Shown here: positions 1-64,000 of the stretch, in pieces
Position numbering within the stretch: the stretch's first letter is position 1
Layout: each line of letters starts with the position of its first letter
From: Deltaproteobacteria bacterium
Lineage (GTDB): Bacteria; JAGRBM01; JAHCIT01
Direction of reading: 5' to 3'
Assembly: GCA_026129095.1 (NCBI GenBank)
Contig: JAHCIT010000002.1
Location: 186,001-250,000 of the forward strand
DNA length: 64,000 nt
Program-made: the position numbers and the translations under genes
Notes under the pieces: generated by a model
What the model was told of the DNA's origin: nothing
Database searches by the model: none
What the model saw: only the letters and a program-made list of their open reading frames with translations

Positions 1-492
1 GTCATCGGCTCCGGCGGCGATGATGTGGGTCTCAAGTCCGGTTTCCCTCAGCGCCGAAAAGTCCATCAGCCGGATGGGGGGGGCGACGAGCAGCAGTTTC
101 TCCACCCGCGGATCGGCCTGCGAGGTGAGAAGCGCCACATGCGCCCCGTAGCTGTACCCGGCGGCGATCACCTTCTCGAAACCGGGGGAGTTCAGGACCG
201 CCTGGCTCACCACGGCCCGGTAATCCTCGACGGCAGAGTCCGGATCCCCGGTCATCCCGCCCTGGCTCGCGCCGACACCCTTGAAGTTGAACCGCAGGCT
301 CGCGTGCTTCAGCCGGTAGAAGGCGTAGGCCATCTCGTTGAGGACCGGTGAATCCATCGAGCCGCCATACTGCGGATGCGGCGGAGCGATCACCACCGGC
401 TGCCGCTCGCCACGGTGATAGAGCCCTTCCAGATGGAGTTCCCCTTCGGGGATCACCACCATCCGCTCCAGAAACTGTCCGGGCAGGACCAT
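1..492 (-). CDS. Alpha/beta hydrolase, partial (C-terminal part beyond window start)
   Basis: The minus-strand frame from the ATG at 492 runs off the window edge. It reads MVLPGQFLERMVVIPEG and continues as an alpha/beta-hydrolase of the COG2945/dienelactone hydrolase-like type: an oxyanion-region APPHPQYGGSMDS stretch near residue 37, FNFKGVGASQGG near residue 68, and the nucleophile elbow GYSYG (GxSxG with Ser) near residue 112. The Asp/His part of the triad would lie beyond the edge. It starts 9 bp after the stop of the upstream lipoprotein gene on the same strand, so the two are probably co-transcribed. The substrate is not predictable; short-chain acyl or peptide esters are usual for the family. 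Confidence 0.75.
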   Translation of the reverse strand, partial: MVLPGQFLERMVVIPEGELHLEGLYHRGERQPVVIAPPHPQYGGSMDSPVLNEMAYAFYRLKHASLRFNFKGVGASQGGMTGDPDSAVEDYRAVVSQAVLNSPGFEKVIAAGYSYGAHVALLTSQADPRVEKLLLVAPPIRLMDFSALRETGLETHIIAAGADD

Positions 493-501
493 CGCGGGCC
501 G

Positions 502-1023
502 TCAGTTGCCGGTGGACGAGGCAGTCCACCGGAGGATCACCGGTTCCGGCGTCACGACGATATCCACCGAACCTTCCGGACCGGGAACCAGTTGCCGCGT
601 CTTCGTGTCCAGATAGTCGGTCTGGCTGACGCTGCCATAGCCTTCGGGGGCGCCGATCCGGACCGGGTAGTTCTTGCCGTCCTGGGTCCAGAGGATCTCG
701 ACCGTGGGGTCGCCGCTCTCCAGTCCGGCAAAACGGGCCCGGTAGACCTTCGGACCGGCTTCCACGTCGTAGGCCGTGAACCTTCCCCCTCCCAAGGTGC
801 GCTCCAGAAGCCCCACGGTCCTGGAATCGGGCGACTGCCGGACGGCCGCCTTCCAGACCTGCGAACTGCCGGTTACGGGTTCCAGCACCTCGATGGTGAC
901 GAGCATCCGGAACAGGCGGGCCGCGTCGTCCCGCTTGCGGGCAGCGGCATCATCCCTGGGGGCGGCGCAGGCCGCCAGCGCGGCGGCAAAGAGAAACAGG
1001 CAGGCAGTGCGTCGGTAAACCAT
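502..1023 (-). CDS. Putative lipoprotein, function unknown
   Basis: This 173-residue protein begins with a short basic n-region, a hydrophobic stretch (LFLFAAALAAC) and a lipobox LAAC with Cys about residue 19, so it should be lipidated and anchored to a membrane. The mature part is soluble, rich in beta-prone segments, with ILWTQDGKNYPVRIG and LVPGPEGSVDIVVTPEP near the end. No family was recognised. It lies between hpnH (64 bp upstream) and the hydrolase gene (9 bp downstream) on the same strand, so the three may form one transcript. A role in the envelope is inferred only from the signal. Confidence 0.7.
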   Translation of the reverse strand: MVYRRTACLFLFAAALAACAAPRDDAAARKRDDAARLFRMLVTIEVLEPVTGSSQVWKAAVRQSPDSRTVGLLERTLGGGRFTAYDVEAGPKVYRARFAGLESGDPTVEILWTQDGKNYPVRIGAPEGYGSVSQTDYLDTKTRQLVPGPEGSVDIVVTPEPVILRWTASSTGN

Positions 1024-1087
1024 GCGGGAGCTACCTCCGTAGCGTCCCCGGCAGGTTACCGGAAGATCAGTCAGGGGTAAAACGCTT

Positions 1088-2104
1088 TCAGCCGGTCTTC
1101 GACATCTGCCATTTGGCCATGTCGATCATGTCCTTACCGGTCATGTTGAGGACCACTGACCCCTCGAAGCCCGAGTGCATGAAGCAGTTGGCGCAGCGCG
1201 GATCCTTGCGCTTGCTGTAGTATTCCCAGTCGGTCGATTCCATCAGTTCACGATAGCTCGAATAGTGGCCGTTGGTGATGGCGTAGCACGGGCCCTTCCA
1301 GCCGCGCGGATTGCGCGTCAGGTTGGCATACGGGGCACAGTCGTAGTCGCGCTCGCCGGCGAGGAAGTCGATGTATTGCGGCGTCGAGAACATCCGGTAG
1401 CGGCCCAGCTTGGGCAGAAGTTCCTGGAACTTCGCGTGGACTTCCGCACGGGAGTGGAAGATGTGCTGGTCGTCGCTGGAGCCCAGCGCCTCGTAGCTGT
1501 ACCCGGGCGCGACGATAATGCCGTCAATGCCGAGATCGGTGAGATAGGTGAAGAGTTCATCCAGTTCCTTCCACGACGTCTGCTTGTAGACAGTGGTGTT
1601 CGTCGTGACCTGGTAGCCCAGCTTCTTGGCCTTCTTGATCTGCGCGACGGCGATATCGAAAACGCCCTTGCGCTGGACGATGGTGTCGTGGGTCTCGCGC
1701 AGCCCGTCCAGATGGACGTTGATGAACAGGTTCTGCGACGGCGGCACGCCCTTGTAGACCTTGTCCAGAAACATGGCGTTGGTGCAGAGGTAGATGTACT
1801 TGTCCTTCTCGACGAGACCGTTGATCAGTTCGTTGATGTGGCGGTAGAGCGTCGGCTCGCCGCCACAGATCGACACCACCGGAGCGCCGCACTCGTCGGC
1901 CGAGGCGAGGCACTCCTCCAGCGGAAGCTGGTCGGTGATCGTGTCCTTGTATTCGATGATCCGGCCGCAACCCTCGCAGGTGAGATTGCATGCGTGGAGC
2001 GGTTCCAGCATGAGCACCAGCGGGGTGTATTTGCTTCTCAGGAAAAACTTGTGCTTGAGGAGGTGGGCCGTAAGCGAGGCCTGCATCTTGAGAGGTGTAC
2101 GCAT
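1088..2104 (-). CDS. hpnH: HpnH, radical SAM adenosylhopane synthase
   Basis: 338 residues, the usual length for HpnH, which adds the 5'-deoxyadenosyl group of SAM to diploptene to give adenosylhopane, the first step in extended (C35) hopanoid synthesis. The radical SAM cluster-binding motif CNLTCEGC is at residues 39-46 (Cys39, Cys43, Cys46), followed by the SAM-binding GGEPT motif. The C-terminal CANCFMHSGFEG region, with a pair of cysteines, is typical of this family. It is divergent from hpnG, which encodes the next enzyme, across a 247-bp intergenic region. The strong similarity and the hpnG neighbour make the call firm. Confidence 0.93.
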   Translation of the reverse strand: MRTPLKMQASLTAHLLKHKFFLRSKYTPLVLMLEPLHACNLTCEGCGRIIEYKDTITDQLPLEECLASADECGAPVVSICGGEPTLYRHINELINGLVEKDKYIYLCTNAMFLDKVYKGVPPSQNLFINVHLDGLRETHDTIVQRKGVFDIAVAQIKKAKKLGYQVTTNTTVYKQTSWKELDELFTYLTDLGIDGIIVAPGYSYEALGSSDDQHIFHSRAEVHAKFQELLPKLGRYRMFSTPQYIDFLAGERDYDCAPYANLTRNPRGWKGPCYAITNGHYSSYRELMESTDWEYYSKRKDPRCANCFMHSGFEGSVVLNMTGKDMIDMAKWQMSKTG

Positions 2105-2351
2105 AAAGGTGTCTGTGCTGTCCCTTGCTGTTTGTTGAGAACCTGCGCCGGCTTGCGATCACACCGGCCAGCCGAGGGAAGGAACCTACCCCTCCCGCCC
2201 GGTCACCCGTTGTATCCGCCGTCACATTCGCCCCGAATATCCCGGTCAGCAGGCGAGCAGGGCTTATTCCACAGGAGCGTTAATACAGTCAATTGGGCAT
2301 TAATGCCGCTGCCCCCTTGCCCCAACTCACCGATTTCACTAGCAAAAGAGT
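2105..2351. promoter_or_regulatory. Divergent intergenic region between hpnH and hpnG
   Basis: 247 bp separating two divergent hopanoid genes. It must hold both promoters. The part nearest hpnG (about 2275-2345) is visibly AT-richer than its surroundings, which fits promoter function. No confident -35/-10 pair and no operator palindrome could be assigned. A weak purine-rich stretch AAAAGAG precedes the hpnG ATG at 2352. Confidence 0.4.
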
Positions 2352-3131
2352 ATGGCAGACCTGGAAAAAGCTGCCGGGGCGCCGGTCCTCCTCTGCGCCA
2401 CCCGGGCCGAAGCTGCGCCCATTGTCGCCCGGCTCAAGGTCCGGGCCCGGATTCCGGGCACCCCAAGATACGTCCTGTGGGGGCGGCTTGATGGGCGGGA
2501 GCCGGTCATCGTTGGGGTTTCCGGCATGGGTGGAACAGCCGCGGCTGAACTGACCCAGTGGGTTTACGACGCGCTGACCCCCTCCTGCCTCATCTGGTTC
2601 GGAGTGGCCGGGGGGCTTGCTCCGGCCCTGAAGTCCGCTGACCTCGTCATTCCCGCCAAGGTCCGGATACATCCCGACCCGTTCAACTACCAGCCGGCGG
2701 CCGCGCTGCGGGAACTGCTCGTCGAAACAGCCCGCCGCTCCGGCCATGCGCCCGGCGAAACGGCCCTGATCCAGGTGGGCGACGTGATCGCTTCCGCCGC
2801 TGCCAAGGCAAGGGCCGGCGAGGAAGGCTGCGCCGACGCCTGCGACATGGAGTCGGGGGATTTCGCCCGCGTGGCCTCCCGGCTACCGGTCCCGTGGGCG
2901 GTGATCCGGTCCATCTTCGACCCGGTTAGTGACAATCTGCCGCCCATCGCCGGGGATCTTCTGGACGACCGGGGCGGTCTGCGGCCGCTTCCCGCCCTGC
3001 GCGAGTTTCTGAAATCGCCGGGGGCCATGCTGGGCCTCAGAAAGCGGAACCAGATGGCCATGGCGGCCCTGACACCGGTCCTGCTGGAAGGGGTACGGGG
3101 GTTTGCGAGGCAGCAGGCTGCCGGCAGCTAG
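2352..3131 (+). CDS. hpnG: HpnG, adenosylhopane nucleoside phosphorylase
   Basis: 259 residues of the purine nucleoside phosphorylase (PNP/UDP) superfamily. HpnG removes adenine from adenosylhopane to give ribosyl- or phosphoribosylhopane, the step after HpnH. Visible family features are the Gly-rich VGVSGMGG near residues 54-61, FGVAGGL at 83-89 and the substrate-binding DMES motif at 165-168. The hydrophobic C-terminal part is consistent with a membrane-associated lipid substrate. Its TAG stop shares a CTAG palindrome with the stop of the convergent cstA gene. Confidence 0.85.
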   Translation: MADLEKAAGAPVLLCATRAEAAPIVARLKVRARIPGTPRYVLWGRLDGREPVIVGVSGMGGTAAAELTQWVYDALTPSCLIWFGVAGGLAPALKSADLVIPAKVRIHPDPFNYQPAAALRELLVETARRSGHAPGETALIQVGDVIASAAAKARAGEEGCADACDMESGDFARVASRLPVPWAVIRSIFDPVSDNLPPIAGDLLDDRGGLRPLPALREFLKSPGAMLGLRKRNQMAMAALTPVLLEGVRGFARQQAAGS

Positions 3132-4846
3132 CCAACTTGCTGAAGCCGGTAGGACGCACCTGGCGGGGGCTTCATCGGCTGGTTCCGCGCACGGATGACG
3201 GCACGGACCGACTCGTAGATGAACATGGCCGCCAGCGCCAGCATCCCGGCGGCAACGATGCCGTTCAGGACCGCCGGTTCGAACTCGAAGCCGTCCTTGC
3301 GGACATGGCTGACGCCCGCACCCGCCTGGATCACCAGTGCCGACACGGTGACGGCCAGCACGAACAGCATGGGAAGCAGGGTGAACCAGTAGCGGCGGCC
3401 TGTCCGGTAGAGCCAGACCGTCACGACCATCAGGGTAAAGCAGGCCAGAAGCTGGTTCGACGTGCCGAACAGGACCCAGAACTTGCGCCAGGCACCCTGC
3501 CCGCCAGAAAAGAGCACGGCGAGCGGCGCACCTGCCGTGGCAGCGGTGGCGAGCAGCGCCGAACGGCGGCTGGTGGAACCGGTGAGCTCCTGGAGCAGGT
3601 ACCGGCCAAGGCGGGTGGCCACGTCCAGCGTGTCAAACACGAACGTGGAAAAGGCCATCGCGCCGAAAGTGGCGGCAAAGAGGAAAGCCTCCTTGCCGAG
3701 AAAGACCGTCAGGAACGATGCGATGCCGTCGCCGTAGAGCTTGCCGGGACCGCGCCCGGCGATATCGGAAGGGGCGACGATCATGATCGTCGCCAGCGCA
3801 ATAACGGCGACGAACCCCTCCAGAAGCATTGCGCCGAAACCCACGGGCTTGCAGTCGGTCTCCCGGGCGATCTGCTTGGAGGTGGTTCCGCCGCACACCA
3901 GTCCGTGAAATCCCGAACAGGCCCCGCAGGCTATCGTCACGAACAGGAAGGGGAACAGGAGTTCCTGGAAGCCGGAACCGGCGGGGGATTTGAACGCCGG
4001 CTGCCGGATATCGAAGCCGCCGAAGAAAATGCCCGCGATGCCTGCCCCCAGCGCCAGGTACAGGACAAATCCGCCCAGGTACCCCCGCGACTGCTGCAGC
4101 AGCCACAGGGGCAGGAGTGATGCGGCAAAGCAGTAGGCCAGTATCGCCAGGCGCCAGGCGCCGATATCGAAGACGAGCACGTTGCTGACCTTCGTCCCGA
4201 GCCACACGACGCCGAGCGTCGCCGGAACGAACACCAGCGTCATCAGCGTCATGGAAGGGTTCCAGCGCTTCTGGATCCATCCCATGAGCAGGGCAAGCAG
4301 CAGGTACATCGTGCTGGCGGCGGCCACCGCCCCGCCCTTGTTGAAGGCGAAGTTCCCTTCGAGTTCCTCGGCCTGGCCGAGGAACGTCTCGGCGGTCACG
4401 TCCGTGAAGGCGACGATTACGTAGACGAGCGCGATCCAGATGAACGCGACCAGCACCAGCCAGGCCCGGTGGCTGATGTTGGCGCGGGTAATCTCGGCGA
4501 CCGAATGGGCCCCATGCCGGACAGAGGCCACCAGCGCCGAAAAGTCATGGACCGCGCCGATCAGGATGACGCCCAGGACGATCCAGATGAGACACGGTCC
4601 CCAGCCGAAGACAAGGCAGGCGGCGATGGGCCCCACGATGGGGCCCGCCGCGGCGATGGCCGAAAAGTGCTGCCCGAGCAGGTAAAACGGCCGGGTGGGA
4701 ACGAAATCGACTCCATCGTTCTTCTGGACGGCGGGGGTTTCGGCAGCGGGATCGAGGTTGTACTGCCCGGCCACGAACCGGCCGTACAGGACGTAACCGG
4801 CCGCCAGGAGCAGGATAACGGCGGCGGCCAGAAGCTCCAGCGACAT
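3128..4846 (-). CDS. cstA: CstA-family transporter (carbon starvation protein/pyruvate or peptide uptake)
   Basis: 572 residues with many hydrophobic segments and hallmark CstA stretches: YVLYGRFVAGQYNLDP at the N-terminus, FYLLGQHFSAIAAAGPIVGP near residue 55, and ACSGFHGLVCGGTTSKQI in the middle. CstA and its relative BtsT import peptides or pyruvate during carbon limitation. This protein is nearer BtsT/short CstA forms than the roughly 700-residue E. coli CstA. Monocistronic: the upstream neighbour is divergent and the downstream neighbour is convergent, overlapping it by 4 bp. Confidence 0.88.
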   Translation of the reverse strand: MSLELLAAAVILLLAAGYVLYGRFVAGQYNLDPAAETPAVQKNDGVDFVPTRPFYLLGQHFSAIAAAGPIVGPIAACLVFGWGPCLIWIVLGVILIGAVHDFSALVASVRHGAHSVAEITRANISHRAWLVLVAFIWIALVYVIVAFTDVTAETFLGQAEELEGNFAFNKGGAVAAASTMYLLLALLMGWIQKRWNPSMTLMTLVFVPATLGVVWLGTKVSNVLVFDIGAWRLAILAYCFAASLLPLWLLQQSRGYLGGFVLYLALGAGIAGIFFGGFDIRQPAFKSPAGSGFQELLFPFLFVTIACGACSGFHGLVCGGTTSKQIARETDCKPVGFGAMLLEGFVAVIALATIMIVAPSDIAGRGPGKLYGDGIASFLTVFLGKEAFLFAATFGAMAFSTFVFDTLDVATRLGRYLLQELTGSTSRRSALLATAATAGAPLAVLFSGGQGAWRKFWVLFGTSNQLLACFTLMVVTVWLYRTGRRYWFTLLPMLFVLAVTVSALVIQAGAGVSHVRKDGFEFEPAVLNGIVAAGMLALAAMFIYESVRAVIRARNQPMKPPPGASYRLQQVG

Positions 4847-5065
4847 GAGAATCCTTCCCGGCCCGTTCCGTAGCGGCGTGACGTCTGTATAGCACGGGAG
4901 GCACCTGAAGCCGCAAACGGCCGCCGGAAGCCGGAAAAGATGCCGGTCCGGCCCAGGGCTGTCGCCAGCCGCCGCGGAATTGTGCTAATAGCCACGTCAC
5001 AACTAGGGTTCCGGAAGGGGAGGCTGGAAAAGCCCGGCGGGCATCCGGCCAGAACGAGAAGACTT

Positions 5066-6985
5066 ATGGGAAGAACGATCGGTATCGACCTTGGTACCAG
5101 CAACTCCTGCGTTGCCACCTGGCGGGATTCCGGACCGGAAATCCTGCTCGACTCAAAAGGCTACAACACGACGCCCTCTTACGTCGCCATCAATTCGCGC
5201 GGAAAGCTGATTGTCGGCCATCTGGCGAAAAGCCAGGTGATCACCAATCCGTTCCAGACGGTCTACGCCGCCAAGCGGCTCATCGGCCGCCGGTTTACCG
5301 ACGAGTCGGTCAAGATCGCCCAGCAGTTCATCTCCTATTCGCTCAAGGAAGGCCCGCATGGCGACGTGCAGATACAGCTCGCCGACCGTGTCTACTCGCC
5401 GATCGAGATATCCGCGCTGATCCTGAAAAAGCTGAAAAAGGTCGCCGAGCAGCAGGTCAAGGAAAAGGTGACCGATGCGGTCATTACCGTTCCGGCCTAC
5501 TTCAACGACACACAGCGCAAGGCGACCAAGGATGCGGGCGAGATCGCGGGCCTGAACGTGCTGCGGCTCATCAACGAGCCGACGGCCGCCGCCCTGGCCT
5601 ATGGCTACAAGGAAGACGTTGACAAGAACATCGCCATCTTCGATCTCGGCGGCGGCACCTTCGACGTGACCGTGCTGTCAATCTCCAAGGGTGTCTACGA
5701 GGTGCTTGCCACCGGCGGGGATTCGTACCTGGGCGGCGAGGATTTCGACAACCGGCTCGTGGAATACCTGATCAAGGATTTCCGCAAGAAGTCCGGCATC
5801 GACCTGTCGAACGACAAGATGGCGCACCAGCGCCTGAAGGATGCGGCCGAGTCCGCCAAGCGCGAGCTGTCCGCAAAGGAGTCGGCCACCGTCTCCCTGC
5901 CCTTCATCGCGCCCACATCCGAAAGTTCGCCCCATCTGGAAGTGACCATCCAGCGCCAGATGTTCGAGAGCCTGACCCGCGACCTGATCGACCGCTGCGT
6001 CCATATCTGCGACCAGGTGGTGCAGGAGTCGGGACTGAAGGTGACGGACCTGGCCGACATCCTTCTGGTCGGCGGCCAGACCCGGATGCCCCGCGTCCGG
6101 CAGCTCATCAAGGATTTCTTCAAGCTGGAACCCTCCAAGCGGGTGCACCCGGACGAGGCCGTGGCGCTGGGCGCCTCCATCCAGGCGCATATCCTCTCCA
6201 CCGGCGGCACGATACAGGTGCAGGTTCCCGAGCAGGCGGCGATTCCAACGGTACGGGTGGAGCCGCCCGCTCCCGTACCTGAGCCGGCAGAGGAAGCCCC
6301 CACACTCGAACTCCAGGATGCGGTTTCTGCGGAGAGCGCTCCGGAAGAAGTCCCCCTGGAGCTTACCGAAACGGCGACCGGCGCCTCCACCGATGAACCT
6401 CCCGCCGTGGAAGAAGACCCTTTCGCCCACCTGGACGCACTGCCGCTGACAGCGAAAGCCCCGGCCCCCAGGCCGGCGGCCCCGCCACCTGCACCGGCAC
6501 CGCCCCGCCGGCCCACCGGCGAGGCCAACGTGAAGCCGTTCAAGCGGGTGCTGATCGACGTGACGCCCATGTCCCTCGGCATTGCCACGTTCGGCGACAC
6601 CGCATTCGTCATCATTCCGAAGAACACGACGGTTCCCACGAAGAAATCGAAGGTGTTCACCACGGTCAAGGACAACCAGGAAAACGTGCGGATCATCTGC
6701 ACGCAGGGTGAATCGAAAACCTCATCCGAAAACACCTTCCTGGGCGAGGTCGTGCTCGACATGCCGCTGCCCAACCGCCGCGGGGTGCCGCAGATCGAGG
6801 TGACGTTCTATCTCAACACCGACGGCATCCTCTCCGTGTCGGCCCTCGACAAGAAGACGAACCAGAAGAAGGAAATCCGCATCGAGGCCGAGTCGACCCT
6901 GAGCGCCGACGAGGTGAAGTCCCTTGCTTCCAAATACGAGCACATGGACTTCTCCGGCGATTCCGAGGAGATTGCGGCGATCTAG
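5066..6985 (+). CDS. Divergent Hsp70 (DnaK-like) with long disordered linker and no lid
   Basis: An upstream in-frame ATG exists, but the Hsp70 N-terminus MGRTIGIDLGTSNSC begins at 5066 after a purine-rich GAGAAG, giving 639 residues. The ATPase domain is complete (DLGGGTFDVT, LLVGGQTRMPRV). Where canonical DnaK has about 15 residues before the beta-sandwich, this protein has roughly 100 residues rich in Pro, Ala and Glu (about 383-490). The interdomain linker and substrate-binding sandwich then resume as VLIDVTPMSLGI. The protein stops about 30 residues after the sandwich, so the helical lid is missing. No grpE or dnaJ is nearby. It ends 2 bp before an epimerase gene. The housekeeping dnaK is presumably elsewhere. 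Confidence 0.9.
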   Translation: MGRTIGIDLGTSNSCVATWRDSGPEILLDSKGYNTTPSYVAINSRGKLIVGHLAKSQVITNPFQTVYAAKRLIGRRFTDESVKIAQQFISYSLKEGPHGDVQIQLADRVYSPIEISALILKKLKKVAEQQVKEKVTDAVITVPAYFNDTQRKATKDAGEIAGLNVLRLINEPTAAALAYGYKEDVDKNIAIFDLGGGTFDVTVLSISKGVYEVLATGGDSYLGGEDFDNRLVEYLIKDFRKKSGIDLSNDKMAHQRLKDAAESAKRELSAKESATVSLPFIAPTSESSPHLEVTIQRQMFESLTRDLIDRCVHICDQVVQESGLKVTDLADILLVGGQTRMPRVRQLIKDFFKLEPSKRVHPDEAVALGASIQAHILSTGGTIQVQVPEQAAIPTVRVEPPAPVPEPAEEAPTLELQDAVSAESAPEEVPLELTETATGASTDEPPAVEEDPFAHLDALPLTAKAPAPRPAAPPPAPAPPRRPTGEANVKPFKRVLIDVTPMSLGIATFGDTAFVIIPKNTTVPTKKSKVFTTVKDNQENVRIICTQGESKTSSENTFLGEVVLDMPLPNRRGVPQIEVTFYLNTDGILSVSALDKKTNQKKEIRIEAESTLSADEVKSLASKYEHMDFSGDSEEIAAI

Positions 6986-6987
6986 GC

Positions 6988-7998
6988 ATGGGGAAGACGG
7001 TACTCGTCACAGGGGCGAGCGGATTCATCGGCAGCCATCTTGCCGAGGCCCTGCTCGGCGACGGCCACGAAGTCCGGACGATCGTCAGGCGGCCGGAAAC
7101 GCTGGAGCGGCACGGCTTTGCGAGACACCCCGGTTTCCGCGCCTTCCAGGGCGACCTGCTGGAACCACGGTCCATTACAGAAGCCTGCAGGGGGGTGCAG
7201 CAGGTCTACCATCTCGCGGGGATCATCTCGACACGGACAGGCGACCGCAAGAAACTGTTCGACATCAACGTCAAGGGCTCGGTCAACCTCATGAACGCCC
7301 TCAAGGAGACGCGGCCGGAAAAGATCGTCTACCTCGCCTCGATCTTCGCGCTCGCCAAGGGCGAACGCCACCGCCCCGCCACCGAGGAGAGTTTCTACAA
7401 CCTGGAAGATGTCCATGTGGACTACTTCGAGAGCAAGCGGGCAGCCCAGCTCGAAATGGAAAAGTTCGAGATGGACGGCATGCCGGTGGTCTATGTGTAT
7501 CCCGGCTTCTGCTACGGGCCGGGGGATATCTACGTTTCCAGTTCGGTCTTTATCCTGAGTTTTCTCAGGGGCGAACTGCCGGTCCTGTTCGACGGCGGGC
7601 AGAACATTCTCGACGTCCGCGACTGCGCCCGGGGGCTGATACAGGGGATGGAAAAGGGAGTGGTCGGACGCAAATACCTGATCGGCGACCACAACCTGAC
7701 GTTCAAGGAACTGGCCGCCGCACTGGCGACCGTTACCGGGAAAAAGGCCCCGTCGGTCGCGCTGCCCCGCCCGCTGGTGATGGGGCTCGGTTTCGTCGCC
7801 GAAAAGCTGGCGCCCAGGTTCCCCCTGAACCGCCAGTCCGCCGAGGCGGCCTGCCACTACTGGTTCTACGATACCTCCCGGGCCCGGCGGGAACTGGGCT
7901 ATTCCGGCCGTCCGCTGGAGGAGACGCTCCGCGACGCGGTCGCCTGGTTCCGGGAAAACGGCTACGACCAGCGCGGCTTCAAGCCGCCGGTCCACTGA
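6988..7998 (+). CDS. NAD(P)-dependent epimerase/dehydratase, HpnA-like
   Basis: 336-residue extended short-chain dehydrogenase. The nucleotide-binding TGASGFIG is at residues 8-15, the active-site Ser is about residue 118 (VYLASIF), and the catalytic Tyr146/Lys150 pair lies in VDYFESKRA. Overall it resembles the hopanoid-associated sugar epimerase HpnA and dihydroflavonol-4-reductase-like proteins. Its ATG is 2 bp after the Hsp70 stop, so the two are translationally linked. Hopanoid genes hpnH and hpnG lie 4-5 kb away, which makes a hopanoid or other lipid-sugar role plausible but unproven. Confidence 0.8.
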   Translation: MGKTVLVTGASGFIGSHLAEALLGDGHEVRTIVRRPETLERHGFARHPGFRAFQGDLLEPRSITEACRGVQQVYHLAGIISTRTGDRKKLFDINVKGSVNLMNALKETRPEKIVYLASIFALAKGERHRPATEESFYNLEDVHVDYFESKRAAQLEMEKFEMDGMPVVYVYPGFCYGPGDIYVSSSVFILSFLRGELPVLFDGGQNILDVRDCARGLIQGMEKGVVGRKYLIGDHNLTFKELAAALATVTGKKAPSVALPRPLVMGLGFVAEKLAPRFPLNRQSAEAACHYWFYDTSRARRELGYSGRPLEETLRDAVAWFRENGYDQRGFKPPVH

Positions 7999-8082
7999 CC
8001 GGGGCACCCCTCGATTCCAGCGGTTTTCACGGCTATACTTCCATCGCTTGAATCTGCTGGAATATCCAGTATTTAGGGCCCC

Positions 8083-9195
8083 GTGACGCGAACCATCGTA
8101 CATATTGACGACGACCCGTCCATCCTAGACCTCGTGGCCAGTTCACTGACCGAGCCCGGTTCGACGGAAGTGGTTTCCGTGCGCGATCCCGACAAGGCAG
8201 TTGAAACGATCGGCAAGCTCCGGCCGGACCTGATCCTGTGCGACATCAACCTGCCGGAGCGGGACGGCTTCTCGCTGGTGGAAGAGCTGCGCCGCTGGCC
8301 GGTTTCCATCAACGCGCCGGTGATTTTCGTCTCTGGCGTCTCCGACGAGGCACAGGTGGAGCGCGCCTTCGGCCTCGGCGCGGCGGATTTCGTCCGCAAG
8401 CCGTTCCGACCCTCCGAACTGAAAGCCCGGGTCATGGCCCGGCTGGGAGCGCATACCGCCACCCGGGCCACGGGCAGCGGCATGAGCCCCGACGTGCGCG
8501 GATCGCTGGCCATGATGAGCGTCGGCGACCTGTTCAATGCCGTCGAACTGGGGCGCAAGAGCGGCGTGCTGAAGCTGGCGTGCAGCGATATTTCGGGCGA
8601 GATCCGGTTCCGGGGCGGGCGGATCGTGGCCGCCCAGTGCAGCGACGGCACCGCCGGAGAAATGGCTGCCTACCGGCTCTGTATCCAGACGGACGGAGCG
8701 TTCGAGATGCAGTTCATGCCGGAGGCGCAGATCGAGGGGAAAATCGATCTCTCTCCCCAGTTCGTCCTCATGGAGGCATTCCGCCTCCAGGACGAAGGCG
8801 CCCTCTCGAAGCCCACGGCTCCGTCGCCGGCGGCACCTGCCCATGGCTCCGAAATACAGTCCCTGCTCGATGTCTTTGACCGCGCCATCGCCCATTCCCG
8901 CAAGACCGCGCATTCCTCGGTCGTGCGGAACTATCTGGAAGAGTCCCGCCGGATCCTCCCGCGCCAGTGGCGCGAAAGCTGCCAGGCCGGTTCCCGCGAC
9001 GGAACTCTGGAGGGCGAACCAGTCATCATGCTGCAGCCGGGCACCCAGGGAGCAGAGAGCCTGCTCAAGGCATGGATCTCGGAGTTCATCAAGCGCGGGC
9101 AGTATTCCGAGCCCAAGACGTTTTCCCGCAGTTCCATCCTTGATGCCGGCGTGACGGACGCCGGCCTGCTGGACGCCATCGGCATCCGGAACTAG
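8083..9195 (+). CDS. Response regulator with DUF4388 (PatA-like) domain
   Basis: 370 residues from a GTG start. Residues 1-120 form a receiver domain: acidic pair D10/D11 in HIDDDPS, phosphoacceptor Asp54 in ILCDINLPERDG, and the conserved Lys in FVRKPFRPSE. Residues about 130-210 match DUF4388, the N-terminal PatA-like domain found in gliding, chemosensory and stress regulators (GSLAMMSVGDLFNAVELG, with EIRFRGGRIV). The remaining 160 residues have no recognised domain. It is not a DNA-binding regulator and more likely signals by protein contact. It is convergent with the MshEN gene. Confidence 0.82.
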   Translation: MTRTIVHIDDDPSILDLVASSLTEPGSTEVVSVRDPDKAVETIGKLRPDLILCDINLPERDGFSLVEELRRWPVSINAPVIFVSGVSDEAQVERAFGLGAADFVRKPFRPSELKARVMARLGAHTATRATGSGMSPDVRGSLAMMSVGDLFNAVELGRKSGVLKLACSDISGEIRFRGGRIVAAQCSDGTAGEMAAYRLCIQTDGAFEMQFMPEAQIEGKIDLSPQFVLMEAFRLQDEGALSKPTAPSPAAPAHGSEIQSLLDVFDRAIAHSRKTAHSSVVRNYLEESRRILPRQWRESCQAGSRDGTLEGEPVIMLQPGTQGAESLLKAWISEFIKRGQYSEPKTFSRSSILDAGVTDAGLLDAIGIRN

Positions 9196-9199
9196 GCCG

Positions 9200-10216
9200 T
9201 CAGGCGGAACTCCCCTCGGCAAAAGACTGGCTCACGCGGGCGCTGATGATCCGCGCATAGGCCGCCGGAAGCCGGTTCACAGCCAGAAGCAGCGGTCCGA
9301 TGTCGGTGTCGATCGACTTCTGCGGGCCGGCGTCGGCATACACGATATTCACCACCCGGCCGCCCACATGGACCGGCACAAGCAGCGAGTTGCCGCGCTG
9401 CTTGACCAGCACCTTTCGGATCAGGTCGTTGGTGGGCGACCGCGGGATGCTGCCGAGATAGTGCCCGGGGTGTTTTACCACCGCATCGAATATTGACGGC
9501 TTGTCGAGCGTCACGGCAATGGCACGGACCAGATCCCTGTCGATCCCCTCCCCGGCGCCGTCCCAGCCGAACACGATGTCTTTCCGCACCAGGAAGAACA
9601 CCGCCCGCCCGACCGTCCGGGCAGCCAGGGTCACGACGGCACGGACCGCCTCGTCCCGGGTGGAAGACGTCTCGATGGATGGCGGCGGCGCGGAACTGGC
9701 GCGCAGGGCGGCGGCGGCTTCGGTCCGGCGCTGGTACGACCGGATCGAACGGTCGATGTAATCGACATTGTGCTCCTCGTACCGCCAGCTCGGGTCCAGC
9801 CCGCAATAGGTTTCCAGCAGCGAGATCATCGTCAGCTCGCTCACGACAAACGGCTTCACGATGAGGCCGGTCGAGTAGGCGATTTCCGCCTTCACCACGT
9901 GTTCGCCCGGATGGACCATGAGAAGGTACAGGGTCTTCGACTCCACCCGGTACGGAAACACCCTGGCGCTCACGCACCGCTCGCGGCCGATCCGCTCGAC
10001 CAGCGCCGGATCGATGGCCGCCCGGTCCACGGCGATGGTCGGCAGGCCATACTGCCGGGAGAGGCACAGGGCCACCTGGTCTTCGGTGAGCACGCCCATC
10101 TCGACCAGGTTGGTGGCGAGCTGGCCCCCATAGACGGCCTGGTGGCGGATCGCCTCCTCGATCTGCTCCCGCGTGGCGAGACGCTCCTTGAGCAGAAGGC
10201 GGGCTAGCAGTTCCAT
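9200..10216 (-). CDS. MshEN (GspE N-terminal) domain protein with GAF-like C-terminus
   Basis: 338 residues. The first about 150 match the MshEN/GspE N-terminal domain (LLLKERLATREQIEEAIRHQ, then GGQLATNLVEMGVLTEDQV), a module that in type IV pilus and type II secretion ATPases binds c-di-GMP. No ATPase domain follows; the C-terminal half (from about residue 180) looks like a GAF-type sensor fold. Free-standing proteins of this kind are common in deltaproteobacteria and are thought to be regulatory. Its convergent neighbour is a PatA-like response regulator, so both may serve motility or c-di-GMP signalling; that link is inference. Confidence 0.7.
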   Translation of the reverse strand: MELLARLLLKERLATREQIEEAIRHQAVYGGQLATNLVEMGVLTEDQVALCLSRQYGLPTIAVDRAAIDPALVERIGRERCVSARVFPYRVESKTLYLLMVHPGEHVVKAEIAYSTGLIVKPFVVSELTMISLLETYCGLDPSWRYEEHNVDYIDRSIRSYQRRTEAAAALRASSAPPPSIETSSTRDEAVRAVVTLAARTVGRAVFFLVRKDIVFGWDGAGEGIDRDLVRAIAVTLDKPSIFDAVVKHPGHYLGSIPRSPTNDLIRKVLVKQRGNSLLVPVHVGGRVVNIVYADAGPQKSIDTDIGPLLLAVNRLPAAYARIISARVSQSFAEGSSA

Positions 10217-10298
10217 GCGGTCAATTAAGACCGATTGGCGCCCAAAAAGGGAGTGCCCGCCGGTGGTCCGGTGCGGGCGGACCAGCTAATGTTGCCGC

Positions 10299-10613
10299 AT
10301 GGATCTGGGACCGCCGAACCTGCCCTCGCGGAACCGCGCCTACGGGCTTTATGACTCCCCGCTGGGGCGGCGGCTCCTCCGGTCGCGGCGCCTGCTCCGG
10401 TCGCTGGAACAGGACCTCGCCGAGAATGGCGCCGTCCACGGATTCCGTGTCTCCGAAAATCCCGATCGCGGCGGATTCGACCTCACCATCCGGATGTCCT
10501 GCGAACCCGGCAGCTACCGCCGGACGACCTTCATCACCCGGGCCGAATACCGCTACCTGCTGGAAAACCCCAGCCTCGCGCCCCTGCTCCGCGCCGGCCG
10601 GTACCTGATGTAG
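10299..10613 (+). CDS. Small hypothetical protein
   Basis: 104 residues, Arg-rich near the N-terminus (GRRLLRSRRLLRSLEQDL) and with a compact C-terminal part ending in LLRAGRYLM. No family recognised. Support for coding comes from its position in an otherwise empty gap, strong GC3 bias, and its stop codon lying exactly against that of the convergent outer-membrane gene (TAG then CTA at 10611-10616). No clear ribosome-binding site was seen. Confidence 0.5.
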   Translation: MDLGPPNLPSRNRAYGLYDSPLGRRLLRSRRLLRSLEQDLAENGAVHGFRVSENPDRGGFDLTIRMSCEPGSYRRTTFITRAEYRYLLENPSLAPLLRAGRYLM

Positions 10614-11708
10614 CTATTTCCCGCCCGGCGGGACGAACCGCGGCGGATCGGTGATCCGCGGCCCCTGGTTCGGCGGGTAGTTTCCGCCCGAAGATCCGCC
10701 CTGGCCGAAATCACGGTAGGTGAACTCGATGGTGAACTGGTTGGCCTCGCGGCGGAGGTTGCGCTGGTAGGCGAACACGATCGACACGTTGGGGTTCTCG
10801 AACCCCGCGCCCATCGTCATGAGAAAGTCCCGGATGGCCGGCTCCCGCAGCACGCCGCCCCTCAGCAGCAGTTCCTTGACGGGTTCGGCCTCTATGCCGA
10901 CCAGGAATCCCGCGTCCAGATCGCTCGACCGGGTGAGGTCGGTAATGACGCCACCGGCACCGCGGAGCCACTCCAGCGGCGCGATGCTGCCCGTGATCTC
11001 CACGTTCCGGGCAAGGCGCTCCTTGTCTGTCCCGATGAGGTTGCGGCCCACGAGGGCCGCCGACAGGTTCCACAGGTTGGGCAGCGGGTCCATGTGCGCC
11101 GAGAAGGTGGCATCCACCACATGATCGCTGCCGCCTTCGATGGGGATATCCGTGCGGAGCCAGTTGACCGCCGCGCCCGCGTACAGCGGGATTCCGAACA
11201 GCGGATAGCCGTCGGCAATGCCTAGGGAAAGGTAGCTGTAACGGGGCGGCCGGATGTCCTTGCCCATGAAGCCGAACCCGGCGTCCGATTCCATGCTGTA
11301 GTAAAGCCCGGCGGCGAGCTCGGTCGTCACCGAATCGATCACCCCGATGTTGTACTGGTCGGAGCCGTCGGCATTTCGCTGGTAGCCGCCGCCGATTGAG
11401 AACATCTTGAGCCGCGCCAGGGCGGCGGGATTCAGCCGGACCAGAGCCGGATCGACGATCAGGCTCGCCCCCGCCCGGCCCATGCCGATGCTCCGGCCGC
11501 CGGGGGTAAGATCGAACTTCGGAACGCCGAGGCCGCCCAGGTATTCCTTGCCCGGATTCACGCAAACAGCGGGATCTTTGGATTCGAGCGTGCACGCGGG
11601 CGCCTGGGCCTGGAGCCGGGCCGGCAACAGCAGCGCCGCCAGCAGCATCAGGAAGGCAACGGGACACGAAACAAACTGACGGTGAAACCGGATCAACGGG
11701 GACTCCAT
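10614..11708 (-). CDS. Predicted outer-membrane beta-barrel protein (PorV/FadL-like)
   Basis: The start is placed at the ATG at 11708, because the next 35 residues form a good signal peptide (VAFLMLLAALLLPARLQA, then QA). The mature part opens with GRSIGMGRAGASLIVDPALV and LNPAALARL, the pattern seen at the start of PorV/FadL-like and UPF0164 outer-membrane barrels, and alternates polar and hydrophobic residues throughout. It ends in a Gly/Pro-rich tail. About 364 residues. Divergent from galU. The cargo or function is unknown. Confidence 0.65.
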   Translation of the reverse strand: MESPLIRFHRQFVSCPVAFLMLLAALLLPARLQAQAPACTLESKDPAVCVNPGKEYLGGLGVPKFDLTPGGRSIGMGRAGASLIVDPALVRLNPAALARLKMFSIGGGYQRNADGSDQYNIGVIDSVTTELAAGLYYSMESDAGFGFMGKDIRPPRYSYLSLGIADGYPLFGIPLYAGAAVNWLRTDIPIEGGSDHVVDATFSAHMDPLPNLWNLSAALVGRNLIGTDKERLARNVEITGSIAPLEWLRGAGGVITDLTRSSDLDAGFLVGIEAEPVKELLLRGGVLREPAIRDFLMTMGAGFENPNVSIVFAYQRNLRREANQFTIEFTYRDFGQGGSSGGNYPPNQGPRITDPPRFVPPGGK

Positions 11709-11850
11709 CCCGCCTGCCACTGCCGCGCTCCGCGAAAAAGCCCGGCCGAATGCCCTCCGGCCTATCGTGCCCAAGATACGGACTCCGGCGGAGAGTTTCA
11801 ACCGGCCGCCAGAGGATGCTATGCATAATGCTCCGGAAGCATTACGCAGG

Positions 11851-11869
11851 GAAAGGAGAAGGTCCGTTG
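11851..11869 (+). promoter_or_regulatory. Shine-Dalgarno that fixes the galU TTG start
   Basis: GAAAGGAGAAGG lies immediately before TTG at 11867. The AAGGAG core is 8 nt from the start codon. This is the reason for preferring the rare TTG over upstream ATG codons. Confidence 0.7.
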
Positions 11870-12781
11870 CCGGGATTACGGAAAGTCAGGACGGCGGTCA
11901 TTCCCGTGGCGGGGCTCGGCACACGTTTTCTGCCGATCACGAAGTCGGTCCCGAAGGAACTTTTGCCGGTCCTGAGCCGCCCGACGCTTCATCTGATCTG
12001 CGAGGAGATACTCTCGGCCGGAATCCGCAACGTGGTGCTGGTATCCAGCCCCTCCAAGGGTGCGCTGGAGGACTACATCAGCCCCAAGCGCGTCCTCCGG
12101 GAGCACCTCCGGAAGGCGGGCAAGGATGAGCTTCTGGCGGGCTGGAAACGCAGCCTCGGCAGGCTCAGTTTCCGGGTGGTGTACCAGCGCAGGCCGCGGG
12201 GCCTCGGCCACGCGGTCCTCCAGGCGGCCCGCGCCGTGAAGGGTGCGCCCTTTGCCCTGCTGCTGCCGGACGAGATTTTTTTCCACGCCCCGGGAGAACA
12301 GACCGGACTGGCGAAACTCGTGCATCTCCACGAACGGGAAGAGGCGCTTGCCACGATCGCCGTGAAGAAAGTCCCGGCGGCGGACGTGAGCCGGTACGGC
12401 ATCGTCCGTCCGGCCGGAGCCGCACGGCCGGGCAGGCCCATGCTGGCCGCCGGAATGGTCGAAAAGCCGGAAACGAGGGCGGCACCCAGCCGCTATGCCA
12501 TCATCGGCCGGTACGTGATCGACCCCGCCGTCTTCGGCGAGCTCCGCAGGGCCCGGCCGGGAGCGGGCGGCGAGATACAGCTCACCGACGCGCTCGATTC
12601 CCTGTGCCGGAAGGGAAAGGTGCTGGCAACCGAGGTGCCCGGCGTCCGGTTCGACACCGGAGTCCCGCTGGGACTGGTGAAGGCGAATCTCTACGCCGCC
12701 TGGCAGAATCCCCGGCACCGGACGGAACTGAAGGCACTCCTTCACACGCTTGAAAAGTCCGCCCGTCAGGGACACCGTTAG
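11867..12781 (+). CDS. galU: UTP-glucose-1-phosphate uridylyltransferase
   Basis: Makes UDP-glucose from UTP and glucose-1-phosphate for polysaccharides and glycolipids. The start is the TTG at 11867, 8 bp after a strong AAGGAG (11853-11858), giving 304 residues, normal for GalU; an upstream ATG at 11828 would add 13 atypical residues. Visible motifs: AVIPVAGLGTRFLPITKSVP at residues 10-29 (nucleotide binding), PKELLPV, and the later GEIQLTDAL and RFDTG motifs. First gene of a run galU-glutaredoxin-holA-Na/Pi transporter with gaps of 6, 25 and 9 bp. Confidence 0.9.
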   Translation: MPGLRKVRTAVIPVAGLGTRFLPITKSVPKELLPVLSRPTLHLICEEILSAGIRNVVLVSSPSKGALEDYISPKRVLREHLRKAGKDELLAGWKRSLGRLSFRVVYQRRPRGLGHAVLQAARAVKGAPFALLLPDEIFFHAPGEQTGLAKLVHLHEREEALATIAVKKVPAADVSRYGIVRPAGAARPGRPMLAAGMVEKPETRAAPSRYAIIGRYVIDPAVFGELRRARPGAGGEIQLTDALDSLCRKGKVLATEVPGVRFDTGVPLGLVKANLYAAWQNPRHRTELKALLHTLEKSARQGHR

Positions 12782-12787
12782 CCCCCG

Positions 12788-13045
12788 ATGCTGACCCTCT
12801 ACTACTACGACAGCTGCCCCTTCTGCCGCCGGGTGATCCGGGCAATCGACGAGCTGGGCATCCGCGGGCAGCTCCAGTACCGGAACATCCACGAAAGCCG
12901 TGAGGCCGCCAGCGAGATCCGGCACTACCAGAATGGCCGCTCGCAGGTTCCGATGCTGCTGATCGGCACGGTGCCGATGCTCGAATCGGAGGACATCATC
13001 GCCTATCTGCGGGAGCGCTTCGGCCAGAAGGCCGCAAGCCACTGA
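12788..13045 (+). CDS. Glutaredoxin-like protein
   Basis: 85 residues with the dithiol active site CPFC at positions 10-13, the cis-proline segment SQVPMLLIG near 52-60, and a thioredoxin-fold C-terminal helix LESEDIIAYLRERFG. Such glutaredoxins use glutathione or a thioredoxin-like reductant to reduce disulfides in the cytoplasm. The insert ESREAASEIR places it near the glutathione S-transferase N-terminal-like glutaredoxins. Lies 6 bp after galU and is probably co-transcribed with it. Confidence 0.85.
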   Translation: MLTLYYYDSCPFCRRVIRAIDELGIRGQLQYRNIHESREAASEIRHYQNGRSQVPMLLIGTVPMLESEDIIAYLRERFGQKAASH

Positions 13046-13070
13046 CGGCAAGGGAACCCGGCTGACCCCG

Positions 13071-14102
13071 ATGGCACGAAGCGAGGCACCCACCGCCGAC
13101 CAGGTGATGAAGGAAATCGAGGCCGGACGCATCCGCCCGGTCTACTATCTGGCGCCGCTCGGATCGGGCGATCCCGTGACCGAACCCTATTTCGTCCAGG
13201 AACTGCTCCGTGCGCTCCGGGAAGCCACCGTCCGCGACACGGCCGACTTCAACCTGGACCGTTTCGACGCCGCCTCGTGCGAACCCGACCGGATCACGGG
13301 CGCGGCGCAGACGTTCCCGATGATGGCAAAGCACCGGCTCGTGGTCGTCCGGAACGCAGAGAGACTGGACACCGAGGCCGGTCACGACGCCCTCATCCCC
13401 TACCTCGAACGGCCCGCCCAGAGCTCGGTCCTTGTCATGGAAGGCGACAAACCTGACGGGCGGCGGAAGTTCGCCAAGGCGCTCCAGGAAGGCGGAGCCT
13501 ATGTGGATGTCTCCCGCCCCAAGGAGGAAAAGCTGGGCTACTGGATCAGCCGCTTCGCCCGCCTGAGAAAACGCAAGGTGAGCGACGGGGCGGCGGGCCT
13601 GTTCATCGAGCGGATCGGCGCCGACATCACCGCCCTCGACCAGGCGATCGAGGTCGCCACGCTGGTCAGCCCGGACGCCGACACGATCTCCGAGGAGACG
13701 GCCCTTCAGGTGATCGCCCGCACGCGGGGGTACACGGCGTTCGAACTGTTCGACGCCATCACCGACCGCGACCTGGCTTCGGTCTATGTCATCCTGGACA
13801 AGCTGGCGGAGGGGGCGAATCCGGAATATCCGGCCATCATCGGCGGCCTGCACTGGAGCTTCCGGCAGATGCGGCGAATGAACGAGCTGAAGACGCGAGG
13901 GGTCTCCGGCGAGGAGGCCTGCCGCGAACTGAAGATATTCTTCAGGCGGGACGAGAAGATCCGGGCGGCGGCCAAGTGGCGGGGCGCCCCGTGGGACCGG
14001 CTGGCCGGGCGGTTCTACGAAGTGGACCGGCTGATCAAGGGCGCGCCCGTGGACCGGCGGCTGGTGGTCGAGAAACTGCTCACCGACATGGCACGGCGCT
14101 AA
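13071..14102 (+). CDS. holA: DNA polymerase III subunit delta
   Basis: 343 residues, the normal length for HolA, the clamp-loader wrench that opens the beta clamp. The N-terminal AAA-like fold is seen in PVYYLAPLGSGDPVTEPYFV and FNLDRFDAA, followed by the typical LVVVRNAERL. The C-terminal collar domain begins near GGLHWSFRQMRRMNEL. The Walker-like region of delta is naturally degenerate. Third gene of the galU run. Confidence 0.85.
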   Translation: MARSEAPTADQVMKEIEAGRIRPVYYLAPLGSGDPVTEPYFVQELLRALREATVRDTADFNLDRFDAASCEPDRITGAAQTFPMMAKHRLVVVRNAERLDTEAGHDALIPYLERPAQSSVLVMEGDKPDGRRKFAKALQEGGAYVDVSRPKEEKLGYWISRFARLRKRKVSDGAAGLFIERIGADITALDQAIEVATLVSPDADTISEETALQVIARTRGYTAFELFDAITDRDLASVYVILDKLAEGANPEYPAIIGGLHWSFRQMRRMNELKTRGVSGEEACRELKIFFRRDEKIRAAAKWRGAPWDRLAGRFYEVDRLIKGAPVDRRLVVEKLLTDMARR

Positions 14103-14111
14103 GACAGGCAG

Positions 14112-15716
14112 ATGATTCCCGCACTGGCCGGTGGCATCGGCGTATTCCTGCTGGGCATGGTCCTGCTCACCGACGGGCTCAAGTCGCTGGCCGGCGGTGC
14201 CCTGCGGAGCATCCTTGCCCGGTTCACGCGGGGGCCGGTTTCCTCGATGGCATCGGGCGCGCTGGTGACGGTGCTGGCGCAGTCCTCCACGATCACGACG
14301 CTGGCCACCATCGGGTTCGTCAACTCGGGCCTGCTCAACTTTACCCAGGCGGTCGGCGTGATTCTCGGAGCGAATCTCGGCACCACCGCGACCGGCTGGA
14401 TGGTGCTTTACCTCGGCCTCAAGTTCAGCATCGTCAACGCGGCCATGCTGATGGTGGGTGCCGGAGCGCTGATGCGCCTTCTGGGGCGCGGACGCCTTGC
14501 CTCCGGAGGACTGGCCCTGGCGGGGTTCGGCCTCATCTTCGTCGGCATCGACATGCTCCAGACGGGCATGAAGCACCTGGGGAACGATTTCGACCTGAGC
14601 GGCTACGAGGCCGCCACAATCTGGGGAAGGGCGCTGCTGGTCGGCACCGGCGTGCTGATGACCGTGGTCATGCAGTCATCCAGCGCCGCAGTGGCCACCA
14701 CGCTCACCGCGCTTCATACCGGCGCCATCCAGCTCGACCAGGCCGCCGCGCTCGTCATCGGCCAGAACATCGGCACGACGGTCAAGGCTGCCCTGGCGGC
14801 GATAGGCTCCTCCACCGCCGCCCGGCGTACCGCCCTCGCCCATATCCTGTTCAACCTGCTGACGGGCACGGTTGCCCTGCTGGTATTTCCATTGTTCATG
14901 CATCTGAACCGGCTGATCGCCGGAGAGATCCTGCACGAAAGCGGCGCGATGGTGCTCGCCCTGTTCCACACCTCGTTCAACGTGCTGGGGATACTCCTCA
15001 TTTCACCGTTCCTGGGCCCCTTCGCACGGGTCATCGTCCGGCTTCTGCCCGAACGGGGACCGGCGCTGACGCGCCGCCTGGATGACAGCGTGACGGTGGT
15101 GCCCGCGCTGGCTGTCGAGGCCTCGCGCCACACCATCATGGACACGGCGGCAGAAGCCTCGCGGCTGGTCCGGGAGCGGGTACGTGGAACCCACCTGCCG
15201 GTGCTGCAGGAGGAGATCCATGCTGCCATGCAGGCGGTGGACGATACCCGGTCCTTCATCGGTCGGGCGCAGATGCACGATCACGAAGGCGGGCACTATG
15301 CCCGGTTCCTGTCACAGCTCCATGCTCTCGACCACCTTGGCCGGCTGCTCGGCGCGGTGCAGGAAACCCAGCCGGCAAGCATCATCGATTCCGTGGCGCC
15401 CCTTGGCGACGTGCGCGACCGGCTGGCCGCCGGTCTGGCAGGCCTGGAGGCCTGGCTTGGCGGACTGGACGGCACCTTCGATGCGGTGGAACCACTGCGG
15501 ACGCTCTCAACCGAGCTGGCGGAAATCCGGCGCACGCGCCGGGCACAGATACTGGAGCACACGGCCCGCGGGCGGATGTCGCCGCTGGACGCCGACGAGC
15601 AGCTCAAGGTGATGCAGTGGCTCGACCGGCTGACTTACCACATCTGGCGGATGAGCCATCACCTTGCCGGCAACGATACCACCGCCCGGCCGGATGGCCC
15701 GCTGCCAGCGGAATAG
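14112..15716 (+). CDS. Na/Pi cotransporter family protein with PhoU-like tail
   Basis: 534 residues. Two inverted repeats each carry the signature QSS motif and a Gly-rich loop: LAQSSTITTLATIGFVNSG with GANLGTT, and VVMQSSSAAVATTLTA with GQNIGTT. These are the transport core of the PNaS (NptA/YjbB) family. From about residue 330 a cytosolic helical PhoU-like domain follows (TAAEASRLVRERV and on). It probably moves phosphate with sodium, possibly as an exporter as for YjbB. Starts 9 bp after holA; its stop abuts that of the convergent TIGR03545-type gene. Confidence 0.88.
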   Translation: MIPALAGGIGVFLLGMVLLTDGLKSLAGGALRSILARFTRGPVSSMASGALVTVLAQSSTITTLATIGFVNSGLLNFTQAVGVILGANLGTTATGWMVLYLGLKFSIVNAAMLMVGAGALMRLLGRGRLASGGLALAGFGLIFVGIDMLQTGMKHLGNDFDLSGYEAATIWGRALLVGTGVLMTVVMQSSSAAVATTLTALHTGAIQLDQAAALVIGQNIGTTVKAALAAIGSSTAARRTALAHILFNLLTGTVALLVFPLFMHLNRLIAGEILHESGAMVLALFHTSFNVLGILLISPFLGPFARVIVRLLPERGPALTRRLDDSVTVVPALAVEASRHTIMDTAAEASRLVRERVRGTHLPVLQEEIHAAMQAVDDTRSFIGRAQMHDHEGGHYARFLSQLHALDHLGRLLGAVQETQPASIIDSVAPLGDVRDRLAAGLAGLEAWLGGLDGTFDAVEPLRTLSTELAEIRRTRRAQILEHTARGRMSPLDADEQLKVMQWLDRLTYHIWRMSHHLAGNDTTARPDGPLPAE

Positions 15717-17525
15717 CTACCGGCTCAGGCCGGGCAGCTTGAGTCCCCCCGGAATGGGCAGGCTCCCTTTACCGGCACCCGCGCTCTTGATCGCCTCTTC
15801 AATCAGCTTTTCGCCTTCCTTCACCAGCGCCTCCAGATCCTTGTCGAGGCCCCCGATGATGCCGACCTTGGCCTGAAGTTCCTCAAGCGGTTTCTGCACG
15901 CGCTTCATGATCTCCGCCCGGAGCCGCTGCTCGAACTCCTTCACCAGTTCGGTGATGATCCGTCCGATCGCCTTTTCCAGGATTTCGTCCAGATTGGACC
16001 GGAGGATCAGGTCGTACTCCTCGGGACTCCCCCTGACCTCGGCCTCGATAAACAGCTTCTGGATGTCCCGGAGCGCCCCGTCCACGGCCTTGGCCACCGG
16101 GTTCTTCATCTGACCGAAGCCGGTCACGATCTCCACCGGCGTCATGTTGGCGGAGATCAGGCCGTTCACATGGCTCTTCAGGAACTCCATCTTGATGCTG
16201 ACGTCCGCATCGGCGCGCTTCAGGTCGATTGGCCAGCGGCCGTCCTTCGAGAGCGGCACGTCACGGAACTGGAAGCCCCGGCCCGACAGGGCGACGGTGT
16301 CCTTGGGGTCCCGGGGACGGGTGCGGTTGAACTCCATGTCGAGCGAGGCCTCGCGGATGAGCGTTTCGAGCTTCTCTCCCACCAGCCGGACAGTCAGCGG
16401 CGATCCCAGAATGGCCTGATTGTCCGTGACGTTACGGACGTCGCCGGTGAACTCGCCCACCTCTTCAACCTTGAGCGTCACCCGTGACTTCGAGATCAGG
16501 AAGTCCGGCAGCGGACGGCGTTCCTTGAACTTCACGTCCACGCCCTTGCCGCGCTCGGGCTTCTTCTCCTTCGGCGACTCCTCCTTGGGCTCCAGGTAGG
16601 GGGATATCCGTGCGTGCCACATGAACGCCTGCGACAGGTAGCTGGCGTAGGTGGGGCCCATGAAGGTTCTCGTGAGGTTCGTCAGCCCCTTGCCGGAGAG
16701 GTTGTACTTGTCCTTCAGCCGTTCGATATCCTCGAACGGCGCCTTGCGCGCCTCCTCGGCCCGCTTCTTCACCAGCTCAAGGGTTTTTTCCAGTTCCTTC
16801 CGGGCCTTCTCGATCTTGTCGATCTCGCCACGGATCTCCTGCGGAAGCTTTGCGGCGGTGGCCGCCGCCGTGATTGCCGCCGCCGATCCCGCCTTCATGT
16901 CCTTCTTGATCTTCTCGACCCGCGCCTTGTAGTCGTTGAAGGTTTTCTTGCCCGGCAGGTCGTTCTTGACCCGCTTCTCCCAGGCGTCCCGCTCGCTGTC
17001 CACTTCCGCCCGTATGGTTTCCACGAGGCGGACCGACGCCAGATCCTCATTCTTCAGGATCGCCATGACGTCGGGAACTTCCAGCGCCGGAAACTCCAGC
17101 GGACCGGTCTGCTTCACGACGAAATCGGTCACGGGCCGCGGAACCACGGTATCGATATTGCGCTTGGCCTCGCCCGAATATTTCCGCCTGGTGCCGAACT
17201 CCATCCCCTCGACCGACATGTCATCGATGTGGGTCTTGCCGAGCAGGAGCTGCCAGAAGTCCATCAGGAACGCGATGCGTTTGATCTCGACGGCGTTCTG
17301 CATCGGCTTGCCGGGATTCGTCACCTGCATCCGGGTGAGCGTGAGCCCCAAGGGAAAGAGCGACACGTCCGCCTTGTCCAGTTCCACCTTCGCGCCGACG
17401 GCAAACGTGCCCCAGTTCTCGATGTACCGCTCAACCCAGCGGTCGACGTAGACGAACCAGAACAGGCCGATGAGGCCGGTTACCGCGGCGAATGCGGCGA
17501 GTCCCTGCCAGCGGATCCACTTCAT
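15717..17525 (-). CDS. TIGR03545-type envelope protein (AsmA-like)
   Basis: 602 residues. A single N-terminal membrane helix (FAAVTGLIGLFWFVYVDRW) is followed by an AsmA-like start (VELDKADVSLFPLGLTLTRM), a long charged coiled-coil region (about residues 165-265, rich in Lys, Glu and Ala), and a beta-rich region reminiscent of lipid-transfer barrels. The end is another helical segment and a Gly/Pro-rich tail. I recognise it as the TIGR03545 family, which is known from outer-membrane bacteria and often occurs beside TIGR03546. Here the two overlap by 4 bp (ATGA at 17522-17525). Function unknown; most of the protein should be periplasmic. Confidence 0.75.
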   Translation of the reverse strand: MKWIRWQGLAAFAAVTGLIGLFWFVYVDRWVERYIENWGTFAVGAKVELDKADVSLFPLGLTLTRMQVTNPGKPMQNAVEIKRIAFLMDFWQLLLGKTHIDDMSVEGMEFGTRRKYSGEAKRNIDTVVPRPVTDFVVKQTGPLEFPALEVPDVMAILKNEDLASVRLVETIRAEVDSERDAWEKRVKNDLPGKKTFNDYKARVEKIKKDMKAGSAAAITAAATAAKLPQEIRGEIDKIEKARKELEKTLELVKKRAEEARKAPFEDIERLKDKYNLSGKGLTNLTRTFMGPTYASYLSQAFMWHARISPYLEPKEESPKEKKPERGKGVDVKFKERRPLPDFLISKSRVTLKVEEVGEFTGDVRNVTDNQAILGSPLTVRLVGEKLETLIREASLDMEFNRTRPRDPKDTVALSGRGFQFRDVPLSKDGRWPIDLKRADADVSIKMEFLKSHVNGLISANMTPVEIVTGFGQMKNPVAKAVDGALRDIQKLFIEAEVRGSPEEYDLILRSNLDEILEKAIGRIITELVKEFEQRLRAEIMKRVQKPLEELQAKVGIIGGLDKDLEALVKEGEKLIEEAIKSAGAGKGSLPIPGGLKLPGLSR

Positions 17526-18043
17526 TTGACGATCCCCCAGCCCTGGGCCTTCTCATACAGCTGGTAGAAACTGGACGCCTTGAACGCCTTCATGATCTGG
17601 AGCCTGTTCACCCATTCAAGGAAATGCTCGCGGTATTTGCGGATCAGGAGGTTCGAGACGAGGAGCAGCGGGATGAATGCCGCCAGCGCGATGGAAACAC
17701 TCCCCATGACGACCGTGTTGTTGAAGCGGGCGATTCGCCAGACCGGCTGGTTGTAGAGATTCGTCCAGGTCTGCTGAAGCCCCTCGGCTGTCAGGATCGC
17801 CAGTCCCGCCTTATGGAACACCGGGTCGATCAGGTAGGCGATGCCGGAGCAGATGCCGAAGCTGAGCATGAAAGCCGACAGGTTGCACCGGATCACCAGC
17901 ACCATGAGCAGCACCAGAAGGTTGTGCAGGCTCATGAGCGGGCTGAACCCCATCAGCATGCCGAAGCAGAAACCCAGGGATATTTGTCCCGGTTCCGCGT
18001 CCGAATTGAGGACTTTCAGGAACTTGGCCAGAAGTGAAAGCAT
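17522..18043 (-). CDS. TIGR03546-type inner-membrane protein
   Basis: 173 residues with about four hydrophobic segments (GFCFGMLMGFSPLMSLHNLL, LVLLMVLVIRC, SIALAAFIPLLLVSNLLI). The N-terminal half resembles DUF2062-type membrane proteins. I recognise it as TIGR03546, the partner of the downstream TIGR03545-type gene, with which it overlaps by 4 bp, so the two are translationally coupled. A joint role in the envelope is implied. The upstream fadD gene is on the same strand, with its stop 45 bp before this start. Confidence 0.75.
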   Translation of the reverse strand: MLSLLAKFLKVLNSDAEPGQISLGFCFGMLMGFSPLMSLHNLLVLLMVLVIRCNLSAFMLSFGICSGIAYLIDPVFHKAGLAILTAEGLQQTWTNLYNQPVWRIARFNNTVVMGSVSIALAAFIPLLLVSNLLIRKYREHFLEWVNRLQIMKAFKASSFYQLYEKAQGWGIVK

Positions 18044-18088
18044 GGCCCCAACTGTAGCCCGTTAACTGGCTACAGCAAGGGGTGGCTT

Positions 18089-19888
18089 TCAGTCGAACTT
18101 CTCGTCGTAGAGCGCGTCCAGACGCGGCCGGTACAGCTCGGTAACGACCTTGCGCTTCACCTTCAGCGTCGGCGTGAGCTCCCCGGTGGCCTCGGAAAAG
18201 TCCCGGTCGGCCAGGATGAACTTCTTGATCGTCTCGTAGCTCGCCAGCTCCCGGTTCTTCTCCTCGACGATCCCGCCGATGAACGCATGGACCTTCTCGT
18301 TTTTCAGCAGGTCGGCGGGCTCGGCAAACTGGATGCCGCCCGCCTGGGCCCACTTGGCGACCTCCTCCAGGTTCGGGGCGATGACGGCCGTGAGGTATTT
18401 GCGGCGGTCGCCGAACACCATCACCTGCGAGATGTGCCGGTCGGTCTTGAGCAGGTTCTCGATGTTCTGCGGCGCGATGTTCTTGCCCGCCGCGGTGATG
18501 ATAAGATCCTTCTTGCGGTCGGTGATCTTGAGAAAACCGTCCGCATCCAGCTCGCCGATGTCGCCGGTATAGAACCAGCCCCCTTTAAGCACCTCGGCGG
18601 TGGCCTCCGGGTTCCGGTAGTAGCCTTGGAACACCGTCGGTCCCTGGAGGAGTATCTCCCCGTCGTCGGCGATTTTCACGCCCGCGCCCGGAACGGCCGG
18701 CCCCACCGTGCCGAACTTGTATTTCTCCTCGCGGTTCACGTTGGTCGCGGCGGTCGTTTCCGTGAGGCCGTAGCCCTCCAGTATCTTCACGCCGACGGCA
18801 TCGAAGAACTCGGCTATCTGGCGCGAGAGCGGCGCGCCGCCGGAGATGGCGAACCGGAGCCTGCCGCCCAGCTTCGATGTGATCTTGGAAAAGACGATCC
18901 TGCTGGCCAGCCGGTGCTGGAGGGCCAGGAGCCCCGCGGGCTGCTTTCCCTGCTGGCGGAGTTTCGATGCCTCCATGCCCACCGGAATCGCCCACCCGAA
19001 CAGGGCCTTCTTCACGGCGCTCTCGGCCACGCCGGCCTGTATCTTCGAGTAGACCCGCTCGTAGATCCGGGGCACCGAAAACATCATGGTCGGCCGGGCC
19101 TCGGTCAGGTTGTCGGCGATCTTCTCGATCGATTCGGCGAAATAGACCTGCCAGCCCATCTGGATCCCGGCGAACGATTCCACGCGCCCGAAGATGTGCG
19201 CGAGCGGAAGGAACGAGAGCACCACGTCGTCCTCCCCGGCCGTGACGCATTTCTGGAGCGCGTCCAGCTCGGACACGATGTTGGAGTGGCTGAGCATCAC
19301 GCCCTTGGGGTTGCCCGTGGTGCCCGACGTGTAGACGATGGTGGCGAGCCCGGCGGCCTTCACCTCGGCAAGGCCGTTTTCGTACGCTCCGGGCCGGCTC
19401 CGGGCGAACTCCGCGCCCTTTGCGCGGAGCTCCTCCAGCGTCAGGAACCCTTCGCCCTTCCCTTTTGCCGAATCGTCCATCGAGATGACGTACTTGAGCC
19501 CCGGACACCCGGCCCTGACCTGCCCGATCTTGCCGAGCGTCTCGCTGTTCTCGACAACGACCGCCTTCGATTCGGAGTCCTGGATGATCCAGGCCGCCGC
19601 CGGCGGAAGGTTCGACTGGTAGATCGGCACCGTGACGCCGCCCAGTCCCAGCACCGCCTGGTCGGTCTGGATCCATTCGATCCGGGTGTTGCCGAAAATC
19701 GCCACCCGGTCGCCAAGCCCGATGCCAAGGGCCCTCAGTCCCAGCGACAGTTCACGGACCGCCGCGCCGTGCCCGGCCCACGTTACCGGCTCCCACTTGC
19801 CGCCGGTCTTGGAAAAAAAGGCAGGTTTCCCGCCCGACTGCTTCACGCGCTCAACCAGACGGTGCGCGATGGTTTCCCCCTGAATCAT
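18089..19888 (-). CDS. Long-chain fatty acid-CoA ligase
   Basis: 599 residues from the ATG at 19888 (MIQGETIAHRLVERV). AMP-forming ligase: P-loop IVYTSGTTGNPKGVMLSHS, the adenine-binding GYGLTETTA, the GDIGELDADGFLKITDRKKD hinge region and the catalytic Lys region TAAGKNIAPQNIE. It makes acyl-CoA from fatty acid, ATP and CoA and is of the FadD15/eukaryotic ACSL-like long form. A palindrome CTGGTTAGACCGG lies 50 bp upstream and matches the operator before the GntR gene at 29848, so FadR-type control is likely. Confidence 0.88.
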   Translation of the reverse strand: MIQGETIAHRLVERVKQSGGKPAFFSKTGGKWEPVTWAGHGAAVRELSLGLRALGIGLGDRVAIFGNTRIEWIQTDQAVLGLGGVTVPIYQSNLPPAAAWIIQDSESKAVVVENSETLGKIGQVRAGCPGLKYVISMDDSAKGKGEGFLTLEELRAKGAEFARSRPGAYENGLAEVKAAGLATIVYTSGTTGNPKGVMLSHSNIVSELDALQKCVTAGEDDVVLSFLPLAHIFGRVESFAGIQMGWQVYFAESIEKIADNLTEARPTMMFSVPRIYERVYSKIQAGVAESAVKKALFGWAIPVGMEASKLRQQGKQPAGLLALQHRLASRIVFSKITSKLGGRLRFAISGGAPLSRQIAEFFDAVGVKILEGYGLTETTAATNVNREEKYKFGTVGPAVPGAGVKIADDGEILLQGPTVFQGYYRNPEATAEVLKGGWFYTGDIGELDADGFLKITDRKKDLIITAAGKNIAPQNIENLLKTDRHISQVMVFGDRRKYLTAVIAPNLEEVAKWAQAGGIQFAEPADLLKNEKVHAFIGGIVEEKNRELASYETIKKFILADRDFSEATGELTPTLKVKRKVVTELYRPRLDALYDEKFD

Positions 19889-19937
19889 GACTGCCGGACC
19901 CCCGTTTTCCCTGTAATAATGAACAGGGCCAACCGCG

Positions 19938-19950
19938 CTGGTTAGACCGG
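19938..19950. promoter_or_regulatory. GntR/FadR-type operator upstream of the acyl-CoA ligase gene
   Basis: CTGGTTAGACCGG is an imperfect palindrome 50 bp upstream of the ligase start at 19888. It shares 11 of 13 positions with CTGGTTAAACCAG upstream of the GntR gene at 29848, at a similar distance. Both resemble the FadR half-site TGGT-N3-ACC. Confidence 0.55.
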
Positions 19951-20012
19951 AACGGCGGAAAGGGTCAAACGGGCAAGCGCCCGCCCCTGACACCGGAGTC
20001 ACCAGACGGGAA

Positions 20013-20043
20013 CAGCCCGGTTTCCGCTGGCGGAAAACCGGGC
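20013..20043 (-). terminator. Stem-loop downstream of the SCP2 gene
   Basis: AGCCCGGTTTCCG pairs with CGGAAAACCGGGCT (one bulged A) around a short loop. It follows the stop of the SCP2 gene at 20088 on the minus strand. There is no U-run after it, so it may stabilise the mRNA end or be a weak terminator rather than a classical rho-independent one. Confidence 0.45.
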
Positions 20044-20087
20044 TGCGCCCTGCCAGAAAAGGCGGCGAGGCCGCCCGTCAGGCGAAG

Positions 20088-20528
20088 TTACTGCGGCATC
20101 ACGGCCTGGAGCTGCATGAGGATGCCCATGTCACCCGTCACGACCATCTGGCCACTCATGAACAGCTGCTGCGGGGGCATCTGGCCCGTCTGCATCAGCT
20201 TCCAGTTCTCGTAGGAGAGCTGGATCGTGGCCGAGGCGTCGGGCTTGTCGCCGGGGACCACCTTGAAGGTGCCGTCGCCCGGGAAGATCATCGCCCACTT
20301 GCCGCCGCCGTCACCGGTGATGTCCCACAGGAGCGAGCCGTTCACCATGGCAAGGGTATCCTTCACCTCGGCGCCGCGCTTTTCGAACATGTAGGGCATG
20401 ATCACCTCGTACGCCTGCTTCGGGGTGGCGTCCTTGGCCACGTCGCGGAGCGCGTTGTTGTCGCTGGCGTTGATCTTGGCGAGTTCCGCCTTCACCTGGT
20501 CGGCGTTCATGTCTGGAGTAATGGGCAT
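20088..20528 (-). CDS. SCP2 sterol-carrier-like lipid-binding protein
   Basis: 146 residues. The C-terminal hundred match the SCP2 fold: LLWDITGDGGGKWAMIF, DASATIQLSYENWKLMQTGQ and LFMSGQMVVTGDMGILMQLQ. SCP2 proteins hold acyl chains, acyl-CoA or sterols in a hydrophobic tunnel. The N-terminal 45 residues are a separate helical segment. It follows the acyl-CoA dehydrogenase gene on the same strand (96 bp apart) and lies before the acyl-CoA ligase, so it probably serves fatty acid or hopanoid handling. A good AGGAAGGAA lies just upstream of the start. Confidence 0.85.
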   Translation of the reverse strand: MPITPDMNADQVKAELAKINASDNNALRDVAKDATPKQAYEVIMPYMFEKRGAEVKDTLAMVNGSLLWDITGDGGGKWAMIFPGDGTFKVVPGDKPDASATIQLSYENWKLMQTGQMPPQQLFMSGQMVVTGDMGILMQLQAVMPQ

Positions 20529-20624
20529 GTTTCTGTTCCTTCCTTCTGGATGGTTTGGTTAAGGGGCCGTGTTTCTATCTGCCACGCGGGTCTTTTGCAA
20601 AACACCGCGTCTTGCCGGTTGATG

Positions 20625-21881
20625 CTACTTGCCGAGGCCCAGCTCGTTGCGGGCCGCGGTCAGGTAGTTGATGTGCGTCGTCCCGGCGCCGAGCTCCAGC
20701 AGCTTGGAGTCCCGCGCCAGCTTCTCGATGTGGTACTCCTCCATGTAGCCGTAGCCGCCGTGGAGCTGGATCGCCTTGAGTGCCACATCCACACATGCCT
20801 GCGAGCAGTAGGCCTTGGATGCGTTGATGAACGACACGTCGCGGATACCCTTCTTCTGCATCCAGGCCGTGCGGTAAACGATGTTCTCGACGTTCTTCAG
20901 CTTCACGTACATGTCGGCGATATCGAGCTGGACCGCCTGGAACTCGCCCACAACGCGGCCGAACTGCTTGCGCTCCTGCACGTACTTGACCGACCGCTCG
21001 TAGCATTCCTCGATGATGCCGAGTGCCATCGCCGGGATCCCCGACCGCTCGTTGCCGAGCGACTCCTTGGTGTCGGCGCGTCCCTCGGCGGTCTTTTCCT
21101 TGCCGCCCAGCAGGTTTGCCTTCGGCACCCGGACGTCCTCGAAGAACAGCTCGCTCGTGGGGCTGTCGCGCATGCCCATCTTCTTGAACGGCTTGCCCTG
21201 GGTAAAGCCCGGCATCCCCTTTTCGAGGATGAAGGTGTTGACCGGCATCTCGGCCACCGGCTGCCCGCGGTCGATCTTGGCATAGACCACGAAGACATCG
21301 GCGCACGGGCCGTTGGTAATGAACGTCTTCTGGCCGTTCAGGACATAGTAGTCGCCGTCAGGCTTCGCCACGCTGCGCATGGAGCCGAAGGCGTCGGAGC
21401 CGGCGCCCGGCTCGGTCAGGCACCAGGAGCCCACCTTCTCCATCGTGGCCATCGGGATGCCGTACTTCTCCACCTGGTCGGCGTTGCCCTTGGAGATGAT
21501 CGCCCCGCCGGCAAGGCCCATCGAGACGCCCCAGCTCATCGCAAAGCCGGGCGACACCCGCGAGAGTTCCTTCACGACGACCATCATCAGCATCGGGTCG
21601 CCGCCGCCCTCGCCCATCAGCTCGCTCATGGCGGAGTTCGGGGCCTCGTTCTTCTTCTCGACCCCGGCGCCGGACTCCTGCTCCCGGAGCTTCTTCACCC
21701 GCTTCTGGAGGGCCATCTTCGACATGGCGTCGAGGCCGAACTGCTTCATCATGCTGCGCATGAGGTCGTAGGGGAGCATCTCTCCCTCTTCGAGCTTCGA
21801 AATGTTCGGACGCAGGTTCTTGTCGCACCACTGGCGGATCATCTGCTGCGTCATCTTGTGCATTTCATTCAGTTCAAACAC
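20625..21881 (-). CDS. Acyl-CoA dehydrogenase family protein
   Basis: The start is the GTG at 21881, set by AAGGAG 8 nt upstream, giving 418 residues. FAD-binding SWCLTEPGAGSDAFG (about 152-166) and the C-terminal GGYGYMEEYHIEKLARD are typical. At the usual catalytic-Glu position (YEGT in medium-chain enzymes) the sequence is GAGT, as in isovaleryl/long-chain types; the base is then likely Glu278 in NERSG. An unusual charged insert of about 40 residues (roughly 55-97) interrupts the N-terminal domain. A TTGACT-N4-AGTCAA palindrome lies 160 bp upstream. The substrate is not predictable. Confidence 0.87.
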   Translation of the reverse strand: MFELNEMHKMTQQMIRQWCDKNLRPNISKLEEGEMLPYDLMRSMMKQFGLDAMSKMALQKRVKKLREQESGAGVEKKNEAPNSAMSELMGEGGGDPMLMMVVVKELSRVSPGFAMSWGVSMGLAGGAIISKGNADQVEKYGIPMATMEKVGSWCLTEPGAGSDAFGSMRSVAKPDGDYYVLNGQKTFITNGPCADVFVVYAKIDRGQPVAEMPVNTFILEKGMPGFTQGKPFKKMGMRDSPTSELFFEDVRVPKANLLGGKEKTAEGRADTKESLGNERSGIPAMALGIIEECYERSVKYVQERKQFGRVVGEFQAVQLDIADMYVKLKNVENIVYRTAWMQKKGIRDVSFINASKAYCSQACVDVALKAIQLHGGYGYMEEYHIEKLARDSKLLELGAGTTHINYLTAARNELGLGK

Positions 21882-22042
21882 GGCGCTTCTCCTTGGCGGG
21901 GCGCCCTGGCGGCGGCTCCGCGGAACAGGTTGTGACGGCCGGTAATGACAGGCAGCCGGACCCCTCCGGCCGCCGCCGGGGCCTTCTGCAAGGCGGTCCC
22001 GGCGGGTGTTCCCGATCCATCCGGACACCGGTTTGCCACGAT

Positions 22043-22058
22043 TTGACTGATGAGTCAA
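22043..22058. promoter_or_regulatory. TetR-type operator upstream of the acyl-CoA dehydrogenase gene
   Basis: TTGACTGATGAGTCAA: 6-bp perfect arms around a 4-bp centre. The same arms recur at 22876-22891 before the second acyl-CoA ligase. On the minus strand the TTGACT can also serve as a -35 element for the dehydrogenase, so a bound repressor would block it. Confidence 0.6.
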
Positions 22059-22083
22059 TCATGGAAGTGGGGACATAAAATGA

Positions 22084-22119
22084 AAGCAGCGCACGGGATT
22101 TCACCCCGAAACGCTGCTT
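22084..22119 (-). terminator. Rho-independent terminator of the lipoprotein gene
   Basis: Read on the minus strand, AAGCAGCG and CGCTGCTT form an 8-bp stem whose loop holds a second small GGG/CCC stem. It is followed by TTTCATTTTAT. It lies 29 bp past the stop of the lipoprotein gene at 22148. Confidence 0.6.
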
Positions 22120-22147
22120 CTGGAATTCGGATATCGTGCGTTTTGGG

Positions 22148-22639
22148 TCAGTTACCGGCACCAGCCTTTTTCAGCTTCACCGCCTTGCCGGAAATTTCCG
22201 AGCAATAACGCGAGAAGAAAACCGGGACCGAAAAACCATCCGATTTGCCTTTGGTCACGAGGATCACGTCTGCACCGGCGGTGCTGGACAACGCGGTGTA
22301 GGTTGCGGCATCCAGAGAGTCCTGCTCATCCACGCCGGCAAACATAGAGGACAACGGCCGGAACAACGGTCCGTAAAACGTCATAATATCAAAGCCGCCT
22401 GCTACTTCTCCGCTTGCCGAGATCACCGGCGACCCGGAGGCGGTGAATTTCGGTCCGGTACGGATAAAAAATATCTTGGAAGCACATTCACGAGCAGTGA
22501 TATCGCCAATCAAATCGAAGTCGTAGGTACCGGACATGCCTGGAGGCGGCGGAGTTACGTTAAGGCTTCTACTGTCCTTCGCGGCGCAACCGGCGATCAA
22601 CAGCACAAAAGCAGCAAAAAGGGGTTTCGAGGCATTCAT
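22148..22639 (-). CDS. Putative lipoprotein with possible phase-variable promoter
   Basis: 163 residues from the ATG at 22639 (AGAAAGGA lies about 12 nt upstream). The signal sequence MNASKPLFAAFVLLIAGC has lipobox IAGC. The mature protein contains TYTALSSTAGADVILVTKGK, a short pattern reminiscent of TRL-like lipoproteins, but no family can be assigned. Base composition is close to 50% GC, clearly below the neighbours, which suggests recent transfer. A tract of 12 G sits between a -35-like TTGACT and a -10-like TATTGT upstream. The terminator at 22084-22119 closes the unit. Confidence 0.7.
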   Translation of the reverse strand: MNASKPLFAAFVLLIAGCAAKDSRSLNVTPPPPGMSGTYDFDLIGDITARECASKIFFIRTGPKFTASGSPVISASGEVAGGFDIMTFYGPLFRPLSSMFAGVDEQDSLDAATYTALSSTAGADVILVTKGKSDGFSVPVFFSRYCSEISGKAVKLKKAGAGN

Positions 22640-22677
22640 GATGTCGTATGATCCTTTCTGAAACTGGAATGCCGCGC

Positions 22678-22708
22678 ACAATACCCCCCCCCCCCTATTA
22701 AAAGTCAA
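22678..22708 (-). promoter_or_regulatory. Putative promoter with 12-G spacer tract
   Basis: On the minus strand TTGACT (22708-22703) and TATTGT (22683-22678) are separated by 19 nt, of which 12 are an uninterrupted G run (22684-22695). The predicted start of transcription would be some 30 nt before the lipoprotein ATG at 22639. Loss of two G would give the ideal 17-nt spacer. This is the layout of phase-variable promoters such as porA of Neisseria meningitidis. The -35 overlaps the end of a 41-codon small ORF. Confidence 0.5.
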
Positions 22709-22823
22709 TATTTTTTTCGATTTGCCTGATGACCACACCCATCACCAGACCGTCTGAATCCCAAGATTTCGGATTTTCCAGGAGCGTTTTCGGCGTTACG
22801 AGCACCTGCTTTTCAATCGTCAT
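22698..22823 (-). CDS. Possible 41-residue small protein upstream of the lipoprotein gene
   Basis: ATG at 22823 to TAA at 22698, encoding MTIEKQVLVTPKTLL through to a charged, hydrophobic end (GLVMGVVIRQIEKNIDF). AGGGAG lies 8 nt before the ATG. It shares the low GC of the lipoprotein gene and ends 2 bp before the G tract. No homolog is recognised. It could be a real small protein co-expressed with the lipoprotein, a degraded gene end, or chance; the good ribosome-binding site favours the first. Confidence 0.4.
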   Translation of the reverse strand: MTIEKQVLVTPKTLLENPKSWDSDGLVMGVVIRQIEKNIDF

Positions 22824-22875
22824 AATACAGGCTCCCTAGCTTCCAGTATGGCTCAAGAGGCAGTCCCCTAACAAT

Positions 22876-22891
22876 TTGACTCGCAAGTCAA
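22876..22891. promoter_or_regulatory. TetR-type operator upstream of the FATP-type acyl-CoA ligase gene
   Basis: TTGACTCGCAAGTCAA, with the same 6-bp arms as the site at 22043-22058. It is itself nested within a wider inverted repeat CCCTAAC (22866-22872) / GTTAGGG (22899-22905). TTGACT at 22876 can act as the -35 of the ligase gene that starts at 22950. Confidence 0.6.
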
Positions 22892-22949
22892 CTTTTGGGT
22901 TAGGGTGCATATCCGTTGGCACAAAAATCACGGAGGGGTGGTTTATCTC

Positions 22950-24728
22950 ATGGGTCTCATGTCCACGCTCAGGTTCCTGAACGTCACGGTTCGCAGCATC
23001 TATACCGTCGCGGTCACGCTGAAGGACGGCACGAAGCTCTCGGCGGCGAAGCTCGTCGAGGAGACAGCGGCGAAGTCCCCGAACCAGGCCTGCGTCAAAT
23101 ATGAAGACCGGGTCTACACGTACAAGGAGTTCAACGAGGCCTGCAACCGGGTCGCCGATGCGTTCCTGAAGGACGGCGCGAAAAAGGGTGACGTCGTGGC
23201 GCTCCTCATGGACAACCGCCCCGAATACCTCATCACGATGGTCGGCCTGAACAAGATCGGCGTCGTCACTTCGCTCATCAACACCCACGTTACCGGCGTC
23301 CAGCTCGTTCACGCCATCAAGATCTGCAACCCCCGCTGGATCATGGTGGGCAACGAGCATCTTGCGAACCTGAAGGAGATCGAAGCGGATCTGCCGAACG
23401 GCCTCTCCATGAAGGACCTGCTGGTCTGGTCGGACACGCCGGACGTCCAGATGCCCTCGCAGGCGCGCCTGTTCAATCCCATTGTGAAGCAGTCGGGAAA
23501 TACGAACCCGCCGACGACCGCCGACCAGACGGTGAACGACCCGATGATCTACATGTACACGTCCGGAACGACCGGGCTCCCCAAGGCGGCCCTCATCAAG
23601 AACCAGCGGTTCCTCCGGGCGGCATTCTCCTTCGGGCGGATACTGTCCAAGCTCCAGCCGAGCGACACGACCTACCTTGCGCTTCCCCTCTACCATGCGA
23701 CGGGCGCCGTCGCGGCCTGGGGCGCGGTCGTCGCCACGGGGTCGGCCATCGCACTCCGGCGCAAGTTCTCGGCGACCCAGTTCTGGGACGACGTGGTGAA
23801 GTACGACGCCACGGCGTTCAACTACATCGGCGAGGTCTGCCGCTATCTGCTGCACACGCCGCCCCATCCCCTGGAAAGAAAGCACAAGCTCCGGCTCATG
23901 ATCGGTGCCGGAATGCGAAAGGACGTCTGGATCCCGTTCGTCGAGCGGTTCGGCGTCAAGGAAGTGATCGAGTTCTACGCCGCCACCGAGGGCAACGTCG
24001 CCATCGTCAACATTGACGGCGAGCCCGGCATGCTGGGCAGGCTGCTCCCCGGCCAACGGGTCGTGAAGATTGACGCCGAGACCGAGGAGATCGTCCGCGA
24101 CGCCCAGGGCCGCTGCGTGGACGCCAGACCCGGCGAGCAGGGAATCCTCGTGGGGCTCATGAACCAGATCAACCGGTTCGACGGCTACCTGGACAAGTCC
24201 AAGACCGAGGAGAAGATCATCCGCAACGCCTTCGGCGACGGCAACGACTATTTCAACACGGGCGACCTGGTGAACATGCACAAGGGGAAGAAGGTCTCCT
24301 TCGCCGACCGGCTGGGCGACACCTACCGCTGGAAGGGCGAGAACGTCTCGACCAACGAGGTGTCCATCGTACTGAACCAGTGTCCCGGCGTGATCGAGAC
24401 GAACGTCTACGGTGTGGAGGTTCCCGGCGCCGAGGGCCGGGCCGGCATGGCGGCCGTCGTCGTCAACGGCGAGTTCGACGTCGCCCGGTTCGGAAAGCAC
24501 GTGGCCGAGGGGCTCCCCCGGTACGCCCTCCCCTACTTCATCCGGCTCCAGAAGCAGCTCGAACTGACGGGCAGCTTCAAGTACGTGAAAACGCACCTGA
24601 AGAAGGAAGGGTTCGACCCGGCGAAGGTGAACGAACCGGTCTACTTTTTCGATTCCGTCACCAAGACTTACGTCCCCGTCACACCGGAACTGTTCGAGCG
24701 GATCAACCGCGGCGAAGTGTCCGTGTAA
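22950..24728 (+). CDS. FATP-type long/very-long-chain acyl-CoA synthetase
   Basis: 592 residues from the ATG at 22950 (GGAGG 13 nt upstream; ATG at 22959 is an alternative). AMP-forming ligase with MYTSGTTGLPKAALIKNQR, the FATP version of the P-loop, and EFYAATEGNVAIVNIDGEPG, diagnostic of the FATP/ACSVL/FadD6 group. The C-terminal part GDLVNMHKGKKVSFADRLGD and RWKGENVSTNEV completes the fold. It activates long or very long acyl chains, or bile acid/sterol-type acids in some relatives. The operator upstream links it with the acyl-CoA dehydrogenase. Confidence 0.88.
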   Translation: MGLMSTLRFLNVTVRSIYTVAVTLKDGTKLSAAKLVEETAAKSPNQACVKYEDRVYTYKEFNEACNRVADAFLKDGAKKGDVVALLMDNRPEYLITMVGLNKIGVVTSLINTHVTGVQLVHAIKICNPRWIMVGNEHLANLKEIEADLPNGLSMKDLLVWSDTPDVQMPSQARLFNPIVKQSGNTNPPTTADQTVNDPMIYMYTSGTTGLPKAALIKNQRFLRAAFSFGRILSKLQPSDTTYLALPLYHATGAVAAWGAVVATGSAIALRRKFSATQFWDDVVKYDATAFNYIGEVCRYLLHTPPHPLERKHKLRLMIGAGMRKDVWIPFVERFGVKEVIEFYAATEGNVAIVNIDGEPGMLGRLLPGQRVVKIDAETEEIVRDAQGRCVDARPGEQGILVGLMNQINRFDGYLDKSKTEEKIIRNAFGDGNDYFNTGDLVNMHKGKKVSFADRLGDTYRWKGENVSTNEVSIVLNQCPGVIETNVYGVEVPGAEGRAGMAAVVVNGEFDVARFGKHVAEGLPRYALPYFIRLQKQLELTGSFKYVKTHLKKEGFDPAKVNEPVYFFDSVTKTYVPVTPELFERINRGEVSV

Positions 24729-24821
24729 TTTTTTGCGCCGGACGCCTTGGCACGTCCGCCGGGCCATGTATGCTCGGCGGGCCGGTTGGGCGTGTCCGGG
24801 CCGGCCGGGACGGTTTTCAGC

Positions 24822-26003
24822 ATGAGGGATACATCGGCATCTGCCGGAAGCGGTTTCTGGGACCGCTTCGTCCGCCCGCCGCCGCCCGACCAGTCCTCCC
24901 GCACCTGGCACATCTCCCCGGCCATTGACGTCATCGCCTACCACTTCAGCTGGGCGCTGCTGCTGGTGCCGCTGGTGATGCTCGCCGGCAACAACCAGCA
25001 CCGCGACTACGCCATCGTCTTCGTCATGGTGCTGGGCGTGAACTTCGCCCACCGGCACTACGGGTTTCCTTACGCCTATCTCGACGGCGACGTGTTCCGC
25101 CTCCACCGGGTAAAGCTGCTCTGGTTCCCGCTGGCGGCGGGAGCCCTGTTCCTCCTGACTCCATGGTTCACGGACGGCAGTTTCCTGGACATCGGCAAGA
25201 CGAACGGCCGCCTCGTCATTGCCGGCATGGTGCTTTTTTCCGTCCTGTGGAATTTCTGGCACACCTACATGCAGAAGTTCGGGATCATGCGGATCTACAT
25301 GGCCAAGGATGAGGCTCCCCCCGAGCGGAAAACCCCGCCGTGGGTGGACAAGCTTTTCCTGTTCTGCTGGTTTCCGCTCTACTTCGCCTGGGTTGGACCC
25401 AGGTACAAGAACCTGATCTACCAGAACGCGCCGTCCATGCGGCGGGCGATCCGGCCGGTGATCCAGTTCCTCGAAACAAACCAGGCCCTCATGATGACGC
25501 CGGGGGTGATCCTCGCGGCGGCGGGCGTGGGACTATGGTTCTGGCACGAATGGCGCGCCCACCGGCTGCGCAATCCGGCACGGATGTCGATGGGGCTCGC
25601 GATGCTGCTGCTCTCGACGTCGCTGTTCTGGATAAACCCGGTAAAGGTGTACATCTCCTTCGCCTTCAGCCATGCGGTCGAATACATGGTGTTCGTCTGG
25701 GCCTTCCAGCGGCGGCGTTACCATGAACCGGCAAGGCCGGAAGCCGCGCCCTCGCTCATGGCCCGGCTGGTCGCTCGCCCGGTCCTGTTCTACGGCAGCA
25801 TCACGTTCGTCCTGCTGATCATCCCGGCCATCGAGTACGGATGGGGAGCATGGTTCACCCCGCCGGTACCAAGGGTGACGATCGCGGGCGTGAGCGGCAG
25901 CAACTGGTTCCTCATGTACGCCGTCTACCAGTCGATGGTACATTTCTACATGGACGGCTTCCTGTGGAAGATCCGCCGCCCGGAAGTGATCGCCAATCTC
26001 TGA
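24822..26003 (+). CDS. His-rich multi-pass membrane protein, function unknown
   Basis: 393 residues with about eight to nine hydrophobic segments. The histidines are placed like metal ligands: NFAHRHYGF (His77, His79), His95, NFWHTYMQKFG (His147), SHAVEY (His284, Glu287) and VHFYMDGFLWK (His374, Asp378). This recalls membrane di-iron or haem proteins, but I cannot name a family. It follows the FATP-type ligase by 93 bp on the same strand and is convergent with an exported protein gene. A lipid-modifying membrane oxygenase is a reasonable guess and no more. Confidence 0.6.
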   Translation: MRDTSASAGSGFWDRFVRPPPPDQSSRTWHISPAIDVIAYHFSWALLLVPLVMLAGNNQHRDYAIVFVMVLGVNFAHRHYGFPYAYLDGDVFRLHRVKLLWFPLAAGALFLLTPWFTDGSFLDIGKTNGRLVIAGMVLFSVLWNFWHTYMQKFGIMRIYMAKDEAPPERKTPPWVDKLFLFCWFPLYFAWVGPRYKNLIYQNAPSMRRAIRPVIQFLETNQALMMTPGVILAAAGVGLWFWHEWRAHRLRNPARMSMGLAMLLLSTSLFWINPVKVYISFAFSHAVEYMVFVWAFQRRRYHEPARPEAAPSLMARLVARPVLFYGSITFVLLIIPAIEYGWGAWFTPPVPRVTIAGVSGSNWFLMYAVYQSMVHFYMDGFLWKIRRPEVIANL

Positions 26004-26031
26004 GACCGACGTCCGGAACGGACCCGTCCGT

Positions 26032-27369
26032 TCAGTTGGCCGGCACGGCGGTCCTGAGCCGGGGGCGGTTCTGGTAGCGCTGGTAGAACCCGCTGCCGCC
26101 GCCATCGGGAAACCGGGGCGGCAGGAGCACCTGGGCCCCGAAGGAATACCACTGCGCCTTCAGGTTTTCCCAGCGGTTCAGCTCGAATCCGCTGCAGGGG
26201 CTGCAGCCGCGCACGCGCTCCGGGGCGTCGTCCAGCTCGCTGTTGTCGATGTAGTAGGCCGAGGGGTTGAGACTCAGCGCCTTGTCGTAATAGACGAACA
26301 CCATCTCGTTGAGCCCGCGACCTGTCACGAGAAACCACGGCTCGTTACCCATGCTCACCAGGACGGGCTCCTTTGCCGAGTTGCCCTCGACCGGGAGACC
26401 CTGCGGCTCGGTCTTGGTGACAAACCGGACGCCCGTGAGCCCATTGAAATCCATGACGAACTGCACGTCCATCGAGGACGTGAACAGCGCCGCGTGTCCC
26501 GGCAGCCGGAACCGGACCCTCGCGTCCCAGATCCGCTCGTAGTGGATGAAATCCACGAAGGCGCTGATGGTGAACCCCGGCAGCGGCGTCACCGAGATCG
26601 ACACGTGCCGGATGATCCGCACCGGCCCGGTCCGCACGCCCTCCAGCGTGCCCCTGATATCATCCTCGTTGACGCGGATCGTGATGAGGTCGCCGAGCGA
26701 GCGCGCCTTCATCCGGACCTTGAGGCGGTCGAAGAAATCCTCCTTCCCGCCCCGGTAGTCCCTGAACTGGAGCCGGTCGAAGATGTGCGGCTTCTTCAGC
26801 GAATAGCCCCAGGAGTAGCCCGGGGCATGGACGGCATCCCCGGCCCGCTCGTAGCGGAGGTTCGTCGTGCCCGGCACGGCGGAAAACGGGCCAACGAGCG
26901 CATAGAGGCGGTCCGGTCCGCCGTCCGGGCGCGAGAACCTGAGCTCGATGATCTTCCCCTGCGCCCGCGCCAGCTGTTCCTCCAGGCAGGCCCCGCCCAG
27001 GTCGCGCTCCATGAAGACGATCTCGTCATTGGCGTCTATGACGCCCGGTGTGTCGTCCTTCGAGGGGCCGGTGAGCGGCAGGTTCGACACGATCCGGCCG
27101 TCGGCGGTGTATTCGTCCACCTGGAAGACGATCGACCGGATCCGGCCGTCGGAGCAGGAAAAGAGCGACAGCTCGGCGGCCTTGACCCCCTGGAGCGCGG
27201 CCGCCTCCGACCCGGTAAAGATGACCGGGAGGATGGATTCCTCTCCGGACGCGGCGTGCGCGAACGGCACCGCAGCCAGCCACGCCAGCACGGCCCAGGC
27301 CGCCCATGATGATCGCAACCGGTAAACCACAGGTTTTCCCCGGACCAGCCCGCCCCCGCGGGCTCCCAT
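26032..27369 (-). CDS. Exported protein of unknown function
   Basis: 445 residues. A hydrophobic N-terminal signal (WAAWAVLAWLAAVPFAHA) is followed by a periplasmic or outer-membrane protein rich in beta strands, for example ISAFVDFIHYERIWDARVRF. A CSPC pair near residue 393 may form a disulfide. The ATG at 27369 has no strong ribosome site; a GTG 13 codons in, after GGGGAAAA, is a possible alternative start. No domain recognised. It follows the fic gene by 56 bp on the same strand, but shared function is unlikely. Confidence 0.6.
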   Translation of the reverse strand: MGARGGGLVRGKPVVYRLRSSWAAWAVLAWLAAVPFAHAASGEESILPVIFTGSEAAALQGVKAAELSLFSCSDGRIRSIVFQVDEYTADGRIVSNLPLTGPSKDDTPGVIDANDEIVFMERDLGGACLEEQLARAQGKIIELRFSRPDGGPDRLYALVGPFSAVPGTTNLRYERAGDAVHAPGYSWGYSLKKPHIFDRLQFRDYRGGKEDFFDRLKVRMKARSLGDLITIRVNEDDIRGTLEGVRTGPVRIIRHVSISVTPLPGFTISAFVDFIHYERIWDARVRFRLPGHAALFTSSMDVQFVMDFNGLTGVRFVTKTEPQGLPVEGNSAKEPVLVSMGNEPWFLVTGRGLNEMVFVYYDKALSLNPSAYYIDNSELDDAPERVRGCSPCSGFELNRWENLKAQWYSFGAQVLLPPRFPDGGGSGFYQRYQNRPRLRTAVPAN

Positions 27370-27425
27370 TCATTCAGTACGCTAACGAATCACGGCCGGG
27401 ATGTCACTGGATTTGCGGTCTCCGC

Positions 27426-28535
27426 CTAGCCGGCCTCCGCCAGAAGGTAGCTTGTGCTTCGGCCACCGGCAGGAGCCCTCACCAGTATGCCCCGCACGAT
27501 AAGATCGTTGATATCCCGGGATGCGGTGTCCTGAGAACATTTGCATAGGGCTGCCCATTTCGACGAGGTGAGCTTTCCCGTGAAACCGTCCAGCAGGCGG
27601 TTGAGCATGGCCTTTTGCCGGCCGTTGAAGGAGGCTTCCCTGTGGATTTCCCAGAACCGCGCTTTCCTGAGGACCACCGACAGGGCCGCCTCGGTGCCCC
27701 CAATGGCCCGGCCGAGGCAGTCGAGGAACCACCCAAGCCATCCGGTAATATCGAGACTGCCTTTCTGGGTGATTTCCAGAATGTCGTAATAGGCTTTCTT
27801 CTCGGTGCAGATCTGCGCGGACATGCTGTAGAAACGCTGCACGCTGTTTTCCGATCTGGCCAGCGCCATGTCGGCAATCGCACGGGCAATCCGGCCGTTT
27901 CCGTCCTCGAAGGGATGGATGGTCACGAACCATAGATGGGCAATGGCCGCCTTGAGTACGCCGCCATCGGGCTCGCTGCCATCGAACCACGCCAGGAACC
28001 TGCGCATCTCGGACGGGAGCCTGTCCGCAGGCGGAGCTTCGTAGTGAACCCGCTGACGGCCTTGCGGGCCGGAAACCACCTGCATCGGTCCCTCCCGGTC
28101 GTCGCGCCAATTGCCCACCCTGATAATGCGCATGCCGCTCCGGCCGGTGGGAAAAAGAGCCGCATGCCAGCCCAAAAGCCGTTCTTCCGTCAGCCGGACG
28201 TGGCATTCCTGCGTGGCGTCCAGCATCATCTCCACGACGCCTTCCACATGGCGGTCGGCGGGGGGCAAGGCACCTGCCTCCATCCCCAGGCGGCGGGCGA
28301 TGGACGAGCGCACCTGCTCCCGGCTCAGAATCTCGCCTTCGATCTCGCTGGACTTGAGCACGTCTTCGGTGAGGGTTTGAAGAACGGCCTCGCCGCGGAG
28401 CCGGAATCCGAGGGTTTCCATCCGCCCCAGAAGCCGCCCCTGCTGGTGCCGCACCGCACCGAGCTTCATGGCCAGGAGTTCCGAATCCCAAGTAAATTCC
28501 GGCCAAGTGGTGAGTTGATGAATATAGATAGACAA
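27426..28535 (-). CDS. Fic family protein (class II, self-inhibited) with C-terminal HTH
   Basis: 369 residues. Start is TTG at 28535, with GGAG 9 nt upstream inside an inverted repeat. An N-terminal DUF4172-like region carries the inhibitory motif SSEIEG (residues 62-67) expected of class II Fic proteins. The catalytic motif HPFEDGNGR (207-215) is intact, so AMP or another nucleotide group can be transferred from NTP to a target hydroxyl. The C-terminal 70 residues look like a winged helix (WAALCKCSQDTASRDINDLI). Two copies of an inverted repeat upstream suggest that it binds its own promoter. No toxin partner gene is adjacent. Confidence 0.88.
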   Translation of the reverse strand: MSIYIHQLTTWPEFTWDSELLAMKLGAVRHQQGRLLGRMETLGFRLRGEAVLQTLTEDVLKSSEIEGEILSREQVRSSIARRLGMEAGALPPADRHVEGVVEMMLDATQECHVRLTEERLLGWHAALFPTGRSGMRIIRVGNWRDDREGPMQVVSGPQGRQRVHYEAPPADRLPSEMRRFLAWFDGSEPDGGVLKAAIAHLWFVTIHPFEDGNGRIARAIADMALARSENSVQRFYSMSAQICTEKKAYYDILEITQKGSLDITGWLGWFLDCLGRAIGGTEAALSVVLRKARFWEIHREASFNGRQKAMLNRLLDGFTGKLTSSKWAALCKCSQDTASRDINDLIVRGILVRAPAGGRSTSYLLAEAG

Positions 28536-28540
28536 GCAGC

Positions 28541-28567
28541 TAATCTCCGCAAATTATGCGGAGATTA
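28541..28567. repeat. Inverted repeat 1, likely operator of fic
   Basis: TAATCTCCGCA and TGCGGAGATTA are perfect 11-bp arms around AATTA. The GGAG of the arm is also the ribosome-binding site of the fic TTG start at 28535, so a bound protein would block translation initiation or transcription start. Confidence 0.7.
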
Positions 28568-28596
28568 TACCCGTTACCCTACTATATAGCCAAGCG

Positions 28597-28623
28597 TAAT
28601 CTCCGTAAATTTTGCGGAGATTA
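28597..28623. repeat. Inverted repeat 2, likely operator of fic
   Basis: TAATCTCCGTA and TTGCGGAGATTA give a near-perfect copy of the 28541 site, starting exactly 56 bp from it (over five helical turns). A third partial arm, ATTCTCCGC, follows at about 28632. Confidence 0.65.
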
Positions 28624-28676
28624 TGGCGGTTATTCTCCGCACGCACCGGGCGCGCGGCGGCCTGCCGGTGGTGCCC

Positions 28677-29075
28677 CTACGCCGCGGTCTTTTCGGTCTT
28701 CCAGACCTTCCGGCCGGTGGCTTTCTCGTAAACCCACACGAACGGCTTGGCGATGATGAACAGCGGCCCCATGACGAGGTGCACGGGGTTCCTGAAGAAG
28801 GCCGGCTGGTTGCCCTCGATGGCGTGGCCGATGAACTGGAAGATCCAGCCCACGACGAACCAGATGGCGAGCGTCTGCCAGTCGAAGTAGCCGCGGAAAA
28901 TCCAGGTGTAGAGTGGCCAGACCAGGCTGAAGACGATCATCGGGATGCCGACGTAGTGCGTCGCCTGGTTCCACGGGTGCTGGTGCTTGAGCCGGTAGAC
29001 CTCCAGGTAGTTCAGTCCGCCCTGCTCGATCAGCCGGTCCACTTCCTCGTGCGAGTATTTCGGTTTGAATGCCAT
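28677..29075 (-). CDS. Mpo1-like (DUF962) membrane protein
   Basis: 132 residues. Conserved His motifs of the Mpo1/YGL010w family are present: HPWNQATHYVGIP near the middle and GHAIEGNQPAF further on, within two or three membrane segments. In yeast, Mpo1 is an iron-dependent dioxygenase in 2-hydroxy fatty acid alpha-oxidation of phytosphingosine breakdown. The bacterial members are uncharacterised. It lies 38 bp downstream of a FadR-type regulator gene and is probably in its operon, which supports a role in fatty-acid breakdown. Confidence 0.8.
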   Translation of the reverse strand: MAFKPKYSHEEVDRLIEQGGLNYLEVYRLKHQHPWNQATHYVGIPMIVFSLVWPLYTWIFRGYFDWQTLAIWFVVGWIFQFIGHAIEGNQPAFFRNPVHLVMGPLFIIAKPFVWVYEKATGRKVWKTEKTAA

Positions 29076-29113
29076 CGTCGTCTGCTCCTGCCTGCGGTTT
29101 CCCTGTAGAAGTT

Positions 29114-29848
29114 TCAGCGCCGGGAGGGCTTGCCCAGCGCATCGAGCACCTGGAACATCGCCCCATCCAGCTTCTCGAAATGCCGGTAGAGCCTCGTCCG
29201 CGCCAGTTCCGGCTTGTGGGCGGCGATCGCCTCCACCACCTTCTCCCTGGAACCGGCCGTCCAGTCCGGCAGCTTCCAGAGGGTTCCTCCGCGGCGGACC
29301 AGTTCGAGATAGGCCGGTCCGAAGGAGTTGTAGCTCCACTGGAACGTGAGGCTCCGGCTCATGCGGATCAGGGCCGCGTAGAACTCGTAGTCGGCCGTCT
29401 GCTCGGCGAGCGAGCTCTGCGTGGCCCCGATCGCCTCGCAGCGCACCTTCAGCTCGCGGATGTCCCCTTCGGTGGCGCATTCGGCCACCGCCGCCGCCGT
29501 CTCTGACAGGAGCACCTGCCGGAGCCGCATGGCGTGGCGCAGCGGACGCACCAGTTCCGGCGTGGGCCGGGCGTAGAGCGCAAGATAGGGCAGCAGTTCC
29601 AGCCGCCCCTCGGCGGCGATGTCTGCAATCTCGATGGAGGCGCCCTGACGGATCCGGAGCAGCCCGGCCGACTCCAGTATCCGGAGCGCCTCGCGCAGGG
29701 TGTTGCGGTTGGTCCCGAACCGGAGCGCCAGCTCGCGCTCAGGCGGCAGCTTCTCTCCTGCCTTCAGCTCGCCGGTGAGGATCTGGCGGCGGAGCTGCCC
29801 GGCGATGTCGTCGGAGACGTTGGTTTTCTGTACTGGCGCGACCTGCAT
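29114..29848 (-). CDS. GntR-family regulator, FadR/FCD type
   Basis: 244 residues from the ATG at 29848. Residues 8-75 are the GntR winged helix (GQLRRQILTGELKAGEKLPP, ELALRFGTNRNTLREAL). The C-terminal part is all-helical, as in FCD/FadR ligand-binding domains. The palindrome AACTGGTTAAACCAGTT lies 39 bp upstream and probably mediates self-control. A like site precedes the acyl-CoA ligase at 19888, so the ligand may be an acyl-CoA or fatty acid. It heads an operon with the Mpo1-like gene. Confidence 0.82.
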   Translation of the reverse strand: MQVAPVQKTNVSDDIAGQLRRQILTGELKAGEKLPPERELALRFGTNRNTLREALRILESAGLLRIRQGASIEIADIAAEGRLELLPYLALYARPTPELVRPLRHAMRLRQVLLSETAAAVAECATEGDIRELKVRCEAIGATQSSLAEQTADYEFYAALIRMSRSLTFQWSYNSFGPAYLELVRRGGTLWKLPDWTAGSREKVVEAIAAHKPELARTRLYRHFEKLDGAMFQVLDALGKPSRR

Positions 29849-29886
29849 CTGTTCCCCGTGCCCGCCGGTCCCCGTGCGGGAATCCC

Positions 29887-29903
29887 AACTGGTTAAACCA
29901 GTT
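29887..29903. promoter_or_regulatory. GntR/FadR-type autoregulatory operator
   Basis: AACTGGTTAAACCAGTT is a 17-bp perfect palindrome with a central A, followed at once by an overlapping TTAACCAG half. It lies 39 bp upstream of the GntR start. The TGGT/ACCA half-sites match the GntR-FadR operator layout. Confidence 0.65.
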
Positions 29904-30038
29904 AACCAGATACCGCGGCGGCCGTCAAGCCCCCTCCTCCACCGGCCGCCGCGCCGGGAACATTTGCGCCGCTGGGGTTGAATTTCCCGCCCGGATGGGG
30001 ATTTGATACCGTCCCGGCCGCGAGGTGGCCATTTCAAC

Positions 30039-30947
30039 ATGAACACATTCCGTAGAATTCTGAAGCCCGCCCTGGCTGCCTTCCTGACCGTGACGCTGGG
30101 CGGGTGCCTGGGCCTGTTCTTCGGCCCGGTGCCCGATCGCGACTACTCGAACGAGGGCGTCACCCTGATGGGCGCCGCCAACACCGTGAGCGGCATGAAG
30201 GCGGGCGACATCTGCCAGATGAACGAGGCGGCTGAGCCGCCGCCAGCGGCGCCGATCCACACGGACACGATCCGCCAGCTCGCCGCCCGGAGCAAGAGCT
30301 CGGTCGTGAACATCTACGTGAAGACGGCCAACCCCGTGCGCGCCCAGATCCTCATCATCCCCGTGCCGGGGCTGCCGCCGGTGGATATCCCCGGTGAGGC
30401 GCTGGGCTCGGGGTTCTTCTGCTCGAAGTCCGGGTTCCTGCTCACGAACGCGCACGTCGTTGCCCGCGCCGACAAGCTCTCGGCCAAGACCGACGACGGG
30501 AAGCTGCATGAGCTCGAAATCGTCGCCGTGGACCGCAAGCACGACCTCGCCCTGCTCCGCGTCACCCCGGCGGGCAGCTTCCCGGCGGCGACCATGGCCG
30601 GCGCGGCGCGGCTCGCCGAGGGCGACTGGGTGGTGGCGATCGGCAACCCGCTGGGGCTCACCCACTCGGTGTCGCACGGGATCGTCTCGCAGCGGAGCCG
30701 CTCGATCGCCGAGCTCCAGCGCGGCCGCGAGGACGACCTCCAGTTCCTTCAGACCGACACGCCCATCAACCCCGGCAACTCCGGCGGCCCGCTGTTTGAC
30801 ATCACCGGGCAGGTGGTCGGCATCAACACGGCCATCGCCCGCCACGCGCAGGGAATCAGCTTCACGATTCCCACCGAGCGGGTACGGATGTTCCTGGACC
30901 AGGTGGGCGAACTGTCCACCCGCCGCTTCCCGCCGGTTCGGAGATAG
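30039..30947 (+). CDS. Trypsin-like serine protease lipoprotein without PDZ domain
   Basis: 302 residues. The signal (KPALAAFLTVTLGGC) has lipobox LGGC with Cys23, so the protease is membrane-anchored. The triad is His138 (TNAHVV), Asp168 (RKHDLALL) and Ser247 (NPGNSGGP), all intact, as in DegP/HtrA. There is no room for a PDZ domain after residue about 300, unlike HtrA. A FHA gene starts 3 bp downstream, suggesting they act in one envelope or signalling unit. Confidence 0.85.
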   Translation: MNTFRRILKPALAAFLTVTLGGCLGLFFGPVPDRDYSNEGVTLMGAANTVSGMKAGDICQMNEAAEPPPAAPIHTDTIRQLAARSKSSVVNIYVKTANPVRAQILIIPVPGLPPVDIPGEALGSGFFCSKSGFLLTNAHVVARADKLSAKTDDGKLHELEIVAVDRKHDLALLRVTPAGSFPAATMAGAARLAEGDWVVAIGNPLGLTHSVSHGIVSQRSRSIAELQRGREDDLQFLQTDTPINPGNSGGPLFDITGQVVGINTAIARHAQGISFTIPTERVRMFLDQVGELSTRRFPPVRR

Positions 30948-30950
30948 CCC

Positions 30951-31436
30951 GTGGCCGGCGCCATCGTTCCCCGCGAGCTCATTCTTAGGATCACCACCGG
31001 CGCCGATGCCGGGCGGGTGATCGAGCTGCACCGGGGGGAATGCGTCGTGGTGGGCCGCGAATACACGACCGACCGGACCGTCGAGGTGACGGCCGTGAGG
31101 GAACTCCGCAGCGACGGCCGCACCCAGCTTCCGAAGGAGATGGTCAGCCGGGCCGAAGGGTTCCTCGCCAGCCGCGATCCGGACCCCGACAGCACCGCGC
31201 CGCAGTTCCCGCCGTCGCTCGACTCCTACCGCCGCCGGGACGACATCCGCGTGCAGGACCAGACCGTCTCGCGCCTCCACGCGATCATCTATCTCGACGA
31301 CCGCGGCGCGGGGGTGATTGACCTTGGCTCCACCAACGGCACCGAGGTGGACGGCCGCAACACCTCGCACCACGCCATCGGAAACGGCCAGAGGGTGCGG
31401 CTCGGCGACCTGGAGATCGCCGTCGAGGGGCTGTAG
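30951..31436 (+). CDS. FHA-domain protein with an insert
   Basis: 161 residues from a GTG start 3 bp after the protease stop. FHA phosphothreonine-binding motifs: VVVGREYTTD, DQTVSRLHAIIY and DLGSTNGTEVDG. Between the GR strand and the SRxHA loop, where about 15 residues are usual, some 60 are present, rich in Asp, Pro and Arg. It may recognise a phosphorylated partner; no Ser/Thr kinase gene is in the window. Co-transcription with the protease is near certain. Confidence 0.85.
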   Translation: MAGAIVPRELILRITTGADAGRVIELHRGECVVVGREYTTDRTVEVTAVRELRSDGRTQLPKEMVSRAEGFLASRDPDPDSTAPQFPPSLDSYRRRDDIRVQDQTVSRLHAIIYLDDRGAGVIDLGSTNGTEVDGRNTSHHAIGNGQRVRLGDLEIAVEGL

Positions 31437-31459
31437 CCGGACGCGGGGGCGGCGGGCCC

Positions 31460-32575
31460 CTAGAACTTGCCGATCTCCGTCTTGAGCGCGCCGTAGCCCA
31501 CCTTGTTCGAGTAGTCGGAGTGGATGATCCCGAAATGCGCCTCGGGGCCCATGCCGTAGACGCCGCCATTCACCCAGCAGTTGCCGGGATTGAACTGGTC
31601 GGTGCAGGTGTCGATGAGCTGGTACCAGCCGAGCACGACCACCTGGTAGGGCCTGGTGGCGTTGTTGGAGTTGACCTTCGTGCGGATCACCGGGAGCGCC
31701 TGGCTGATGAAGTCGCGCTGGTCGTACTCGTCGGCGAGCAGCCACGCCCAGCTGCTGTAGCCGGTTTCGAGGATCGCGCCGTCCTTGCCGTACCAGGGGT
31801 TGCCGGGGGTGTTGATCCGCTGGAGCAGCGTGTCGAGCGGGCCCCAGTCGGTGTAGAAGCAGCAGGCCCAGGTGCCCGGATAGTGGTCGATGCCGATCAC
31901 GTCGATGTAGCTCCCGGCCTTCACGAGCCAGTCCGTCACGGCCGCTTCCCACCCGGCGAGGTTCGCCATCACGTTGATGTAGGTCCGTGCCGCGGGGTCG
32001 AGGTTCCGCACCACGGCCCCGGCGCGGGCAAAGAGCTGCCAGTCGTCGGCGGCGTCGATGGGATCAATGAGGTGGTTCGCCTCGTTCCAGAGCTGGTAGT
32101 GGTTCACCCGGTCGCCGATCCAGAGGACCACCTCGCGGATGTACCGCTCGTAGGCAGCCCAGAAGGCCGCCTTGTCCTGCCCGTAGAGCTGCACCGCCCA
32201 GTCCGGGGCGTTCGAGAAGATGATGAGCGGCTCCAGGCCGTGCCAGCGGATGTTGCTGACGAAGTTCGTGTAGAACTGGAGCTTGCCGTAATCCCACACG
32301 CCGCGGGCCGGCTCGATGTCGCGCCAGAAGACGTCTGTCCGGACGCCCTTGCCGCCCAGATCCTTCAGCTTCGTGAACGCCTGGTTCGCCTTGCCCAAGT
32401 CGTAGTTGATCTCGCCCGCGTGGACCGTGAAATACCAGGGCACCTTCTGGGGCGGAGGGGGCGGCGGCGGTGTGCCGCCCGCACGGGCGGGACCTACCGC
32501 GAGAACCACCATCGCCGCTGCCACGGCGAACGCCGCGAGGCGGCCGCCCGGTTTCCAGTTCATCTTCGCGTTCAT
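31460..32575 (-). CDS. Secreted clan A glycoside hydrolase
   Basis: 371 residues. Signal peptide (FAVAAAMVVLAVGPARA), a Pro run (about 35-42), then a TIM-barrel of the GH-A clan. The acid/base Glu165 lies in YQLWNEANH after strand 4 and the likely nucleophile is Glu270 in AILETGYSSW after strand 7, both in the right places. It may belong near GH5/GH39 or GH53-like cellulase/xylosidase groups, which I cannot resolve. It may act on polysaccharide in the periplasm or outside the cell. The next region upstream is the repeat array. Confidence 0.75.
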   Translation of the reverse strand: MNAKMNWKPGGRLAAFAVAAAMVVLAVGPARAGGTPPPPPPPQKVPWYFTVHAGEINYDLGKANQAFTKLKDLGGKGVRTDVFWRDIEPARGVWDYGKLQFYTNFVSNIRWHGLEPLIIFSNAPDWAVQLYGQDKAAFWAAYERYIREVVLWIGDRVNHYQLWNEANHLIDPIDAADDWQLFARAGAVVRNLDPAARTYINVMANLAGWEAAVTDWLVKAGSYIDVIGIDHYPGTWACCFYTDWGPLDTLLQRINTPGNPWYGKDGAILETGYSSWAWLLADEYDQRDFISQALPVIRTKVNSNNATRPYQVVVLGWYQLIDTCTDQFNPGNCWVNGGVYGMGPEAHFGIIHSDYSNKVGYGALKTEIGKF

Positions 32576-32835
32576 GATCTCTCCTTATAAAGGGGTCTTC
32601 CCTTGAGGACTGCGGGGCCTTGGGACTCCCAAGGACACACTTCACGGACCGTGCCACTGGCGCCGGAGCGGCGAAGCACCGGCAACCGGCTGTATTTATT
32701 TGCTATTTTCCGATCTGGGACGGCCAGCTCCAGGCGCGGGAGGCCTTGCAAAACGCCAGAAACCGCGCCGCCACTGGCAGAATGCCACGGCTGGCTGAGG
32801 CGTGGTGAGCCGTGGTGAGGTGAGGTTTCCAGATG

Positions 32836-33060
32836 CCTCACCCCCCAGCCCCTGAGAGGGGATGGCCTCACCCCCTTAATCCCCCTCTCCGGGAACCGGA
32901 GAGGGGGAGAGGATTGCTCCCGCCCTCTCCAGTTCCTGGAGAGGGCCGCGACCCGTCAGGGTCGCGGGGTGAGGCTTCACCCCCTTTATCCCCCTCTCCG
33001 GGAACCGGAGAGGGGGAGGTTTCTGGCCCCCTCTCTGCGTCTGCGGAGAGGGGGAGCCCG
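32836..33060. repeat. Array of REP-like palindromes in a gene-free stretch
   Basis: The roughly 600-bp gap 32576-33184 holds several GC-rich hairpins. Two near-identical copies of CCCCCTCTCCGGGAACCGGA and its complementary arm lie at 32881-32909 and 32990-33018, each preceded by a CCTCACCCCC-like or CTTCACCCCC-like lead. A related one with a different loop is at 33027-33055, a shorter stem at 32922-32946 and CGCGACCC/GGGTCGCG at 32947-32966. A partial copy begins at 32836. The layout resembles REP/BIME clusters. Reading frames over it are artefacts of the repeats. I see nothing else in the gap apart from short flanks. Confidence 0.75.
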
Positions 33061-33184
33061 GAGGGCGGGGGTGTGGTTTCTTCCGGGGAACCGGCACGGC
33101 CCGCGGCCGAAACCCCGCCGCCCCGCGAGAGCCCGGCGGTCCAGCGGCTCCGGGCACGGATGAGGCAGCGCGGGAGGAGGTGAC

Positions 33185-33727
33185 CTAACCCTTCAGGCGG
33201 TCGAGGTGCTCGCGGATCGGTTTCATGTCGAGGCGGGCCTGGGTGAGCAGGGTGTCGAGCATCGCCTTGCCGAGGCTGGCGAGCTGGAACATCCGCTCGA
33301 TGCGCTCCTTCTTGAACCGGAAGTCCTTCGCCTCGTAGTGCTCGCGCTCGGCGTCGAGCGCGGCGAGCGCCTGACGGAAGGTGTCGAGCGCCGATTCGAT
33401 CTCGCGCCGCTCGCGGTCGGAGAGCACGCCGGTGATGAGCTTCCACAGGTCGGTCTCGGCGGCGAAGAAGTCCTTGCGCTCGCCCGGCTGGTGGATCTTG
33501 CGGATCGCCTTCCAGCGCAGCAGCTCGTTGGTCGCCATGCTGACGGCCCCGGCCGACAGTTCCAGCGCGTCGGCGATGCCGGCCGCCGAGATGGGCTCCG
33601 GCGAAAGATACAGCAGCGTCCAGATTCGCCCCAGGTTGCTCTTGAAGTTCCAGAACTCCATGAGCTGCCCGATGGCGTCGGCCATGAGCCGGGGGGCGCG
33701 GAGCTCGGTTTTCGGGTGTGGGGTCAC
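33185..33727 (-). CDS. GbsR/MarR-family transcriptional regulator
   Basis: 180 residues from the GTG at 33727, supported by GAGGAG 6 nt upstream. The sequence around GRIWTLLYLSPEPISAAGIA and LSAGAVSMATNELLRW is the GbsR winged helix. The C-terminal helices are charged and end in LDRLKG. GbsR-type proteins sense osmolyte precursors or other stress signals. It is the last gene of the prenyl-lipid operon, and a TGAAGTTTCA inverted repeat at 36498-36525 before the first gene may be its operator. Confidence 0.85.
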   Translation of the reverse strand: MTPHPKTELRAPRLMADAIGQLMEFWNFKSNLGRIWTLLYLSPEPISAAGIADALELSAGAVSMATNELLRWKAIRKIHQPGERKDFFAAETDLWKLITGVLSDRERREIESALDTFRQALAALDAEREHYEAKDFRFKKERIERMFQLASLGKAMLDTLLTQARLDMKPIREHLDRLKG

Positions 33728-33786
33728 GCGGGGCTCCTCGTGAACCGGCGGGGAGCGGCTGGACGCGGGCCTGCGGGAAAGGCTTT

Positions 33787-34731
33787 TCAGCCGAAAAGCA
33801 GCCCCGCCGCGTACAGGATGCCGAACAGGAGGTGCAGTTGCGCGGCGTGGAAGGTCGGGTCGCCCCTGGGTCCGCGCCGCCGGTACGCCTCGCGGCCCTG
33901 CCGGATCAGCCGCAGGGTAGCGGACACCTTGGGGAGGCTCAAGAAGACGAGGAGCGAAAGGGCGGGGACGATCCCGGCGAGCGCCGCCCACGCGACGATG
34001 GCGAGCGCACCGGCGGCGAGCAGCGCGGCGTAGATTTGCGAGCCCTTCCCGCCGAGCCGGATCGCCACCGTGCGGATGCCGGCCGAGGCGTCGGTTTCCA
34101 CGTCGCGCCAGTTGTTGGCGTGCAGGATCAGAACGGCGAGGAGCCCCACCGGCGCACCGGCGGCGATGCGCGCGGCGGCAAGCTCGCCCGTGAGGATCCA
34201 GTCGATGCCGCTCACCATCACCGGTCCCATGAGAAGGAACACCAGCGGGTCGCCAAGGCCCCGGTATTTGAGGCCGAAGGGACGCGCCGTGTAGAGAAGG
34301 CCCAGCGAGAATCCGGCCGTCCCCAGGACCAGCACCTCCAGCCCGCGCTCCCAGATGAGGGGAAGCGCCGCGAAACCCGCCACCGCCATCAGCGCGAACT
34401 GCGCCGTGAGCATGTCCGAACGGGTCAGAAGCCCGTCGGGGATGACGCCCGAACCCGCCGCGCCGGGCGGCTGGCCGGGGCGGTCGAGCCCCCGGTCGAA
34501 GTCGTCAATGTCGTTGCGGACGTTCACGGCGAGCAGCATCGCCGTGGCCGAGACGGCCATCCACAGGAGCAGCCACCAGTTTGCAACTCCCGTCGCCGAC
34601 CGGGCGGCGAGTCCCGCGCCCACGATGACCGGCACGATGACGGCGGGGAGCGAGAAGAGCCGCAGGGCCCGCAGCCACAGCGAGAGCCGGGAGAGGGGTT
34701 CCGTTTCCGGGGAGGTGGCGGTGGTGTCCAT
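33787..34731 (-). CDS. UbiA-family prenyltransferase, MenA-like
   Basis: 314 residues with eight to nine membrane helices. First Asp-rich motif NVRNDIDDFDRGLD and second NNWRDVETDASAGIRT match the MenA/UbiA group, which attaches a polyprenyl chain to an aromatic acceptor (DHNA for MenA). The gene upstream encodes a polyprenyl diphosphate synthase, the donor-maker, 52 bp away. No other men/ubi gene is in the window, so a different acceptor is possible. Confidence 0.85.
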   Translation of the reverse strand: MDTTATSPETEPLSRLSLWLRALRLFSLPAVIVPVIVGAGLAARSATGVANWWLLLWMAVSATAMLLAVNVRNDIDDFDRGLDRPGQPPGAAGSGVIPDGLLTRSDMLTAQFALMAVAGFAALPLIWERGLEVLVLGTAGFSLGLLYTARPFGLKYRGLGDPLVFLLMGPVMVSGIDWILTGELAAARIAAGAPVGLLAVLILHANNWRDVETDASAGIRTVAIRLGGKGSQIYAALLAAGALAIVAWAALAGIVPALSLLVFLSLPKVSATLRLIRQGREAYRRRGPRGDPTFHAAQLHLLFGILYAAGLLFG

Positions 34732-34783
34732 CGTTGTGGTTGCCTCGCGTCTACAGGCGCCCGGTGTTCCGTCGCGCCGGGCG

Positions 34784-35845
34784 CTACAGCGCCCGGTGCT
34801 CCAGTGCCAGCGTGGCCCGCTCCAGCAGGCTCCGGGCTTCCGAGGGCGGCAGCGCGTCGAGGCCGTTCAGGGCCTGCCGCGTGGTGGACTGTATCCAGCC
34901 CCGGGCGGCGGCCAGCGTGCGCGGGTGCTTGAGCCAGTGCATGAGGGGGTCGAGATACGCCCCGGTGCGCTCGTCTTCGGGCAGACGGAACAGGCGGCGG
35001 GCCTCGCGGGCGGCCTCCGGGAAGATCTCGCAGGCGGCGACGAGCGGGAGCGAGGGTTTTCCCTCCCTCACGTCGCTGGCGAGGTTCTTGCCCACCTTTG
35101 CCGCCTCGCCGGTCACGTCCAGCAGGTCATCGACCATCTGGAACGCAATGCCCAGGTGGAAGCCGTAGTGCGCGAGCGGCCTGGCGGCGGGCGTTCCGCG
35201 TGCCGCAGCCGACACCGGCCAGCCGATGAGCGAGGCGGTCTTGCGGGCCACGACCTCCTGGTAGACCGCCGCCGTGACGATGGGCTGCGTCCTCAGCGCG
35301 TGCTGCATCACCTCGCCCTCGACGAGCTCATCCAGCACGCGGAGCATGGATTCCGTGTCGCCCGCCTCGCAGGCCGAAAGCTCCAGAAGCGCGGCCACGA
35401 GGAGGTGATTGCCCCCCAGGATGCTGATCCGGTTCCCCCAGATGACGCGGACCGCCTCCTTCCCCCGGCGGCGGGTGCCGTCGTCCAGCACGTCGTCGTG
35501 GAGAAGCGAGGCCGAATGCACCAGTTCGGCCGCCGCGGCCATGTGGATGGCGCGGGAGCGGCCGGCGCCGGCGATCCTCGCGCCCAGCAGCGCGAGTACC
35601 GGGCGGAGCCGTTTCCCGTCGGCGGTGACAAGGTAGCGGCAGGCCTCGGGGAGCGGCCCGGCGATGCCGCCGCAGCGGCTGGCGATGCGCGACTCCACCT
35701 CGCGCAGCTCCGGGGCCAGAAGCCGCACGGCCTCCAGGGCGAACTCCTGCCAGAGCGGCGGGCTGGGCCGTGCGCGGCGGGCGGCGAGCGCCGGGATGAC
35801 GGCCTCGTTCAGGGTACCGGCAGTGACAGCGGCGGCGAGACTCAT
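34784..35845 (-). CDS. Polyprenyl diphosphate synthase
   Basis: 353 residues from the ATG at 35845. The first Asp-rich motif LLHDDVLDDGTRRRG (about residues 115-129) and the second FQMVDDLLDVTG are intact, so it should chain isopentenyl units onto an allylic diphosphate. GKRLRPVL is also present. The residue just before the first motif region does not fix product length. It overlaps the gene upstream by 4 bp (ATGA) and feeds the MenA-like enzyme. Confidence 0.87.
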   Translation of the reverse strand: MSLAAAVTAGTLNEAVIPALAARRARPSPPLWQEFALEAVRLLAPELREVESRIASRCGGIAGPLPEACRYLVTADGKRLRPVLALLGARIAGAGRSRAIHMAAAAELVHSASLLHDDVLDDGTRRRGKEAVRVIWGNRISILGGNHLLVAALLELSACEAGDTESMLRVLDELVEGEVMQHALRTQPIVTAAVYQEVVARKTASLIGWPVSAAARGTPAARPLAHYGFHLGIAFQMVDDLLDVTGEAAKVGKNLASDVREGKPSLPLVAACEIFPEAAREARRLFRLPEDERTGAYLDPLMHWLKHPRTLAAARGWIQSTTRQALNGLDALPPSEARSLLERATLALEHRAL

Positions 35846-36477
35846 GGGCGGCCTCCGGTGGCCTGGGCAACCTGGGCGGCGGCTGGAGTGACAGGCGCGG
35901 CGGGTGCAGCGGCGGCGACGCGCTCCCGCCAGTTCGGGCCCAGCACCTCGGCGCGGTCCACCGGGCGGGCCTTCGATTCCCACATGCGGTCGTAGTCGGC
36001 GGCCAGTTTTCCGGCGAACTCCGGATCGTGGATGAGGATCGTCTGCCGGAACAGCATCTGCTTCACCGGCTCGCGGACGCAGAGCAGCACCCGCTCGCGG
36101 TCGAACACCGTGAAGGGGGACCAGACCTGCGGCAGCACCCGGATGTGCCCGTCACTGGCCAGGAACCGGAGCTTCCCGTGCTCCTTGTGGACGTAGTAGG
36201 CGATCAGGACTTTCCACATCAGCTCCGGCATGGCGAACCGGACGCTCACCCCGCGGTCCATCGCCTCCGAGTAGGCGCGGAACAGCTCCATGTCCTCCTC
36301 CTCGTGGCCCTGGGCGGTTTCGGGGTGGACGAAATCGCAGATCTCGCGCCGGGCGTTGCGGATCTCCCAGGCGAGCCGGTGGTGGAACGCCTCGTTGCCG
36401 AAGGTGATCTCGGCCTGCGTCGCCCGGAAGGGGAACGGGGCGTTTGCGGGGGTGAGATTCGGGGAAGCGGGGGGCAT
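35842..36477 (-). CDS. Hypothetical protein, possibly degenerate PLD-like domain
   Basis: 211 residues, first gene of the prenyl-lipid operon, overlapping the polyprenyl synthase by 4 bp. It shows a loose likeness to the PLD-like ligand domain of TrmB-type proteins: ITFGNEAFHHRLAWEIRNAR, FTVFDRERVLLCVREPVKQM, then TILIHDPEFAGKLAADYDRM. No HKD catalytic motif is visible. The C-terminus is a low-complexity Ala/Pro tail. It may sense or bind a lipid or nucleotide; low certainty. Confidence 0.5.
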   Translation of the reverse strand: MPPASPNLTPANAPFPFRATQAEITFGNEAFHHRLAWEIRNARREICDFVHPETAQGHEEEDMELFRAYSEAMDRGVSVRFAMPELMWKVLIAYYVHKEHGKLRFLASDGHIRVLPQVWSPFTVFDRERVLLCVREPVKQMLFRQTILIHDPEFAGKLAADYDRMWESKARPVDRAEVLGPNWRERVAAAAPAAPVTPAAAQVAQATGGRP

Positions 36478-36497
36478 GGGCGGCCTCCTTTACGGCT

Positions 36498-36525
36498 TGA
36501 AGTTTCATATACTTTTGAAACTTCA
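36498..36525. promoter_or_regulatory. Inverted repeat upstream of the prenyl-lipid operon
   Basis: TGAAGTTTCA and TGAAACTTCA are perfect 10-bp arms around 8 bp. The site lies 21 bp before the start of the first operon gene at 36477. Being AT-richer than the genes and so close to the start, it is a good candidate operator, perhaps for the GbsR regulator at the operon end. Confidence 0.6.
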
Positions 36526-36579
36526 GAAGCAAGGGAGGGATTGCTGGCCCAGCATGACACGGGACAGGATGTATTCGGC

Positions 36580-36660
36580 TCGCTCACCTACAGGCAGCAG
36601 AACGTGGTCGAACGCCGCGTCGGCTGGTTCAAAGAGTTTCGCAAGACAAGGCGGATCGGA
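36580..36660 (+). pseudogene. Relic of an IS5-type transposase C-terminus
   Basis: The plus strand encodes TYRQQNVVERRVGWFKEFRK, matching the catalytic-Glu segment (RNVVERxxxxLKxFRR) of IS5/ISL2-type DDE transposases. No other part of the transposase, no terminal repeat and no start are left. The DNA next to it (36660-36800) is AT-rich. Confidence 0.6.
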
Positions 36661-36737
36661 TTATCATCAGCTAGCTCACATCTAAATCATTTAACTTACT
36701 GTAATTATTGCATATTTATCGCATATCCCATTCCCGG

Positions 36738-36766
36738 TTGACACCAATGTCTTTATATCGTAAAGA
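36738..36766 (+). promoter_or_regulatory. Predicted promoter of tetR
   Basis: TTGACA (36738-36743), 17-bp spacer, TAAAGA (36761-36766). The -10 lies in the left arm of the 30-bp palindrome, so binding there would occlude RNA polymerase. Confidence 0.6.
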
Positions 36767-36789
36767 GAATGAACGTTCATTCTCTTTAC
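36760..36789. promoter_or_regulatory. Perfect 30-bp palindrome, TetR operator
   Basis: Arms GTAAAGAGAATGAAC and its exact complement meet without a gap; the core is GAATGAACGTTCATTC, a common TetR-operator type. It lies 13 bp before the tetR ATG at 36803 and overlaps its promoter, which points to strong autorepression. Confidence 0.8.
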
Positions 36790-36802
36790 TATTAGAAGCC
36801 CC

Positions 36803-37444
36803 ATGAAACGATCTGAAGCCACTGCTGAAGCCCCGCCCCAGTCCGTCAGCCGGCTGGATGAAAAGCGCGCAGACAAGACGCAGAGGATTGTGACGGCGGG
36901 GCTCACGCTGTTTGCCGAGCGGGGTTTTCACGGAACTTCCATCCCGGACATCTGCAAAGAGGCCAACGTCGCCGCTGGCACCATCTACCGCTACTTCGAG
37001 AGCAAGGAAGCGCTCGTCAACGCAGTCTTCCGGGCGTCGAAAGCGCGGCTCCGGGACTGCCTTTTTGACGGACTCGACACAAAAGCAGCCCCCCGGTCCC
37101 TGTTCAGGGATTTTTTCTGGCGCCTCGTGGCCTTTGCCCGGAGCTGTCCCACCGATTTCGCGTTCCTCGAAATGCAGGATCACATCCCGTACCTCGACCG
37201 TGAGAGCCGCGATCTCGAAATCGCTGTGCTCGCCCCCATCTGGCTCGTGCTGCTTGAGCACCGTAACAATGGCGTCATGAAAGAAGTCCGGCCCGAGATC
37301 GTGATCGGCATGGTCTGGGGCGCGCTGGTCGGCCTGATGAAGGGAGAGCGCATGGGGTATTTCAAGGTCACCGAACAGGATCTCGTGGATGCGGAACAGG
37401 CCTGCTGGGACGGAATGATCCGCCGGGCAGGCGGGACGAACTGA
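36803..37444 (+). CDS. TetR-family transcriptional regulator
   Basis: 213 residues. The TetR HTH occupies residues about 28-75: IVTAGLTLFAERGFHGTSIP, then VAAGTIYRYFESKEALVNAV. The C-terminal ligand/dimer domain is divergent. It starts right after its own perfect operator and heads an operon with a membrane protein and a SRPBCC protein (gaps 33 and 12 bp). GC is lower than that of surrounding genes. The ligand is unknown; a lipid or xenobiotic would fit the SRPBCC partner. Confidence 0.9.
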   Translation: MKRSEATAEAPPQSVSRLDEKRADKTQRIVTAGLTLFAERGFHGTSIPDICKEANVAAGTIYRYFESKEALVNAVFRASKARLRDCLFDGLDTKAAPRSLFRDFFWRLVAFARSCPTDFAFLEMQDHIPYLDRESRDLEIAVLAPIWLVLLEHRNNGVMKEVRPEIVIGMVWGALVGLMKGERMGYFKVTEQDLVDAEQACWDGMIRRAGGTN

Positions 37445-37477
37445 AACGGCGCAGGACGGCGCCAGGGAGACGAAGTC

Positions 37478-38347
37478 ATGGTACAGGTGGATGTGTTCTG
37501 GGCCTATGGATTCGGAGCCGGCTATGCGCTGTCGGCACACCGGCAGCTGAAAGCCGATTACGACGCCGACCCGGCGAAGGCTGAGGAGAACCAGTGGTAC
37601 TCGAAATATTTCGTACGGTTGCTGCTTTTCATCTCGATCCTGTTCGCCCCGTCGGGCATTTATCTCCTGTGGAACTTCCCGGACTGGGAGACGATGCAGG
37701 TGGCGACCAATCACCGGAGCCTTCCAGCCTGGCTGGTCACCGCCTTTGCGATCACCAACGTGACGCAGGGGATACTCGGTTACTGGCTCACCCGGAAGTT
37801 CATCACCAAGGGGAACTCGCACGGCGCGCTACTCAGCTTCGTGCTTTCCTATATCGGCTTCTTCTTTATTCTCGTTCATGGCTGGGACGGGACCGGCTAC
37901 CAGCGGTTTTTCTCGGTGAACCAGCAGGAGTTCCTTACCTGGGGTGAACGGCCCTGGCATGCGTGGCTCACGGGTCCGGTGGCGCTCACCCTCTACGGAA
38001 TGGGCGTCTTCATCCTTCCGCCGGTTTTCATACACGCCAGCCGGCAGTTCGCCGAAGGGCTGAAACTCGTTCCAAAGGAAAAGCTGATCGACAGCCCGTC
38101 GCAGCTCCGCTCGTTCGCCGAGTTCAACTTCCTCGTATTCGGTTGCGGGCTCGCCCCGGCGATTGTCGCGAGCTTACTGCTCCACACGCTGGGACTGGCG
38201 GGCGGACTGGCCGCCATTGCCGTTCTGGGCTGGCTGTTCTGTGCCAGATTCCTGGGCTGGGTAGACCGCCGGTTCCTCATGCGGACGGTGGACAGCCCCT
38301 CGGCAGGAGCACCTGGAGCCGTCGCACCAGACCCGGCACGGACATAA
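37478..38347 (+). CDS. Multi-pass membrane protein, unknown function
   Basis: 289 residues with about six hydrophobic segments: FVRLLLFISILFAPSGIYLL, LVTAFAITNVTQGILGYWL, LSFVLSYIGFFFILVHGW, LTGPVALTLYGMGVFILPPV and two more. His and Trp residues lie at several helix ends. An RBS-like GGGAGACG lies upstream of the ATG. No family recognised. Middle gene of the tetR operon; possibly exports or binds what the SRPBCC partner handles. Confidence 0.7.
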   Translation: MVQVDVFWAYGFGAGYALSAHRQLKADYDADPAKAEENQWYSKYFVRLLLFISILFAPSGIYLLWNFPDWETMQVATNHRSLPAWLVTAFAITNVTQGILGYWLTRKFITKGNSHGALLSFVLSYIGFFFILVHGWDGTGYQRFFSVNQQEFLTWGERPWHAWLTGPVALTLYGMGVFILPPVFIHASRQFAEGLKLVPKEKLIDSPSQLRSFAEFNFLVFGCGLAPAIVASLLLHTLGLAGGLAAIAVLGWLFCARFLGWVDRRFLMRTVDSPSAGAPGAVAPDPART

Positions 38348-38359
38348 GGGTACGCACCC

Positions 38360-38959
38360 ATGAAGATCGAGATCGCCGGCCGGTTCAATCATCCGATCGG
38401 GCGCGTCTACGAAGTCATGTACAAACGGTTCGAACAGTTTCCGTCCCGGATTCCGAATGTGCTCGAGATCCGGGAGATGGAACGGAAAGTTCTCGTCGAA
38501 GGCACCCATGAACAGACCGTCCACCGCTGGACGGCGGACTCAAAGCTGATTCCCGGGTTCGCACGGCCGTTCATCAAGCCCGAGACACTTCAGTGGCTGG
38601 GCATCGCCGACTGGAAGCACGGCGAGAGGGTCGTCTATTTCGATTTTCGCAGCCATGTGTTCCGTAATCTCTACGAGTGCAAGGGTGAATTCCGGCTCCG
38701 CGAAGAAGGCGCCGTCACGGCTCTCGACATCAACGCGCACCTCGACATCTATGCCGACCGGCTGCCGGGAGTGCCCAACTGGTTCGCGAAACGGGCCGTG
38801 GGTGTCATCGAAAAGCTCCTGATGAATGCGATCGAACCGAGTCTCGCCGCGCTTCCAGATGCAGTGGAGTATTACCTCCAGCATCCTGACGAATCCCTAG
38901 CTGACCCTGGCTCAATCGATGCGCCTGACCGGTACCCGATTAGGTCCGGGCTAAACTGA
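38360..38959 (+). CDS. SRPBCC/START-like lipid-binding protein (DUF2505-like)
   Basis: 199 residues. The start FNHPIGRVYEVMYKRFEQFP and the later pattern LREEGAVTALDINAHLDIYA, then VEYYLQHP at the end, fit the SRPBCC fold of a beta-grasp around a large hydrophobic cavity. I think of DUF2505 but cannot confirm it. Last gene of the tetR operon. It probably binds or carries a hydrophobic ligand in the cytoplasm. Confidence 0.6.
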   Translation: MKIEIAGRFNHPIGRVYEVMYKRFEQFPSRIPNVLEIREMERKVLVEGTHEQTVHRWTADSKLIPGFARPFIKPETLQWLGIADWKHGERVVYFDFRSHVFRNLYECKGEFRLREEGAVTALDINAHLDIYADRLPGVPNWFAKRAVGVIEKLLMNAIEPSLAALPDAVEYYLQHPDESLADPGSIDAPDRYPIRSGLN

Positions 38960-38994
38960 AAGCTCCGGCGGGCCGCTGAACCCGGAAATCTAAC

Positions 38995-39054
38995 CTTGAG
39001 CCCGTTACAGTTTTTGGGGTGAGGTCACAACAAACCTGAAATCACAGGCTCAAG
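38995..39054. repeat. Inverted repeat downstream of the SRPBCC gene
   Basis: CTTGAGCC (38995-39002) and GGCTCAAG (39047-39054) enclose a smaller CCTG/CAGG stem. The sequence in between includes a TTTTTGGGG stretch. It may be a terminator for the tetR operon or the remains of a mobile element end; nothing else is seen in the 187-bp gap to rlmI. Confidence 0.35.
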
Positions 39055-39146
39055 CTGGACAGTGAAAAGTGTCCACCTGTAGCGCCGCCTTTTGGGATTA
39101 CACCTCCCCTTCCGTCTCTCACCATTGGCGGGCGGGAGTAGCCCCC

Positions 39147-40328
39147 CTATTCCACCGCGAGGATCACGCACTTGAGGTAGGCGGTCTCGGGGATCGCGGG
39201 GTGGACCGGGTGGTCGGGGGCGGCGCCGCGCCACTCGGCGATGCGGGCCGTGCGGCCCGACCGGCGGACGGCGCGGGCGAGGGTCTCGCGGAACGCGCCG
39301 GCGTCCACATGGAACGAGCACGAGGAGGCGGCGTAGAAGCCGCCGGGGGCGGTGAGCTTAAGGCCGTTCACGGCAAGCTCCTGGTAGGCCCGGAGCGCCT
39401 CCGGCAGGTGCTTCTTCGACTTGGCGAGGGCGGGCGGGTCGGTCGAGACGACGCCGAACCGGCGGCCCTCCTTGACGAGACTCCGCAGCAGCGGGAAGGC
39501 GTCGCCCTCCATGAGCTCGTACCGGCCGGAAAACCCGTTCCGGTCGAGGGCCTCCCCGGCGAGCCGGAGCGCACGGCCCGAGGCGTCCAGGAGCGCGGCG
39601 GAGCTGGCCCCGCCCTTCAGCGCATGGAGCGCCAGCGCGCCCGTGTAGCTGAACACGTCGAGGACGGTTTCGTTCCGGGCGAAACCGGCGAGGCGGCGGC
39701 GGTTTTCCTGCTGGTCGAGAAAGAAGCCGGTCTTCTGGCCGGTGAGGATATCCACGGGGAAGGCGAGGCCCGCCTCCTCCACCCAGAGGATATCCGGCAC
39801 GGAGCCCCTCACCACCTCGACCGATTCGGCGAGTCCTTCCAGCTCGCGGCCGGAGCCCCGGTTGGCAAAAACGACGGCATCGGGCCGGTAGACCTCCTCC
39901 AGCGCCGAGACGACCGACTTCTGGCGGATATCCATGCCGGCGGTCCCGGACTGGACGGCGAGCGTGCCGCCGAACCGGTCCACGATGAGCCCCGGCAGGC
40001 CGTCGCTGTCGGCGAAGATCTCCCGGCGGAGCGCCGCCCCCGGCATCACCCGGTCGCGGTAGGCGCGGGCGGCCTCGAACTTCCGGCGGAACAGCGGGGC
40101 GTGGAGCTCCTCGCGGCCCGTGGTGACGATGCGGACGGCGATGAGCGAGCGCGGGTTGACGTAGCCGCGGCCCAGGAACGTCCCGCCGTGGGCATGGACA
40201 TCCACGGCGTCGCCGGGGGCGAACTCGCGGAGCTTGCCCTCGATCTCGTTGGAGTAGACCCACGGGTGCCCGGCGAGCACCCGGCGCTCCTCGTCCTTTT
40301 TCAGGATGATTTTCGCTGCCCGCGACAT
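39147..40328 (-). CDS. rlmI: Class I rRNA methyltransferase, RlmI-like
   Basis: 393 residues. N-terminal PUA domain (RRVLAGHPWVYSNEI), a middle domain with SDGLPGLIVDRFGG, and a Rossmann methyltransferase domain with DVFSYTGALALHALKGGA, STDPPALAKSK and AASSCSFHV, the last holding the catalytic Cys. RlmI makes m5C at 23S rRNA position 1962 (E. coli numbering). Length is normal. Monocistronic, divergent from the ubiB-like gene. Confidence 0.88.
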   Translation of the reverse strand: MSRAAKIILKKDEERRVLAGHPWVYSNEIEGKLREFAPGDAVDVHAHGGTFLGRGYVNPRSLIAVRIVTTGREELHAPLFRRKFEAARAYRDRVMPGAALRREIFADSDGLPGLIVDRFGGTLAVQSGTAGMDIRQKSVVSALEEVYRPDAVVFANRGSGRELEGLAESVEVVRGSVPDILWVEEAGLAFPVDILTGQKTGFFLDQQENRRRLAGFARNETVLDVFSYTGALALHALKGGASSAALLDASGRALRLAGEALDRNGFSGRYELMEGDAFPLLRSLVKEGRRFGVVSTDPPALAKSKKHLPEALRAYQELAVNGLKLTAPGGFYAASSCSFHVDAGAFRETLARAVRRSGRTARIAEWRGAAPDHPVHPAIPETAYLKCVILAVE

Positions 40329-40452
40329 GCGGCCCGGCAGTAACCGATCCCGCCCGGACGGGCAAAGGAGGGGCTTGCCGCTTCCTCCGGCCAGCCGTTA
40401 GAGTGCCGGTCCGGCTCACCGGTCCAGCTACCGGTTCTCCCGGGGGTTTTTC

Positions 40453-42150
40453 ATGGCGACGGCACTACAGCGTGTGTACGAGCAGGTCCGCGTGGGGCAG
40501 GCGGTGTTCCGCGACGCCAACCGTTTCCGCGAGATCGTGACGATCCTCGCCCGGCACGGATTCGGCGCGTTCGTCGAGTCGCTCCACCTCCAGGACCGGT
40601 GGCTCATCAACAAGCTGGCGGCCATGGGCTCCCGCGAGGCGGGGCAGCTTCCGTTCGAGCGGCGGATGCTGAAGGCGATCCAGGAGCTGGGGCCGACGTT
40701 CGTCAAGCTCGGCCAGATCCTCTCCACGCGGCCCGACATCGTTCCGCCGGCGCTGGTGGCCGAGCTGAAGACGCTCCAGGACGCCGTGCCGCCGATGACC
40801 TGGGAGGAGGTGGACGCGCAGCTAAAGGCCGAAATCGGCGCGGACTGGCGCGGGAAGTTCAGCGAGTTCTCGGAAAAGCCGCTCGCCTGCGCCTCCATCG
40901 CGCAGGTCCACCGCGCCGTCCTGAAGGACGGCGGGCACGAGGTCGTCGTCAAGGTCCAGCGGCCGAACATCCAGGGCAAGATCGAGGCGGACGTTGAGAT
41001 CATGGGGTTCCTCGCCCGCGCGCTGGAGGCGAACTTCCCCGAGACGCGGCTCTTTTCCCCGGCGGGAATCGTGGAGGAGTTCGAGAAGGCAATCCTGAAG
41101 GAGATCGACTTCACCCACGAGTCCGGGCACATCGAGCGGTTCCAGCAGAACTTCCGGAACAACCCGGCCGTCCACTTCCCCAGGCCCTACAAGGAGCTCT
41201 CGACGCCGCGGGTGTTCGTGATGGAGTTCATCCGGGGGACGAAGATCACCAGCATCACGCCCGACAGGTTCGACGTGGCGAAGGTGGTGGACACGGGCCT
41301 CAACTCCATCTTCCAGATGATCTACCAGGACGGGTTCTTCCACGGCGACCTGCATCCGGGGAACCTGCTCGTCCGCGACGACAACGTGCTCTGCTTCATC
41401 GACTTCGGCCTGTGCGGGCGGCTCAGCCAGCGGCAGCGGGACCAGCTCATCGACGTGCTCATCGCCATCGTGCGGCAGGATTACGAGTCGGTCGCCCGCA
41501 CCTTCTGGAAGATCGGCATCCACGGCAAGGACACGGTGAAGGACTACGGCGTCTTCGAGGCCGACGTGGTGGAGATGCTGGACAAGTGGTTCACCGGAAA
41601 GACGCTGGACGAGATCGAGTTCGGCGGGCTGTTCAAGGACCTCATCGAGGGCGCCATGCGCCACCGCCTCCGGATGCCGCCCGACTACACGATGACCTTC
41701 AAGGCGGTCATCACGATGGAGGGCGTGGGCCGGGAGCTCCAGCCGGGGCTGGACGTGCTGGCCAAGGCGCGGCCGTTCATCACGGCGATCCTGAAGGAAC
41801 GGTACAGCCCGGAGAAGCTGCTGAAGAAGGCGGTCGATTCGGCCCGCGAGCTGGCCGAGATCATCAGCTCGTTCCCCCAGACGGTGCAGGCGATCATGGA
41901 AGACCTTCGCAAGGGGGAGACGCAGCTCAACATCGAGCTGACCCAGGCGCGCCACCTCCAGCGCACCTACGCCAAGACCCAGAGCCGGAACATGTACGCG
42001 GTCATGGCCTCGGCGGCGGCGATCAGCGGAACGCTGGCCCTCCCTCACGACGGCTACGCCGTGCTGGGTTTTCCGGCCGTGAGCTTCTGGTTCTATCTGC
42101 TGACCGTGCTGCTGGGGGCGGGGTTCTTCCTCAAGTCCGGCGGGGATTGA
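40453..42150 (+). CDS. UbiB/ABC1-family atypical kinase
   Basis: 565 residues. ABC1 features: the KxGQ motif in LGPTFVKLGQILSTRPDIV (residues about 78-96), the alanine-rich nucleotide loop CASIAQVHRAVL, and FFHGDLHPGNLLV with DFGLCG. Two C-terminal membrane helices end the protein. UbiB-type proteins are needed for ubiquinone synthesis and lipid transport in the membrane, acting as ATPases. Given the MenA-like operon 6 kb away, quinone or prenyl-lipid support is plausible. GC is high and the start has no clear SD. Confidence 0.88.
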   Translation: MATALQRVYEQVRVGQAVFRDANRFREIVTILARHGFGAFVESLHLQDRWLINKLAAMGSREAGQLPFERRMLKAIQELGPTFVKLGQILSTRPDIVPPALVAELKTLQDAVPPMTWEEVDAQLKAEIGADWRGKFSEFSEKPLACASIAQVHRAVLKDGGHEVVVKVQRPNIQGKIEADVEIMGFLARALEANFPETRLFSPAGIVEEFEKAILKEIDFTHESGHIERFQQNFRNNPAVHFPRPYKELSTPRVFVMEFIRGTKITSITPDRFDVAKVVDTGLNSIFQMIYQDGFFHGDLHPGNLLVRDDNVLCFIDFGLCGRLSQRQRDQLIDVLIAIVRQDYESVARTFWKIGIHGKDTVKDYGVFEADVVEMLDKWFTGKTLDEIEFGGLFKDLIEGAMRHRLRMPPDYTMTFKAVITMEGVGRELQPGLDVLAKARPFITAILKERYSPEKLLKKAVDSARELAEIISSFPQTVQAIMEDLRKGETQLNIELTQARHLQRTYAKTQSRNMYAVMASAAAISGTLALPHDGYAVLGFPAVSFWFYLLTVLLGAGFFLKSGGD

Positions 42151-42183
42151 GGGGCTTCCCGGCCGCCCGGCCGTTTTTTCCCG

Positions 42184-43161
42184 TCAGTCGTTCCGCTGGA
42201 CGGGATTATTCACCGGCTTCAGCGTCATAAGATAGTCATGGATCGCGCCCAGGTCCTGATCCGTCATCCCGGCGTACATGATCCACGGCATCGGGGTGTT
42301 CACCTCCCCTTCCTGCAGGGCGCGGGGCGGATTCACGGCGGGGTCGTGCTCCCGGAACCGGGCGATGAACGTTTCGCGGCTCCAGGCGCCGATGCCGGTC
42401 TCGATGTCCGGCGTGATGTTGGAAGACCGGATCACGCCGTTCGGCATCCTGAACTCGAAGCCGCCGGCGAACTCCATCCCCTCGATCCGCTTGCCGCGCA
42501 CGGCCTTCGAGTGGCAGTCGATGCAGCCGGCCATGGTCGTCACGTATTCGCCGTAGGCGGCGGCGTCCGACGGAGCGGGGCGCGGGCGGAAGCTGGGGTC
42601 GCGGGGAATCGTGGGCAGGATCATTCCCAGCGGGAAGGCGGGTTTTGATTCCGGCACGGCGTGCCCCAGGGGCTTCAGCGTGCGGACGTAGGCCGCGATC
42701 GCCCTCGCGTCCTCCTCGTCCATGCGCCCGTAGTTGGGATACGGCATCACCGGGAAGTAGGCCCGCCCGTCGCGGCTCACCCCGGCGGTGAAGGCGCGGA
42801 GCAGTTCACCGTCGGTCCAGTTGCCGATTCCGGTCACGGCGTCCGGCGTGATGTTGCGGGCGTAGTAGTCGCCGGGGAATCCGGACTCCCGTCCGAACTT
42901 CTCGCCGCCCCGTCCCTCGGTGCCCTCCACCAGGGGGCCGCCCAGCCGGTCCCAGTCCCGCGCCGAATGGCAGTCAATGCAGACGGCGACGTGGTTGGCG
43001 AGGTAGCTCCCGCGTTCAATCAGGGCCTCGTCGGCAATGATGCGGATGTCGCGGGGCGGGCTCACCTTCGGGTAGCCAAAAACGGCACAGGCGGCGAGCG
43101 CCAGCGTGCCCGCCGTCACGGCAAGCAGGCGGAAGCGGGACAGAAAGCGGAACATGACCAT
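42184..43161 (-). CDS. Dihaem c-type cytochrome lipoprotein
   Basis: 325 residues from the ATG at 43161 with AGGAG 7 nt upstream. Signal VTAGTLALAAC ends in a lipobox LAAC. Two haem c sites CIDCH (about residues 63 and 216) each begin a cytochrome domain with later Met ligands. Homologs act as electron carriers or as cytochrome subunits of alcohol/aldehyde or sorbitol dehydrogenases. It lies 81 bp after gcvPB on the same strand, but no metabolic link is evident. Confidence 0.82.
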   Translation of the reverse strand: MVMFRFLSRFRLLAVTAGTLALAACAVFGYPKVSPPRDIRIIADEALIERGSYLANHVAVCIDCHSARDWDRLGGPLVEGTEGRGGEKFGRESGFPGDYYARNITPDAVTGIGNWTDGELLRAFTAGVSRDGRAYFPVMPYPNYGRMDEEDARAIAAYVRTLKPLGHAVPESKPAFPLGMILPTIPRDPSFRPRPAPSDAAAYGEYVTTMAGCIDCHSKAVRGKRIEGMEFAGGFEFRMPNGVIRSSNITPDIETGIGAWSRETFIARFREHDPAVNPPRALQEGEVNTPMPWIMYAGMTDQDLGAIHDYLMTLKPVNNPVQRND

Positions 43162-43242
43162 CGTGGACTCCTGTTCGTAACCGGATAGGAGCCACGCGAT
43201 AGCCGCAGGGAGACGGGGCGGCAAGGCGCCGTTACAACTGTT

Positions 43243-44730
43243 TCAGCTTTTGGGCGCCCAGCGGAGGACGGGCTGGCGGGCGGCGCGGGTCTCGTCGAGG
43301 CGGCGGCGGAAGGCGCCGTGGGGGGCGGTCCGGAGGAGTTCGGGATTGTCCTTCGCCTCGGCGGCGATCTCCCGCATGGCGGCGACGAACTGGTCCAGGG
43401 TTTCCTTCGACTCGCTCTCGGTCGGCTCGATCATCAGGGCGTTCCGCACCACCAGCGGGAAGAACACCGTCGGCGGATGATAGCCCTTGTCGATCATCCG
43501 CTTGGCGATGTCGAGGGTCGTGACGCCATGGGGCCGCTGGAGTTCGTCGCTGAACACCGCTTCGTGCATGCAGGGCTCGTCGAAGGCGAGCCTGAAGCTG
43601 TCCTTGAGCTGCACGCGCAGGTAGTTGGCGTTCAGCACGGCCGCCCCGGACATCTCCTTCAGCCCTGAATTGCCCATTGTCTTTATGTACGCCCACGCCC
43701 TCAGGTTGATGCCGAAGTTCGAGAAGAAGCTCCGGATGCGGCCGATCGACTTCGGCCGGTCATGCGAGAAGGCGTAGCGGTCGCCGTTCTTCACGATGCA
43801 CGGCGAGGGGAGATACGGTTCCAGCCGCTCCGAGACGACGACCGCGCCCGCGCCGGGGCCGCCTCCGCCGTGCGGGGTCGAGAAGGTCTTGTGCAGGTTG
43901 AACTGCGAGACGTCCACGCCCATCTTCCCCATCGAGGCCTGCCCGACGATGGCGTTCAGGTTCGCCCCGTCGCAGTAGAGGAGCCCGCCCTGCGAATGGA
44001 TGAGGTCGCCGATGTCGGCGATCTGGTTCTCGAACAGGCCGAGCGTGCTGGGATTGGTCAGCATGATGGCGGCCGTCTCGTCATCCACCACCGCCCTCAC
44101 CTCGTCCACGGTGAGGCGGCTCGCTTTTGCCTCCAGCGGCACGACCTCGAAACCGCACATGGCCGCCGTGGCCGGGTTGGTGCCGTGGGCCGTGGCCGGG
44201 ACGATGATCTTCCTGCGCCGCCCGCCCCGGTCCAGGTGGTAGGCCCGGATCATCAGGACGCCGGTGAACTCGCCGTGGGCGCCGGCGGCGGGATTGAGCG
44301 CGCAGGCGTGCATGCCCACGCACTTGCGGAGATCCTCGGTGAGTTCCCACAGGATGCGGAGCGCGCCCTGCGCGAACGCCTCCGGCATCAGCGGATGCAG
44401 GCGCGAAAAGCCGGGATGCCGCACCAGCGATTCGTGCAGCTTCGGGTTGTATTTCATCGTGCAGGAACCGAGCGGAAAGAGCCCCGCATCAATGCAGTAG
44501 TTGTACTGGGCGAGCCGCGTGTAGTGGCGCACGACATCGAACTCGCTCACTTCAGGGAAACCTTCCAGCTCGCCCCGGACGAGATGGCCCTCGATGCCGT
44601 CGGGCGACTTCGCTTCCGGCGCGTCCAGTTCAGGCAGCGCGTAGCCCCGCCGGCCGGGGGAGCCGCGCTCGAAGATGAGCGGCTCCTCCAGAACGAGGCC
44701 CTGGGTGCCGGGCGGCTTCAGCAGGCTCAC
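43243..44730 (-). CDS. gcvPB: Glycine dehydrogenase (decarboxylating) subunit 2
   Basis: 495 residues from the GTG at 44730 (GTGA overlap with the gcvPA stop). PLP lysine is Lys281 in FNLHKTFSTPHGGGGPG, and CDGANLNAIVG is also typical. With GcvPA it forms the P-protein of the glycine cleavage system, transferring the aminomethyl group of glycine to lipoyl-GcvH and releasing CO2. No gcvT or lpd is in the window. Confidence 0.93.
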   Translation of the reverse strand: MSLLKPPGTQGLVLEEPLIFERGSPGRRGYALPELDAPEAKSPDGIEGHLVRGELEGFPEVSEFDVVRHYTRLAQYNYCIDAGLFPLGSCTMKYNPKLHESLVRHPGFSRLHPLMPEAFAQGALRILWELTEDLRKCVGMHACALNPAAGAHGEFTGVLMIRAYHLDRGGRRRKIIVPATAHGTNPATAAMCGFEVVPLEAKASRLTVDEVRAVVDDETAAIMLTNPSTLGLFENQIADIGDLIHSQGGLLYCDGANLNAIVGQASMGKMGVDVSQFNLHKTFSTPHGGGGPGAGAVVVSERLEPYLPSPCIVKNGDRYAFSHDRPKSIGRIRSFFSNFGINLRAWAYIKTMGNSGLKEMSGAAVLNANYLRVQLKDSFRLAFDEPCMHEAVFSDELQRPHGVTTLDIAKRMIDKGYHPPTVFFPLVVRNALMIEPTESESKETLDQFVAAMREIAAEAKDNPELLRTAPHGAFRRRLDETRAARQPVLRWAPKS

Positions 44731-46088
44731 CGGATCACCTCCCGTGCGAAGCCGACGAGGGCATCGTGGTGGCGCTTCTGGTGGCGCTCGGTCGTGCACA
44801 GGTGCAGCTCGTTCGCGTGGGCGGGGCCGAGCAGCGCGCCGAGGTCAATGCCGGCCGCCAGCTGCCGCGCCTCGGCCTTCCTCACGAACTCCGCCGCCGG
44901 GATGGGGAGCCGCAGGACGAACTCGTTGAAGAACGGCCCGGAGTAGGCGGCCGTGACGCCGGGAATCTCCAGCAGGCGGCGGCGAAGCTCGCGGGCGAGC
45001 GAGAGGTTCTGCCGGGCGAGATCCTTCAGCCCCTGGCGGCCCATGAGCGACAGGTAGACCGTCACCCACAGGGCGCAGAGCTGCTGCGAGGTGCAGATGT
45101 TGGAGGTCGCCTTCTCGCGCCGGATGAACTGCTCGCGGGTCGTGAGCGTCAGCACGAACGCCCGGCGGCCGTCCTGGTCCACCGTCTCGCCGACGAGACG
45201 GCCCGGCATCTGCCGGACGTATTCCTTCTTGCAGCAGAAGATCCCCACGTTCGGGCCGCCGAAATAGGGCGGAAGCCCCAGTCCCTGCGCCTCGCCCACG
45301 ACGATGTCCGCGCCGAACCGGCCCGGCGGCTCGACAAGCGCGAGCGAGAGGGGCTCGCCCGTCACGGCGATGAACAGGGCGCCCGTTCCGGCGGCGGCCT
45401 CCCCCACCGCCTTCCAGTCCTCGATGATGCCGAGGATGTTCGGGCTCTGGACGACCACCCCGCCCACGTCTCCGGCCTCGCGGATCCGGGCGGCCAGTTT
45501 CGCCGTGTCGGTGCGGCCGGTCGCCCGGTCCACCGGGACGGTTTCCAGCACGATCGTCTCCAGCGGGGAGACGAACGTGCGGACGGTATCCAGGTAGTGC
45601 GGGTGAAGCGCGCCCGAGACGAGGAACCGCGTCTTCCTCGTGAGCCGGTGGGCCATCAGCACCGCCTCGGCGGCCGAGGTCGCCGCGTCGTACATGGACG
45701 AGTTGGCGACATCCATGCCGGTGAGCATGGCCATGTAGGTCTGGAACTCGTACGCCCCCATGAGCGTGCCCTGGGCGATCTCCGGCTGGTAGGGCGTATA
45801 AGCCGTGGCGAACTCGCCCCGGACCACCAGATGCTCGATCACGGCCGGGGTGTAGTGGTCGTAGGCGCCCGCCCCCAGAAAAGAGATGAGGTCGCGGGGC
45901 CTTGCGGCGGCGATGGAGTCGGCGAGCCGCTGAAGCTCCATCTCGGAGACGGGCGGATCGAGCGGCAGAAGGCCGCGCACCCGCACCCGCTCGGGAATCT
46001 GCCGGTCGATGAGCTCGGTCACCGAGCCCGCACCGGCTGTCTCCAGCATGGCCTTCGCGTCGGCGTCAGTCAGGGGGATGTAACGCAT
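44727..46088 (-). CDS. gcvPA: Glycine dehydrogenase (decarboxylating) subunit 1
   Basis: 453 residues, normal for the split P-protein alpha chain. RYIPLTDADAKAMLETAG begins the protein, and FLGAGAYDHYTPAVIEHL and AYTPYQPEIAQGTLMGAYEF are highly conserved. It starts 13 bp after gcvH and overlaps gcvPB by 4 bp, so the H, PA and PB proteins are made together. Confidence 0.93.
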   Translation of the reverse strand: MRYIPLTDADAKAMLETAGAGSVTELIDRQIPERVRVRGLLPLDPPVSEMELQRLADSIAAARPRDLISFLGAGAYDHYTPAVIEHLVVRGEFATAYTPYQPEIAQGTLMGAYEFQTYMAMLTGMDVANSSMYDAATSAAEAVLMAHRLTRKTRFLVSGALHPHYLDTVRTFVSPLETIVLETVPVDRATGRTDTAKLAARIREAGDVGGVVVQSPNILGIIEDWKAVGEAAAGTGALFIAVTGEPLSLALVEPPGRFGADIVVGEAQGLGLPPYFGGPNVGIFCCKKEYVRQMPGRLVGETVDQDGRRAFVLTLTTREQFIRREKATSNICTSQQLCALWVTVYLSLMGRQGLKDLARQNLSLARELRRRLLEIPGVTAAYSGPFFNEFVLRLPIPAAEFVRKAEARQLAAGIDLGALLGPAHANELHLCTTERHQKRHHDALVGFAREVIR

Positions 46089-46101
46089 GGATTGCTGGTG
46101 G

Positions 46102-46479
46102 CTACTGGGTGATGAGCGCCCGGTACTGTCCGGCGGTGAGCAGCTTGTCGAGGCCGGCCGTGTCCAGTGGCGCGACGCGGATCATCCACGCCTTGTAGGG
46201 GTCGGCATTGACCGATTCGGGCGCGCCGGTGAGCGACGAGTTGACCGCCGTCACCTTGCCCGAGAGCGGCGCATAGAGATCGCTCACGGCTTTCACCGAC
46301 TCGATGACGCCGAATGCCTTGCCCGCCGTCACCTGCGAGTTCACGGCGGGCAGCTCCACGAACACCACGTCGCCCAGCTGCTCGGCGGCGAACTCCGTCA
46401 CGCCGATGACGGCCTCGTCGCCCTCCATCCGTACCCATTCGTGCTCGGCGGTGTATCTGAGATGTTCAGGAACGTTCAT
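46102..46479 (-). CDS. gcvH: Glycine cleavage system H protein
   Basis: 125 residues from the ATG at 46479 (GAGG upstream), typical of GcvH. The lipoylation site is Lys63 in GVIESVKAVSDLYAPLSG. It carries the aminomethyl group from the P-protein to the T-protein. First gene of the gcvH-gcvPA-gcvPB operon; divergent from nadC. Confidence 0.93.
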   Translation of the reverse strand: MNVPEHLRYTAEHEWVRMEGDEAVIGVTEFAAEQLGDVVFVELPAVNSQVTAGKAFGVIESVKAVSDLYAPLSGKVTAVNSSLTGAPESVNADPYKAWMIRVAPLDTAGLDKLLTAGQYRALITQ

Positions 46480-46645
46480 GCGGCCTCGCTTGCTTCTTAA
46501 GGAAGGATACCGGGGCGAAACGGACCGAACGGACGGGGAGCCCCGGCGCGGCAAAGCTGCCTTGGCGGACCGGTGAAATCAACCGGAAAAGACATCCGGC
46601 CGGAGGGTCCGGTTTCCCCTTGCGGACCGGTCCCCCGGACGGGAT

Positions 46646-47503
46646 ATGATCCCTGAAGCCATGCACACCCTGAACTGGCGACAGATCGACGCCCTGATCG
46701 ACGCGGCCCTGGAGGAAGACCTGGGCCTGGCGGGCGACATCACCTCTACTGCCATCTTCGACGGGGGCCAGCGGATCAGCGCGAGGTTCGTGGCCCGCGA
46801 GCCGGGCGTGCTCGCCGGACTGAACGTGGCGCTGCGGGTGTTCAGCCGGTTCGACCCCGCCATGGCCGCCGGAACCCTGCTGCCGGAGGGGGCCCCGTTC
46901 TCCGCCGGAGCGGAGCTGGGATACGTGAACGGGCTCGCCGCCAGTGTCCTGCCGGCCGAGCGCACGGCACTCAACTTCCTCCGCCACCTGACGGGCGTCG
47001 CCACCCTGACCCGCGCCTTCGTGGACCGGGTGAAGGGGACGAAGGCCCGGATCACCGACACCCGCAAGACGACCCCGCTCCTCCGGGGGCTGGAAAAGTA
47101 TGCCGTCACGATGGGGGGCGGCATCAACCACCGGTTCGGGCTGTTCGACGCGGCCATGGTGAAGGACAACCACATCGCCGCGGCCGGTTCCATCGGCGCA
47201 GCCATCCGCAGCGTCCGGGCCCGGATTCCCCACACGGCGACGATCACCTGCGAGGTGGACCGTCTGGACCAGATCGAGGAGGCGCTCGCCGCCGGGGCCG
47301 ATTCGATCCTGCTGGACAACATGACGGCGGCCGAGCTGAGGCAGGCCGTGGCGCTGGTCGGCGGCCGGGCACGGACCGAGGCCTCAGGCGGCGTCCGGCT
47401 GGAGACGGTGGGCGAGATCGCCGCCACCGGCGTTGATCTCATCAGCGTGGGCGCGCTGACCCACTCTCCCCGGCAGGTGGATATCGCACTGGATGTGCAG
47501 TGA
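46646..47503 (+). CDS. nadC: Nicotinate-nucleotide pyrophosphorylase (quinolinate phosphoribosyltransferase)
   Basis: 285 residues. Converts quinolinate and PRPP to nicotinate mononucleotide in de novo NAD synthesis. Motifs: DLGLAGDITSTA, TGVATLTRAFV, DTRKTTPLLRGLEKYAV, HRFGLFDAAMVKDNHI and EASGGVRLETV. The ATG at 46661 is an alternative start. nadA/nadB are not in the window. Confidence 0.93.
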   Translation: MIPEAMHTLNWRQIDALIDAALEEDLGLAGDITSTAIFDGGQRISARFVAREPGVLAGLNVALRVFSRFDPAMAAGTLLPEGAPFSAGAELGYVNGLAASVLPAERTALNFLRHLTGVATLTRAFVDRVKGTKARITDTRKTTPLLRGLEKYAVTMGGGINHRFGLFDAAMVKDNHIAAAGSIGAAIRSVRARIPHTATITCEVDRLDQIEEALAAGADSILLDNMTAAELRQAVALVGGRARTEASGGVRLETVGEIAATGVDLISVGALTHSPRQVDIALDVQ

Positions 47504-47564
47504 CCGCACGGAGCGGCGGCCCCAGATGGCGGCGCGAACCCTGGGTCAGACCGGTTCGTGCGGG

Positions 47565-47855
47565 CTAGTGGCCACCCCGGCTGCCGCCTCCACCGCTGTT
47601 GAACTCGAACTCGTCGAGCATCGAGCGCGCAACCCCTTCTTCCTCGGAATCCCGCTCGATCTTCTTGGCAGCCTTCCGGTTCGCCGACTTCTTGTCGTCG
47701 TCGATGTCGCGCAGCATCCAGGTGTACCGGTCAATCTTCCGGGCCACCAGCGGCGCCTTGCAGTAGCTGCAATAGACCTCGTCACCGTCCTCCTGGTTCA
47801 CGTCCAGCGGGACGTCGGCACTGCATAACGGGCACTCGGCGGAAACGTTGGCCAT
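47565..47855 (-). CDS. Small zinc-ribbon protein
   Basis: 96 residues. Two Cys pairs CPLC (near residue 8) and CSYC (near 29) form a zinc ribbon. A charged Lys/Asp/Glu-rich middle (DDDKKSANRKAAKKIERD) and a Gly-rich tail follow. AGG-rich GGGAGG lies just before the ATG. No known family; such proteins often bind nucleic acid or a protein partner. Confidence 0.65.
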   Translation of the reverse strand: MANVSAECPLCSADVPLDVNQEDGDEVYCSYCKAPLVARKIDRYTWMLRDIDDDKKSANRKAAKKIERDSEEEGVARSMLDEFEFNSGGGGSRGGH

Positions 47856-48033
47856 GGGGCACCTCCCGGTCGGGAAAGGGGTTTGGAAAGAACCGCAGAT
47901 TTCGATTCTACCCCACTGCCGGAGCGGGTAAAAGCGGGAAAATCCCCCCCAAAAACAGTCCGGGCGGCCCGGCCTCCCGCATCCTTAGCGTGGCCCCGGC
48001 CGCCCGGCTTTGCTTATAAGAATTATAAGGAAA

Positions 48034-48055
48034 GGGCCGGAGATTTCTCCGGCCC
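48034..48055 (-). terminator. Rho-independent terminator of the FYDLN gene
   Basis: On the minus strand GGGCCGGAG and CTCCGGCCC (9-bp stem) surround a 4-nt loop and are followed by TTTCCTTATAATT. It lies 17 bp beyond the stop of the FYDLN gene at 48073. A CTTATAA-GAA-TTATAAG palindrome (48013-48029) follows and holds a TATAAT that may be the -10 of the zinc-ribbon gene. Confidence 0.65.
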
Positions 48056-48072
48056 CTGGAGAGCCAACAGGC

Positions 48073-48405
48073 TCAATCTTCCTCGTCGTCGTCCGAGGAC
48101 TCCTCTTCCTCTTCTTCCTCTTCTTCTTCCTCGCCGGCGCCGCCGATATCTTCCAGTATCTCCTCGTCCTCGCCAGCCTCCTCGCCGTCGTCGGCCTCCT
48201 CGGCGGCGAGGATGCTCCGCTCGGCTGCCGCCAGGCTGGTGCGGGCCGAGACGGCCGCGGCGGCTGCCACCGGTGCCGTTATCGCCGGACGGTCGGCCTG
48301 GTTGGCCCCGCAGCTCGGACAGACGCACTCGCTCTTGTGCAGGTCGTAGAACTTCGTCCCGCACTTGAAGCACATGAATTTCTTACCGTAATCGACTAGC
48401 GGCAT
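48073..48405 (-). CDS. FYDLN acid domain protein
   Basis: 110 residues from the ATG at 48405. The zinc ribbon CFKCGTKFYDLHK with CPSCG is the TIGR02300 signature; the C-terminal half is a strongly acidic run of Glu and Asp. Found in alpha- and deltaproteobacteria; function unknown. It lies near another small zinc protein gene and the two may be related in role. Confidence 0.85.
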   Translation of the reverse strand: MPLVDYGKKFMCFKCGTKFYDLHKSECVCPSCGANQADRPAITAPVAAAAAVSARTSLAAAERSILAAEEADDGEEAGEDEEILEDIGGAGEEEEEEEEEEESSDDDEED

Positions 48406-48607
48406 GGCCGGACCCTCTTCTCGGTCGCCCCACATAGCGTCTCTGGCGGTGAAGGTCCATCCCCTCCCGGCGATTTTCAGGGGAGCGTGAAACTGCCCTG
48501 AAAAACATCTTCCCTGAAACCCGCCCGGGGTCATTGAAATCGCCCCTGCCGCTGGCTATGGGGGCCGGGCAAAAAAGGGCCGTTTAGGGGCATTTGGGCC
48601 GCTCAGA

Positions 48608-48636
48608 TTGACTTTGCGGCGGATGGCTCCGACAAT
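48608..48636 (+). promoter_or_regulatory. Promoter of korAB
   Basis: TTGACT (48608-48613), exactly 17 bp, then GACAAT (48631-48636). It implies a leader of about 215 nt before the korA TTG start at 48858. Confidence 0.6.
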
Positions 48637-48642
48637 CGGCCC

Positions 48643-48857
48643 CAAGGCGGATAGTGCCGGAACCGGCCCGGAACGGGGCTGGAGAGGCAGAGGCCGCCGC
48701 GCACAACCAGATTAGTGGTCCGGCGGCCTGCCGGGCTGCCCCGTACGGCTGAAGGGAATTACGCCGCAGGGTTTGATCGGGTTTCGTCCGGCTGGTCATG
48801 GTGAACCGGCCGGGTTCCCCAAGATGGGAACTACCGGAACCCAAGGAGCACCTGGCC
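48643..48857 (+). other. Long leader of korAB with stem-loops
   Basis: The gene-free stretch 48406-48857 is mostly this leader and the promoter. In the leader, AGGCCGCCG (48691-48699) pairs exactly with CGGCGGCCT (48721-48729), and GGGTTCC (48812-48818) with GGAACCC (48836-48842), the last ending right before the AAGGAG of korA. It could be a cis-regulatory RNA. No known riboswitch family was recognised. Confidence 0.4.
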
Positions 48858-50708
48858 TTGTCCCCTCAAACTGAGGCGGCGTCCGCCGCCAAGCCCCTCG
48901 AAGAACACTCCCACCTCGTTGTCCGCTTTGCCGGCGATTCCGGCGACGGCATGCAGATCACCGGATCGCAGTTCACGGCCACCAACGCCGTGTACGGAAA
49001 CGACCTGGCCACGCTGCCCGACTTCCCCGCCGAGATCCGGGCACCCGCCGGCACGCTGGCCGGCGTCTCCGGGTTCCAGCTCAATTTCGGCTCGCAGAAG
49101 ATCTACACGGCCGGCGACCAGCCCGACGTCTTCGTCACCATGAACCCGGCAGCGCTCAAGGTGAACCTGCCGGAACTTCCGAACGGCTGCGTCATCATCG
49201 CCAACGAGGACGCCTTCACCGACCGCAACCTGAAGATGGCGGGATTCGCGTCGAACCCGCTCGCCGACGATTCGCTCTCGAAGTTCCGCGTCTACCCGGT
49301 GAAGATCTCGACGCTGACGAACAACGCGCTCGCCGACGTGGAAATGTCCGCCAAGGACAAGGCCCGCTGCAAGAACTTCTTTGCCCTGGGCCTCATCTAC
49401 TGGATGTTCAACCGCTCGCCCGAACAGACGATGCGGTTCCTCAAGGACAAGTTCTCCAAGAAGCCGGTCATCCTGGAAGCGAACGAGAAGGCCATGCGCG
49501 CCGGCATGAACTACGGCGAGACGGCCGAGGCGTTCACCACCCGCTACGAGGTGAAGGAAGCCCAGCTGACGCCGGGCAAGTACCGCAACATCACCGGCAA
49601 CTCGGCCATGGCAATCGGGCTGGTGGCGGCGTCGAAGCTGTCCGGGGTTCCGCTGTTCCTGGGGTCGTACCCGATCACCCCGGCCTCGGACATCCTCCAC
49701 GAGCTGTCCCGTTACAAGAACTTCGGCATCATGACGTTCCAGGCCGAGGACGAAATCGCCGCCGTCTGCTCGGCCATCGGCGCGGCGTTCGCCGGCTACC
49801 TGGGCCTCACGACAACCTCCGGTCCCGGCATCGCCCTCAAGGCGGAGGCGATCGGGCTGGCGGTAATGACCGAGCTGCCGCTGCTCATCGTCAACGTCCA
49901 GCGCGGCGGGCCCTCGACGGGGCTGCCGACCAAGACCGAGCAGGCCGACCTCCTGCAGGCGATGTACGGCCGCAACGGCGAGTGCCCGGTGGCCATCGTC
50001 GCCCCCTCGACGCCGGGCGACTGCTTCCACATCGCCATCGAGGCCACCCGGATCGCCACCAAATACATGACTCCGGTGATGATCCTCTCGGACGGCTACC
50101 TGGCGAACGGCGCCGAGGCGTGGCGGCTCCCCAGGATATCCGACCTGCCCAGGATCGACGTGAAGTTCCGCACCGATCCCAGCGGCTACAAGCCCTACCT
50201 GCGCGACGAGAACCTGGCCCGCCCGTGGGTCAGGCCAGGCACGCCAGGGCTGGAGCACCGGATCGGCGGCATCGAGAAGCAGGACATCACCGGCAACGTG
50301 AACTACGAGGCCCGCAACCACGAGCACATGGTGAAGCTCCGGGCCCAGAAGATCGCCAACATCGCAAAAGACATTCCGGCGCTCAAGGTGCTCGGCGACC
50401 CCGAGGGCGACGTGCTCGTCGTGGGCTGGGGCTCGACCTACGGCTCCATCACCGCGGCGGTCGAAGAGCTCCGGGCCCAGGGCAAGCGCGTCTCGGGCGT
50501 GCACCTCCGGCACCTCAACCCCTTTCCGCCGAACCTGGGCGAGATCCTCGGGAAGTTCAGGAAGGTGATCGTTCCGGAGATGAACGCCGGGCAGCTCGTG
50601 AAGATCATCCGGGCCACCTTCAACGTGCCCGCCATCGGCGTGAACAAGATCCAGGGCCAGCCGTTCCGCAAGCGCGAGGTCGTGGACGGCATCCTGACGC
50701 ACCTGTAA
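48858..50708 (+). CDS. korA: 2-oxoacid:ferredoxin oxidoreductase, fused gamma-alpha subunit
   Basis: 616 residues from the TTG at 48858, with AAGGAG (48843-48848) 9 nt upstream; the upstream in-frame ATG at 48798 has no such site. Gamma domain comes first (VVRFAGDSGDGMQITGSQF), then the alpha domain with GSYPITPASDILHELS and SGPGIALKAEAIGLAV. With KorB it converts 2-oxoglutarate (or another 2-oxoacid) and CoA to acyl-CoA, CO2 and reduced ferredoxin, or runs in reverse for CO2 fixation. korB follows by 36 bp. Confidence 0.9.
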   Translation: MSPQTEAASAAKPLEEHSHLVVRFAGDSGDGMQITGSQFTATNAVYGNDLATLPDFPAEIRAPAGTLAGVSGFQLNFGSQKIYTAGDQPDVFVTMNPAALKVNLPELPNGCVIIANEDAFTDRNLKMAGFASNPLADDSLSKFRVYPVKISTLTNNALADVEMSAKDKARCKNFFALGLIYWMFNRSPEQTMRFLKDKFSKKPVILEANEKAMRAGMNYGETAEAFTTRYEVKEAQLTPGKYRNITGNSAMAIGLVAASKLSGVPLFLGSYPITPASDILHELSRYKNFGIMTFQAEDEIAAVCSAIGAAFAGYLGLTTTSGPGIALKAEAIGLAVMTELPLLIVNVQRGGPSTGLPTKTEQADLLQAMYGRNGECPVAIVAPSTPGDCFHIAIEATRIATKYMTPVMILSDGYLANGAEAWRLPRISDLPRIDVKFRTDPSGYKPYLRDENLARPWVRPGTPGLEHRIGGIEKQDITGNVNYEARNHEHMVKLRAQKIANIAKDIPALKVLGDPEGDVLVVGWGSTYGSITAAVEELRAQGKRVSGVHLRHLNPFPPNLGEILGKFRKVIVPEMNAGQLVKIIRATFNVPAIGVNKIQGQPFRKREVVDGILTHL

Positions 50709-50744
50709 GAGCCGGGGAACCGCACCGGGGAGAAAGAACGGTTT

Positions 50745-51764
50745 ATGACGGAAGCAGCAACCAAACTGACGAAGGCCGATTTCCAGAGCGACCAGGACAT
50801 CCGGTGGTGTCCCGGCTGCGGGGACTACTCGATCCTCGCCCAGGTGCAGAACGTGATGCCGGAGCTCGGCGTCCCCAAGGAGAAGGTCGTCTTCGTCTCC
50901 GGCATCGGATGCAGCTCGCGCTTTCCCTACTACATGAACACCTATGGGCTGCACAGCATTCACGGCCGCGCCCCGGCGGTGGCCACCGGCGTCAAGTGCA
51001 TGAGCCCGGACCTGTCGGTGTGGGTCGTCACCGGCGACGGCGACGGACTCTCCATCGGCGGCAACCACTTCATCCACGCCATCCGGCGGAACGTGGACCT
51101 GAACGTCCTCATGTTCAACAACCGCATCTACGGGCTCACCAAGGGCCAGTATTCGCCGACCTCGGAGCTGGGCAAGAAGACCAAGTCCACGCCGATGGGG
51201 AGCGTGGACTACCCGCTGCACCCGATCTCGCTGGCGCTCGGCGCGGAGGCGACCTTCGTCGCCCGCACCATGGACGTGGACCCCAAGTCGCTGCGCTACT
51301 GCGTCAAGCGCGCCGCCGAGCACAAGGGGATCGCGTTCGTCGAGATCTACCAGAACTGCAACATCTTCAACGACGGGGCCTACGACTCCATCGTCGAGAA
51401 GAGCATCCGCTCGGACCGCGTGCTCTACCTGGAGCACGGCAAGCCGATGATCTTCGGCAAGGACATGAACAAGGGACTGAAGCTAAACGGCTTCCAGCTC
51501 GAAGTGGCGACGATCGGCGAGAACGGCGTCACCGAGAAGGATATCGTCGTACACGACGAGACGAACCCCGACCCCACGATGGCGTTCCTCCTGTCGCGGC
51601 TGGACGAGGCCACCTTCCCGGTCCCGATGGGCGTGTTCCGCGCCGTCCGGCGGCCCGCGTTCGACGAGATGATGAACGACCAGGTGAAGGCGGCCACACA
51701 GAAGAGCGGCCCCGGCGACCTGGATTCGCTCCTGAACCAGGGCGATACCTGGGAAGTCCACTGA
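50745..51764 (+). CDS. korB: 2-oxoacid:ferredoxin oxidoreductase beta subunit
   Basis: 339 residues. CPGCGDYSIL near residue 22 starts the [4Fe-4S]/TPP subunit; the TPP motif is VVTGDGDGLSIGGNHFIHAI and ends in NNRIYGLTKGQ. A GAAAGAACGG precedes the ATG. It completes the oxidoreductase with KorA. Convergent with the GNAT gene, 7 bp between stops. Confidence 0.92.
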   Translation: MTEAATKLTKADFQSDQDIRWCPGCGDYSILAQVQNVMPELGVPKEKVVFVSGIGCSSRFPYYMNTYGLHSIHGRAPAVATGVKCMSPDLSVWVVTGDGDGLSIGGNHFIHAIRRNVDLNVLMFNNRIYGLTKGQYSPTSELGKKTKSTPMGSVDYPLHPISLALGAEATFVARTMDVDPKSLRYCVKRAAEHKGIAFVEIYQNCNIFNDGAYDSIVEKSIRSDRVLYLEHGKPMIFGKDMNKGLKLNGFQLEVATIGENGVTEKDIVVHDETNPDPTMAFLLSRLDEATFPVPMGVFRAVRRPAFDEMMNDQVKAATQKSGPGDLDSLLNQGDTWEVH

Positions 51765-51771
51765 CCGGCCG

Positions 51772-52242
51772 TTACAGCCGCTTGCGGTAGTTCACGCAGC
51801 GGTCCACCACCTCGAACCCCAGCGCCTCATGGGCGCGCTGCGCCTCCATGTTGTCGATCCAGGTATCGGAGGCGATCTCCATGCAACCCTGCTGGCGGCA
51901 CCACGCCTCGGCCGCCGCCATCAGCGCCTTCCCTGCGCCGCGCCCCTTGAACTCCGGCCGCACGTACCAGCCCTCGATGAATCCGCACGGCCTTCCGGGG
52001 TCGCAGCCGTCGGCGTGGGACCGCAGGCCCACCTCGATAAACCCGGCCAGCTTGCTGGCCGGCCCGGCTGCCGGAGACGCCTCCGCCACCAGGATGGCGA
52101 GCGGCAGCGTGCTCCGGGGACGGCCTGCGAGAATGGCCCGGATCTCCGTCCGGTGTTCTTCCGCCGTTCCCTCCGGCCAGAGGGCGGCTCTCAAGGCAAC
52201 GAGCGTTTCCTCGTCGTCGGCGGTGGCGGGGCGGACGGTCAT
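51772..52242 (-). CDS. GNAT acetyltransferase resembling AAC(6')-I
   Basis: 156 residues from the ATG at 52242; a GTG at 52260 adds six. It follows the AAC(6')-I pattern: AALWPEGTAEEHRTEI, CGFIEGWYVRPEFKGRGAGK for acetyl-CoA binding, CMEIASDTWIDN, and HEALGFEVVDRCV near the end. These enzymes acetylate the 6'-amine of aminoglycosides, but chromosomal ones in environmental bacteria may have other substrates. Last of a three-gene set with the methyltransferase and dehydrogenase genes. Confidence 0.8.
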   Translation of the reverse strand: MTVRPATADDEETLVALRAALWPEGTAEEHRTEIRAILAGRPRSTLPLAILVAEASPAAGPASKLAGFIEVGLRSHADGCDPGRPCGFIEGWYVRPEFKGRGAGKALMAAAEAWCRQQGCMEIASDTWIDNMEAQRAHEALGFEVVDRCVNYRKRL

Positions 52243-52291
52243 GGGGTTCAAAAATGCCACGGGCAGGGGCGGGACGGCAATGACGCTGCCG

Positions 52292-53200
52292 CTACTCCCG
52301 TCTCAGCACGAGCACGTTCTGGTGGGCGATGTTCGGGACGAACGCCCTGGGATATCCGTACGGGCGCAGCCGGGTGCCGGGGACGTACCAGATGAACTCG
52401 CCCTTGAGCCGCCATCCGGCCGCCTCGGCCCGGCGGGCGGCCTCGGCCGCCACCTGGATGTAGCGCCCCTGCTGGTAGGCATTGCGGAGAATCACGGCCG
52501 CGTAGCCCCCCGGCTTCACCGCCGGAAGGAGCCGGGCGAACACCTCGCCGAGCCGCGCAAAGAACGATTCGAAATCCACCGACTGGGAGAGGTCGCCCTC
52601 GATCTCCGAAAACCGCGCCAGATCGGTCCGGCGGAGCGGGTGGCTTGCGGCACGGCCCTTCGCCGCCGGGGCGCACATGGTCCGCTCGAAGTTGAGCCCG
52701 TAGGGGGGATCGGTGGCGACGAAACCGGCGAACCCCTCGCCAAGCCTTTCGACCAGTTCCGGCACGACCCGGAGGGCGTCGCCTGTCTCGACGGGGAACG
52801 GCTCCAGGTTCTCGCGGCGGCAGACCTCCCGGTAGACTCCGGCCCACTCGGGGTTGATCTCGATGCCGAGCGCCCGCCGCCCCGACACCGCCGCGCCGAG
52901 CAGCGTGCCGCCCACGCCCGCGAACGGGTCCAGCACCAGCTCGCCCGGCTTGGTGAACAGGCGGATCAGGTCGGCCATGAGGCCGGGCGGCTTGTTCCCG
53001 CCGTGACGCTTCCTGAGATCGTGGCCCAGTTCGTGCGGATATGGGCGGTCAATCAGCGACCGGGACCAGTAGAGCCATTCGGCGCCGGTCAGATCGTTGA
53101 GCGTGTTGTCCGGGTGAACGGCGGACGGTTTCCGGGCGGGACGCCGCCGCACGGCAGGCTTAGGGTTTCGCGGGGCGGCCACCGGTGCTCCTCCCCTCAC
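52292..53200 (-). CDS. Orphan site-specific DNA methyltransferase (N4/N6 type)
   Basis: 302 residues from the GTG at 53200. FxGxG-like motif I in LVLDPFAGVGGTLLGAA precedes the catalytic DPPYG (TDPPYGLNFERTM), the order of alpha/gamma-class enzymes. The N-terminus is basic. No restriction gene is adjacent, so it may be an orphan, regulatory methylase. It overlaps the dehydrogenase stop by 4 bp (GTGA). Confidence 0.75.
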   Translation of the reverse strand: MRGGAPVAAPRNPKPAVRRRPARKPSAVHPDNTLNDLTGAEWLYWSRSLIDRPYPHELGHDLRKRHGGNKPPGLMADLIRLFTKPGELVLDPFAGVGGTLLGAAVSGRRALGIEINPEWAGVYREVCRRENLEPFPVETGDALRVVPELVERLGEGFAGFVATDPPYGLNFERTMCAPAAKGRAASHPLRRTDLARFSEIEGDLSQSVDFESFFARLGEVFARLLPAVKPGGYAAVILRNAYQQGRYIQVAAEAARRAEAAGWRLKGEFIWYVPGTRLRPYGYPRAFVPNIAHQNVLVLRRE

Positions 53201-54165
53201 ACCACCGCATTCCGCGGTTCACGGCCTTCGAGAACATCAATGATCGCCTGCGCGCACAGCTCGCCCATTTTCGCCCGTGTCTCGCGGGTAGCGCTTCCCG
53301 CATGGGGAGCGAGCACCACGTTCGGAAGGTCCACGAGGCCGGGCGACAGTTCCGGCTCCCGTTCGAACACGTCGAGCCCCGCGCCGAAGATCCTCCGCGC
53401 CCGGAGCAGTTCCACCAGCGCGGCCTCGTCCACCACCTGCCCGCGGGCGGTATTGACCAGAATGGCATCTGCCTTGAGAAGCGCCAGCCGTTCCCGCGAC
53501 AGCAGGCCGGCCGATTCGGCGTTGAGCGGCGTGTGGATGGAAACGACATCGGCCGTGCGGAGCAGTTCCTCCAGCGGAACCCGGCGCGCCTGGACGGCCG
53601 CCGCATGGGGCGACTCGCTGCGGTTTGCATAAACCACGTCCATGCCGGAGGCCCGTGCCCGCCGGGCGAAGGCCGCGCCGATGCGGCCGAGGCCGATCAC
53701 GCCGCAGGTCTTTCCCCAAAGCTCCACGCCCAGCATGAGGCCGGGCTGCCAGCCGGTGAACCGACCCTCGCGGGTGAAGCGGTCCCCCTCGACGATCCGC
53801 CGCGAGACGGCGAGCAGCAGCGCGAAGGCGAGCTCGGCCGTCGCCTCGGTGAGGACATCCGGCGTGTTGCAGACACGGATGCCGCGCTCGCGGCAGCAGG
53901 CGATGTCGATGTTGTTGTACCCGACGGCGTAGGTGGCGATGACCTTGAGCTCCGGGGCCGACTCGATCACCTCCCGCGTGAAGGGATCGGACAGCATGCC
54001 GAGCACGGCCGCCGACCCGCGGAGCGCCCGCCTGAGATCCGCCGGGGTGCGGGGATCCGCCCCTTCGAGAAGGTTCACACGGAACCTCTCCTCCAGCATC
54101 GCGGCCGCCGGGCCCGGCGGACGGGCGGTGACGGTGACGAGCGGACTGTCCGGTGAAGGCGGCAT
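53197..54165 (-). CDS. D-2-hydroxyacid dehydrogenase (glycerate/glyoxylate reductase-like)
   Basis: 322 residues from the ATG at 54165. NAD-binding GVIGLGRIGAAFARRARASG, the substrate Arg in VNTARGQVVDE, Glu in DVFEREPEL and catalytic His in LAPHAGSATRET are all present, as in GyaR/HprA-type D-glycerate dehydrogenases. It interconverts glyoxylate or hydroxypyruvate and the 2-hydroxyacid. The link with glycine cleavage genes 7 kb away (glyoxylate/serine metabolism) is suggestive only. Confidence 0.87.
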   Translation of the reverse strand: MPPSPDSPLVTVTARPPGPAAAMLEERFRVNLLEGADPRTPADLRRALRGSAAVLGMLSDPFTREVIESAPELKVIATYAVGYNNIDIACCRERGIRVCNTPDVLTEATAELAFALLLAVSRRIVEGDRFTREGRFTGWQPGLMLGVELWGKTCGVIGLGRIGAAFARRARASGMDVVYANRSESPHAAAVQARRVPLEELLRTADVVSIHTPLNAESAGLLSRERLALLKADAILVNTARGQVVDEAALVELLRARRIFGAGLDVFEREPELSPGLVDLPNVVLAPHAGSATRETRAKMGELCAQAIIDVLEGREPRNAVV

Positions 54166-54230
54166 GAAAACGGCACTTTCGTTTCCGGCGTGTCTTGGGG
54201 CCGGGCACGGACTATGTAGCACGGGGCGGC

Positions 54231-55454
54231 ATGACGGTGGATACCGCAGACAACAACAGCAGGCGGATTTTCTGGAGCCTTTTCCTGGCGGTTTTCTCCG
54301 CCATGATCGGCGTGGGCGTCATCACGCCGTTCCTGCCGCTGCTCGGCCAGAAGTTCGGCGCGTCGGCGACCGAGCTGGGCATCCTGGTGTCGGCCTTCTC
54401 GGTCTCCCGCCTCTTCGGCATGCCCGTGGCGGGGCGGCTCGCCGACCGGTACGGCCGCAAGCGGTTCATCTTCGCGGGCCTTGCCGGCTACACGCTGCTG
54501 TCGTTCGCCTACCTCGCCAGCAGTTCCGTCTGGGAGTTCACCGTCGTCCGCCTGCTGCACGGCCTTGCCGCCGCGCTCGTTGTGCCGCTGGCGATGGCCG
54601 TCGTGGCCGACCTCGCCCAGCCCGGAAAGGAAGGAACCCAGATCGGCACGTTCACCGTCTCCATCGGCGCCGGGTGGGGGCTCGGCCCGCTCATGGGCGG
54701 CATCCTGCTGGACCGGTTCGGCTTCAGCGCCGCGTTCTACTTCATGGGCGCGCTCACGGGGCTTGCGCTGCTTCTCGCCGTCCTTTTTCTGCCCCGGACG
54801 CCCTCGCCCGTCCGCGACAAGCCGCCCGTCCCGTACCTGGAGATGCTCCGCCACCGGCAGGTCCGTGCGCTCACCTGGTACCGGATCTCGTCGGTGACGG
54901 GCCGCTCGCTACTGATCGCCTTCCTGCCGCTGTATGCCATCACCCGCATCCACCTGACGCCGACGGAAACGGGAATCATCATCTCGGCGATGGTCCTGCT
55001 GATGAGCGCGCTGCAGCCGGTGTTCGGCCGCCTCGCCGACCGGACGAGCCGGAAGAATCTCATGGCCGCCAGTTCCGTGCTCGGAGCGGCGACGCTGGCC
55101 ATCGTCCCGCTCAGCGGGAGCTTCTGGCCGCTCCTGGTTTCGGTGATCGCCTTCGGGTTCGCCAACGAGCTGGGGAGCGTGTCGGCCACCGCGCTGGTCG
55201 TCGTCGAGGGCCGCGAGTTCGGCATGGGGAGCACCATCGCCCTCTTTTCGACGGCCCTGTCGGCCGGGATGATCGTGGGTCCGCTGATAGGCGGCATCGG
55301 CGAGGACTGGCTCGGGCCGGGCGCGTCGTTCTGGTCCGCCTCGGCGGTGGTGCTCACCGGCGTGCTGGTGAGCCGCCACATCTCCGACGCGCCGCCGCTG
55401 GAAGCGGGGCTCCCCGCGCCCATCCCGACTCCGGTGAACCAGCCCGAACAGTAG
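54231..55454 (+). CDS. MFS transporter
   Basis: 407 residues, 12 membrane helices. The MFS loop 2-3 motif is GRLADRYGRKRFIF, repeated as GRLADRTSRKNLM in the second half. Motif C-like VSIGAGWGLGPLMGG suggests a drug:H+ antiporter/exporter. Start at ATG 54231, 65 bp from the divergent dehydrogenase. Substrate unknown. Confidence 0.85.
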   Translation: MTVDTADNNSRRIFWSLFLAVFSAMIGVGVITPFLPLLGQKFGASATELGILVSAFSVSRLFGMPVAGRLADRYGRKRFIFAGLAGYTLLSFAYLASSSVWEFTVVRLLHGLAAALVVPLAMAVVADLAQPGKEGTQIGTFTVSIGAGWGLGPLMGGILLDRFGFSAAFYFMGALTGLALLLAVLFLPRTPSPVRDKPPVPYLEMLRHRQVRALTWYRISSVTGRSLLIAFLPLYAITRIHLTPTETGIIISAMVLLMSALQPVFGRLADRTSRKNLMAASSVLGAATLAIVPLSGSFWPLLVSVIAFGFANELGSVSATALVVVEGREFGMGSTIALFSTALSAGMIVGPLIGGIGEDWLGPGASFWSASAVVLTGVLVSRHISDAPPLEAGLPAPIPTPVNQPEQ

Positions 55455-55460
55455 GCGGGA

Positions 55461-56711
55461 CTACTCCAGCTTCTTCAGCCGTTTGGCGGCGTCGGCGTGC
55501 CTGGGCCAGGCGGCGAGGGCGGCGAGGTAATGCTCGCGGGCCAGTTCCGGCTGCCCGTAAATTTCGTGAATCTGCCCGAGCATGGCGTGGCCGTCGGCCA
55601 GCCGGCGCCGGTCCACGGGGGCCGAGGCGACCCACGCCGCGAGATCGGTCTCGGCCCCGGCGTAGTCCCTGAGGTCGAACCGTGCGCGGCCCCGGTAGAA
55701 GCGGCCCTTCACGAACTCCGGGGCAATCGAGATGATGCGCTCGTAGTGCCGGAGGGCGCCGGCAGTGTCGTTCAGATCGAGACGGGACTGGCCCCGCAAC
55801 ACCAGCGAGATCACGTTGTCGGGGTAATGCTGCTCCAGCTCGGCGCCGATCGCCTCCACATCGTCGTACCGTTTTTCCTTGCGGTAGAGCCAGAGGAGCG
55901 CGATCTGCGCGATGGGCCGGGTGAACGGCCCCGACTCGGCCGCACGCCTGACCATCGCAATCCCCTCGGGACGGCGGTCCGGCAGGAAAAAGAGGAACCG
56001 GCGGAGCCGGTCGCTCACCACATACTCGTAAAGACCGAAGCCCAGGTCCGGATCGGCGAAACCGGGCTCCAGCTTCCGGGCGCGCTCCAGTTCCGACAGA
56101 GCCGCCTGCGCCCGGCGGTAGGCAGCGAAAGGATTGCCGTCCCAGAACTCAAGGAGCGCCTCGATCCCCCGGACAAATGCCCGCTGGAACCTCCAGCCCG
56201 GCACGTACGGGTCCGGCGGCGGGGGACGGTCCATGCGGAGCGTGGCGGCCTTCACCGCGCCCCTCAGCGTGGCGAGCGTGTCCTCCGATTTCGTTTCCAG
56301 GTATTCGGCAGTGAGCGCGATGCAGACGCCGAGGGGGCCCAGGATCCGGTTGGGATTCTGCGCGTCATACTGTTCGAAGCGCTGCCGGGCCTCACCGTAG
56401 CGGCGGTTCAGGATGAGATCGCGGCCAGCCACCAGTTCCCGGTAGATCTCTGGCTCGTAGAACCGGAACTGGTCCTCCGGCCGGGGGTCGCTCTCCTGCT
56501 GTGTGTCCGGCGGGGGTATTTCCACCGGCGAAGTTTCCGGAGCCTTTGCATCCGGTGGCTTTGCTGCTGACGCCGCTTCCCTGCCATTGACGCCGGTTTC
56601 AGCGCGGATTTCGGCCCGGACCTGAACGGCTGCCAGTTGCGCCGCCGCAAGGCAGGCCAGCACAAGAGGGCGCAGCGGGACCGGAAGACCTGTTCGGATA
56701 GGGTTGAGCAT
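55461..56711 (-). CDS. Periplasmic TPR protein
   Basis: 416 residues. Signal peptide (VLACLAAAQLAAVQVRA), a Pro-rich part to about residue 75, then TPR-like helical repeats, for example GALRHYERIISIAPEFVKGR and PELAREHYLAALAAWPRHAD. It probably acts as an exported scaffold. Its start is only 29 bp from the divergent patatin gene, so the two promoters must lie in the coding ends or the transcripts overlap. Convergent with the MFS gene. Confidence 0.75.
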   Translation of the reverse strand: MLNPIRTGLPVPLRPLVLACLAAAQLAAVQVRAEIRAETGVNGREAASAAKPPDAKAPETSPVEIPPPDTQQESDPRPEDQFRFYEPEIYRELVAGRDLILNRRYGEARQRFEQYDAQNPNRILGPLGVCIALTAEYLETKSEDTLATLRGAVKAATLRMDRPPPPDPYVPGWRFQRAFVRGIEALLEFWDGNPFAAYRRAQAALSELERARKLEPGFADPDLGFGLYEYVVSDRLRRFLFFLPDRRPEGIAMVRRAAESGPFTRPIAQIALLWLYRKEKRYDDVEAIGAELEQHYPDNVISLVLRGQSRLDLNDTAGALRHYERIISIAPEFVKGRFYRGRARFDLRDYAGAETDLAAWVASAPVDRRRLADGHAMLGQIHEIYGQPELAREHYLAALAAWPRHADAAKRLKKLE

Positions 56712-56740
56712 ATGGCGGGAGGCCGGTTACAGCATAACAA

Positions 56741-57613
56741 ATGGACGCCGAAGCACCAAAACCCCCCAGCGGAAGAATCGCCCTCGTGGTGGAGGGCGGA
56801 GGGATGCGGGGCATCTTCGCGTCCGGCGTGCTGGACGCATTCGCCGAGGCGGCCTTCGCGCCGTTCGACCTGGCGATCGGCACCTCGGCCGGCGCCTGCA
56901 CGCTCGCCTCGCACCTGGCCGGTCAGACCGGCCGCAACCGGCGCGTCTTCAGGGAGCAGATGTGCAGGCCGGAGTTCATCAGCGCGTGGCGCTACCTGCG
57001 CGGCGGGCACTACATGGACCTGGACTGGCTGTGGGACACGCTGGACGCCGAGGATCCGCTGGATGTCCGGGCGGCGGCCGCCTGCCCCGGCGTGGAGTTC
57101 CTCGTCGCCGCCACCTCGGCCACGACGGGAAAGCCGGTCTACCTGAAGCCGGACGCCCCGCTGCTGAACCCCGCCCTGAAGGGATCGAGCGCCGTGCCGG
57201 TGCTCTACCGGGGGCCGGTGGACCTGGGGTTCGAGAAGGTCGTCGATGGCGGGGTCGCCGACCCCATCGCCGCGATCGAGGCCCGGCGGCGCGGAGCCGC
57301 CCGGATCGTGGTGATCCGCAGCCGCCCCTCCGGCTACGTGAAAAAGGAAGGACTGGAGAGCTGGCTCGGCCAGCAGGCGCTCAGGGGTTTTCCACAGCTC
57401 TCGCAGGCGGCGGCCCGGCAGGCCGGTGTCTACCGGGAAGCGGTGAGCTTCATCCACAACCCGCCCGATGGCTGCGAAATCACGGAAATCGCCCCACCGG
57501 GACCCCTCCGGACGGGCCGGACCACGCAGGACCGTGCCGCCCTGGACGCCGACTATGAGCTGGGCCGGAAAGCCGGCCGGGAGGCCATGATCGCGTGGCT
57601 CGGCCGGGAGTAA
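56741..57613 (+). CDS. Patatin-like phospholipase
   Basis: 290 residues. Oxyanion GGGMRGIFASG, nucleophile elbow GTSAGAC with Ser about residue 49 and the catalytic Asp in KVVDGGVADP (DGG) form a patatin dyad. These enzymes hydrolyse phospholipids or neutral lipids. There is no signal peptide, so it acts in the cytoplasm or on the inner membrane. It belongs to the YjjU/RssA-like branch of patatins. Confidence 0.87.
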   Translation: MDAEAPKPPSGRIALVVEGGGMRGIFASGVLDAFAEAAFAPFDLAIGTSAGACTLASHLAGQTGRNRRVFREQMCRPEFISAWRYLRGGHYMDLDWLWDTLDAEDPLDVRAAAACPGVEFLVAATSATTGKPVYLKPDAPLLNPALKGSSAVPVLYRGPVDLGFEKVVDGGVADPIAAIEARRRGAARIVVIRSRPSGYVKKEGLESWLGQQALRGFPQLSQAAARQAGVYREAVSFIHNPPDGCEITEIAPPGPLRTGRTTQDRAALDADYELGRKAGREAMIAWLGRE

Positions 57614-57733
57614 AGGTTTGCAGTAATTCTTGACCCCCCTGCCGGGCAACGCTACCCCCTAGGCAGGGAAACGTGCTAGAAAACGGCGCCTGACCGCATT
57701 TCCATATCAATACCGTTCTGCAGGGGGAGCAGC

Positions 57734-60046
57734 GTGAACTTTCGCGTATTTTGTACATCGGGGGCCGCTGTCCTCCTTCTTCTGGTGGCCGCCTGCGGCC
57801 AGGACAACGTGGACCGTCTGGACCGTTCCTCTGCTGAACCCCGGATCCTCTCCTTCGAGGTGACTCCCTCGATGATCAAGTCCGGCGTGCCGACCCGCGT
57901 GCAGTTCAACTGGCGCTACCTCTGGGAACTGCGCCCCGACCCCACCTGCGAGATCACCAATGAAGTGGGCGTCGTCCAGAACAGCGGTTATGTGACCCTC
58001 ACGATCTCCGGCGACACGGAGTTCATCCTGCGGTGCGTGAACCGCTCCGGGGAGGATTCGGCCAGCCTGACGCTCCGGGCATCGCCCAACGGCGCGCCCG
58101 AAGGCGACATCCTGCTGCCGCCGAGCGTCATCGTCGCCCCCGGCGAATCGGTCAACTTCGTCAGCACCTGCAAGGACGACAACACCCCCGGCGAACTGCT
58201 TACCCACTCCTGGAGCTTCGCCGGCGCGGCGCTCAACACCACCAGCGCCCAGCCGGGCCTCGTCCGTTTCCCGAGCCCCGGCCGGTACACGGTGACCTAC
58301 ACCTGCACCGACGCGCTGGGACTGGCCGACCCCACGCCGGACACGGTGGTCGTGGCCGTGATGGATTTCGAGGACGCCGGACAGACGGCCCTTGGCGGCG
58401 ACCCCGTGGCCGTGCGGATCGCCGACCTGAACGGCGACACGCTCATGGACCTCGCCGTGGCGAGAAGCAGCGCGAACCAGGTGTCGGTCCTCCTGCAGGA
58501 CGCCCTGAACCCCGGCCAGTTCCTTCCCGCCGTGCACTACGCGACGGGTGTCAACCCGCTGGCGCTGGCCGTCGCCGACGTGAACGGCGACCTGCGGCCG
58601 GACATCGTGACGGCGGACTACGACGACGACACGGTTTCGGTGCTGCTCCAGAGCGCCACGGTGGCCGGCACGTTCGATGCCGCCGCCAGCATCCCCGTGG
58701 GCAACGGCCCCCGGGCGCTCGTCGTGACCGATCTCAATGGCGACGGCCGCCTGGATATCGCGGCGGCCAACGAACTGGGGAACAGCGTCTCGCTGCTCCG
58801 GCAGGATCCCGCCCCGGAACTGCCGGGCGCCTTCACGACGGCCGCGTCGAACTACCCGACCTGCGCCGCCCCCCGGAGCCTGTCAACCGGCTTCCTCAAT
58901 ACCGGCGCGCGGCCTGACCTTGCCGCCGCCTGCTCGGGCGCGAGCCACGTCTCCATCCTGTTCCAGTACGACGAGCCCAACGACCCTGGCCACTTCCGCC
59001 CGAAGGTGGACTACCCGGCCGGTCCGGCCCCCGAGAGCATCGTCGTCGCCGACTTCAACGGTGACAACCGGCCCGACATCGCCGTCACCAATCCGGGCGA
59101 GGGAGTGGTCTCCGTGCTGCTCAACAACGCGGCCCCGCTCACGATGGGCACCTACGGCCTCCGCAAGACCTACGCGGCGGGGACCACGCCGAGGCGGCTC
59201 ACCTCCAGCGACATCAATAATGACACCTGGGCCGACCTCATCGTCGCCAACGAGGGTTCCTCGGACGTGTCCATCCTGATCGCCAGCACCGCCACGCCCG
59301 GAACCTTCACGGCGCCGCGGAACTTCCCCTCCGGCACAGGACCGGTGTGGGTCGCCGTGGGCGACGTTGACGGCGACGGACTGCCGGACCTCGTGACCGC
59401 CGAACCTGCGGCCGGAAACCTGTCGGTCATCTGGCACTCGCCGGCCCGGCCCGGAATCACCCAGCTCCGCGCCACCCCGGCCACGACCAACACCACGAGC
59501 ACGATCTCGTTCTTCATCACCGGCCCCGCCACGGGCGGCCCGTTCGACTGGCAGCTCGACCTTACCGATGACGCGGGCGCGGTCCTGGGCACGCCCTCGG
59601 CCGGAACCTGTGATACGCCGGTCCACTGCAGCGGGACCTCCGCCGCCGGGACCACCATCACCGTCACCCTGACGGCCGGCGCCGACACCGTGGCCACGGC
59701 CACGGCCGAAGTCACCGATGGCACCCTCACCGACAGCTTCGGCATCGCCGTGACGATCGATCTCACGCCGCCGCCGCCGCCCGTTATCACCACCAACGGC
59801 GGCACCGATTTCAACGTGATCGCCGAGCCGGTCCTGATCCAGGGCACGACCTCGGCCGACACCGCCGTCATGCAGGTGCAACTGAACGGCGGCGACTTCA
59901 CGGCCCTCAGCCCCTACACCGCCGGATCGGTCAACTGGACGTTCAACGGAACGATCCTGTTCGGGACGACCGACAACTACTGCTTCCGCGCCCTCGACGC
60001 GGCCGGAAACACCGGCGACCCCACCTGCATCAACGTCACGCGCTGA
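57734..60046 (+). CDS. FG-GAP/VCBS-repeat lipoprotein, seven-bladed propeller
   Basis: 770 residues from a GTG with AGGGGGAGC upstream. Signal VLLLLVAACG with lipobox VAAC. Two Ig/PKD-like domains (to about 215) are followed by seven FG-GAP units with calcium loops: DLNGDTLMDL, DVNGDLRPDI, DLNGDGRLDI, a degenerate FLNTGARPDL, DFNGDNRPDI, DINNDTWADL and DVDGDGLPDL. Two more beta-sandwich domains end it. A cell-surface adhesin or binding protein is likely. Confidence 0.87.
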   Translation: MNFRVFCTSGAAVLLLLVAACGQDNVDRLDRSSAEPRILSFEVTPSMIKSGVPTRVQFNWRYLWELRPDPTCEITNEVGVVQNSGYVTLTISGDTEFILRCVNRSGEDSASLTLRASPNGAPEGDILLPPSVIVAPGESVNFVSTCKDDNTPGELLTHSWSFAGAALNTTSAQPGLVRFPSPGRYTVTYTCTDALGLADPTPDTVVVAVMDFEDAGQTALGGDPVAVRIADLNGDTLMDLAVARSSANQVSVLLQDALNPGQFLPAVHYATGVNPLALAVADVNGDLRPDIVTADYDDDTVSVLLQSATVAGTFDAAASIPVGNGPRALVVTDLNGDGRLDIAAANELGNSVSLLRQDPAPELPGAFTTAASNYPTCAAPRSLSTGFLNTGARPDLAAACSGASHVSILFQYDEPNDPGHFRPKVDYPAGPAPESIVVADFNGDNRPDIAVTNPGEGVVSVLLNNAAPLTMGTYGLRKTYAAGTTPRRLTSSDINNDTWADLIVANEGSSDVSILIASTATPGTFTAPRNFPSGTGPVWVAVGDVDGDGLPDLVTAEPAAGNLSVIWHSPARPGITQLRATPATTNTTSTISFFITGPATGGPFDWQLDLTDDAGAVLGTPSAGTCDTPVHCSGTSAAGTTITVTLTAGADTVATATAEVTDGTLTDSFGIAVTIDLTPPPPPVITTNGGTDFNVIAEPVLIQGTTSADTAVMQVQLNGGDFTALSPYTAGSVNWTFNGTILFGTTDNYCFRALDAAGNTGDPTCINVTR

Positions 60047-60085
60047 TGGACGGGGGCGCCGGAGCCCGGATATAGTCGCCAGACC

Positions 60086-61237
60086 ATGTCCACAAAGAAA
60101 TCTCCGGCCGCAGAACCGGTCTCGCTGCTCGTCGCCACCCGCAAGGGTGCCTTCATCCTGAAGGGCGACCGGTCACGCCGCCACTGGAAACTCTCGCCGC
60201 CCATCCTGCTCGGCCACATTATCAACCATCTGGTTCAGGATCCGCGGGATCCCTCCGTCATCCTGTGCGGCGCGAGCGCCGGGCACCTGGGGCCGACACT
60301 CTACCGGTCCATCGATGCCGGAAAGACCTGGAAGGAGGTCACCCGGCCGCCCGCGTTCCGGAAAGCCGCCGGGGGCGAGACGGGGCGTGTCGTCAGCAGC
60401 GTCTTCTGGCTGACGCCGGGCCATGTGAGCGAGCCCGGCGTCTGGTACGCCGGGACCACACCGCACGGACTGTTCCGCTCCACGGACGGCGGACTCACCT
60501 GGGAGGGCGTCGAGGGCTTCAACGAAAACCCCGAACGTACTATCTGGACCGGCACGGGCGACGCGCCACCCGAAGGCCCGTTCATGCACTCGGTGATCGT
60601 TGATCCCCGCGACCCCGCCCATCTCTACATCGGCATGTCGCCGGGCGGCGTCATGGAATCGTCCGACCGGGGCCGGAGCTGGAAACCCCTGATTGACGGA
60701 CTCGAAACACCCGAAGGCTACGACCGCAGCGTGCAGGCGTTTCACGACCCGCACTGCGTACGCCTGCATCCGCTGCATCCCGGCCGTTTGTACCAGCAGA
60801 ACCACAACGGCATCTACCGGCTCGACCGGCCCTCGGACACCTGGGTCCGCATCGGACGGAACATGCCCAGGGCGGTAGGTGACATCGGTTTCCCGATGGT
60901 TCTCCACCCGCACGACCCTGACGCCTGCTGGGTGTTTCCGATGGAAGGGATCGACGTCTGGCCCCGCACCAGCCCCGGCGGCAAGCCGGCCGTCTACGGG
61001 ACAAGGAATGGCGGGAAAACCTGGAAACGGCTGGACAAGGGGCTCCCCCGCCGCGACGCCTGGCTGACGGTGAAGCGGCAGGCGATGACCGCCGACGGCT
61101 GTGATCCGGCGGGCCTCTACTTCGGCACCACCAGCGGCGAAATCTGGGCGAGCCGCGACGAGGGCAAAAGATGGACCTGCATCGCCCGCCATCTGCCGCA
61201 TATCTACGCCATCGAAACCGCCCGGCTGGGCAGATAG
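60086..61237 (+). CDS. BNR/Asp-box beta-propeller protein
   Basis: 383 residues with five Asp-box repeats (SIDAGKTW, STDGGLTW, SSDRGRSW, TRNGGKTW, SRDEGKRW), the sialidase/YCF48 type. No signal peptide and no sialidase catalytic Arg triad or FRIP motif were seen, so it is not a classical sialidase. A MoaD/ThiS-like gene follows by 12 bp, a pairing that I believe recurs in bacteria. Function unknown. Confidence 0.82.
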   Translation: MSTKKSPAAEPVSLLVATRKGAFILKGDRSRRHWKLSPPILLGHIINHLVQDPRDPSVILCGASAGHLGPTLYRSIDAGKTWKEVTRPPAFRKAAGGETGRVVSSVFWLTPGHVSEPGVWYAGTTPHGLFRSTDGGLTWEGVEGFNENPERTIWTGTGDAPPEGPFMHSVIVDPRDPAHLYIGMSPGGVMESSDRGRSWKPLIDGLETPEGYDRSVQAFHDPHCVRLHPLHPGRLYQQNHNGIYRLDRPSDTWVRIGRNMPRAVGDIGFPMVLHPHDPDACWVFPMEGIDVWPRTSPGGKPAVYGTRNGGKTWKRLDKGLPRRDAWLTVKRQAMTADGCDPAGLYFGTTSGEIWASRDEGKRWTCIARHLPHIYAIETARLGR

Positions 61238-61249
61238 AACCGTCAGGCC

Positions 61250-61507
61250 GTGCGCGTCTTCATCCCCTCGGCACTCCGCTCCTATACCGGCGGCAAAACC
61301 GTCGCCGATGCCAGCGGCAAAACCGTCGCCGAACTGCTTGAGGATCTCGACCGCCACTACCCTGGCATCCGGTTCCGCATGGTCAACGAGCAGGACATGA
61401 TCCGCCCGCACCTGCGGGTGTTCGTCAACGGGCAGGTGGCGGAGCCCGGAACCCCGGTGAAGGAAAGCGACGAGGTGAATATCGTCATGGCCCTGAGCGG
61501 CGGATGA
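61250..61507 (+). CDS. MoaD/ThiS-family ubiquitin-like protein
   Basis: 85 residues from a GTG. It has the beta-grasp pattern and ends in ALSGG with the diglycine C-terminus required for activation and sulfur transfer. There are no moaE, thiG or moeB genes nearby. An exact 17-bp stretch, GGCAAAACCGTCGCCGA, is repeated 24 bp apart (61292-61337), giving GKTVADASGKTVAE. Translationally close to the BNR gene, which is its likely partner. Confidence 0.85.
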   Translation: MRVFIPSALRSYTGGKTVADASGKTVAELLEDLDRHYPGIRFRMVNEQDMIRPHLRVFVNGQVAEPGTPVKESDEVNIVMALSGG

Positions 61508-61546
61508 CTTCGGCCATCCGGCACTGGTTATACTGGACGCATAACC

Positions 61547-62722
61547 ATGCCCGTAGCCGCCTCACCACCCAGCAGAATCCCCCGCGGCGTGTGGGTCCTC
61601 GGCTTCGTGAGCATGCTGATGGATATCTCATCCGAGATGATCCACAGCCTGCTTCCGCTCTTTCTGGTGGGCACCCTGGGCGCGAGCGCCTTCGCCGTCG
61701 GCCTGATCGAGGGGCTGGCCGAGTCGACCGCCCTCACCGTCAGAGTCTTTTCCGGTACGCTGAGCGACTACCTGGGCAGGCGCAAGGGACTGGCCCTGTT
61801 CGGCTATACCCTGGGCGCACTGACCAAGCCGCTTTTTGCCATTGCACCTGCCACCGGCGTCGTGCTCACGGCGCGCCTGCTGGACCGGGTCGGCAAGGGC
61901 GTGCGGGCCGCTCCGCGCGACGCGCTGATGGCGGACATCACACCGCCGGAAGTACGTGGCGCGGCGTTCGGCCTCCGGCAGTCCCTGGATACGGTGGGAG
62001 CATTTCTCGGCCCCCTCCTGGCTGTCGGCCTGATGCTGCTGTGGGCCAATGACTTCCGCTCCGTGTTCTGGGTGGCCGTTGTTCCGGGGCTGCTCGCCGT
62101 GGCGCTGCTGGCGGCCGGCGTGCGCGAGCCGGGACGTCCCGCCGGTGGAAAACGCACCAGTCCCATCCGCCGGGAGAACCTGAGGCGCCTCAGCGGCGCG
62201 TACTGGTGGGTCACCGGTGTGGGCGGTGTTTTCGCCCTGGCCCGGTTCAGCGAGGCGTTCCTGGTGCTGCGGGCCCAGCAGGGCGGAATACCCGTCGCGC
62301 TGGTGCCGCTGGTGCTGGTGGCGATGAACGCCGTCTATGCGGTTTCCGCCTATCCGTTCGGCAGGCTGTCCGACCGGATGAACCGCAAGACGCTCCTGGC
62401 ACTGGGTCTTGCCGTCCTGATCGCCGCCGATCTCGTTCTGGCGATGGACAGCCACTGGACCACGGTGCTCGCCGGTGTCGTGCTGTGGGGAGTCCACATG
62501 GGCATGACGCAGGGCCTGCTGGCAGCGATGGTGGCCGATACGGCACCGGCCGATCTCCGGGGCACCGCCTTCGGATTCTTCAATCTGGTGAGCGGGGCCG
62601 CGATGCTCGTCGCCAGCACCGTGGCCGGCCTGCTGTGGGACCAGATGGGCGCGTCGTTCACCTTCTACGCGGGAGCCGCGTTCAGTGTCATCGCCCTGCT
62701 CGGCCTGCTCAGGAAGATCTGA
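61547..62722 (+). CDS. MFS transporter
   Basis: 391 residues with about 12 membrane helices. Motif A-like region GTLSDYLGRRKGLALFGYT, a conserved RLLDRVGKGVRAAPRDALMA stretch, and a second-half SDRMNRKTLL. This belongs to the MFS group that is often annotated as a putative sugar or heavy-metal efflux relative; substrate unknown. Its last 28 bp lie in a 44-bp repeat found again at 63673-63716. It overlaps the convergent MpaB gene by 14 bp. Confidence 0.85.
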   Translation: MPVAASPPSRIPRGVWVLGFVSMLMDISSEMIHSLLPLFLVGTLGASAFAVGLIEGLAESTALTVRVFSGTLSDYLGRRKGLALFGYTLGALTKPLFAIAPATGVVLTARLLDRVGKGVRAAPRDALMADITPPEVRGAAFGLRQSLDTVGAFLGPLLAVGLMLLWANDFRSVFWVAVVPGLLAVALLAAGVREPGRPAGGKRTSPIRRENLRRLSGAYWWVTGVGGVFALARFSEAFLVLRAQQGGIPVALVPLVLVAMNAVYAVSAYPFGRLSDRMNRKTLLALGLAVLIAADLVLAMDSHWTTVLAGVVLWGVHMGMTQGLLAAMVADTAPADLRGTAFGFFNLVSGAAMLVASTVAGLLWDQMGASFTFYAGAAFSVIALLGLLRKI

Positions 62723-62738
62723 CCGGTGTTGATGGCGG
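62695..62738. repeat. 44-bp direct repeat, copy 1
   Basis: Covers the 3' end of the MFS gene and the stop of the MpaB gene. The core CTGCTCAGGAAGATCTGACC is identical to copy 2 at 63673-63716; the 44 bp differ at two positions only. The two copies flank the MpaB gene. Confidence 0.8.
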
Positions 62739-63545
62739 CGGCAGGAACCGCTCGGGCCGCGTCGCGGCGCCCACATACCGCATGACGAACTGCATCCCCC
62801 GGCGGTTGGCGAACCGGGGAACGGCGGCAAACCCCCACCGCCCGAGCCGGCAGATCCGCTCGAACCACCGCTGGTCGGAGGCGGGCCACGGGATGCCGAA
62901 CCGCTCACGCACCGGCTCCGGCAGCGTGCCGGTAACGACGATCCGGCCCGCGTTCCGCAGGACGGGGTTGCGGAAGCTGCTTCTGACGAGCGGGGGCCGC
63001 CAGTCGCCCGCGAGCGCAAGACCGAGCGTGTGTTTTGCCGATGGCGTCATTTCGAGACGGGTCCGGCAGAACATGTCGAACCGGTCGCAGAAGGAACGGT
63101 AGTCACCGGGCACGCCGTCATAGAACACGCCGTACAGGCGGTACCACTCGACGGTGTCGGCATAGAGCCGTTCCAGGTCCACGCGGGCGAGCCCGCCCAG
63201 GTGGAACAGGCGGATCGATTCAAAAACTTCCCAGGTGAACGTCGCGTGGGCCCACCACCAGGTCTCGGGTTCGAGGGCCCGGTAGTCCTGCCCGTGCCGG
63301 TCCTTGCCGTTGATGGTCCGGTGAAGATCGCGGATCCTTTTCGCCCGCTCCGCGCCACCCTTCTGGAGCACCGTCGCCCATATCTGGGGGATGGACCGGT
63401 AGACCCGTCCGAAGGGATTGGCGAAAAAGTCCGACTGCGCGCCGATGGCGGCGCCCAGCGGCGGATACATGAGCTGGAGTATTCCGGCCGTTCCGCCCGG
63501 AAAGAACGAGCGCCAGTCACCCAGGTAACGGATCAGAAGCTGCAT
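62709..63545 (-). CDS. MpaB/DUF2236-family oxygenase-like protein
   Basis: 278 residues from the ATG at 63545. ILQLMYPPLGAAIGAQSDF, TWWWAHATFTWEVFESI and YDGVPGDYRSFCDRFDMF match the DUF2236/latex-clearing/MpaB group, which binds haem b through a His and oxidises hydrophobic compounds such as isoprenoid chains. It lies between two 44-bp direct repeats, one of which supplies its own C-terminal codons. Convergent with the MFS gene. Confidence 0.83.
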   Translation of the reverse strand: MQLLIRYLGDWRSFFPGGTAGILQLMYPPLGAAIGAQSDFFANPFGRVYRSIPQIWATVLQKGGAERAKRIRDLHRTINGKDRHGQDYRALEPETWWWAHATFTWEVFESIRLFHLGGLARVDLERLYADTVEWYRLYGVFYDGVPGDYRSFCDRFDMFCRTRLEMTPSAKHTLGLALAGDWRPPLVRSSFRNPVLRNAGRIVVTGTLPEPVRERFGIPWPASDQRWFERICRLGRWGFAAVPRFANRRGMQFVMRYVGAATRPERFLPPPSTPVRSS

Positions 63546-63672
63546 GCGGCCCCCGGTCTCCACTCCCGAAACATACCGGTGCCGTCCGGCAGTGGCTACT
63601 CGGACCGGGGAAATTGCGAGTAAAGCCCGCACGCCCTTCAAAGGCCGGAAACCGGGATTACCGGGCGAGCAT

Positions 63673-63716
63673 CCTGCTCGGTCTGCTCAGGAAGATCTGA
63701 CCGGTGTTGCTGGCGG
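63673..63716. repeat. 44-bp direct repeat, copy 2
   Basis: Same as 62695-62738 with two mismatches. In the MFS reading frame it would read LLGLLRKI and stop, that is, a duplicate of the MFS C-terminus. It lies 10 bp before the 3' end of the DksA-like gene and 128 bp upstream of the MpaB start. Confidence 0.8.
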
Positions 63717-63726
63717 ATGAGCGGTT

Positions 63727-64000
63727 TCAGTCACGCTCGCGGGCGCCCTGGCAACTGACGCAGAAGGGTGCCTCCGGCCGGGCCTTCAGCCGCCGGTAAC
63801 CGATGGGCTCGCCGCAGTCGGCGCACCAGCCATAGGAGCCGTTCCCGAAGCGCAGGAGCGCGGCCTCGACCCGCTGCAGCCGGAGCCCGGTTTCGGCCTG
63901 GCTCGCCTTGGCGAGCATCTGGTTCTGCATGGCGTCCATCCGGGTGAGCCGCCCGATCGACTGCTCCAGGTCCACGGGCTGGACGCTGCCAGCCGACTGC
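63727..64000 (-). CDS. DksA/TraR-type C4 zinc-finger protein, partial (N-terminus beyond window end)
   Basis: The open frame continues off the window end (QSAGSVQPVDLEQSIGRLTR). Family features are the RMDAMQNQMLAKAS helix, ALLRFGNGSYGWCADCGEPI and FCVSCQGA with the four zinc cysteines CADC/CVSC. DksA-type proteins bind the RNA polymerase secondary channel and alter transcription with ppGpp. This short form is common next to unrelated genes; function of this one is not fixed. Confidence 0.85.
   Translation of the reverse strand, partial: QSAGSVQPVDLEQSIGRLTRMDAMQNQMLAKASQAETGLRLQRVEAALLRFGNGSYGWCADCGEPIGYRRLKARPEAPFCVSCQGARERD

What the first reader, a model, noticed from the sequence alone, without database searches (positions are those of the whole stretch)
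22678..22823. Poly-G12 tract in the spacer of a lipoprotein promoter: possible phase variation
On the minus strand a -35-like TTGACT and a -10-like TATTGT are 19 nt apart and the spacer holds 12 uninterrupted G. The predicted transcript start is about 30 nt before a surface-lipoprotein gene. Slipped-strand changes of 1-2 G would move the spacer through the optimum, the mechanism of porA-type phase variation. The lipoprotein and its upstream DNA are AT-richer than the rest. A caution: the -35 overlaps the end of a 41-codon ORF, and tract length could be an assembly artefact.
Basis: partly seen in the sequence, partly recalled or inferred. Interest (0 to 1): 0.75.

Follow-up and report, generated by a model that had tools for sequence, protein, structure and literature searches.

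The report
Poly-G tract in lipoprotein promoter
A run of twelve Gs sits exactly between the two halves of the likely promoter of a small lipoprotein gene, in a poorly known bacterial phylum, so copying slips could turn the gene up or down as in Neisseria porA, but no data on tract-length variation could be had.

Summary
Minus-strand TTGACT (22708-22703) and TATTGT (22683-22678) are 19 nt apart and enclose G12 (22695-22684), 38 nt upstream of a lipoprotein ATG. It is the only G/C run longer than 8 in the window. It is the best promoter-like site upstream of the gene, at a score reached only about 10 times in the window. Deleting one or two G would bring the spacer to 18 or 17. The gene is real: it has a paralog in the same genome, distant homologs elsewhere, a Shine-Dalgarno sequence and a terminator-like hairpin. 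The paralog has a similar promoter (TTGACG-N18-TATAGT) without a G run. Away from contig ends the genome has only two other G/C runs of 12 or more: one inside a GDSL acylhydrolase reading frame, one about 190 nt upstream of a type III restriction-modification operon. Three are seen where 0.1-0.3 are expected, and all lie at classes of gene that commonly phase-vary. Best explanation: a porA/tp0126-type promoter-spacer contingency locus, about 0.6. Not tested: length variation (no reads, no close relative held), the transcription start, and surface exposure. Contig ends of this assembly carry poly-G junk, so the exact length needs checking. Known mechanism, unusual host.

The parts
22684..22695 (-). 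uninterrupted G12 tract (C12 on +) inside the promoter spacer
   Evidence: only G/C run above 8 in the window
22703..22708 (-). -35-like hexamer TTGACT (overlaps the last codons of the 41-codon ORF)
22678..22683 (-). -10-like hexamer TATTGT, 19 nt from the -35 at the present tract length
   Evidence: score 8.05 bits at G12, 9.37 at G11, 10.47 at G10
22652..22659 (-). Shine-Dalgarno-like AGAAAGGA, 12 nt before the ATG
   Evidence: read directly from the sequence
22148..22639 (-). 163-aa lipoprotein gene (lipobox LIAGC), no Pfam family; 33-35% identical paralog at G000:C2:474077-474502
22083..22120 (-). intrinsic-terminator-like hairpin followed by UUUCAUUUUAU, downstream of the lipoprotein gene (-24.2 kcal/mol, z -3.1)
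   Evidence: the consensus scanner did not list it
22698..22823 (-). 41-codon ORF with a GGGAG ribosome-site-like sequence, no relative found; its stop (TAA) precedes the tract, so tract changes cannot fuse it to the lipoprotein
22876..22891 (.). perfect TTGACTNNNNAGTCAA palindrome between the divergent fadD-like gene and the 41-codon ORF
22043..22058 (.). second perfect TTGACTNNNNAGTCAA palindrome, between the lipoprotein gene and the acyl-CoA dehydrogenase gene

Best explanation
The G12 tract is the spacer of a sigma-70-type promoter that drives a small monocistronic lipoprotein gene. Slipped-strand mispairing during replication should add or remove Gs. At G12 the -35/-10 spacing is 19 nt (weak); at G11 or G10 it is 18 or 17 nt (strong); at 13 or more it is 20 or more nt (very weak). 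A population would then be a mix of high, low and near-off expressers: a transcriptional contingency locus that works like meningococcal porA or fetA, or Treponema pallidum tp0126. Shown here: the sequence, the geometry, the tract's excess over chance, and the gene's reality. Inferred: that RNA polymerase uses these hexamers, that the tract mutates, and that expression changes.
For: Exact anatomy. Tract beyond chance in the window and genome. Best promoter-like site upstream of the gene, with a graded length response in a PWM model: 15 nt 7.4, 16 nt 9.2, 17 nt 10.5, 18 nt 9.4, 19 nt 8.1, 20 nt 6.6 bits. Such scores are rare in this GC-rich window. The paralogous lipoprotein has a promoter with the same hexamer types, TTGACG-N18-TATAGT, without a G run, which supports the hexamer assignment. 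The gene has homologs and a terminator-like hairpin. The other two long internal G tracts in the genome are in a GDSL acylhydrolase ORF and upstream of a type III mod/res operon, gene types that phase-vary in other bacteria (type III mod: PMC6265453, PMC4525171, abstracts). Precedent: tp0126 poly-G lies between -35 and -10 with an optimum at 17 nt (PMC7864442); fetA poly-C lies between -10 and -35, and a gonococcal lipoprotein is also listed as transcriptionally phase-variable (PMC5320596).
Against: No length variation observed or testable here. MutS and a MutL-type ATPase domain are encoded, so mismatch repair is probably intact and slippage not elevated. The -10 is only 4/6. Contig ends of this assembly carry poly-G junk, so this sequencing has a G-run problem and 12 may not be exact. 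The tract at the type III operon has no obvious promoter across it, so the three tracts do not share one mechanism. The only held relative in the phylum lacks the gene and has no G12 tract.
Confidence: 0.6

Rival explanations
1. The tract sits in a real promoter but is a fixed, rarely changing spacer; it merely sets a weak constitutive promoter, and any length change is slow and not selected as a switch.
For: Mismatch-repair genes are present. No variation data. A 19-nt spacer still gives a usable score. Runs of 9-10 G occur in this genome about as often as a geometric decline predicts, including inside ffh-like and acetyl-CoA-synthetase-like genes that are presumably not switched.
Against: Runs of 12-13 are in excess over that decline, and homopolymeric G tracts of this length are hypermutable in the bacteria where they have been followed (own knowledge; T. 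pallidum example).
Confidence: 0.2
2. The gene is transcribed from further upstream (near the 22876-22891 palindrome, together with the 41-codon ORF), so the G12 tract lies in an intercistronic RNA leader and acts, if at all, on RNA structure or translation rather than on promoter spacing.
For: The 41-codon ORF has a plausible ribosome site; a weaker promoter-like pair TTGTTA-N18-CATACT lies about 205 nt upstream; the palindrome belongs to a probable fatty-acid operator family.
Against: The upstream pair scores lower (6.3 against 8.1-10.5 bits). The 41-codon ORF has no relative in either genome of the phylum and no family match. Its stop precedes the tract.
Confidence: 0.12
3. Sequencing or assembly artefact: the true tract is much shorter or longer, or the run is a two-colour-chemistry poly-G error.
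For: Five contigs of the same assembly begin or end in poly-G or G/C junk (C2, C8, C10, C16, C17).
Against: This run is internal, about 208 kb into a 561-kb contig, with coherent unique DNA on both sides. A 12-base overlap is too short to join contigs falsely at usual assembler k-mers (inference). The artefactual runs are at contig ends.
Confidence: 0.05
4. Translational switching: the frame is open from a GTG at 22738 through the G tract into the lipoprotein, so tract length would control an N-terminally extended protein.
For: With 12 G the 196-codon frame reads through.
Against: The extension would bury the signal peptide. The ATG at 22639 has its own Shine-Dalgarno sequence and starts a normal lipoprotein signal, and the paralog aligns from that Met. 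PMC7864442 reports that the annotated tp0126 ORF had likewise been drawn too long and was redefined after the TSS was placed relative to its poly-G.
Confidence: 0.03

Closest known systems
Treponema pallidum tp0126 (OmpW homolog) promoter poly-G (PMC7864442)
   Same: Poly-G between -35 and -10 upstream of an envelope protein; optimum at 17 nt; the annotated frame also ran upstream through the tract region
   Different: Outer-membrane beta-barrel rather than lipoprotein; length variation and reporter effects shown there, not here
Neisseria meningitidis porA promoter poly-G (van der Ende 1995, cited in PMC5320596 and PMC7864442)
   Same: Poly-G spacer of a sigma-70-type promoter of an envelope protein
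   Different: Porin of a host-adapted pathogen, variation proven; no sequence homology to this locus
Neisseria fetA/frpB poly-C spacer (PMC5320596)
   Same: Homopolymeric C tract between -10 and -35; 10-14 C in gonococci
   Different: TonB-dependent receptor; opposite strand sense of the tract; variation proven
Paralogous lipoprotein of the same genome (G000:C2:474077-474502)
   Same: 33-35% identical lipoprotein; promoter TTGACG-N18-TATAGT, same hexamer types
   Different: Spacer without a G run and a longer leader, so presumably not switchable

Membership tests
porA/tp0126-type promoter-spacer phase variation | long homopolymeric tract lying wholly between -35 and -10 hexamers | tested here: met
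   TTGACT-(TTTAATA G12)-TATTGT
porA/tp0126-type promoter-spacer phase variation | spacing within 1-2 nt of the 17-nt optimum so that slippage crosses it | tested here: met
   19 nt at G12; PWM maximum at G10
porA/tp0126-type promoter-spacer phase variation | tract longer than chance for the genome | tested here: met
porA/tp0126-type promoter-spacer phase variation | promoter drives an envelope or surface protein gene | tested here: inconclusive
   lipobox LIAGC and lipoprotein signal present; surface exposure not testable; structure model of very low confidence
porA/tp0126-type promoter-spacer phase variation | tract length varies between cells or strains | not testable with these tools
   no reads; no strain or genus relative held; only one other genome of the phylum, without the gene
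porA/tp0126-type promoter-spacer phase variation | transcription start and expression depend on tract length | not testable with these tools
   needs 5'-end mapping and reporters
Known lipoprotein families (Pfam, NCBIfam) | match over the curated cut-off | tested here: not met
   Pfam none over cut-off; NCBIfam only a weak hit to LEPBI_I0682 family, 17.8 bits against cut-off 220

The most novel reading that the evidence does not exclude
A sparsely sampled bacterial phylum keeps a small genome-wide set of poly-G contingency loci (a lipoprotein promoter, an envelope-type GDSL acylhydrolase and a type III restriction-modification operon, which would make a phasevarion). This would extend the strategy, best known from host-adapted pathogens, into a lineage where it is unstudied.
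Probability: 0.35. Interest if true: 0.65.

Novelty: new member of a known kind. Interest (0 to 1): 0.45.

Why it matters
Promoter-spacer phase variation by poly-G tracts is documented mainly in host-adapted pathogens such as Neisseria and Treponema. A clean case in a deep lineage with only two held genomes, accompanied by tracts at an acylhydrolase and a type III restriction-modification locus, would mean that cell-to-cell switching of the envelope and of DNA methylation is used more widely, perhaps against phages or grazers. It can be tested directly in existing reads.

Tried and rejected
(1) Close relatives: lipoprotein search of 192 relatives and of the phylum (2 genomes) found only the genome itself. 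A two-sequence profile over 386 genomes found four distant homologs in other phyla; the fetched surroundings hold no G run of 8 or more except one G9 in L103. The neighbouring fadD-like protein in genome contigs found nothing nearer than 42% identity, in Lokiarchaeota, and the best match in the other genome of the phylum is 30%, so no orthologous intergenic region could be compared. (2) AlphaFold model of the lipoprotein: mean pLDDT 36, not usable, so no fold search was run. (3) The 41-codon ORF as a phase-variable fusion partner: rejected, because its stop codon precedes the tract. (4) A promoter spanning the tract at the type III operon: none convincing. (5) Contig-end poly-G runs were not counted as loci because they look like sequencing junk, although at C16 and C2 they abut lipoprotein- or surface-protein-like reading frames.

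Full report
OBSERVATION. The tract is exactly as described: C12 at 22684-22695 on the + strand, G12 on the minus strand. Upstream is TTGACT (22708-22703), downstream TATTGT (22683-22678), spacing 19 nt; the ATG of the lipoprotein (22639) is 38 nt beyond the -10. It is the only G/C run above 8 nt in 64 kb, and the local run-length ladder predicts about 0.001 such runs. Over the genome (3.67 Mb, 23 contigs) there are 119 G/C runs of at least 7. After setting aside about 11 runs at contig ends, 10 of at least 9 and three of at least 12 remain, where 0.12-0.28 of at least 12 are expected by geometric decline. The count of about 11 contig-end runs is approximate, because one search lists only the first 100 places.

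PROMOTER. A position-weight score (sigma-70 frequencies from general knowledge) gives the tract-spanning pair 8.05 bits at G12, 9.37 at G11, 10.47 at G10, 9.22 at G9, 6.63 at G13. No pair outside the tract in the 300 nt upstream exceeds 6.3. Scores of 8.05 or more occur about 10 times on both strands of the window. Simulated flanks around a fixed G tract reach the G10 score in 0.3% and a looser 9-of-12 match in 3.8% of trials. The paralog's promoter TTGACG-N18-TATAGT (11.6 bits) uses the same hexamer types and has no G run. The consensus scanner did not list the site because it only allows spacers of 16-18.

GENE. The ORF codes for a 163-aa protein with a lipoprotein signal and LIAGC lipobox, no Pfam family, and only a very weak NCBIfam match. 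A paralog (33-35%) lies at C2:474077-474502, and a profile of the two finds distant homologs in four other genomes, so it is a genuine gene. AGAAAGGA precedes the ATG. A hairpin followed by a U-rich tail ends the unit, before the acyl-CoA dehydrogenase gene. The gene and its upstream region are AT-richer than the surroundings.

COMPANION TRACTS. The other two internal runs of at least 12 are G13 inside the open frame of a membrane-anchored-looking GDSL acylhydrolase at C3:13029 and G12 at C4:183933, about 190 nt upstream of a DNA methylase (PF01555) and a ResIII/endonuclease gene, a type III restriction-modification operon in an AT-richer stretch. Envelope genes and type III mod genes are typical phase-variable classes (abstracts; PMC5320596). 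Three loci are few, and this class argument is qualitative. The type III tract has no convincing promoter across it.

CAUTIONS. Contigs C2, C8, C10, C16 and C17 begin or end in poly-G or G/C junk, so the sequencing had a G-run problem; the window's tract is internal, with coherent flanks. Mismatch-repair genes (a MutS N-terminal domain and a MutL-type ATPase family) are present. No strain, genus or family relative is held, so length variation is untested.

MECHANISM AND KNOWN KIND. It most likely works like porA, fetA or tp0126: slippage moves the spacer through the 17-nt optimum (PMC7864442; PMC5320596). It is filed as a probable new member of that kind of switch, by architecture only; the defining functional features (length variation, effect on transcription) were not testable. 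Confidence 0.6.

Noticed in passing
22043-22058 and 22876-22891 (also L067-L071): Perfect palindrome TTGACTNNNNAGTCAA occurs 7 times in the genome (15 sites with at most 1 mismatch against 4 for the reversed control), mostly next to fatty-acid genes by eye (acyl-CoA dehydrogenases, fadD-like and other acyl-CoA synthetases, thiolase, desaturase, enoyl-CoA hydratase): a probable operator of a fatty-acid regulon. Two copies flank the lipoprotein gene.
   Followed up: partly
L098:3934-3945 (G000:C4:183933-183944): G12 run about 190 nt upstream of a type III restriction-modification operon (mod PF01555, res ResIII), at the edge of an AT-richer stretch: candidate phasevarion.
   Followed up: partly
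L036:2530-2542 (G000:C3:13029-13041): G13 run in the middle of an open GDSL acylhydrolase frame (in frame at 13): candidate translational switch.
   Followed up: partly
L035, L042, L044, L045, L046 (contig ends): Poly-G or G/C-only junk at contig ends, looking like two-colour sequencing artefact; at C16 and C2 it abuts lipoprotein- or surface-protein-like frames, so some may be real tracts that broke the assembly.
   Followed up: partly
L034:2125-2133 (G000:C1:223124-223132): G9 run 4 nt upstream of the ATG of another small predicted lipoprotein, overlapping its ribosome-binding region; the length is within chance for this genome.
   Followed up: no
L098:3400-3600: Short tandem GCAGGCCGG repeats encoding GQA repeats in the gene just upstream of the type III operon tract.
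   Followed up: no
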